In this document: positions 1 to 32,324 of the stretch, one piece after another
How positions within the stretch are numbered: the first letter of the stretch is position 1
Layout of the letters: every line of letters begins with the position of its first letter
Source of the DNA: an uncultured Monoglobus sp.
GTDB lineage: Bacteria; Bacillota; Clostridia; Monoglobales; Monoglobaceae
Assembly: GCA_947624775.1 (NCBI GenBank)
Contig: CANQLT010000019.1
Location: forward strand, 1 to 32,324
Reading direction: 5' to 3'
DNA length: 32,324 nucleotides
Notes under the pieces: model-generated
Databases searched by the model: none
Seen by the model: only the letters and a program-made list of their open reading frames with translations
What the model was told of the DNA's origin: nothing
Position numbers and translations under genes: made by a program

Positions 1-1115
1 GGGATAAGCTTCGGAGCTTTGCCGCTCAGCCGCTCAGCCGCGTATCTTCCCGCAAGCAGGCCGCTTGAAGCTGACTCCACATAGCCCTCAACTCCCGTTA
101 TCTGGCCCGCGAAAAATATGTTGGGCCGCTCCTTCATCGAGTAGTCGGCGGAAAGCAGGCCGGGGGAATTTATATACGTGTTTCGGTGCATGACCCCGTA
201 TCTGACGAACTCGGCGTTCTCAAGGCCGGGTATCATGCCGAACACCCGCTTCTGCTCGCCGAATTTGAGATGGGTCTGAAAGCCGACAATGTTGAACATG
301 CTGCTTGACGCGTTGTCCTGGCGCAGCTGAACGACCGCGTAGTATTTTTCGCCCGTCTCGGGATTGTCGAGACCTACGGGCTTTAGCGGGCCGTACCTCA
401 TGGTGTCCTCGCCGCGTTTCGCCATGACCTCGATCGGCATACAGCCCTCGAACACCTTTTTGTTTTTTTCAAACTCGTGCAGTTCGGCGGTCTCAGCCGA
501 GATCAGCGCCCTGTAGAACGCGAGATATTCCTCTTTGCTCATCGGGCAGTTGATATAATCGGCGCCGCCCTTGCCGTATCTCGCGGCGCGGAACGCCTTT
601 GTCATGTCAATGCTGTCGTAGGTCACGATCGGGGCTGCCGCGTCGAAAAAGTGAAGATACTCCTTTCGGGTCAGCTCCGCTATCCTTTCGGCCAGCTTGT
701 CCGAAACCAGCGGGCCCGCGGCGATTATAAGGTTATCGTCGGGGTCGATCCCGGTCACCTCGCCGAGCTTTATGTCTATCAGCGGGTGCTCCTTTATCTT
801 GTCGGTAACCATTTTGGAAAATCCGCCGCGGTCTACCGCCAGCGCGCCTCCCGCGGGAACTCGGCAGGCGTCGGCGCACTGCATTATGAGCGAGCCGAGA
901 CGCCGCATTTCCTCTTTGAGAAGGCCCACAGCGTTGTATATGCCGTCGGCTCTCAGCGAGTTGCTGCAAACCAGCTCGGCGAAATTTTCGCTCTTGTGGG
1001 CGGGCGAGTATTTTTCGGGTTTCATCTCGCAAAGCGTCACATGAACGCCGCGATTCGCCGCCTGCCACGCGGCCTCGCAGCCCGCGAGACCCGCTCCTAT
1101 TATTTTTAACTCCAT
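1..1115 (-). CDS. trmFO: TrmFO, folate-dependent tRNA m5U54 methyltransferase (3' partial)
   Basis: Reading the minus strand from the ATG at 1115 gives an uninterrupted frame of 371 codons that leaves the window at position 1, so the C-terminus is missing (the family is about 435 aa). It starts [18 protein letters not shown], a dinucleotide-binding GxGxxG motif for FAD. Further TrmFO landmarks follow: [23 protein letters not shown], the [11 protein letters not shown] segment, and near the cut end [19 protein letters not shown]. The family uses methylenetetrahydrofolate and FAD to methylate U54 in the T-loop of tRNA. The gene begins 11 nt after the topA stop and reads the same way, in the dprA-topA-trmFO order common in Clostridia. 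The paralogue GidA/MnmG is larger and lacks this start pattern. Confidence 0.95.
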
Positions 1116-1126
1116 AATTTCTTTAT

Positions 1127-3256
1127 TTATTTCTCTTTCTTTTTTGACTTGCTTTCGGGTTTTCTTGTGTAACCGCAGTTCTCGTTATAGCAAACATAGC
1201 TTATCGGGCCCCTGCGGAACATCCGCTTTTTCATCAGCGTGCCGCCGCACTCGGGGCATTTCTCGTTTGTCGGCTCGTCCCATGATATGAAGTCGCACTC
1301 GGGCGAGTTGGCGCAGGCATAGAACGTGGCGCCTTTTCTGGACTTGCGCACGAGGACCTTGCCGCCGCATTTGGGGCAGGGAACGCCCAGCTCGACGGTT
1401 ATCGCCTTGGTGTTGCGGCACTCGGGAAAGCCGGGACAGGCCAGGAATTTTCCGAATTTGCCCTGCTTATATACCATGAGCCTTCCGCACTTTTCACACA
1501 CAACGTCCGAAACCTCGTCTTTTATCTCGACGTTTCCAATCTTTTCCTCCGCCTCTTTGAGGGTCTTTTCAAACGGGCCGTAGAAATCGCCCACGACCTT
1601 GTGCCAGTCGGTCGAGCCGTTGGCGACGTCCTCGATCTTGTCCTCCATGTTGGCGGTGAACTTGAGGTCAACTATATCCTTGAAATTCTCTTTCATCAGA
1701 TCGGTGACGATATAGCCCAGCTCGGTGGGATAGAGCGTCCTCTTTTCGCGGGCCACATATCCGCGCGCCGTAATCGTTGCGATCGTGGGCGCGTAGGTGC
1801 TGGGTCTGCCGATTCCCTCTTCCTCCATGGCCTTGACGAGCGATGCCTCGGTATAGCGCGGAGGCGGCTGGGTGAAGTGCTGCTCGGGTGTTATCGCCGC
1901 CGCTTTGAGCTTTTGGTTCTCGGTCAGTGCGGGCAGCTTTTTGAGCTTTTCCTCCTCGGTGTCGCGTCCCTCCACATACAGCGTGGTGAATCCCGCGAAC
2001 TTGACTGTGCTGCCGCTCGCTTTGAGCATATATTTGTCTGTGGTTATGTCGACATTCACGGTGTCAAGCACAGCGTCCTCCATCTGGCTGGCCAAGAACC
2101 TCTGCCATATCAGGCGGTACAGCTTATACTGGTCGGGCTTAAAGGTCTCCTTGTATTTTTCGGGATTGTTGGCCGCGAACGTGGGTCTTATGGCCTCGTG
2201 CGCGTCCTGCGCCGATTTTTTGGCCTTGTAGACCTTGGGCTTCGCGGGGACGAACTCGCTGCCGAACTTGTCGGCTATATAGGCTCTGGCCTCATTCTGA
2301 GCGACCGCGGCTATGCGCAGCGAATCTGTTCTCATATAGGTTATAAAGCCCATCTCATACAGCTGCTGCGCCGCCATCATGGTCCTTCGGGTCGTGAAAT
2401 TGAGCTTTCTCGACGCCTCCTGCTGCATGGTGCTGGTGGTGAAGGGCGGCGCGGGACGGCGCTTTGTCTCTTTTCTGGTTATCTTCGAGACCGTGAAATC
2501 GGAGCCTTTGAGCTCGCTTGTGATCCTCATCGCCGTTTCCTCGTCCTCGACAGCCAGCTTTTTGCCGTCGCTCAAACCGTGGAACCTGGCGATAAACGGC
2601 AGTCTGCCCTTCTCGTTGGTGAGCTTGGCCTCGATAGACCAGTATTCGCGCGGGATAAACGCGTCGATCTCACGCTCTCTGTCCACGATCATTCTCGTCA
2701 CGGCGGACTGCACTCTGCCCGCGCTGAGACCCTTTTTGACCTTTTTCCAGAGCAGCGGGCTTATCTGATAGCCGACGATCCTGTCAAGCACTCTGCGCGT
2801 CTGCTGGGCGTCGACCAGGTCCATGTCTATCGCTCTCGCCTCTTTGACGGCCTGCTTTACCGCGTCCTTGGTGACCTCGTTGAAGGTTATGCGGCAGGCG
2901 CTTTTTGGGTCGATGTCCAGAATGTGCGCCAGGTGCCACGATATGGCCTCGCCCTCGCGGTCAGGGTCGGTCGCGAGGTACACGGCGGAGGCCGCCTTGG
3001 CCTTTTTCTTGAGCTTGGCGATAACGTCGCCCTTGCCCCTGATCGTGATATACTTGGGCTCGAAATTATTCTCAAAGTCGATCCCCAGCTGGCTTTTCGG
3101 CAGGTCCCTCAAATGGCCCATCGTCGCCTCGATATTATACGTGCTGCCGAGATATTTTTTAACGCTGCCGACCTTTGTGGGAGACTCCACGATCACCAGC
3201 TTTTTCTTTCTCTCGGCCGTTGTTTTCTTGGTCGTTGTTTTTCTTTTCTCAGCCAT
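1127..3256 (-). CDS. topA: DNA topoisomerase I (type IA)
   Basis: This 709-aa enzyme relaxes negatively supercoiled DNA through a transient 5'-phosphotyrosine link. The Toprim domain opens with [10 protein letters not shown] (about residues 20-29) and carries the metal-binding DPDREGE at 97-103. The catalytic tyrosine is Y307 in [12 protein letters not shown]. Three C4 zinc ribbons follow near the C-terminus, beginning [16 protein letters not shown] and CPECGGTL; the core length and three ribbons fit bacterial TopA. The Lys/Thr-rich first 18 residues are a basic tail. The ATG at 3254-3256 is preceded by a good GGAGG (complement of 3262-3269). The gene lies 14 nt after dprA and ends 11 nt before trmFO, so the three are probably co-transcribed. 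Confidence 0.98.
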
Positions 3257-3270
3257 AAATTATCCTCCGT

Positions 3271-4491
3271 TTATTCAAGAGTATATAAATTTCCGGCATG
3301 CTGTCTGATTATGCCCTTTAGCTGTAGCAGCACAACCGAGCTGTTCACGTCGGAAGTTTTTAGCTCAGTATTCCTTATTATTTCATCAATATGCACAGCC
3401 CCGTCCGACTTGCACATATATTTTACGATTTTTGCCTCTTTCGGCCCGAATTTTGAAAAATCGAACCGCCTCATTTTATCCTCCGCTGTTTCGGCGGCGG
3501 GTTTATTTTCGGATGTCTCTTTGACTTCTTTTTCGGATGTCTCGGGATTTTTCTCTTTGATTTTATCTTTTGGCGGCTTTACTATCGCTGCGGCGCCGTT
3601 GTCGAGCAGGCCTGCAAAACGGTCGGCGTACTCGGAAATTATATCGTCATAGCTCAGCACAGCCGCGGCTCCGTCGCGGATTAGCCCGTTTGGCAGCACA
3701 GCGCCCTTGTCTGTCGGGCTGCCGGGGATCGCGAAAATATCCCTGTCGTACATCTGCGCGTATTTGGCGGTTATAGCGGTGCCGCTGTGGCCGCCGCCTC
3801 CCGCGATCAGCACGCCGATTGAGACGCCCGCGATTATTCTGTTGCGCTCCTGATAGAAATAGTCCCTGCCTTTGACGCCCGGCGGCTGCTCGGAAATTAT
3901 CATGCCGCGCTTTAGGATTTTTTCATAAAGCTCCCTGTTTGACGCAGGATATACGACGTCAACGCCTCCCGCCAGCACTGCGACGGTAAGTCCGCCCGCG
4001 TCAAGCGCGCCCAAATGCGCCACGGTGTCAAGCCCTCTCGCCATGCCGCTGACTATGACCGCTCCGCTGTCCGCCATATCTTTGCACAGCTTGCGAGTAA
4101 AGCCGAGCTTGTCATCTGACGCCTCACGCGAGCCGACGACAGCCACGGTAAGATATTCGTTTAAATCTATGTCAAGCCCCGCGGCGTACAATATCTGAGG
4201 CGGCGCGGGAGTGCTGCGCAGCAGATCGGGATAATTGTCATCCGATATATGAATAAGCCTTATTCCGCTGTTCTCGCACTCTCTCATGATTCGCTCGGCG
4301 CCGCTCAGGTCCTTTTTGAGCGAAGCCCGATATGCCGCGCCCAGCACCCGCTCGGCCTCGCGATAGCTCGGTTTGCCGTCGAAAACCGCCTCGGCTCCGC
4401 CGAGCTCGGTCACGCATTTTTGTATCACCGATGGTCTGTGGCCGCACACGATATTCAGCCACAGGCTTTTCAGAAGCTTATCTCTTTCCAT
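3271..4491 (-). CDS. dprA: DprA/Smf, DNA-processing protein that loads RecA
   Basis: A 406-aa DprA protein, which binds incoming single-stranded DNA and loads RecA during transformation. The Rossmann-like core carries VAVVGSREAS (G120-S122), SGMARGLDTVAH (148-159), ERNRIIAG (215-222) and AIPGSPTDKG. The N-terminal ~70 residues look like the helical SAM-like domain. A charged Lys/Glu-rich linker (about 300-335) precedes a C-terminal winged-helix-like segment (about 340-406), the usual long DprA form. It begins 15 nt after the RNA methyltransferase stop. The upstream GGTGG is a weak ribosome-binding site, so expression may depend on translation of the preceding gene. DprA is also kept in many non-competent Clostridia, so competence is not implied. 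Confidence 0.96.
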   Translation of the reverse strand: MERDKLLKSLWLNIVCGHRPSVIQKCVTELGGAEAVFDGKPSYREAERVLGAAYRASLKKDLSGAERIMRECENSGIRLIHISDDNYPDLLRSTPAPPQILYAAGLDIDLNEYLTVAVVGSREASDDKLGFTRKLCKDMADSGAVIVSGMARGLDTVAHLGALDAGGLTVAVLAGGVDVVYPASNRELYEKILKRGMIISEQPPGVKGRDYFYQERNRIIAGVSIGVLIAGGGGHSGTAITAKYAQMYDRDIFAIPGSPTDKGAVLPNGLIRDGAAAVLSYDDIISEYADRFAGLLDNGAAAIVKPPKDKIKEKNPETSEKEVKETSENKPAAETAEDKMRRFDFSKFGPKEAKIVKYMCKSDGAVHIDEIIRNTELKTSDVNSSVVLLQLKGIIRQHAGNLYTLE

Positions 4492-4506
4492 ATCAAACCA
4501 CCAAAT

Positions 4507-5292
4507 CTACTTCCTGAGAGCGTACATCAGCACTCCCGCCGCGACTGCCGCATTGAGCGACTCGACCTTTCCGTCCATCGGGATACGCACTCTGACGTCC
4601 GATAGAGCGAGCGCCTCTTTTGAAACGCCTCTCGCCTCGCTGCCGATTACAGCGGCGATCTTTTTATCGCGCGAGCCTCTGGCGTACTCAAACAGATCGA
4701 CGCTGCCCGAAAGCTCGGTTGCCGCGATCTCAAAGCCGCGCTCCTTGAGGCCGCCGATTATCTCAAGTCCGCAGCCGCAGGCGAATTTCACGCGGAAGAT
4801 CGAGCCCATCGTGGAGCGGACCGCCTTTGGGTTATATATGTCCGCGCAGCCGCGCAGCATGTACACCGCGTCGATACCCGCGGCCTCGGCCGTCCTTATC
4901 ATCGCGCCGACGTTTCCGGGCTCGGACACACCGTCGAGGATAAGCGCCCTTGACATATTTTTATCAAGCGTCGGCTCCTCACCGACTATTTCAAGCAGCG
5001 CCGAGACGCCCTGAGGGGTCACCGTGTCGGACGCGGCTCGGAACAATCCGTCGGGCACGGAGTATACCGAAAATCCCGCATCGTCGAGCCTGCGCGGAAG
5101 AGGATCGCCATCCGGAAATGATTCGGAAACAAAAATATACTTGATCCTGCTCGGCGCGTCGGCTGCCGCCTCCTCGGTCATGCGCCTGCCCTCAACGAGA
5201 TACAGGCCGTGCTTTTTCCTGCCCTTTAAGGTCGCGGCGGCGGTCAGGAGCTTTAGTTTTTTGTTGTCCTTTGAAGTGATTTTCTCAATCAT
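4507..5292 (-). CDS. SpoU/TrmH-family RNA 2'-O-methyltransferase
   Basis: This 261-aa SPOUT enzyme transfers a methyl group from S-adenosylmethionine to a ribose 2'-OH, most likely in rRNA. The N-terminal substrate-binding part (about 1-100) is followed by the trefoil-knot domain with its three motifs: DGVSEPGNVGAMIRTAEAAG (120-139, with conserved N127 and R133), IGSEARGVS (216-224) and IPMDGKVESLNAAVAAGV (237-254). These residues define the family, but the exact target nucleotide cannot be told from sequence. Start ATG at 5290-5292 with GAGGT eight bases upstream. It lies just past the rplT terminator, so transcription must come from readthrough or a promoter I could not identify. Confidence 0.93.
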   Translation of the reverse strand: MIEKITSKDNKKLKLLTAAATLKGRKKHGLYLVEGRRMTEEAAADAPSRIKYIFVSESFPDGDPLPRRLDDAGFSVYSVPDGLFRAASDTVTPQGVSALLEIVGEEPTLDKNMSRALILDGVSEPGNVGAMIRTAEAAGIDAVYMLRGCADIYNPKAVRSTMGSIFRVKFACGCGLEIIGGLKERGFEIAATELSGSVDLFEYARGSRDKKIAAVIGSEARGVSKEALALSDVRVRIPMDGKVESLNAAVAAGVLMYALRK

Positions 5293-5316
5293 ATTTTACC
5301 TCAGGCTCCGATATTC

Positions 5317-5358
5317 AAAAAAATGCAAAAGTTATACCCGCAATCTCGGGTATAACTT
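5317..5358 (-). terminator. Intrinsic terminator of the infC-rpmI-rplT operon
   Basis: A perfect 12-bp stem (AAGTTATACCCG at 5329-5340 with CGGGTATAACTT at 5347-5358) has a 6-nt loop. On the minus strand it is followed by TTGC and then seven T residues (complement of 5317-5323). It lies 8 nt downstream of the rplT stop. Confidence 0.92.
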
Positions 5359-5366
5359 TAAACTGC

Positions 5367-5711
5367 TTATTTTACCTTCTCAACCAGCTGCGTGAACGCT
5401 TCCGGGTCGGAAATCGCTATCTCGGACAGCATTTTTCTGTTGATGTTTATGTTGTTCTTTTTAAGTCCGTCCATAAACTTGCTGTAGCTTATGCCGTTTG
5501 CTCTCGCCGCCGCGTTGATACGGGCGATCCACAGCTGTCTGAACTCTCTCTTCTTTGCCTTTCTGTCTCTGTAGGCGTATGCCAGAGACTTCATAACAGC
5601 CTGGTTGGCCGTTCTGAACAGCTTGCTCTTAGCGCCTCTGTAGCCCTTGGCCAGCTTTAAAACTTTTTTGCGTCTCGCGCGTGTCTTGACCGCGCCCTTT
5701 ATTCTTGCCAT
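5367..5711 (-). CDS. rplT: 50S ribosomal protein L20
   Basis: The 114-aa protein matches L20 along its whole length, starting [20 protein letters not shown] and containing [27 protein letters not shown] and [13 protein letters not shown]20 is needed early in 50S assembly. In Bacillota it also represses its own operon by binding the leader upstream of infC, which fits the attenuator described at 6536-6675. The start is supported by AGGAAA on the minus strand 8-9 nt upstream. It is the last gene of infC-rpmI-rplT. Confidence 0.99.
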
Positions 5712-5765
5712 AGTAATTTTCCTTTCTGATTTCTAATTGTTTTATAAACCGAATCGGTACGCGGT

Positions 5766-5963
5766 TTATTTGTAAGGCATCATAGCCTTGATCGTGGCCT
5801 CGTTGGCCTTGGCGAGATATCCGCCCTTTCTGAGCTTTCTCTTTCTCTTTGTTGACTTCTTGTTAAGAATGTGGCTCCTGTAAGCCTTACCTCTCTTGAC
5901 CTTGCCGTTTTTGGTAACGCTGAAACGCTTTGCCGCGGCTCTGTGTGTCTTAATTTTAGGCAT
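5766..5963 (-). CDS. rpmI: 50S ribosomal protein L35
   Basis: This 65-aa protein starts [14 protein letters not shown], the canonical L35 N-terminus, and ends [15 protein letters not shown] longer open frame extends 15 codons upstream to an in-frame ATG at 6008, but AAGGAG (complement of 5973-5978) is placed for the ATG at 5961-5963, and 65 aa is the normal family length. Very basic, as expected for an rRNA-binding protein. It is the middle gene of the operon. Confidence 0.99.
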
Positions 5964-6019
5964 TTTCTTTTCTCCTTCCGTTTTGATATTCTGATTAATG
6001 CATATCATGCAATGTTTGA

Positions 6020-6535
6020 CTACTTCTTTTTAGGTGTGATAAACATAGCCATATTTCTGCCTTCCATCTTGAGACCCTTGTCAACGTCGCCGTACTCGGC
6101 GGCGCCCTCCTTGAATCTCATCAGGATGTCTCTGCCCAGGGATGAATGGGTGATCTCACGACCTCTGAATCTGACCGAAACCTTGACCTTGTCGCCGTTT
6201 TTGAGAAACTTCAAAGCGGCCTTGAGCTTGGTGTTGAAATCGTGATCGTCGATATTCGGACTCAGGCGAACCTCTTTGACCGCCACGACCTTCTGGTTCT
6301 TGCGGTTCTCTTTCTCGCGCTTTGAGAGCTCGAACTTATGCTTGCCGTAGTCCATGATCTTGCACACGGGCGGTTTCGCCTGGGGCGCGATCTTCACCAG
6401 ATCAAGATTTTTCGAATCGGCGGTCGCCTGAGCCTTCGCGATGGGCACAATACCCAGCTGCTCGCCGCCCGGCCCTATCAGACGAACCTCTTTGTCTCTG
6501 ATTTGGTCGTTGATCATCAAATCCTGCTTAGCTAT
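6020..6535 (-). CDS. infC: Translation initiation factor IF-3, probable AUA start
   Basis: The product is IF-3, which binds the 30S subunit and proofreads start codons and initiator tRNA. The N-domain carries [20 protein letters not shown] and the C-domain begins near [18 protein letters not shown]. The protein ends in a usual [13 protein letters not shown]. The open frame continues far upstream (to 6691) into the leader, so the start must be chosen. The only strong ribosome-binding site, GGGAGGTG (complement of 6542-6549), is well placed for an ATA codon at 6533-6535, giving 171 aa starting with the [10 protein letters not shown] segment. An ATG at 6515-6517 would give 165 aa but has only a weak AGCAGG in front. 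Non-AUG starts are a known self-regulatory feature of infC in several bacteria. Confidence 0.95.
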
Positions 6536-6675
6536 ACAAAACACCTCCCAATAATTATTGCATAAAAAATGCGGAGCGCAAAAGCACGCCGCAATATAAA
6601 CCCAAATAAAATTCAAATTTATTGCCCTTTCGCTGTTCGCTGAGGGGAGAAGCGCGGCTTCTGCTTTGTTTAACG
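6536..6675 (-). promoter_or_regulatory. infC operon leader with attenuator (L20-leader-like)
   Basis: About 140 nt of untranslated leader lies between the promoter and infC. It contains a stem AGAAGC-CGC-GCTTCT (6648-6662), then an intrinsic terminator just before the infC ribosome-binding site: nine base pairs with one mismatch and one G-U pair (6571-6579 with 6584-6592, loop AAAA), followed on the minus strand by six T residues. A GCCGC in the upstream stem could pair with GCGGC of the terminator arm to form an antiterminator. The layout matches L20-controlled leaders known upstream of infC-rpmI-rplT in Bacillota; I could not test it against the Rfam model. Confidence 0.75.
6571..6592 (-). 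terminator. Attenuator hairpin in the infC leader
   Basis: GCGGAGCGC (6571-6579), AAAA and GCACGCCGC (6584-6592) form the hairpin, followed on the minus strand by T residues (complement of 6564-6569). It lies 36 nt before the proposed infC start, so it would stop transcription before the coding region. Confidence 0.75.
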
Positions 6676-6681
6676 CATGAT

Positions 6682-6710
6682 ATTTTAGCACAGTTAAAAC
6701 CGTATGTCAA
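6682..6710 (-). promoter_or_regulatory. Sigma-A promoter for infC-rpmI-rplT
   Basis: On the minus strand, -35 TTGACA (complement of 6705-6710) is separated by exactly 17 bp from -10 TAAAAT (complement of 6682-6687). This is a near-consensus housekeeping promoter; transcription should start near 6675. Confidence 0.85.
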
Positions 6711-6775
6711 GTATTTTTTTGAAATTTTTTATAAAATTAACAGACGGCCGCCAAAGCCGCGCTTTTAAAAAACAC

Positions 6776-6804
6776 TTGTCAAATTATGCCGACTGTGTTA
6801 TAAT
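6776..6804 (+). promoter_or_regulatory. Sigma-A promoter for the stalk/DHHW gene
   Basis: -35 TTGTCA (6776-6781), 17-bp spacer, -10 TATAAT (6799-6804). Transcription would start near 6811, leaving a very short leader of about a dozen bases that begins around the GGAGG at 6812-6816 in front of the ATG at 6823. The promoter diverges from the infC promoter 66 bp away. Confidence 0.8.
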
Positions 6805-6822
6805 GTGCTGCGGAGGTTTTTT

Positions 6823-8370
6823 ATGAACATTAAATCAATGAAAGAATCGTTTAAAAACTTAAAAAAATCGCCCGACAAAAAGCGCGGAGCCTTTAACGCG
6901 AAGGCCCTGAAAAAATATCTCGGTTACCTCAAAAACAAAAAAGTGATCGTGTGCGCCGCGGTGTGCGCCGTGATGATATGCATAGCAATCGCCGCGTGCT
7001 CGCGCCCGTCGGACAACAACATCAGGCTTTTCGCCAAGGGCAAGGAGGTCGAATGTCCCACTCCGGTCTACACCGAAAACGGCTCGGCCATGGTGCCCCT
7101 CAGGGCGGTGTGCGACGCTTTCGGCGCCACGATAAAATGGGACGACAAAACCGAGAGCATGGCCGTGACGCTCGATCCCGTGACCGTGCATTTCACGATA
7201 GGCAGCGACAAAATGATAAAATACGGTCAGCCCGTGGATATGGGCGCGGCCGCGTGCTTTTCGGGGGACTACACCATGGTCCCTGTCAGAGCGATTGCGG
7301 ACGCCTTCGGCTATCCCGTAGAGTGGGACGAGAAAAACAAGGCCGTATTCTTAGGCGATAGGGTCGAGCTCAATCCGAACCCGATGGCGGACACCGTCGT
7401 AACCGATGAGTTCAGACACGGGCAGGACATGGGCACGTATAACAGCATAAGCGTTTTTTCAAACGGCAGCGAAAATTTCGGCATGGAGCTTTTGAGCCTA
7501 AACGACAGCAGCGGCGCCTACGCCGACGCGGTGGAAAAGATCGCCCGTTCGGTGCCGGACGCGGATGTTTATAACATTCTGGCGCCGACGGCTCAGGAAT
7601 TCTACGCGCCCAACTCAAGGCGCACAAATCAGACGGCGGGTATCACCGCGGTTTACGACAACCTGATCTCGCGCGATATACCCAACCTTAGTCTCATAAA
7701 CGTTGTCGGGACCCTGTCGGAACACGCCGCCGAGAAAATATATTTCTGCACCGACCACCACTGGACCCAGAGGGGCGCGTATTACGCCTACGCCGAATAC
7801 TCGGCTGAAAACCCGAACATTAACGATCTCGAGCCGCTGCAAAACTACCGCACCGAAAACCGGTACGGTATGATGGGCTCGCTCTCGTCTTTCATGTCGG
7901 GCACATACGGCAGCGAGCTTATCGCGCAAAACCCCGATATGCTTCAGCTGTTTTATCCCAATTCTGAGTATGAGGGCGCGGTCTACAACGACCCGTTCAT
8001 GAACTCATATATGCAGAGCGTCAGAGCAATTTATCCGTGGCTCAACAACTACTCGTGCTTCCTGCAGGGCGATTATCCGCTGGAGGTTTTTAAGACCAAC
8101 GTCAATAACGGCAGGAAGATATGCATTGTGAAGGAATCCTTCGGCGACGCGTTCTCGGTATGGGCGCTCAATAACTACGAGGAAGTCTACATAATAGATT
8201 ACAGAATGTGGAACGGCGGCACCTACGGCAATTACGGCAGCGAGGCCTACGCGTTCAAGCTCAAAGAGTTCTACGATTTCGTGAAATTCGACGATCTGGT
8301 TATAATAAGCTACCCCGTCTCGGTAACGGTAAAGCAACAGACGAATTTGCTGGCGGCGATGGCAACGTAG
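6823..8370 (+). CDS. Membrane-anchored stalk-domain + DHHW (SGNH-like) protein
   Basis: This 515-aa protein has a basic N-terminus, one hydrophobic segment (about 41-59) ending in the lipobox-like IAAC, then two copper-amine-oxidase-N/stalk-like units (about 65-175; VPLRAVCDAFGATIKWD and VPVRAIADAFGYPVEWD). The C-terminal half resembles the DHHW family, related to AlgX/AlgJ polysaccharide O-acetyltransferases: CTDHHWTQRGAYY places D311, H312, H313 and W314, and KESFGDAF supplies a candidate nucleophile S439. By family analogy it could bind or acetylate cell-surface polysaccharide outside the membrane, but the usual MBOAT acyl-transfer partner is not next to it. The start is the ATG at 6823 with GGAGG at 6812-6816; the upstream GTG at 6805 is part of the promoter/RBS region. 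The gene appears monocistronic. Confidence 0.85.
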   Translation: MNIKSMKESFKNLKKSPDKKRGAFNAKALKKYLGYLKNKKVIVCAAVCAVMICIAIAACSRPSDNNIRLFAKGKEVECPTPVYTENGSAMVPLRAVCDAFGATIKWDDKTESMAVTLDPVTVHFTIGSDKMIKYGQPVDMGAAACFSGDYTMVPVRAIADAFGYPVEWDEKNKAVFLGDRVELNPNPMADTVVTDEFRHGQDMGTYNSISVFSNGSENFGMELLSLNDSSGAYADAVEKIARSVPDADVYNILAPTAQEFYAPNSRRTNQTAGITAVYDNLISRDIPNLSLINVVGTLSEHAAEKIYFCTDHHWTQRGAYYAYAEYSAENPNINDLEPLQNYRTENRYGMMGSLSSFMSGTYGSELIAQNPDMLQLFYPNSEYEGAVYNDPFMNSYMQSVRAIYPWLNNYSCFLQGDYPLEVFKTNVNNGRKICIVKESFGDAFSVWALNNYEEVYIIDYRMWNGGTYGNYGSEAYAFKLKEFYDFVKFDDLVIISYPVSVTVKQQTNLLAAMAT

Positions 8371-8685
8371 CGATTAGAGATTAGCGAATAGTGATTACGC
8401 GGAATGACTTTGGCGGAAAACGTTAGATCGTCCCCGCGCCCGTTGGATTGGCTCCAATTAGGCTCCCCTTCCTTTAGGAGGGGATAATCAACAAGCTTGC
8501 TTGCGGGTTCAAAGCTATCTTTCAAAATTGCTTGCAATTTTGACCAAGAGCTTCCTTAATGCTGTCGCCGAAGGCGACTGAGGGGGAGGCATAGCCTCAA
8601 TATGATTTGGCGACCATGAGCATATTTCTCAAATATAAAAACGCGGCGCACGAAACGCCGCGAAAAAATGCCGCGCTCCGTTGTC
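8371..8685. repeat. Gene-free region with dispersed hairpin repeat, copy A
   Basis: This stretch has no credible gene. It holds a series of hairpins: 8464-8484 (TCCCC-TTCC with GGAGGGGA), a perfect CAAAATTG-CTTG-CAATTTTG at 8523-8542, GTCGCC-GAA-GGCGAC at 8563-8577, and CGCGGCG-CACGAAA-CGCCGCG at 8642-8662. The 21 bases at 8561-8581 recur exactly at 20391-20411, so this is a repeat family dispersed in the genome. The last hairpin is preceded by five A residues on the plus strand and would work as a terminator only for minus-strand transcripts, of which none is known here. Confidence 0.8.
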
Positions 8686-8841
8686 GCCAAACAATTTTAT
8701 CTTTATATGATTTTGATGTCAACTTACAAAATAGCAGTATAAATTGATGTCAACCTACAAATAACGGTATAAAGATGAGCGGGTATTTTTGTCAAAACAA
8801 AAAAACCGTTATTTGTATAAAATATAATAAAATTGTTTGGC
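8686..8841. mobile_element. MITE-like element with 15-bp terminal inverted repeats
   Basis: The 15 bases at 8686-8700 (GCCAAACAATTTTAT) are the exact reverse complement of 8827-8841. Nested inside is a perfect 13-bp inverted pair, TACAAATAACGGT (8756-8768) with ACCGTTATTTGTA (8805-8817). There is also a degenerate 31-bp direct repeat (8713-8743 and 8744-8774), each unit starting TTGATGTCAAC. There is no coding capacity. Short, AT-rich and bounded by terminal inverted repeats, it resembles a non-autonomous miniature element or a large structured RNA; no clear target-site duplication is visible. Confidence 0.6.
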
Positions 8842-8885
8842 AAATTTATATTACCACAAATTCGCACTCATGTCAAGGAAACCGC

Positions 8886-8914
8886 TTGCAAAAATTGTGA
8901 TATTGATGTAAAAT
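8886..8914 (+). promoter_or_regulatory. Sigma-A promoter for larB
   Basis: -35 TTGCAA (8886-8891), 17-bp spacer, -10 TAAAAT (8909-8914), followed by GGAG (8928-8931) and the larB ATG at 8940. Confidence 0.7.
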
Positions 8915-8939
8915 AAAACCATGATTTGGAGATGATATT

Positions 8940-9689
8940 ATGGATAAATTCGAGATTAGAGAAATTTTGAGCAAGGTCGCCTCGGGAGAGATAACACCCA
9001 AAGAGGCGGAGCTAAAGCTGCGGGTGATGCCCTTTGAGGACTTGGGCTTTGCCAAGATCGACCACCACAGGGCGATAAGACAGGGCGCTGCCGAAGTGAT
9101 CTATGGCGCGGGCAAGACCGACGAGCAGATAATAAAGATTGCCGAAACCATGCTTGAGCGCGGCGAAAAAACTGTGCTGATAACCCGAATCGGCAAAGGT
9201 ACGGCGGACAAGCTGACGGCCGCACTCGGCGGCAGATTCATATACAGCGAGGCAGGGCACGCAGGCGTGGCGGGCGAGATGCCCGAGCCCAAGCGCGGCA
9301 CGCACATAGTGGTCGCCACGGGCGGCACCAGCGACATACCCGTGGCGGAGGAAGCCGCCTTTACCGCCGAGGCTCTGGGCAGCAGGGTGATTCGGCTGTT
9401 TGACGTGGGTGTTTCGGGTATACACCGACTTTTGAGCCATGCCGAGGAGATCATGAGCGCAAAGGCAGTAGTGGCCGTTGCGGGAATGGAAGGCGCGCTG
9501 CCGAGCGTTATCGGCGGTCTTGCCGACTGTCCCGTTATTGCTGTTCCCACCAGCGTGGGCTACGGCGCGGCCTTCGGTGGAGTCGCCGCGCTGCTCTCGA
9601 TGCTCAATTCCTGTGCCTCGGGCGTCAGCGTGGTGAATATAGACAACGGCTTCGGCGCCGGATATTTGGCGAACATGATAGAGAGATAA
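8940..9689 (+). CDS. larB: LarB, NaAD carboxylase for nickel-pincer cofactor synthesis
   Basis: This 249-aa protein matches LarB, a PurE-like enzyme that carboxylates and cleaves nicotinic acid adenine dinucleotide in the first step to the nickel-pincer nucleotide of lactate racemase and relatives. Visible motifs are AKIDHHRAIRQGAAEVIYG (about 38-56), VVATGGTSDIPVAEEAAFTA (about 124-143) and the C-terminal LNSCASGVSVVNIDNGFGAG. C225 in the last motif corresponds to the cysteine that binds substrate covalently in characterised LarB. The N-terminal 30 residues form the usual small helical cap. The ATG at 8940 has GGAG nine bases upstream and its own promoter. larC and larE, which complete the cofactor, are not adjacent, and the next genes are unrelated. 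Confidence 0.93.
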   Translation: MDKFEIREILSKVASGEITPKEAELKLRVMPFEDLGFAKIDHHRAIRQGAAEVIYGAGKTDEQIIKIAETMLERGEKTVLITRIGKGTADKLTAALGGRFIYSEAGHAGVAGEMPEPKRGTHIVVATGGTSDIPVAEEAAFTAEALGSRVIRLFDVGVSGIHRLLSHAEEIMSAKAVVAVAGMEGALPSVIGGLADCPVIAVPTSVGYGAAFGGVAALLSMLNSCASGVSVVNIDNGFGAGYLANMIER

Positions 9690-9755
9690 TTTTATCATCA
9701 TAAACCAGTCTGCTTCATAATAAAATGTACTATACTTTATTTTGAGGTGGTAAAT

Positions 9756-10034
9756 ATGCGGGTTGAGACACGCGGGAACTTGCGGCAAAGGCGTGCGCCA
9801 AGTGATAAGAAAAACAGAGAGAGCCGCGCTCGGAGGCTTTTAAAGCAATCCGTTGCGGCGGCGGTGCTGATTATAGGAATACTCCTGATAAACCGTTCGA
9901 GCTTCGCGTTCGGCAGAAACTGCGTGGCGGCGCTCGGCAGGGCTGTTAATCATAATTTTGACTGGATGGGAATTTTATATCGCGTCCGTGATTATTTCAT
10001 GACTGTCTGGAGGTTCTGGAGTGAGGTTTTTTAA
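9756..10034 (+). CDS. Small membrane protein, SpoIVFA-like N-terminal region only
   Basis: A 92-aa protein: a very basic N-terminus (about 1-29), one transmembrane helix (about 31-48, QSVAAAVLIIGILLINRS), then some 45 residues with aromatic positions and a short tail. No database family is recognisable with certainty. Its place directly before a SpoIVFB-like protease, overlapping it by 14 nt, and the layout basic-TM-short extracytoplasmic segment, suggest a SpoIVFA-type partner that lacks the usual C-terminal LytM/M23 domain. That is an inference from context. The start is the ATG at 9756 with GAGGTGG at 9744-9750; the in-frame GTG at 9747 lies inside the ribosome-binding site. Confidence 0.7.
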   Translation: MRVETRGNLRQRRAPSDKKNRESRARRLLKQSVAAAVLIIGILLINRSSFAFGRNCVAALGRAVNHNFDWMGILYRVRDYFMTVWRFWSEVF

Positions 10035-10902
10035 AAGTTTGTGGCTGATACCGATGGGAAAGCGCTTGTCGGTCAGCCCTTTTTTTCTTATACTCGCAGC
10101 CGCGGCGATATTCTGCGGATATGCCGAGATGTTTTTTATCGCGTATTTGTCGGCTCTGCTTCACGAGTGCGCGCATATCTTTACCGCCCGCGCCCTTGAC
10201 GTGGGCATATCTCGGATAGAAATACTGCCGTTCGGCGTGTGCGGAAAGCTCAGCGCGGGCTTTATAAAAAATCCGTATAAAGAGATACTTATCGCCGCCG
10301 CGGGTCCGCTGCTGAGCGGGATATTGGCAGTGTCGCTCTGCATTGCGGCCTCGCGCGCCCCGATGCTCAAAGAGCGTATAGAATACGCGATAAACATCAA
10401 TCTGGCGCTGCTCATCATAAATTTGGTTCCCGCCCTGCCTCTTGACGGAGGCAGGATATTAAAGGGCCTGATCTCGATAAATCTGGGCGGCGTTAGAGCG
10501 TACAACATAGTGCTCAAGATCAGCTGTTTCCCGATCGCCGTGATAATAGCGGTGGCGGTCATGCTGCTTTTGGTAAAAGATTTCAATATGCCGCTGATAC
10601 TCATAGGAGCATTCCTGCTCGGCAACTTGTCCTATGAGCAAAAGAATCTGAACATAATTTCTCTGCGCGAGCTGCTTTACTATAAAGATGGACTGAGGCG
10701 CGACAGGTTTTGCCAGGTAAAAAGAATGGCGGCGCACAGCGAGGTACGAGCCGGGCTGTTTTTGCGCCGCTTGGGGTATTACAAATATCATATAATCGAC
10801 GTGATCGACGACAGAGGCATGATAATCAAAACCGTCACCGAGAGCCAGATAATATCCGCGCTGATAAACCGCAGCATACGGCTCACGATGGGCGAGATCT
10901 GA
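10021..10902 (+). CDS. SpoIVFB-like M50 site-2 intramembrane protease
   Basis: This 293-aa multi-pass membrane metalloprotease shows the zinc-binding HECAH (H48, E49, H52) in SALLHECAHIF and the second motif, VPALPLDGGRIL, about 95 residues later, whose aspartate completes the zinc site. The topology and a C-terminal cytoplasmic part (about 200-293), possibly CBS-like, match SpoIVFB, which cleaves pro-sigma-K in the mother cell late in sporulation. General site-2 proteases of the same clan cannot be excluded. It starts at GTG 10021 with GGAGG at 10009-10013, inside the end of the preceding gene, so translation is probably coupled. Its stop is 4 nt from the convergent SLH gene, with no terminator between. 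Confidence 0.85.
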   Translation: MRFFKSLWLIPMGKRLSVSPFFLILAAAAIFCGYAEMFFIAYLSALLHECAHIFTARALDVGISRIEILPFGVCGKLSAGFIKNPYKEILIAAAGPLLSGILAVSLCIAASRAPMLKERIEYAININLALLIINLVPALPLDGGRILKGLISINLGGVRAYNIVLKISCFPIAVIIAVAVMLLLVKDFNMPLILIGAFLLGNLSYEQKNLNIISLRELLYYKDGLRRDRFCQVKRMAAHSEVRAGLFLRRLGYYKYHIIDVIDDRGMIIKTVTESQIISALINRSIRLTMGEI

Positions 10903-10906
10903 GTGC

Positions 10907-13195
10907 CTATTTGCGGACTGCCAATATCACGCGGATCTTTCCTCCGTTCTCGGGAAGCTTGTCGTAGTAGACATAGAGCGTGTGCGAGCCTGAGGTAATG
11001 TCGCTCATCGGGACCATAGTGTACTCGTCCGACATCGAGTAAGTCTTTTCATAGACCTGAACATCGGGCGATATTTCATAAGTCCTGCCGTCGCAGCTGA
11101 GCGCAGACGCACTCAATATCTCGATATTTCCGTCAAGCTCGGTCAGGTTCGAGATCGAGGTTGGGTTCTGCGCCGAGTTCAGCCGTATTCCCATATCCCG
11201 GCCGATAGAGAATATCGTGTTGCTTGTAGCCGCGCTGTAGCTTACGCCGTTTACCAGATAGGAATATGAACCGCTGAGGTTCATGCCCGCGCTGATGTTC
11301 TGCACGGAGGTTGCGAGGCCGTAGGTATACGAGTCGCCTGTCACGTCATTCAGTATCAGGCTGTCGATCTCTCCCGCGCCATTCTTGCTTGAGCACAGCA
11401 CTCTGCCTGAGCTTATATTGACGTTGTTGAGCCTGCTCGGGTAGACCGCGCAGTAGAGAGGAGCCTCATTTTTGTCGGTTGCGCCGACATCGAGGATCTT
11501 CACGTCGGATGATACTTTTGCGCCGCCGAGACTGATCTTGCCGTCGTTGTATCTGAATATGCCGCTGACGCCTCCCGAGTTTTCGGCGCGGCGCACCGAG
11601 GCCTTGCCTTCGCTGAGCGTCACGGTAACGATTGAGTTCTTATAGTCCGAGCAGTCACGGTCGCAGGTGTACTCGTAGGTGTCGCCACCGGGCGCCGCGA
11701 TGCCGATATAGTATCCCGAATAATTTTTAAGGTCGCCCGTGGTGTAGGTCTTGGTGCCCGCTGAGTATGCGTAGCCCGTGATTGTCGACGGCGCGTCTGA
11801 GTTGCCGTTTGTCAGCACATCGGCCACGTCGTTGCTCTTTCCGAGCAGCAGCGTCACGGTGTCGCCGTATTCCGCGCCGCCCGCGGACGAGAGCTTTTCA
11901 AACGCCCCCGCGCCTTCGACCTTATACGTAACGCCCGAGACGGTGACCTCGGTGGGCGCGTCCGCGTTGGGCGACGCTTTTTCGTAAACCCCCGTGACTT
12001 TGTTTGTGTACACAAACGCCATGTCGAGCTCGGGAACGTAGTAGAGTATGTCGTTGCTCTGAAGCTCGGCAAGCGACGCCGCCTTGCCGCCGCGGGTGAT
12101 TTTTGTCGATTCGGTAATGCCGGCGGCGCTTATGTGCGAGCTGTCCGCTGTCACGGTGTACGGGCCGCGCATTTTTCCTTTGTCAAACAGGATGTAGTCA
12201 ATGTTTCCGTTGGTTTTGTGCACGTTTATGATGTCGCCCATCTCGAGCGTGGATTTCACCGCGCCGTATGTCGAGCGCTGTGTTCCGTCGTAAGCCGCCG
12301 CGGCGTCGGGGATATCGACTATCTCAAACGCGCCGTTTTTGTACGCCACAACGTCGCTCCCGAGCATACTGTAGACCACGTATTTCTCGTCGGGCTCCGT
12401 GCCGCTGTCGGGGAAAAATCCGATCACGGTGCGGCCGTTTTTGAGCGCTATGTCGCCTTTCATGCCGATGCGCGAATAGTCAAAGTCGTCCCGTATCTTA
12501 AAGCTGCCCATATCGGTGAAAACCTCGTCTCCCGGTATCGCGCTGTCCTCTTTTGAGGTGGATATCAGCGTGGCGTTCTCGGTAAAGCTCACATCAAAGA
12601 TCGAGATAAGCTCGGTCTGCGCGTTTTTCTGCTTGCAGCGCAGAGTGTTGTATATAAGCGTCGCCACGTCGCCGCGTTTTATTTGAGAGCCGACCGCGGT
12701 GTTTTCGATATTGTCGGTCATGTCAAGGCTGTCCGCCATGCCGAGCTGTCCGTCGGGCCAGGAGGCGCCGAAGTCCGCGTCGGTGTAGCCCAGAACTCGC
12801 AGCATGATCGTCACGCCTTCCTCGTATGTGACGGGGTTGTCGGGCTTGAACGAAGCATCGGGATAGCCCGAGACCAGATCGTTTGTGACGCCCACGCGAA
12901 TATAGGGCGCGGCCCAATGGGTGTAGGGCGCGTCGTAAAAGGGAGATACCGAAAGGCTCGACGCCGCGCTGTGGCGGAACTGCGAGCTTGCCACGGCCGC
13001 TTTTGTGAACTCGGCTCGCGTGACCGTGTCGTCAAGGCGAAGATCGCCGTTTGGGTCGCCGCTCATTATCTCAAGCTCATTCAGGAGCTTTAAAACCTCG
13101 TCTTTGTTCGAGCTTGTCTCGTGCGCCGCGCAGGGCAGAGTCGCCAAGCAGACAGCCAAGGCCATAATAATGGTTATAATTCTTTTTATTCGCAT
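10907..13195 (-). CDS. Secreted SLH-domain (S-layer homology) protein
   Basis: A 762-aa exported protein with a signal peptide (about 1-24, ending LPCAA). The SLH region follows: a first repeat around LLNELEIMSGDPNGDLRLDD (about 35-70), a clear second one with FYDAPYTHWAAPYIRVGVTN and GYPDASFKPDNPVTYEEGVT (about 85-140), and a degenerate third (about 145-190). SLH repeats bind pyruvylated secondary cell-wall polymer and fix proteins to the surface. The remaining ~550 residues are beta-rich, without a domain I can name. It lies 21 nt downstream of the MacB-like permease and is probably the last gene of the marR-efflux operon, so it may be co-regulated with it. Confidence 0.88.
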   Translation of the reverse strand: MRIKRIITIIMALAVCLATLPCAAHETSSNKDEVLKLLNELEIMSGDPNGDLRLDDTVTRAEFTKAAVASSQFRHSAASSLSVSPFYDAPYTHWAAPYIRVGVTNDLVSGYPDASFKPDNPVTYEEGVTIMLRVLGYTDADFGASWPDGQLGMADSLDMTDNIENTAVGSQIKRGDVATLIYNTLRCKQKNAQTELISIFDVSFTENATLISTSKEDSAIPGDEVFTDMGSFKIRDDFDYSRIGMKGDIALKNGRTVIGFFPDSGTEPDEKYVVYSMLGSDVVAYKNGAFEIVDIPDAAAAYDGTQRSTYGAVKSTLEMGDIINVHKTNGNIDYILFDKGKMRGPYTVTADSSHISAAGITESTKITRGGKAASLAELQSNDILYYVPELDMAFVYTNKVTGVYEKASPNADAPTEVTVSGVTYKVEGAGAFEKLSSAGGAEYGDTVTLLLGKSNDVADVLTNGNSDAPSTITGYAYSAGTKTYTTGDLKNYSGYYIGIAAPGGDTYEYTCDRDCSDYKNSIVTVTLSEGKASVRRAENSGGVSGIFRYNDGKISLGGAKVSSDVKILDVGATDKNEAPLYCAVYPSRLNNVNISSGRVLCSSKNGAGEIDSLILNDVTGDSYTYGLATSVQNISAGMNLSGSYSYLVNGVSYSAATSNTIFSIGRDMGIRLNSAQNPTSISNLTELDGNIEILSASALSCDGRTYEISPDVQVYEKTYSMSDEYTMVPMSDITSGSHTLYVYYDKLPENGGKIRVILAVRK

Positions 13196-13216
13196 ATTTT
13201 TCTCATTGCCTCCGTT

Positions 13217-14416
13217 CTATTCATGCCTCAGGGCGTCTATCGGGTTAAGGTTTGCCGCGTTTTTGGCGGGCAGATAGCCGAACAGTATTCCTATCGCCAC
13301 CGAAACGCCGAATGCGATAGCTATCGCCGAAAACGATGGCACGGTTTTGAGCCCCATCAGCGAGCCGAACACCACCGCGAGGATCGACCCGACTATAATA
13401 CCGATGATCCCGCCGACGCCGCTGACCGTGCCCGCCTCTATAACGAACTGGGATTTGATGTCACGGTTCTTGGCGCCAAGTGATTTGCGTATTCCGATCT
13501 CTCGTGTGCGCTCGGTGACGGACACAAGCATTATGTTCATAATGCCGATGCCGCCCACCAGCAGCGAGATAGCCGCAATACATATGAGCAATGTCTCCAT
13601 TGTGCCCGTCATGGTGTTCACCATGTCCATGACCTGTTTCACGCTTATCACCGAATAGTAGTCACTATCGCCGAGCTTGTTGTCAAGGTAGCGCTTGATC
13701 TTCACAACTGCGCTGTCGACCAGATCGTCGCTCACGGCCTGCGCGGTGTAGGCGGGAATAAAACCGCTCTGCGACATCGAGACCGCGGTCGTGTACGGAA
13801 TATATATGACCTCGTCCTGACCGCCGCTTTCGGAGTCGGCCTCCTCGGTAAGCACGCCTATGACCTTAAAGCTCTTGCCGTTTATTTTGAGGTTCTGTCC
13901 GAGCCCGTTTCCGCGGCCGAACAGCTCCTTTTCTATATATGTGCCTATAACGCAGACCTTCTGCTTGCGGCTGATGTCCGAAAAGTGAAGAAACCTGCCT
14001 TTTTCAAGCTCCAAAACCTTGATGCCCATATACTGCTCGTCTACTCCCGTGACACTTGTTTTAAGGTCCTCGTCAGGCGTTTTGACGGTGGCCGACGGGA
14101 TCGTGGTCGTTGGGCTTATCGCTTTTAAGTATTCTCCGTTTTCCTCGGCGAAGTTATACATGTCGTTCTCGTCGACTGTGCGGCTGCCGCCGCGGTCTGT
14201 CACAGTTATGTTTATCGAGTCAGTACCGAGCTTGGCAAACTCGCTGTTCATCAGGTCCATCATGCCGTTCATCAGGCTGATGAGGATGATAACGGCAGCA
14301 ACGCCGATAATTATTCCCAACATGGTGAGCAGCGAGCGCATTTTGTCGAACAGGAGGTTTTTAAGCGCCAGCGCAAAGGATTTTTTAAGCGTCACCCGCG
14401 CCCACCTCCTTGTCAC
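13217..14416 (-). CDS. MacB/FtsX-type ABC transporter permease
   Basis: A 399-aa permease of the MacB class: one N-terminal transmembrane helix (about 27-50, SLLTMLGIIIGVAAVIILIS), a large extracytoplasmic MacB-PCD domain (about 50-270), and three C-terminal helices (about 275-390), with the motif RTREIGIRKSLGAKNRDIKSQF linking it to the ATPase. Such permeases do not carry substrate through a membrane channel; they drive a periplasmic or extracellular partner by mechanotransmission. It overlaps the ATPase gene by 32 nt and its partners are the ATPase and HlyD-like adaptor upstream. Substrates are unknown: peptides, antibiotics or lipid-linked molecules are usual for the family. Confidence 0.93.
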   Translation of the reverse strand: MTRRWARVTLKKSFALALKNLLFDKMRSLLTMLGIIIGVAAVIILISLMNGMMDLMNSEFAKLGTDSINITVTDRGGSRTVDENDMYNFAEENGEYLKAISPTTTIPSATVKTPDEDLKTSVTGVDEQYMGIKVLELEKGRFLHFSDISRKQKVCVIGTYIEKELFGRGNGLGQNLKINGKSFKVIGVLTEEADSESGGQDEVIYIPYTTAVSMSQSGFIPAYTAQAVSDDLVDSAVVKIKRYLDNKLGDSDYYSVISVKQVMDMVNTMTGTMETLLICIAAISLLVGGIGIMNIMLVSVTERTREIGIRKSLGAKNRDIKSQFVIEAGTVSGVGGIIGIIVGSILAVVFGSLMGLKTVPSFSAIAIAFGVSVAIGILFGYLPAKNAANLNPIDALRHE

Positions 14417-15152
14417 CGGCGTGCGCGACGGTGGCGAACTTGCCTATGTCGGGCTCGCCGTCGTATGTGACCCTGCCGTCCTGTATCCTGATGACGCGCT
14501 CGGCCTGCGCCGCTATCGTGTTGTCGTGGGTGATCAGCACTATCGTGTTGCCCTCGGTGTGCAGTTTTTTTAAAAACTCAAGCACGTCGCGGCCCGTTTT
14601 GGAATCAAGGGCTCCCGTCGGCTCGTCCGCAAGGATTATCGACGGGTCACCCGCCAAGGCTCTTGCGATCGAGACGCGCTGCTGCTGGCCGCCCGAGAGC
14701 TGCTGCGGCATGTTCTCGGCTTTGGATCTGAGCCCGACCCTGTCGAGAGATTCAAGCGCCCTTCTCGTCTGCTCCTTTTCGGACAGTCCCGCGTACATCA
14801 GCGGCAGCTCCACGTTCTGCCGCACGTTGATTTTCGGTATCAGATTGTACTGCTGGAATATAAAGCCCAGCTCCTTGTTGCGTATCTCGGCCTGCTCATC
14901 GTCCTTCATTGTGCCAACGTCAATGCCGCGCAGGTAGTATTTGCCGCTCGTCGGCACGTCGAGGCAGCCGATTATGTTCATGCAGGTGGATTTTCCGCTG
15001 CCCGACTGGCCGACTATCGCCACAAACTCGCCCTTATATATTTTCATAGAAATGCCGTCAAGGGCGTGCACCTCGGTGTCGCCCATGACGTATATCTTAT
15101 AAACATTGTCAAATTCGATCAGCGGTGTACCGCTTTGCTTTGCCGCCGTCAT
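14385..15152 (-). CDS. MacB-type ABC transporter ATP-binding protein
   Basis: A 255-aa nucleotide-binding protein of the LolD/MacB class. It has Walker A GQSGSGKST (about 49-57), the Q-loop in FIFQQYNLIPKINVRQNVEL, the signature QLSGGQQQRVSIARAL, Walker B IILADEPTGALDS and the H-loop VLITHDNTIA, all intact. The segment EPTGALDSKTG is typical of this class. The gene overlaps the adaptor by 4 nt and the permease by 32 nt, so the three are translated from one message as a tripartite efflux unit. The C-terminal tail beyond about 230 is short and unconserved. Confidence 0.95.
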   Translation of the reverse strand: MTAAKQSGTPLIEFDNVYKIYVMGDTEVHALDGISMKIYKGEFVAIVGQSGSGKSTCMNIIGCLDVPTSGKYYLRGIDVGTMKDDEQAEIRNKELGFIFQQYNLIPKINVRQNVELPLMYAGLSEKEQTRRALESLDRVGLRSKAENMPQQLSGGQQQRVSIARALAGDPSIILADEPTGALDSKTGRDVLEFLKKLHTEGNTIVLITHDNTIAAQAERVIRIQDGRVTYDGEPDIGKFATVAHAGDKEVGAGDA

Positions 15153-17122
15153 TCCGAGCCTCCTCCGGACATATTGTTTCTCATCGAGTCTCGGTTTTCC
15201 TCCATCATGTTCATCATGTCATCCATTGAGTTGTATTCTTCTGAATAGAGCTCGTCGCCCTCCGAAAGTCCGCTCAATATTTGAATATATTCGTCGTCCG
15301 CGGCTCCTGTAGTGACAGTGACCGTGTGATAGCCCTCGGGAGCGGCGTCATTTTCCTCGGTTTTTTCGCCTTTGACGTAAACCGTGTTTCCACGATTCAG
15401 GCAGCTGACGGGTATAGCCAGCGCATTATGCACGCTTGAGAGCACGATAGCCGCGTCGATGTTCATACCGGGCAGCAGACTGTCGTCAAAGTCGATTATC
15501 TCAATTTTCACGGGAAAAGTGGTTACCCCGTTCTGACCCGCCTTGCCGCCGATGCCGACGGTGTCCACAACGCCGGTGTATTCCTTGTCGCTGACGTCGG
15601 TCGTGACGGTGACCTTCTGACCGACGTGAATATTTTTGATGTCCAGCTCGTCAACATTCAGCGTGCATTTGAGGCGGCTCATGTCGTATATGACAGCCAT
15701 GGCGGTCGAATCGCTGCCGCCAAGAGACATGCCCGTACCAGCCGCTGAGCCCGCGGCTCCCATAGCCGAGGCCGCCGAACCGGACGATGACGCCGAGTAG
15801 GAGGAAGCGGAGGCTGACATTCCCGATGCGTTGTCGCCTTTCTTTTTGTTTTTGGTAACGACCGTGCCCGAGATCGGAGCCCGCACGGTGTAGTCGTCAA
15901 GCTGTCGCAGCAGATTATCCTTCGAAAGCAGCGCGTCGTTGTACTGAAGGCGCGCGTTTTCAATCGCAGAGTCGAGCTTGCTGTCACTGAGCGCGGTGTT
16001 TGCGTCGCTGTTTGAGTTTTGTATTTCCGCTCTGCTTAATGCCTCGCGCGCGTCATTCAGGTTTAGCAGAGCTGTGTTTACCTGCGAGTTGACCGAGTCG
16101 CCGTCGAATTTCAGTATCATGTCGCCCCGCCTTATATATGAGTTTTCGGAAATATACAATTGTTCGATTTTTCCGCTCGCCTGCGCGGAGATCGTTTCCT
16201 CGGTCAGGTTTTCAAAGGTGCCCGCGTCGCCGCACGCGATATTTCCGACCACCGCCGTCGCGGTGTCGCCCGAGGCCACGGCGCCGGGATTTGGAACCTC
16301 GATTGTGACGTAGTTATACATGGTGTATCCGCTGCCGCCAACGGAACGGCCGCTTACTTCGGTGACCGTGCCGTTTAGATGAGAACCGTTTTTGGTGAGC
16401 GTCAGCTCTGCCGGGGCGCCTACATAAATATTCGCGATATCCGCTGTGTTAAAGGGCACGTCGATTTTAAGCGCCGTGCTGTCTACAATATCGCATATTG
16501 GTGAGCCCGCCGCAACGGTGTCGCCTACCGAGACATGCATTTCCGTAACATATCCTGAATATTCCGAAACGGCGTTCAGGTCGTTTGCGGCGCGGAGAGC
16601 GTCGTCATAGGCCTGTTGCGCTTTTTGCACCGCTATCCTGGCGCTTTCAAGCGTGCTCGCGCCGGTCTGCTTGTCGCGCACAGTCATTGTGTCCTCTTTT
16701 ATCGCGTCGTCATAAGCCCTTTTCGCGCGGGCGATCGCTATATCGGCGCTGGCGATATTGTTTTCTATCGCCTCGGAGTCAATAACGTACATCACGTCGT
16801 CTTTGTTGACATAATCGCCTTCCTCGAAAAAGTCGTCAAGTATCTCGCCCGAAACGTTCGCCGTGACGGAATATTCGCTGTTTGGCTCCACCAGCGTAGA
16901 ATCGCTTATTTTCTCCTCAATGTCGCGTAGCTCGGCGGTTATAGCGGTGCCGTTCTGCGCGCCTTTTCTTATATCCGACAGCGCGCCGAATCCTATAACG
17001 CCGCCCATGAGCAGCGCGATGATCAGAGCTACCGCGATTATCTTGTGCCTTGAAAAGAATTTTAGAATTTTTCCCGCGCCGCTTTTAACGGCGCCGCTAA
17101 GTGACTTTAATTTTTCTTTCAT
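15149..17122 (-). CDS. HlyD/RND-type efflux adaptor with duplicated lipoyl-hairpin units
   Basis: A 657-aa membrane-fusion protein with one N-terminal transmembrane helix (about 28-48) and the rest outside. It appears to contain two adaptor units: a first lipoyl half-motif with helical hairpin (about 80-205, ANVSGEILDDFFEEGDYV), and a second (about 315-430, AQASGKIEQLYISENSYIRR) with another hairpin. Between the hairpin and the final barrel is an unusual Ser/Ala/Gly-rich insertion (about 435-470). The C-terminus is Met-rich (SMDDMMNMMEENRDSMRNNM). Usual adaptors of Gram-positive MacB-like systems are 350-450 aa, so this is long. It is the second gene of the operon, 2 nt after marR. Confidence 0.9.
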   Translation of the reverse strand: MKEKLKSLSGAVKSGAGKILKFFSRHKIIAVALIIALLMGGVIGFGALSDIRKGAQNGTAITAELRDIEEKISDSTLVEPNSEYSVTANVSGEILDDFFEEGDYVNKDDVMYVIDSEAIENNIASADIAIARAKRAYDDAIKEDTMTVRDKQTGASTLESARIAVQKAQQAYDDALRAANDLNAVSEYSGYVTEMHVSVGDTVAAGSPICDIVDSTALKIDVPFNTADIANIYVGAPAELTLTKNGSHLNGTVTEVSGRSVGGSGYTMYNYVTIEVPNPGAVASGDTATAVVGNIACGDAGTFENLTEETISAQASGKIEQLYISENSYIRRGDMILKFDGDSVNSQVNTALLNLNDAREALSRAEIQNSNSDANTALSDSKLDSAIENARLQYNDALLSKDNLLRQLDDYTVRAPISGTVVTKNKKKGDNASGMSASASSYSASSSGSAASAMGAAGSAAGTGMSLGGSDSTAMAVIYDMSRLKCTLNVDELDIKNIHVGQKVTVTTDVSDKEYTGVVDTVGIGGKAGQNGVTTFPVKIEIIDFDDSLLPGMNIDAAIVLSSVHNALAIPVSCLNRGNTVYVKGEKTEENDAAPEGYHTVTVTTGAADDEYIQILSGLSEGDELYSEEYNSMDDMMNMMEENRDSMRNNMSGGGSE

Positions 17123-17124
17123 AA

Positions 17125-17601
17125 TTATGCGCCCCGCTGCTCCTGCCGTGATAAATGCTTATTTTCGGATATGTCGGCCAGAATTTTTGTTGTCTTTTTC
17201 AGAAGTCCTGTCATGGTGTTGTAGTCATTTTCGCCCAGCTTCTTTTTAACGATATTAATGCTCTCCGCGATATATTCGTCGGTGCTGCGCACCAGCTCCA
17301 CGCCCGCGTCGGTTATGTCAAAATAAACCCTGCGCCTGTCCTTGTCGCTCAGCCTGCGTCTCAGATATCCGCGTTTTTCGAGGGACGACACAAACTGAGA
17401 CACCGCAGCCTTTGAGACAGAGAACATCTCGCTGATCTCCGCAGAGGTAATATCCTCGCTGGTCATAATGGATTTAAGTATCAAAAGCTCTTTGTTGTTT
17501 ATCGGCAGATCTTTCACCATGTTTTCCAAGGCGGTTTTCATGTTCTCAAAAATAATGTTCACGCCGTCATTGTTATCGGCGCAAAGCGTTATGTGATTCA
17601 T
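17125..17601 (-). CDS. MarR-family transcriptional regulator
   Basis: A 158-aa MarR protein: the winged helix-turn-helix spans about 45-110, with TSAEISEMFSVSKAAVSQFV as the recognition unit and LSDKDRRRVYFDITDAG as the wing. MarR proteins are dimers that usually repress a neighbouring efflux operon until a phenolic or other small ligand, or thiol oxidation, releases them. The sequence carries only one Cys (in ITLCADNN, residue 7), so redox sensing is not obvious. As first gene of the operon, with palindromes across its own promoter, it probably autoregulates. The start is the ATG at 17599-17601; the ribosome-binding site AGGGAAG is weak. Confidence 0.92.
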   Translation of the reverse strand: MNHITLCADNNDGVNIIFENMKTALENMVKDLPINNKELLILKSIMTSEDITSAEISEMFSVSKAAVSQFVSSLEKRGYLRRRLSDKDRRRVYFDITDAGVELVRSTDEYIAESINIVKKKLGENDYNTMTGLLKKTTKILADISENKHLSRQEQRGA

Positions 17602-17631
17602 GGTTCCACTTCCCTTTTAAATATTAACAAA

Positions 17632-17652
17632 CTTAATAGTTAAGCAGCTTAA
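17632..17652. promoter_or_regulatory. Candidate MarR operator (overlapping palindromes)
   Basis: CTTAA-TAG-TTAAG (17632-17644) overlaps TTAAGC-A-GCTTAA (17640-17652), just downstream of the -10 box and across the expected transcription start. Both are perfect inverted repeats. TTAACAAACT also occurs twice as a direct repeat around this site. The position is what an autorepressing MarR protein would need. Confidence 0.55.
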
Positions 17653-17680
17653 TTTTAACAAACTAAAAACGCTATGTCAA
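17652..17680 (-). promoter_or_regulatory. Sigma-A promoter for the marR efflux operon
   Basis: On the minus strand, -35 TTGACA (complement of 17675-17680), 17-bp spacer, -10 TAAAAT (complement of 17652-17657). The -35 is perfect, so without a repressor the operon should be strongly expressed. Confidence 0.85.
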
Positions 17681-17709
17681 TATAATTTTAAGATTTTTAA
17701 AAAAAACAC

Positions 17710-17738
17710 TTGCATTATTTTGCCTGTGGGGTTATAAT
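17710..17738 (+). promoter_or_regulatory. Sigma-A promoter for the yajC/SCIFF locus
   Basis: -35 TTGCAT (17710-17715), 17-bp spacer, -10 TATAAT (17733-17738). It diverges from the marR promoter with about 30 bp between the -35 boxes. Confidence 0.8.
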
Positions 17739-17770
17739 TAAACTGATATACTTTGTAAGGAGGTACAAAA

Positions 17771-18148
17771 ATGATGACAGCATATGCCGCAAACGGAGCG
17801 GCGGGAGCCCCGGGCGGTTCGTATTCAATGATAATAATGCTGGTTCTGATTCTGGTCGTTTTCTATTTTGTTCTGATAAGACCTCAGAAGAAAAAGGAAA
17901 AAGCGCTCCAGGAGATGATCTCAAACCTTAAGGTAGGAGACGAGGTTGCATCGATCGGCGGTATCCACGGAAAAATCACGAAGATAAAGGATAACCTTTT
18001 CATTCTCGAGAGCGGCGCGGGTACCACGAAGTCATACGTGACTATCGAAAAGAGCGCCATAGCCAGAGTTATAAAGGAAGGCTCGTCAAAACCCGAGGAA
18101 AAAGAGGAAGAAAAACCCGAGGATAAACCCGAAGAAACCAAATCGTAG
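17771..18148 (+). CDS. yajC: YajC, Sec translocon accessory subunit
   Basis: A 125-aa single-pass membrane protein with a transmembrane helix at about 20-38 followed by FVLIRPQKKKEKALQEMISN, the YajC hallmark, and the cytoplasmic EVASIGGIHGKITKIKDN segment. YajC associates with SecD and SecF at the translocon. The C-terminal 25 residues are a low-complexity Glu/Lys/Pro tail (KPEEKEEEKPEDKPEETK), longer than in many relatives. Start ATG 17771 with AAGGAGG upstream. In Clostridia yajC is commonly found immediately upstream of the SCIFF genes, as here. Confidence 0.95.
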   Translation: MMTAYAANGAAGAPGGSYSMIIMLVLILVVFYFVLIRPQKKKEKALQEMISNLKVGDEVASIGGIHGKITKIKDNLFILESGAGTTKSYVTIEKSAIARVIKEGSSKPEEKEEEKPEDKPEETKS

Positions 18149-18232
18149 TGGCGGATATCATCCGCCCGCGGAATATCCATGTCAACCCCCGCATATAATT
18201 TACCAAAATAAATTATTGCGAGGTGTGATCAT

Positions 18233-18667
18233 ATGGCAGGCGAGGTAATTCATGCAAAAGAGACGGCGGGCGGCAAAAGCCCGATTGCGGCTGTTGCCGT
18301 CGGTCTGATATTCGGCTTGGCCGTGGCGGTGTTGGCACTGCTTATCATTTCGGCTGCGGCGGTGTTTTACGACATTCCCGAGCATGTGATGAATATTCTG
18401 ATTATCGTCATTTCGGCGGTGTCGATGTTTGTTGCGGGGCTCAAGGCAGCTGCGAAAAATCAAAAAAACGGTTTGCTTATCGGTGTCGTAACGGGATTGC
18501 TATATTCGGCGATCACTCTGGCCGCGGGACTGTTGTTCGGTTCCTCGATCGGGTTTTCGCCCGAGTTCATCGCGGATTTCGCGGTTGCGGCTGCGCTCGG
18601 TGGACTGGGCGGCGTTGCCGGCATCAATATGGCCGGACATAAAAACAGAAAAAGAAAACACAAGTAG
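18233..18667 (+). CDS. TIGR04086-like integral membrane protein of the SCIFF locus
   Basis: A 144-aa protein with four predicted transmembrane helices (about 18-40, 46-67, 76-99 and 112-133), rich in Gly/Ala, with a short basic tail GHKNRKRKHK. It matches in size, topology and place the TIGR04086 family, which to my knowledge is found near scfA/scfB across Clostridia; its role is unknown. It has its own GAGGTG before the ATG at 18233 and is separated from yajC by 84 nt, including a hairpin GGCGGAT-ATC-ATCCGCC (18150-18166) without a T-tract. Confidence 0.8.
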   Translation: MAGEVIHAKETAGGKSPIAAVAVGLIFGLAVAVLALLIISAAAVFYDIPEHVMNILIIVISAVSMFVAGLKAAAKNQKNGLLIGVVTGLLYSAITLAAGLLFGSSIGFSPEFIADFAVAAALGGLGGVAGINMAGHKNRKRKHK

Positions 18668-18699
18668 AAATATAATTTAAGCATAAGGAGAGATTACTA

Positions 18700-18852
18700 A
18701 TGAAAGTTCAAAGAATCAAGACATTAAACAGCGCCACGCTCAAGGAGAGCGCGTGCAAAGGCGGCTGCGGCGAGTGCCAGACCTCGTGCCAGTCGGCCTG
18801 CAAGACCTCGTGCACAGTTGCTAATCAGAAGTGCGAGAATGAGGAAAGATAA
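18700..18852 (+). CDS. scfA: SCIFF ranthipeptide precursor, 50 aa, seven Cys
   Basis: This short gene encodes 50 residues: a leader starting MKVQRIKTLNSATLKES, then a Cys-rich core C19-KGG-C23-GE-C26-QTS-C30-QSA-C34-KTS-C38 and C45. The CQTSCQSACKTSCTVANQ segment is the hallmark of SCIFF peptides (six cysteines in forty-five). Characterised members get a thioether from a Cys sulfur to a Thr carbon (ranthipeptide class), made by the radical-SAM maturase encoded just downstream. The ATG at 18700 has AAGGAG at 18685-18690, 9 nt upstream. There are seven Cys here, one more than the family name implies. Function of the mature peptide is unknown, though it is nearly universal in Clostridia. Confidence 0.96.
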   Translation: MKVQRIKTLNSATLKESACKGGCGECQTSCQSACKTSCTVANQKCENEER

Positions 18853-18886
18853 ATCTTTAAATTTCCGAGCGGAAGTTTAAACGCCC

Positions 18887-18922
18887 GGGCGCTCACACAC
18901 AGTGTGGCGCCCTGTTTATTTT
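18887..18922 (+). terminator. Terminator-like hairpin between scfA and scfB
   Basis: GGGCGC (18887-18892), one bulged T, CACAC, loop ACA, GTGTG and GCGCCC (to 18912) form an 11-bp stem, followed by TGTTTATTTT. It lies 35 nt after the scfA stop and 31 nt before scfB. Partial termination would give more precursor than enzyme. Confidence 0.75.
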
Positions 18923-18953
18923 AATATAATGTAATTAACTTAGGAGAATAAAT

Positions 18954-20333
18954 ATGCTGCATACTTTTGAAATGTTTGACAAATACATCGCCATTGACGT
19001 GAACAGCGGCTGCGTCCACGAGCTGGACAAGCTGAGCTATGACGTGTTGAATTTTCTTGACGTGAAGGGCCTCGACCCCGAGAGCGACGAGGCCAAGTTC
19101 AAAGCGGTAGGCGAGTTCAGAAAAGAATACGATTCCGAGGACGTTTGGGACGTCATCGAGGATATAGCCGAGCTCAAAAAGAACGGAATGCTCTGGGCGG
19201 AGGACGATTTTGAGTATAACAAAGAGCTTAAAAGAAACGCACCTGTAAAGGCGATGTGTTTACACATAAGCCACGACTGCAACCTGCGCTGCAAGTATTG
19301 CTTCGCCGAGGAAGGCGAGTACCATTCGGGCCGGCGAGAGCTGATGAGCGCCGAAACAGGAAAACGCGCGATGGACTATCTGGTGGCGAATTCGGGCAGT
19401 CGTCGCAACCTCGAAGTCGACTTTTTCGGTGGCGAACCGCTGATGAATTTCGAGGCTGTAAAGGAGATAGTTTGCTATGCGAGAGAGCTCGAAAAGAAAT
19501 ATGACAAGGTGTTTCGCTTTACAATAACGACCAATGGAATTTTGCTTGATGAAGAAAAGCTCGCGTACATAAATAAAGAAATGGGAAATATCGTGCTCAG
19601 TATTGACGGCAGAAAAGAGGTAAACGACCGCGTCAGATACAGGGCGGACGGCACGGGCAGCTACGACAGCATAGTGCCTATATTCAAAAAGACCGCCGAA
19701 AGCCGAAATCAGGATAATTATTATGTCCGCGGTACCTTCACGAGATACAATCTCGATTTTTCAAATGACGTGCTGCATCTGGCGGATCTGGGCTTTAAGC
19801 AGATATCGGTGGAGCCTGTGGTATGTGCCGAGGAGACAGATTATTCGCTGCGCGAGGAGGATATGCCGCGTGTTTTTGACGAGTACGAGACCCTGACGCG
19901 GGAATATGTTAAGCGTAAAAAGGACGGTAACGGCTTTAACTTTTTCCATTTCATGATTGATCTTGACGAGGGCCCGTGCGTTATAAAGCGGCTTTCGGGC
20001 TGCGGCTGCGGCTGCGAGTATATTGCTGTCGCGCCGAATGGAGACGTGTATCCCTGTCACCAGTTTGTGGGAACCGAAGAATACAAAATGGGCAGCATTT
20101 ACGACGATAAGGAGCTTGATCGCGATCTGCGAAACGAGTTTGCGGACTGCAATATTTACTCAAAGCCCGACTGCCGCGACTGCTTCGCAAAGTTTTTCTG
20201 CAGCGGCGGCTGCGTAGCCAACGCCTGCCTGATAAACGGCAGTTTAAATAAGCCCCACAAGCTGAGCTGCGAGATGATGCGCAAGCGCCTCGAGTGCAGC
20301 CTCTACGCCAAAGCCGCCCTGGCGGAGGAATAA
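18954..20333 (+). CDS. scfB: SCIFF radical SAM maturase (thioether-forming, SPASM)
   Basis: A 459-aa radical SAM enzyme. The N-terminal ~95 residues form a RiPP recognition-like domain for the leader peptide. The cluster-binding motif is C109-NLR-C113-KY-C116, followed by the SAM motif FFGGEPL (158-164). The C-terminal SPASM region is Cys-rich (C342, C350, C352, C354, C368, C399, C407, C410, C416, C420, C425, C439), for two auxiliary [4Fe-4S] clusters. The family abstracts hydrogen from the SCIFF core and forms a Cys-Thr thioether. It directly follows its precursor scfA. ATG at 18954 with GGAG 12 nt upstream. Neighbouring radical SAM families without SPASM are excluded. Confidence 0.97.
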   Translation: MLHTFEMFDKYIAIDVNSGCVHELDKLSYDVLNFLDVKGLDPESDEAKFKAVGEFRKEYDSEDVWDVIEDIAELKKNGMLWAEDDFEYNKELKRNAPVKAMCLHISHDCNLRCKYCFAEEGEYHSGRRELMSAETGKRAMDYLVANSGSRRNLEVDFFGGEPLMNFEAVKEIVCYARELEKKYDKVFRFTITTNGILLDEEKLAYINKEMGNIVLSIDGRKEVNDRVRYRADGTGSYDSIVPIFKKTAESRNQDNYYVRGTFTRYNLDFSNDVLHLADLGFKQISVEPVVCAEETDYSLREEDMPRVFDEYETLTREYVKRKKDGNGFNFFHFMIDLDEGPCVIKRLSGCGCGCEYIAVAPNGDVYPCHQFVGTEEYKMGSIYDDKELDRDLRNEFADCNIYSKPDCRDCFAKFFCSGGCVANACLINGSLNKPHKLSCEMMRKRLECSLYAKAALAEE

Positions 20334-20419
20334 CACCTCATCCGACTTTTTGCCCATTCGGGCAAAAACCCACCTTCCCCTCAAGGGGAAGCTGTCGCCG
20401 AAGGCGACTGATGAGGTGT
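20333..20419. repeat. Dispersed hairpin repeat, copy B, with 9-bp terminal inverted repeats
   Basis: ACACCTCAT (20333-20341) and its reverse complement ATGAGGTGT (20411-20419) bound three hairpins: TTTTTGCCC-ATTC-GGGCAAAAA (20347-20368), CTTCCCC with GGGGAAG (20374-20391), and GTCGCC-GAA-GGCGAC (20394-20408). The third, with its flanks (20391-20411), is identical to 8561-8581. The repeat begins on the last base of the scfB stop codon and ends 41 nt before the ABC ribosome-binding site. An AT-rich tail with repeated CTAATTACTA-like units (about 20423-20455) resembles the start of copy A (8372-8400) in reverse. Confidence 0.8.
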
Positions 20420-20473
20420 CCGTCTAATCACTATTAACTAATTACTAATAACTACATTTGGAGGTGTGTATAT

Positions 20474-22204
20474 ATGCTAAAAAAATTGCTCCGTCTTATG
20501 TCAAAGACGGACAGAAAATTCGCGTTGTTCACGCCGCTGCTGATCGTCGGCGAGGTGGCTATGGAAACCACCATACCGCTGATGATGGCGCGCATTGTTG
20601 ACGTGGGCATCGCGAATGCCGACGTCGGATATGTGGTGAGGTCGGGCATTATCATGATGCTCATGGCTCTTGTTTCGCTGTGCTTCGGCGCGGGCGCGGC
20701 CCGGACCGCCTCGATGGCCTCGACCGGATTCGCGGCGTCTATCAGAAAGGCGGTGTTCTTCAAGATTCAGGACTTTTCGTTTGGAAACATCGACAAGTTC
20801 AGCACATCGTCGCTCCTGACCCGCCTCACGACCGACATCACAAACATTCAGATGTCGACCATGATGGTTATAAGAACCTGCGTCCGCGCGCCCATGATGT
20901 TCGCTATGGCGCTGTTCATGGCGATCTCGCTCAACGCGCGTCTGGCGCTTATCTTCGCGGTGGCCGTGCCGATAATCTGCGTCACGGTGTTCACCGTGGC
21001 TGTCAAGGCAATGCCCAGGTTCCGCCTGATGCTCAGAAAGATCGACGATCTGAACCGCGTTGTGCAGGAGGATCTTGCGGGTATCCGCGTTGTCAAGGCG
21101 TTTGTGCGCGAAAGCTACGAGGACGAGAAGTTCAACACTATCACAAACGAGGTACGTGACGCCCAGGTATCAGCCGAAAAGCTTATTATAATCAACATGC
21201 CTGTTATGCAGATGGTTATTTACGCCTGCATCGTCGCGATCCTCTGGTTTGGCGGCAACATGGTTATCGTCGGCGGAATGCAGACCGGCGAGCTTATAAG
21301 CTTTATAACCTACGTCACCCAGATACTTATGTCGCTGATGATGATTTCAATGATATTTATACAACTGGTAAATTCCAAGGCCAGCGGCGATCGTATCTGC
21401 GAGATACTCGACGAGGAGCTCGAGATCAAGGACGACAACAACAACGAAAATCTGACCCTCGACGACGGTTCGATCAGGTTCGAGGACGTGGCCTTCAGCT
21501 ATCAGCATGACATAATGAACTGCGCTGTGCGCCATATTAATCTTGACATCAAGTCGGGCGAGACCGTGGGCATTATCGGCGGCACGGGCTCGTCAAAGAG
21601 CTCGCTTGTTCAGCTTATCCCGAGGCTTTACGACGTGACCGCAGGCCGCGTTATAGTCGGCGGACACGACGTGCGCGAGTACAAGCTCGACGTGCTCAGA
21701 AATGACGTTTCGATGGTGCTCCAAAAGAACGTGCTGTTCAGCGGCACGATAGCCGACAACCTGCGCTGGGGCGACGAGCACGCCACGCAGGAGCAGATAA
21801 CCGAGGCCTGCCGCGACGCGTGCGCCGACGAGTTTATATCGGGTTTTCCCGATGGCTACAGGACCGACCTCGGTCAGGGCGGCGTGAACGTTTCGGGCGG
21901 CCAGAAGCAGAGGCTGTGTATCGCCAGAGCGCTGCTTAAAAAGCCGAAAATAATCATTCTCGACGACAGCACCAGCGCGGTCGATACCGAGACCGACGCG
22001 CGCATCAGAAGCGCGTTTAAGACCAAGCTCAAGGGCACGACCACTATAATAATCGCCCAGCGCATCAGCTCGATCGAGGACGCCGACAAAATAATCGTCA
22101 TGGACAACGGACGCATCAGCGCCCAGGGCACCCATGAGCAGCTGCTCGAGAGCAGCGATATATACCGCGAGATCTACGAATCTCAGCAGAAAGGAGCTGC
22201 GTAA
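20474..22204 (+). CDS. ABC exporter half-transporter A (degenerate Walker B)
   Basis: A 576-aa half-transporter: a six-helix ABC transmembrane domain (about 15-310) fused to a nucleotide-binding domain. Walker A GGTGSSKSS (369-377), signature VSGGQ (473-477), Walker B IIILDD (493-498). The catalytic Glu after Walker B is replaced by Asp (D498), as in the degenerate half of heterodimeric exporters such as TM287/288 and BmrCD. It overlaps nothing but ends 2 nt before its partner gene. Start ATG 20474 with GGAGGTG at 20460-20466. Such pairs export drugs, lipids or peptides; here SCIFF locus products are a possible but unproven substrate. A minor oddity is Ser in place of Gly in Walker A (GSSKS). 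Confidence 0.93.
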   Translation: MLKKLLRLMSKTDRKFALFTPLLIVGEVAMETTIPLMMARIVDVGIANADVGYVVRSGIIMMLMALVSLCFGAGAARTASMASTGFAASIRKAVFFKIQDFSFGNIDKFSTSSLLTRLTTDITNIQMSTMMVIRTCVRAPMMFAMALFMAISLNARLALIFAVAVPIICVTVFTVAVKAMPRFRLMLRKIDDLNRVVQEDLAGIRVVKAFVRESYEDEKFNTITNEVRDAQVSAEKLIIINMPVMQMVIYACIVAILWFGGNMVIVGGMQTGELISFITYVTQILMSLMMISMIFIQLVNSKASGDRICEILDEELEIKDDNNNENLTLDDGSIRFEDVAFSYQHDIMNCAVRHINLDIKSGETVGIIGGTGSSKSSLVQLIPRLYDVTAGRVIVGGHDVREYKLDVLRNDVSMVLQKNVLFSGTIADNLRWGDEHATQEQITEACRDACADEFISGFPDGYRTDLGQGGVNVSGGQKQRLCIARALLKKPKIIILDDSTSAVDTETDARIRSAFKTKLKGTTTIIIAQRISSIEDADKIIVMDNGRISAQGTHEQLLESSDIYREIYESQQKGAA

Positions 22205-22205
22205 T

Positions 22206-24110
22206 ATGCCTCCGGGACATAAAGGATTCAAAAAACCCAAAAACACCAAAAAGACCGCGGCGCGCCTGTTCTCGTATCTTGCGAAGTACAAGCCGCAGCT
22301 GGTTCTGGTTATCATCGGCGTTATAGTTTCAAGCGCCGCCAACGTCTACGGCACGTATATGCTGAAGCCGATGCTGGACGACTACATAGTGCCACTTATC
22401 GGAGCCGAGAACCCGCCTCTTACGACGTTCCTTGTGAATATCCTGCTGCTGCTCGGCGCGTACATAGTCGGCGCGTTCGCCTCATGGATGTATAACCGAA
22501 TCATGGTAAATATCTCAAGCGGCGTGCTCTACACCGTGAGAAACGACCTGTTCACCAAGATGCAAAAACTCCCCCTAAAATACTTCGACACCCACACACA
22601 CGGCGACGTTATGAGCCGCTATACCAACGACGCAGACGCAATCAGAATGATGATGTCCCAGAGCGTGCCTCAGCTTGTCTCGTCGTTTTTGACCGTTATC
22701 TCGGTGTTTATCATGATGATAGTGATAAGCCCCGTGCTGACGCTGCTGGTTCTGGTTATGCTCGTCATAATATTCTTCGTTATCAGCTTTGTCGGCAAGC
22801 GCTCCGCCTACTTCTTCAGAAAGCAGCAGAATGCTATCGGCGCGGTCAACGGCTATGTTGAGGAAATGATCGAGGGACAAAAGGTCGTCAAAGTTTTCTG
22901 CCATGAGGACAAATCCAAAGAGAAATTCTCGAATATAAACGAGGCGCTGCGCGGAGCCTCGGCCAACGCCAACACCTTTGCCAACGTGCTGTTCCCGATT
23001 ATGGGCAACCTGTCGTATCTGCACTACGCCGTGACCGCTATGGTCGGCGCCGCTCTGACGATACACAGCGGCAACACCGGCGCGGGCTTTTTTGCGCTGA
23101 CGATTGGTTCGCTGACCGCGTTTTTGCAGTACACCCGCTCATTCTCGCAGCCGATAACCCAGATGTCGCAGCAGGTCAACGCCATACTTAACGCTATGGC
23201 GGGCGCCGAGCGCATATTCCAAGTCATAGATGAGAAGGCGGAGGTCGACGACGGCAAGGCGACCATCGCCAGAGTGGTGATAGAGCCCGACGGAAACATA
23301 ATTGAGGTCAATCACCGCACGGGCCGCTGGGCGTGGAAGCGCCCCGGCAAGGACGGCAATGTCATCTACAACGAGGTTCGCGGCGAGGTCGAGTTCAAAA
23401 ACGTCACATTCAGCTACGACGGCAAAAAGACGGTTTTAAAGGACATCTCGCTTGTGGCCGAGCCGGGAGAGAAGATAGCGTTCGTCGGCTCGACGGGCGC
23501 GGGCAAGACCACGATAACCAACCTGATAAACAGGTTCTACGACGTGCCCGACGGCAAGATCACATATGACGGAATAACGATAAACAAGATCAAAAAGGAC
23601 GACCTGCGCCGCTCCCTCGGCATGGTTCTGCAGGATACGCACCTGTTCACCGGCACGGTCATGGACAACATCAGATACGGCCGTCTTGACGCCAGCGACG
23701 AGGACTGCATATACGCGGCCAAGATCGCCAACGCCCACTGGTTCATCACCCACCTGCCCGATGGCTACAACACGATGCTGACGGCGGACGGCGAGAATCT
23801 GAGCCAGGGCCAGAGACAGCTGCTGGCGATAGCCAGAGCGGCCGTGGCCGACCCGCCCGCGCTTATTCTGGACGAGGCGACCAGCTCGATCGACACCAGA
23901 ACCGAAAAGATAATCGAAAAAGGCATGGATGGTTTGATGAAGGGTAGGACGGTGTTCGTCATCGCTCACAGGCTTTCAACCGTTAGAAACGCCGATATGA
24001 TAATCGTGCTCGAGCACGGCCAAATCATAGAGAAGGGCAACCACGAGCAGCTTATAGCCCAAAAAGGCAAATATTACCAGCTCTACACCGGCGCCTTTGA
24101 ATTGGATTAA
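22206..24110 (+). CDS. ABC exporter half-transporter B (canonical Walker B)
   Basis: A 634-aa partner half-transporter: six transmembrane helices (about 30-315), a 40-residue insertion before the nucleotide-binding domain (about 352-393), Walker A GSTGAGKTT (428-436), signature LSQGQ (532-536), Walker B ALILDEATS with the catalytic E557. The signature has Q for G, so the composite site formed with subunit A is degenerate while the other site is complete, the asymmetric heterodimer design. The start is the ATG at 22206, with AAGGAG at 22191-22196; an earlier in-frame GTG at 22134 lies inside the upstream gene and is rejected. The gene is closed by the terminator at 24121-24163. Confidence 0.94.
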   Translation: MPPGHKGFKKPKNTKKTAARLFSYLAKYKPQLVLVIIGVIVSSAANVYGTYMLKPMLDDYIVPLIGAENPPLTTFLVNILLLLGAYIVGAFASWMYNRIMVNISSGVLYTVRNDLFTKMQKLPLKYFDTHTHGDVMSRYTNDADAIRMMMSQSVPQLVSSFLTVISVFIMMIVISPVLTLLVLVMLVIIFFVISFVGKRSAYFFRKQQNAIGAVNGYVEEMIEGQKVVKVFCHEDKSKEKFSNINEALRGASANANTFANVLFPIMGNLSYLHYAVTAMVGAALTIHSGNTGAGFFALTIGSLTAFLQYTRSFSQPITQMSQQVNAILNAMAGAERIFQVIDEKAEVDDGKATIARVVIEPDGNIIEVNHRTGRWAWKRPGKDGNVIYNEVRGEVEFKNVTFSYDGKKTVLKDISLVAEPGEKIAFVGSTGAGKTTITNLINRFYDVPDGKITYDGITINKIKKDDLRRSLGMVLQDTHLFTGTVMDNIRYGRLDASDEDCIYAAKIANAHWFITHLPDGYNTMLTADGENLSQGQRQLLAIARAAVADPPALILDEATSSIDTRTEKIIEKGMDGLMKGRTVFVIAHRLSTVRNADMIIVLEHGQIIEKGNHEQLIAQKGKYYQLYTGAFELD

Positions 24111-24120
24111 TATCTAAACC

Positions 24121-24163
24121 AAATATAAAAGACCCCGATACCTTTCAGGGGTCTTTTATATTT
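24121..24163. terminator. Bidirectional intrinsic terminator
   Basis: A perfect 16-bp stem, AAATATAAAAGACCCC (24121-24136) with GGGGTCTTTTATATTT (24148-24163), gives a T-rich tail on either strand. It closes the ABC exporter genes (plus) and the M18 aminopeptidase (minus), whose stops flank it. Confidence 0.95.
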
Positions 24164-24179
24164 GGAAATCGGCATAAGT

Positions 24180-25490
24180 TTATTTGATATTATAAATTCC
24201 GTCGGCGGGCGATGTTATGCTTACATCGTAAAACGCTTTCATTGATTTGTATAGATATCCTGCGTCATCGACGCCCGCCGTTTCGTATGCCGAATGCATG
24301 GAAAGCTGCGCCGCGCCTATATCGACTGTGTTTATCGAAACCTGTTCGGTTGAGAGGTTGCCCAAGGTCGAGCCTCCGGGAATGTCGCTTCGGTTGACAT
24401 ACCTTTGATACGGGACGCCCGCGTCCTCGCAGATCTTCAGGAAAACGCCTTCCGACACGCCGTCTGTGGTGTATTTTTGCTGCGCGTTGTATTTTACAAG
24501 AACGCCGCCGTTCAGATATGGTCGGTTTGTTGGGCACGATTTGTTCGTATAGTTTGGATGCACCGCGTGGCCGTTGTCCGCCGAGAGCATAAAGCTTGAG
24601 GCCAGCATGCGCAGCATATCGCTCTCGTCCATGCCCAAAGCTTTGCATATCCTGAACATAGTGTCGCGCATAAACGTTGACTTCGCGCCCTGCTTGGTTC
24701 CGCTGCCCACTTCCTCATTGTCAAACACGCAGCACATTTGAACAGACTCGCTGTCGTCAGAGCCGATTAGCGCTTCCACGGCGGTGTAGGCGCATTGCAG
24801 ATCGTCTATTCTTGGGGATGAGAAGAACTCATTGCCAAGGCCCCAGATTCTGCCTTTGTGGCGGACATATAAGAACAGATCGGTCCCTATTATGTCATCG
24901 GCGTGAACATTTATGCTGTCCGCAATGGTTTCTATAAAGCTATTTCCGTTATCTCCGCCCGAGAACAGAGGAAGAAGATCCTTCTGAACATTCAAGGAGC
25001 GGCTGTCACTCGCGCCTCTGCTCAAGTGGACCGCAAGGCTCGGTATAACAAGCAGGTCGCGGTCGATATTTACAAGTCTCATTTCGATGCCGTTTTCTGT
25101 TTTAACCGCGGCTCTTCCCGCCACAGAGAGCGGGCGGTCAAACCATGTTGAGATATTTGGCCCTCCGTACTGCTCAACGTTGAGCTTAACATATCTGTCC
25201 TCAACGCGTATCTCGGCGTTCGGCTTGATTTTAAAGCACGGTGAGTCGCTGTGCGCCGCGATAATCGCGAAGGCTTTCGGATCCTCGGGCGCCTTGAACG
25301 CGATAACAGCCGAGCCGTTGCGCGTCACAAAATATTTTCCGCCGGGCTTGATTCCCCATTTTTGGGATTCGTAAAGCTCTGAAAAGCCGTTTTCCGACAG
25401 CATTTTCTTTAAGTTGTCAACCGCAATAAAGCTTACGGGGCTTTTATCAAGAAATCCTATTAATTCTTTCGTAAAATTCAAATTATCCAT
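24180..25490 (-). CDS. M18 family zinc aminopeptidase
   Basis: A 436-aa dinuclear zinc aminopeptidase of family M18, which removes N-terminal residues, often Asp or Glu, from peptides in the cytoplasm. Likely metal ligands are H80 (IIAAHSDSP), D229 (PRIDDLQCA), E259/E260 (FDNEEVGSG), D305 (LSADNGHAVHPN) and H399 (QLSMHSAYET). No signal peptide. Start ATG 25488-25490 with AGGAGG six bases upstream. A typical housekeeping peptidase in Clostridia (apeB/apeA type); the exact specificity is not readable from sequence. It is convergent with the ABC exporter and shares its terminator. Confidence 0.94.
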   Translation of the reverse strand: MDNLNFTKELIGFLDKSPVSFIAVDNLKKMLSENGFSELYESQKWGIKPGGKYFVTRNGSAVIAFKAPEDPKAFAIIAAHSDSPCFKIKPNAEIRVEDRYVKLNVEQYGGPNISTWFDRPLSVAGRAAVKTENGIEMRLVNIDRDLLVIPSLAVHLSRGASDSRSLNVQKDLLPLFSGGDNGNSFIETIADSINVHADDIIGTDLFLYVRHKGRIWGLGNEFFSSPRIDDLQCAYTAVEALIGSDDSESVQMCCVFDNEEVGSGTKQGAKSTFMRDTMFRICKALGMDESDMLRMLASSFMLSADNGHAVHPNYTNKSCPTNRPYLNGGVLVKYNAQQKYTTDGVSEGVFLKICEDAGVPYQRYVNRSDIPGGSTLGNLSTEQVSINTVDIGAAQLSMHSAYETAGVDDAGYLYKSMKAFYDVSITSPADGIYNIK

Positions 25491-25508
25491 AGTTATCCTC
25501 CTGAGTTA

Positions 25509-25537
25509 ATTATATCAATTATTCCGCGGCAAGTCAA
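25509..25537 (-). promoter_or_regulatory. Sigma-A promoter for the M18 aminopeptidase
   Basis: On the minus strand, -35 TTGACT (complement of 25532-25537), 17-bp spacer, -10 TATAAT (complement of 25509-25514). Confidence 0.8.
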
Positions 25538-25571
25538 TAAACGCCGCGCAAAAACATATTTTATAAGATTC

Positions 25572-25600
25572 TTTACAAAAAATAAAAATCATGTTAGAAT
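25572..25600 (+). promoter_or_regulatory. Sigma-A promoter for the ROK kinase
   Basis: -35 TTTACA (25572-25577), 17-bp spacer, -10 TAGAAT (25595-25600), about 23 bp before the ATG at 25623 with GGAGAGG between. Confidence 0.7.
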
Positions 25601-25622
25601 ATACAAAAAGGAGAGGATAAAA

Positions 25623-26564
25623 ATGTATATAGGCATAGATTTGGGCGGCACCAACATAGCCGCGGGCCTGGTTGACGAAAACGGAAAAATACTGCATAAA
25701 TTTCAAATGCCGACACTGGCCGAGCGCTCGTTTGAGGAGATCGTTTCTGATATGGCAATGTCGGCAGAGCGGGTTATAAGCGATTCGAAGATATCAAGAT
25801 CGGATATAAAGTCAATAGGCGTCGGAAGTCCCGGCGCGATCGACAACGACAGCGGCACAATATTGTTCGCTGGCAACCTGGGCTGGAAAAACGCGCCGCT
25901 TAAAGCCGAGCTTGAGCGGCTGACCGGCTTTGAGACAAATATCGAAAACGACGCCAACGCGGCGGCCTACGGCGAGTATTTTATGCACGGCGGCGGAATA
26001 AGCGATTTTATATTTATAACTCTCGGCACCGGGATCGGCGGCGGCATAATAATAGACGGAAAGATATACCGCGGCTTTAACGGCGCGGGGGCCGAGCTCG
26101 GGCACAATACCCTGATTTTCGGCGGAGAAAAATGCAGCTGCGGCAAGCGCGGCTGCTGGGAGGTATACGGCTCTGTGAGCGGTCTTATCAACCAAACCAA
26201 AGCGGCTATAGAAAAACATCCCGATTCGCTTATGGCAAAGCTGAAATCGGAGCGCGGGACGGTTGACGGAAAAACCGCCTTTGACGCGGCCAAGCAAAAT
26301 GATCCCGCTGCAAAAGCGGTAGTTAAGCAATATCTTGAATATGTGGCTGACGGAATATGTAGCCTTGTAAATATCTTTGAGCCCGAGGTCCTGTTGATCG
26401 GCGGAGGAATAAGCAAGGAGGGGAACTTCCTGCTCGACCCTATCAAAAAATACTGCGAGAAAAATTATTTCTGCAAGTCGATCCGCCAGACCAAACTCGG
26501 TATAGCGAAGCTCGGCAACGACGCGGGAATAATCGGAGCCGCGCTGTCGGCGAAACGCGTCTAA
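25623..26564 (+). CDS. glcK: ROK-family glucokinase
   Basis: A 313-aa sugar kinase of the ROK family. The N-terminal phosphate loop is IGIDLGGTNIAAGLV, the catalytic Asp is D110 in IENDANAAA, and the zinc motif of ROK enzymes is H161 with C171, C173 and C178 (CSCGKRGCWE). There is no DNA-binding domain, so it is an enzyme rather than a repressor. The most likely reaction is ATP-dependent phosphorylation of glucose to glucose 6-phosphate, though related ROK kinases act on other hexoses and the sugar cannot be settled here. Its last 4 nt overlap the end of cinA on the other strand. Confidence 0.92.
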   Translation: MYIGIDLGGTNIAAGLVDENGKILHKFQMPTLAERSFEEIVSDMAMSAERVISDSKISRSDIKSIGVGSPGAIDNDSGTILFAGNLGWKNAPLKAELERLTGFETNIENDANAAAYGEYFMHGGGISDFIFITLGTGIGGGIIIDGKIYRGFNGAGAELGHNTLIFGGEKCSCGKRGCWEVYGSVSGLINQTKAAIEKHPDSLMAKLKSERGTVDGKTAFDAAKQNDPAAKAVVKQYLEYVADGICSLVNIFEPEVLLIGGGISKEGNFLLDPIKKYCEKNYFCKSIRQTKLGIAKLGNDAGIIGAALSAKRV

Positions 26565-27811
26565 ATTTTCAGCTCAAGGCCGAGAGCGCAGCGGCGGATC
26601 AGGTCGAGGGCGTGCAGCGATGCGCGCTCTCTTATATTTTCGCGGCTGCCGTTTAGTTTAAGTTTAAACGCGCGGTGAGTGTTTTTTGAGCAAATCGAAA
26701 TATACACAAGTCCGACGGGTTTTTCCTCGGTTCCGCCTCCGGGGCCCGCTATTCCCGTCACCGACACGGCGATGTCGGCTCCCGAACGTGCGCGTGCGCC
26801 CCGCGACATCTCAAGCGCTGTCTGCTCCGAGACAGCGCCGTATTTTTTGAGCGTGTCGCAGTCAACGCCGATCATATCGGCCTTTTGCACATTTGAATAT
26901 GTGACGTATCCGCAGTCGAAACATTCCGACGATCCGGGAATCCGGGTTATCTTTTCGGCGATCAGACCGCCGGTGCAGCTCTCGGCGCAGGTCGCTTTGA
27001 GTCCGCGCTCGCGCAGAATTTCTACAACGACGTTTTCCATCGAATTGTCAATGCCTGTGCCGTAAACTCGGTCGCCGAGTATGCTCTCGATTTTTTCCTG
27101 CATGGGCACGAGCATCGCTTTCGCCTTATCCACGGTATCGGCTTTCGCTGTGATCCTCAGTTCCACCTGTCCCGTTTTGGCGTAAGGCGCGACCGTGGGA
27201 TTGGTCGAATTGTCCATCAGATCGCGCAGCTTTTCGTCAACGGCCGATTCGCCGAGCCCGAACACGCGGATGGATTTTGAGCGTATGACTCCGTCTGAAA
27301 ATTTTTCAAGGTAGGGTATAACTTGCTCGTCAAACATCGGTTTCATCTCAAGCGGCGGACCGGGAAGCAAAATAAATCTGCATTTCTCGGTTTCAACGAT
27401 CGCGCCCGGCGCGGTTCCATTGTCGTTTTGAAGTATTATGCAGCCCTCCGGCATTTCGGCCTGTTTGAAATTGCTTTCGGGCATATACATGTTGCCGCGG
27501 CTGAAACGCTCGATTATCCTGCGTTTGCTATTTTCGTCCATAACGCATTTTAATCCGCAGTATTCCGCGATCGTCTCCTTTGTCAGATCATCGCCCGTTG
27601 GGCCGAGGCCTCCGGTCGTTATAACTGCGTCGGCCCGTCCCGCCGCGATCTCAAGGGCCACTTTGAGCCGCTCGGGATTGTCGCCCACGACCGTGGTGTA
27701 GTACACGTTGAACCCAAATTCGCTCAGTCTGCGGCTCAGGTATTGCGCGTTTGTGTTCACGATAGAGCCGAGCAGCAGTTCGGTTCCGACCGACAGTAAT
27801 TCAAATGTCAT
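26561..27811 (-). CDS. cinA: CinA, competence/damage-inducible protein with PncC domain
   Basis: A 416-aa CinA-type protein. The N-terminal molybdopterin-binding-like domain (about 1-170; LLSVGTELLLGSIVNTNAQY, TGGLGPTGDDLTKE) has the nucleoside pyrophosphatase fold. A middle region (about 170-250) follows. The C-terminal PncC nicotinamide-mononucleotide deamidase domain (about 255-410) shows CAESCTGGLIAEKIT and SVTGIAGPGGGTEEKPVGLV. The longer reading frame begins at an ATG at 27817, only 2 nt from GGAG (complement of 27820-27823); the ATG at 27809-27811 has an 8-nt spacing and is the better start. Function: recycling of pyridine nucleotides. Independent gene with its own promoter. Confidence 0.95.
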   Translation of the reverse strand: MTFELLSVGTELLLGSIVNTNAQYLSRRLSEFGFNVYYTTVVGDNPERLKVALEIAAGRADAVITTGGLGPTGDDLTKETIAEYCGLKCVMDENSKRRIIERFSRGNMYMPESNFKQAEMPEGCIILQNDNGTAPGAIVETEKCRFILLPGPPLEMKPMFDEQVIPYLEKFSDGVIRSKSIRVFGLGESAVDEKLRDLMDNSTNPTVAPYAKTGQVELRITAKADTVDKAKAMLVPMQEKIESILGDRVYGTGIDNSMENVVVEILRERGLKATCAESCTGGLIAEKITRIPGSSECFDCGYVTYSNVQKADMIGVDCDTLKKYGAVSEQTALEMSRGARARSGADIAVSVTGIAGPGGGTEEKPVGLVYISICSKNTHRAFKLKLNGSRENIRERASLHALDLIRRCALGLELKI

Positions 27812-27847
27812 AGTCATGTCTCCTTTAAGAATTATATTATGATATAT

Positions 27848-27876
27848 ATTTTAGCATATTATTTTTGTTTTATCAA
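27848..27876 (-). promoter_or_regulatory. Sigma-A promoter for cinA
   Basis: On the minus strand, -35 TTGATA (complement of 27871-27876), 17-bp spacer, -10 TAAAAT (complement of 27848-27853). Confidence 0.75.
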
Positions 27877-27883
27877 GAAATTT

Positions 27884-27910
27884 AAAAGAGCGCGGCAAAA
27901 TTCCGCGCTC
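27884..27910 (-). terminator. Intrinsic terminator of the secreted-protein genes
   Basis: GAGCGCGG (27888-27895), loop of 7, CCGCGCTC (27903-27910), followed on the minus strand by TTTTAAA. It lies 31 nt after the stop of the 1232-aa gene and just upstream of the cinA -35 box. Confidence 0.85.
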
Positions 27911-27941
27911 AATTTTATATCGGGACGAATGTGGAGGTAAC

Positions 27942-30900
27942 TTAAAAATTTAAATTCGGTTTTGCCAGGGGTTTTAAGCTGTCCGTGCCGTCCCAAGCAA
28001 ATATCTTATATATAGCGGCGTTTGGCGCGGCGCCGACCGATATTCCGGTAAGCTCCGATCCCGCGGGAACGGTCACGCGCGTCGGCTCAGAGATAGAGAT
28101 CAGCGCGCCGTTTTGGTCATAAGCCGCGACGATTATGTCGGTGTCAATATCCGCGTCTGAAATGTTCGCGATATCGACCGAGGCTGCGCCATCTGAGACC
28201 GTACTGCCTGTTATAGCAAGCGGCATACTCGCATCAACGACACTTTTGCCGATCGTGAAATATTGGTCCGAATCGATCGCCAGCGGCCTTCCGTCGAGAT
28301 ACAGCTGATATGTGTATTTTCCTTCGGGCAGTCCCATTGCGCCGATATCAAATACACAGCGGTCGTCCGAATCCGGAACCGTCGAAACGCTTGCGACCTC
28401 ATCGCCCAAAATATCGCCGGTTAGACCGATCGTATCAACGGTGAAGATCTTAAGTCCGATTTCCGAGCCGCTCAGATTGAAGCCGTTTACCTCAAGCCGT
28501 TCGCTGTCGCCGCGTCCGATAATATTGCTGCTTTCGGCAAACGCGACGCCGCGCTTGTCGGTCAGAGGAAGGGTAGTTTGGTCCTCTCCGTTTACGAGTA
28601 TGTGGACTTTGTTATTTTTAAAGTTTTGTATGCCGCTGAAGTCGAAAGTGAATTTGTAAGTGTTTCCGAATGCGTCAGAACTGTCCGCTTTAACCGCTGT
28701 CATGGGGATCTCGTCTGTGCTGTCTCCGTATTCGAAACGAGCCGTGATCTTGTCGTTTTCGGATATGTTTATTGCGTCGATATAGGTTTCAAATTTATCG
28801 GAGCCGACAAGTATTTCGCTGTATTGTGTCGACGGATCGTTGATCATTGCCTTGTCGGTCGCGAAAAACGGTTCTGTGCCGATTATCGTCTCTCTTGAAG
28901 CGATGCCCTGATTTTGAAGAGACTCGTTATAATATATGATCTGGTATTCCTTGCCGGGCTTGGCGATATTCTTAAAATACCCGCTGTATATATACAGTCC
29001 GCCGAAGTTCGCTTTTTCAAGCTCGGACAGCTGCACGGCAGCCGCAACTGTCGGATATTCGTTTGGGTCATCGGAATACTCGAGCAGTTCGATCTCACCC
29101 TCGGTGAAGTTTATGGGATTGTCGATCATAAAGCTTATATCGCTTGACGGCGCGCAGTACGTTATAGATGTTTCGTCGTCGCGCACTATTGTCGCTACGT
29201 TCAAACGTGAGTACAGATAATTGTATGGCACGTTTTCGTCGACGACAAATATCTCAAACTCCGCGGTTCCGAATGTCGTCACGGCCGAAAGCGTAACTGT
29301 GTCGCCGCCGAGCGCGCTGAGGTCAACATTTTCGAAGTCCGCTTTAAACGAGTTGAGCCAGACAGGTGTTTTGTCAAATTGTGTGAGACTTGATCCGTCG
29401 GAGCGTATGTTCTCGCCTTCGGCGATAACGCTGTCGTCGGTGATCAGGCGGAGTGATATAATATCTTCGGGTTTCGCCATTGTGCCGCACTCCAGTCGAA
29501 ATGTCATATCTTTTATCTCTTTTACTGACGATGCCAAATATGTGAATTCGTAGTTCGTGTATATCCGCGCCGGTTTAATGTATTCCGGAAGGCTGATCTC
29601 GATGAGCCTTGAGGAATCATCAGGCTTCAGAAAGACAGTGCCGTTTATCGCATTCAAGTCACTTATAACAAGCTCGCCTATGCCGAGTTTGTCGATTGTG
29701 AGCGTTCCGACCTCGTCGGTGTTTTTATAAACGGGATATGTTCCGGCTGCCAGATTCTCGACAATTATATCAAATGTGTTTACGTCTGTTCTGTTAATAT
29801 CAATGATCGTCGGCACGTCTTTTGTTTCTAATATGCGCGAAGTCGAAGGGCCCGAAAACTCATGGCCCTTATAGGAATGAAGTTCAAGGTAATAATTCAT
29901 TCCGACTGTCGGAGCCTTGCTCAGTTTAACGCTGTATAGCGCTTCGGAGGGCGCGATTGTCACGTCGTTCGGAGCATCCGATCTGCCTATTTCGTTCCCG
30001 TTCTCGTCGCATAAGGTAATGTAAATGTCGTTCATGTCCTCGACATAAGAGTCAAATCCCAAGTTTACGTTTATGCTCTTTGTGGCGGGCGTCAGATTTT
30101 CATGATTCACGTAAAGCTGTGACGGAATATAGTATTCGCCGATCAAAATATGTCTCGGGAGCAGCGTGAGAGTCTCTCCGTCCGTAAAGTGAATGGTTGT
30201 TTCAAGCAGATATTGTCCTGTTTTCGGCACGCTCGGAGTTGGAATATTGAAGTTGACAAGCGCGCTGCCATCATAGTATGATCCGGGGAATGAAGTCGTT
30301 TCGGCGATAGTTTTTCCGTCGTCGGCCTTGATGGTAATATCGGCCGCTGCGATGCTTTTGTCACTAAACGGATAATTGCTAATGCTGAAATTATATTTAA
30401 TATTCATGGTGTCGCTAAAGGTTGAATAATAAAGCCGCTCTACGGCATAGTCGTAATAATTAAACTCAATGGGTCCGACCTCATGGCCGTCTAAATAAAG
30501 ATACGCGATATACTCGCCCGGCTTAATGATCAAACCGGTAGTGCCGCTTACAGAGCTTATGTTGATTCCCTCGATCGTGACCTGATCGGGTCCGCCAGTT
30601 GCGTACTCGGGATATAATTCATAGTTTAAGCCCATCATCGGAATGAGCTCATCGCTATTTTTTTCATACACCTTTATATACCGATCGTATAGAGATCTCG
30701 AGATAGTGATCGGTTCGGAAAAGGGGATCCGGCATTTAAATGTTCGGGACTCGGTGTACGATCCGCAGATCTCAGCGGGTCCGTCCTGAACGGCGCTATG
30801 ATGTTCGGGCTCCGTGATTGTCAGCGGGATCGAGCCCGAGAAAACGACCTCACTTGTGTCGTTTACGTAGTCGCGATATTCAAGCAGCTCGGAAATGCTG

Positions 30901-31640
30901 TATTTTCCGGGCTTGATATCGGCCGAGTAGTCAAGACCGCCTCTTGTCAAATAAATTTTGTTTTCTGCCTCGGATTTAAGGCAGCAGGGCGCTGAGGGGA
31001 CAGCGTTTTCGTCGCTTACCGAGATATTGTAGCTGTCGCCGTAGCTTACGGTTATTTCATTTGTGCCGTCCGTCGATGAAATTTTCACGGGAGTTTTATC
31101 AGAATGCTCAACGTTTAAAGTGAAATTGCCCATAAACCGCGCTTTGTCATAATCGTCATAGCCGCGGTTTGACATATCTATCTCCGCTCTGTACTCGCCC
31201 TCGGGGATATCCCGGGGAATATAAAAGCAGAGACTGTATTTTAAATTGTTGTTTTCGCCGGTCGTCTCAACGATACCGAGATTTTTGTAGAATATCTCGT
31301 ATGTCTCTGTGCCGCTGAGTGTGAATTTGCCGTTTACCTGAGCGCGGGGCCAATAGGTTGTGTCGGCCTCAAGCGTGTAATTCGCGTCGTCAATGATAAG
31401 CTGTCCGCCCTGCGGAGCGCTGTATGTTCCGTCGTTGACCGTTATGATGGCGCTGTGAACGGCTCTTGCGGCCGCTTCGGCCTCGGGCGCGTTTGGGGTG
31501 TTTTCGTCGGGGTTGTTTGTGTACTGCTGCGGGATCGCCGAATTTGCGTCTATGTTTGTCTCATCCGCGGCGTAGGCCGGACTGAACGCGCATAGCGAAG
31601 CAAAGGCGGCAATCAGGATTGCTGCGATTTTTCTTTTCAT
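27942..31640 (-). CDS. Large secreted protein of unknown function, Ig/FN3-like
   Basis: A 1232-aa exported protein. The signal peptide is residues 1-24, with cleavage after SPAYA. The mature part is acidic, has few Cys, and shows no catalytic motif I recognise; alternating beta-strand-like stretches of about 80-100 residues suggest a chain of immunoglobulin- or fibronectin-like domains. The last ~85 residues (IIVAAYDQNGALISI ... FAWDGTDSLKPLAKPNL) resemble the C-terminal domain of the neighbouring PT-repeat protein. No SLH, LPXTG or dockerin anchor is visible. It follows the PT-repeat gene by 25 nt, with GAGGT before its ATG, and ends in an intrinsic terminator. An adhesin or surface-scaffold role is only an inference. 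Confidence 0.85.
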   Translation of the reverse strand: MKRKIAAILIAAFASLCAFSPAYAADETNIDANSAIPQQYTNNPDENTPNAPEAEAAARAVHSAIITVNDGTYSAPQGGQLIIDDANYTLEADTTYWPRAQVNGKFTLSGTETYEIFYKNLGIVETTGENNNLKYSLCFYIPRDIPEGEYRAEIDMSNRGYDDYDKARFMGNFTLNVEHSDKTPVKISSTDGTNEITVSYGDSYNISVSDENAVPSAPCCLKSEAENKIYLTRGGLDYSADIKPGKYSISELLEYRDYVNDTSEVVFSGSIPLTITEPEHHSAVQDGPAEICGSYTESRTFKCRIPFSEPITISRSLYDRYIKVYEKNSDELIPMMGLNYELYPEYATGGPDQVTIEGINISSVSGTTGLIIKPGEYIAYLYLDGHEVGPIEFNYYDYAVERLYYSTFSDTMNIKYNFSISNYPFSDKSIAAADITIKADDGKTIAETTSFPGSYYDGSALVNFNIPTPSVPKTGQYLLETTIHFTDGETLTLLPRHILIGEYYIPSQLYVNHENLTPATKSINVNLGFDSYVEDMNDIYITLCDENGNEIGRSDAPNDVTIAPSEALYSVKLSKAPTVGMNYYLELHSYKGHEFSGPSTSRILETKDVPTIIDINRTDVNTFDIIVENLAAGTYPVYKNTDEVGTLTIDKLGIGELVISDLNAINGTVFLKPDDSSRLIEISLPEYIKPARIYTNYEFTYLASSVKEIKDMTFRLECGTMAKPEDIISLRLITDDSVIAEGENIRSDGSSLTQFDKTPVWLNSFKADFENVDLSALGGDTVTLSAVTTFGTAEFEIFVVDENVPYNYLYSRLNVATIVRDDETSITYCAPSSDISFMIDNPINFTEGEIELLEYSDDPNEYPTVAAAVQLSELEKANFGGLYIYSGYFKNIAKPGKEYQIIYYNESLQNQGIASRETIIGTEPFFATDKAMINDPSTQYSEILVGSDKFETYIDAINISENDKITARFEYGDSTDEIPMTAVKADSSDAFGNTYKFTFDFSGIQNFKNNKVHILVNGEDQTTLPLTDKRGVAFAESSNIIGRGDSERLEVNGFNLSGSEIGLKIFTVDTIGLTGDILGDEVASVSTVPDSDDRCVFDIGAMGLPEGKYTYQLYLDGRPLAIDSDQYFTIGKSVVDASMPLAITGSTVSDGAASVDIANISDADIDTDIIVAAYDQNGALISISEPTRVTVPAGSELTGISVGAAPNAAIYKIFAWDGTDSLKPLAKPNLNF

Positions 31641-31665
31641 AATAATACCTCTTTCATCTAAGAAT

Positions 31666-32324
31666 TTATATTGTTAATTTATTTTTTTCAAGTGTAAAGT
31701 TTTCGCACAGCGGCCTAATATTTTCGACATTGTCCCAGATCATAATGTTGAACATCGCCGCGTTTTCATACTTGATTGGAAATTTTATTTTAGTCTCGGT
31801 ATCAAACGGCGGCAGATTCTCAAACGCGATGTCAAGCAGCACGCCGCCGCTGTCATAGGCCGCACATATAATATTGCGAGAATTCTCGTTGTGCCCCAAA
31901 ACCTTCACGGCGATACCGTCCGTATCTGCTTCGGCGCCACCTATAGCGACGGTTTTTATATCCGGGGTCGGAACGGCCGAGGGCGTGGACGTCGGAATAA
32001 CGGTCGGCTCGGGCTCCATCGAAGGAAGAGCGGTCGGAGCGGGTGTATATGTCGGTTCCGGCAAAGCTGTCGGATTCGTTGTTGGCGTTGGCGTGTTTGA
32101 AGGCTTCGGAGATACGGCGGGCGTTGGTGTTGGGACAGGAGTCTTTAAAGGCTCGGCTGTCGGCTCCGGTGTGTCCGTCGGTTTTAGTGTTGGCACAGCA
32201 GTCGGCTCCGGCGTGTCCGTCGGTTTACCTGTGGGTGCAGCCGTCGGCCCAGGTGTATCCGTCGGTTTTAGTGTTGGCACAGCAGTCGGCTCAGGCGTAT
32301 CCGTCGGTTTTATTGTTGGTGAAG
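31666..32324 (-). CDS. Pro/Thr-repeat secreted protein (5' partial)
   Basis: The open frame continues past the window end, so the N-terminus and any signal peptide or catalytic domain are missing; about 219 residues are seen. The visible part starts with 14-residue repeats of the type PTLKPTDTPEPTAV, then a less regular Pro/Thr linker (PTPTPAVSPKPSNTPTPTTN), and then a folded C-terminal domain of about 100 residues (from DIKTVAIGG to the end). Pro/Thr linkers usually join domains of cell-surface enzymes in Clostridia. An apparent start at 32280 is only a GTG (Val) codon inside the repeats. It is upstream of and probably co-transcribed with the 1232-aa gene. Confidence 0.85.
   Translation of the reverse strand, partial: SPTIKPTDTPEPTAVPTLKPTDTPGPTAAPTGKPTDTPEPTAVPTLKPTDTPEPTAEPLKTPVPTPTPAVSPKPSNTPTPTTNPTALPEPTYTPAPTALPSMEPEPTVIPTSTPSAVPTPDIKTVAIGGAEADTDGIAVKVLGHNENSRNIICAAYDSGGVLLDIAFENLPPFDTETKIKFPIKYENAAMFNIMIWDNVENIRPLCENFTLEKNKLTI
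32159..32324. repeat. 42-bp tandem repeat encoding a 14-aa Pro/Thr unit
   Basis: Four units in register: 32159-32200, 32201-32242, 32243-32284 and 32285-32324 (cut by the window end). Each encodes a PT-x-KPTDTPxPTA-x unit. Units 1 and 3 are nearly identical; unit 2 is the most divergent. The array runs out of the window. Confidence 0.9.

Follow-up and report, generated by a model that had tools for sequence, protein, structure and literature searches.

A SCIFF locus in an uncultured Monoglobus species with a seventh, leader-side cysteine in its precursor

The SCIFF locus and its genomic context

The window analysed here is a stretch of 32,324 nucleotides from an uncultured Monoglobus sp. (assembly GCA_947624775.1, contig CANQLT010000019.1). 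By direct reading, an ATG-started open reading frame at 18700-18852 on the forward strand encodes the 50-residue peptide MKVQRIKTLNSATLKESACKGGCGECQTSCQSACKTSCTVANQKCENEER, with cysteines at positions 19, 23, 26, 30, 34, 38 and 45. The features of the locus are as follows.

17771..18148, forward: yajC, preprotein translocase subunit, conserved neighbour (TIGR00739, 86.1 bits; synteny)
18233..18667, forward: TIGR04086/DUF3792 membrane protein, conserved neighbour (TIGR04086, 78 bits; PF12670; synteny)
18686..18699, forward: Shine-Dalgarno-like region, AAGGAGA about 8 bases before the ATG of the SCIFF gene (direct sequence reading)
18700..18852, forward: SCIFF (ScfA) precursor, 50 residues, seven cysteines (TIGR03973, PF13165)
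18700..18759, forward: leader, residues 1-20, with the RRE-recognition segment RIKTLNxATLK and a variable linker containing Cys19, codon 18754-18756 (alignment to the CteA leader in PDB 5wgg_B; column conservation; core boundary according to PMC8326336)
18760..18852, forward: core/follower GGCGECQTSCQSACKTSCTVANQKCENEER, six canonical cysteines, with Cys34 the predicted donor and Thr36 the predicted acceptor (SCQSACKTSC, the same in all 174 unique homologues; CteA Cys32-Thr34, PMC8326336, PMC8172795)
18887..18912, forward: stable hairpin followed by a T-rich tract, terminator- or attenuator-like
18954..20333, forward: ScfB, radical SAM/SPASM SCIFF maturase, 459 residues (TIGR03974; CteB, 5wgg_A)

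The peptide scores 79.6 bits against TIGR03973 (curated cut-off 50, E 1.1e-22), far above chance, and 78.6 bits against PF13165 (cut-off 27). Six of its cysteines (Cys23, Cys26, Cys30, Cys34, Cys38 and Cys45) lie in the conserved C-terminal region of about 45 residues, with the extra Cys19 upstream, and a gene for a TIGR03974 radical SAM maturase starts after a gap of 101 bases. The gene at 18700-18852 is a real SCIFF gene of the standard clostridial type, beside its crosslinking enzyme, and the only one in its genome. An earlier note on this DNA had named the family, the seven cysteines and the adjacent maturase correctly; its remark that so short a gene is easily missed agrees with PMC5300114.

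ScfB scores 681.7 bits against TIGR03974 (cut-off 425) and also matches PF04055 and PF13186. It contains the radical SAM CxxxCxxC motif and the SPASM cysteines; C109, C113, C116, C350, C368, C407, C410, C416 and C420 are kept in at least 172 of 173 maturases. The closest solved structure is CteB of Clostridium thermocellum (5wgg_A), aligned over the whole length (E 2.7e-178). Against the PapB model NF047865, ScfB reaches 281 bits where 340 are required.

The gene order in the window, yajC - TIGR04086 - SCIFF - ScfB, is the usual context of the family. Among 81 longer loci, ScfB adjoins SCIFF in 80, yajC lies at most 7 kb from SCIFF in 54, and BLAST detects a TIGR04086 homologue in 13; the order holds in the loci that have both neighbours. 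Downstream, an ABC exporter pair is encoded at 20474-24110, but it does not belong to the SCIFF system and was rejected as a candidate SCIFF exporter: no peptidase domain is present, and the pair is not a consistent neighbour of SCIFF, being absent from that place even in a second species of the genus (G002/L223). A promoter scan gave nothing better than shuffled sequences. For a frame of 1232 residues further along, at 27942-31640 on the reverse strand, no NCBIfam model reached E 1e-10.

The 101 bases separating SCIFF from ScfB (18853-18953) include a G+C-rich hairpin with a T-rich tract after it, and for the segment 18850-18953 the folding energy is −32.6 kcal/mol (z −4.8). With strict criteria, terminator-like hairpins were found in 135 of the 173 homologous gaps, whereas mononucleotide shuffles gave 10.8; the count of 135 is a lower bound, since the search missed the bulged copy in the window itself. 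The natural reading is that the hairpin would act as a partial terminator, keeping the precursor in excess; a recurrent structure of this kind would account for the excess of precursor over enzyme.

Position of Cys19

Positions are counted here from the first core cysteine (Cys23 in the window), so that residue 19 is at −4. When homologues are aligned on this cysteine, conservation is seen in the leader recognition segment (HIKTLN...L) and in the core, but not in the intervening stretch. Cys19 lies in this hypervariable linker, four residues before the first core cysteine and upstream of the conserved Gly-Gly. Among 174 unique sequences, position −1 is always Gly and positions +6 to +15 are invariant, while the −4 column contains Lys (76), Ala (39), Cys (13), Val (12), Gln (9), Glu (8), Ser (7) and others. 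In the alignment to 5wgg_B, the equivalent of Cys19 is Lys17 of CteA. The 21 residues of CteA in that crystal are described as the leader followed by GGC, the three residues that open the core (PMC8326336). As the CteA core is assigned to begin at the Gly-Gly, Cys19 belongs to the leader; by alignment it is outside the invariant core, and not within it as the earlier note had placed it.

The Gly-Gly itself might suggest leader cleavage of the double-glycine, C39 type. This candidate was rejected: the Gly-Gly is conserved, but position −4 is usually not hydrophobic, and there is no C39 peptidase among the nearby proteins scanned.

Distribution and history of Cys19

The seventh cysteine is not a family norm, as had been suspected from the window alone. 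It is found in none of 85 loci of the phylum sample. An exact DNA pattern for Cys19, which may miss several per cent because its fixed positions +1, +2 and +5 vary in a few unique sequences out of 174, matched one of 398 phylum-sample genomes, the window's own; SCIFF is present in 319 genomes of a phylum sample of the same size. The same pattern matched 14 of 391 class-sample genomes, eight of them from the genus of the window.

Within that genus, Cys19 is fixed (12 of 12 species), whereas Ala takes its place in sister genera of the family that share its SAxKGG linker. The residue was acquired on the stem of the genus. On a tree of 120 maturase rows, the Cys19 label requires nine changes, at least eight of them on well supported branches; Cys19 is rare but recurrent, with at least eight to nine independent gains. 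Relatives also carry single leader cysteines elsewhere, at −5, −8 and −13, and of the 80 closest loci ten have seven cysteines, the extra one being at −4 in six. Cys19 is kept across the 12 species though maturase identity drops to 70%, and, given this conservation, it may be under selection. The seventh cysteine is genuine and genus-specific, yet leader-side and recurrent.

Two other loci (L217, G590:C161:1-12000, frame near 6.8-7.1 kb; L218, G743:C18:308000-322000) have two-core precursors upstream of ScfB: single frames of 87-88 residues with two complete leader-core units in tandem. TIGR03973 matches each frame twice (128-129 bits), and both units carry Cys at −4. The literature searched contained no report of a multicore SCIFF.

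The predicted thioether crosslink and the probable fate of Cys19

In characterised SCIFFs a single thioether starts from Cys32 and ends at Thr37 in vitro or, in vivo, at the gamma carbon of Thr34 (PMC8326336, PMC8172795), and only one of the six core cysteines is crosslinked (PMC8326336). The window counterparts of CteA Cys32, Thr34 and Thr37 are Cys34, Thr36 and Thr39; the peptide therefore contains the ranthipeptide donor and acceptor residues, and the thioether itself is predicted. CteA Cys32 and Thr34 correspond to +11 and +13, both invariant among homologues. Over 201 homologue rows the Thr36 position never varies, whereas 15 rows have Gly at the Thr39 position; conservation thus favours Cys32-Thr34 over Cys32-Thr37 as the family-wide crosslink. 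The glycine-bearing homologues (L013, L016, L018, L022, L059, L061, L065, L105, L137, L169, L170, L184, L214, L217 and L218) read CGVANQ or CGIANQ instead of CTVANQ.

Transposing the CteA/CteB reaction to the window, the RRE domain of ScfB would bind the N-terminal leader (RIKTLN...LK), and ScfB would form a thioether between Cys34 and the Thr36 gamma carbon, within the invariant core. The crosslinked peptide would later be processed and exported. Cys19 would leave with the leader or remain as a free thiol, with no new crosslink; most likely it is unmodified, the normal crosslink is formed, and Cys19 would be lost upon leader removal. Very probably, then, this is an ordinary SCIFF ranthipeptide locus to which Cys19 adds no crosslink. 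Because Cys19 sits in the variable region ahead of the core, the seventh cysteine probably has little or no effect on the finished product.

Alternatively, Cys19 could have a role while the peptide is being matured. Together with a genus-specific maturase residue, Cys352, it would serve as a temporary ligand or redox partner close to the auxiliary [4Fe-4S] cluster, in which one site is left open for a peptide cysteine. In CteA, Cys21 (the counterpart of Cys23) is able to make contact with this open iron site (PMC8326336); Cys19 precedes that residue by four positions. The maturase motif of the genus, GC(350)GC(352)GC(354)EY (GCGCGCEY, window 20001-20015), has two cysteines beyond the near-invariant Cys350. 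Position 352 is Cys in 12 of 12 species of the genus and Ala in the sister genera (six rows). The maturase A352C and the peptide A19C changes fall on the same stem branch; Cys352 is also present in two Cys19 carriers, L029 and L051. Column 352 is among 13 maturase columns where the genus is uniform for a residue that the sisters lack, and it is one of only seven of these in which each side is fixed. Across the family, however, Cys352 occurs without Cys19 in 20 rows, and Cys19 without Cys352 in nine. When 1391 maturase residue states were tested for association with Cys19 on eight to nine independent pairs, none was significant (best about 3 to 4.5 net pairs), and Cys352 ranked 25th, with about two concordant pairs. 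The link seen in the genus thus breaks down across the family and is a lead, not evidence; we consider a maturation role unlikely. It is very unlikely that Cys19 and Cys352 co-evolved into a functionally distinct subtype, in which they would alter the contact between cluster and peptide in catalysis or add a second modification.

The earlier note had suggested that the extra cysteine could give a second thioether; the genus would then make a two-ring SCIFF. PapB-type ranthipeptide maturases can form several thioethers (PMC8172795), Cys19 is fixed across the genus, and Glu25 is invariant there, Glu being a residue used by QhpD-type enzymes (PMC8326336). Throughout the genus, however, Cys19 is followed by K-G-G-C-G-E. 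Positions +2 to +5 from it contain neither Thr nor Asp nor Asn, and hence no acceptor for a second thioether at any spacing known for this enzyme group; three residues upstream of Cys19, Glu, Lys or Asn occurs within the genus, so no acceptor is fixed on that side either. With Cys19 on the leader side of the Gly-Gly and a single crosslinked cysteine in characterised SCIFFs, a second ring in the mature peptide is most improbable. A disulfide or metal site between Cys19 and a core cysteine in the secreted peptide (C19-x3-C23), the latter being the other use that the note proposed, would extend the C-x3-C ladder of the core, but it is hardly credible, as the leader would have to be retained, position 19 is hypervariable across the family, and the neighbouring genes give no sign of a metal function.

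Function and comparison with known systems

The function of SCIFF had been described as unknown, which is too strong: according to the account in PMC8102284, citing Chen 2020, disruption of the precursor and maturase genes in Clostridium beijerinckii lowered expression of sporulation genes and raised that of the agr locus, which links SCIFF to sporulation and Agr signalling in that species. By analogy, the mature SCIFF of the window would take part in cell signalling and sporulation control. Considered as an ordinary SCIFF locus, the 'seven-cysteine SCIFF' has a lineage-specific leader cysteine and represents no new product class, a modest finding; useful by-products are the conservation-based crosslink assignment and the recurrent hairpin between precursor and maturase.

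Freyrasin (PapA/PapB) is likewise a ranthipeptide made by a radical SAM/SPASM enzyme (PMC8172795), but it uses Cys-x3-Asp motifs, which the window SCIFF does not have. In the thermocellin system of C. thermocellum (CteA/CteB, PDB 5wgg), CteA residues 1-21 align with the window leader up to the first core cysteine, and CteB aligns end to end with the window maturase. CteA has Lys17 at the position of Cys19, and CteB has Ser and His where the window maturase has Cys352 and Cys354. The locus agrees with the SCIFF family (TIGR03973/PF13165) and its maturase ScfB (TIGR03974) in scores above the curated cut-offs, in the adjacency of the two genes and in the yajC/TIGR04086 context; the family has six cysteines whereas the window peptide has seven, the extra one lying outside the core.
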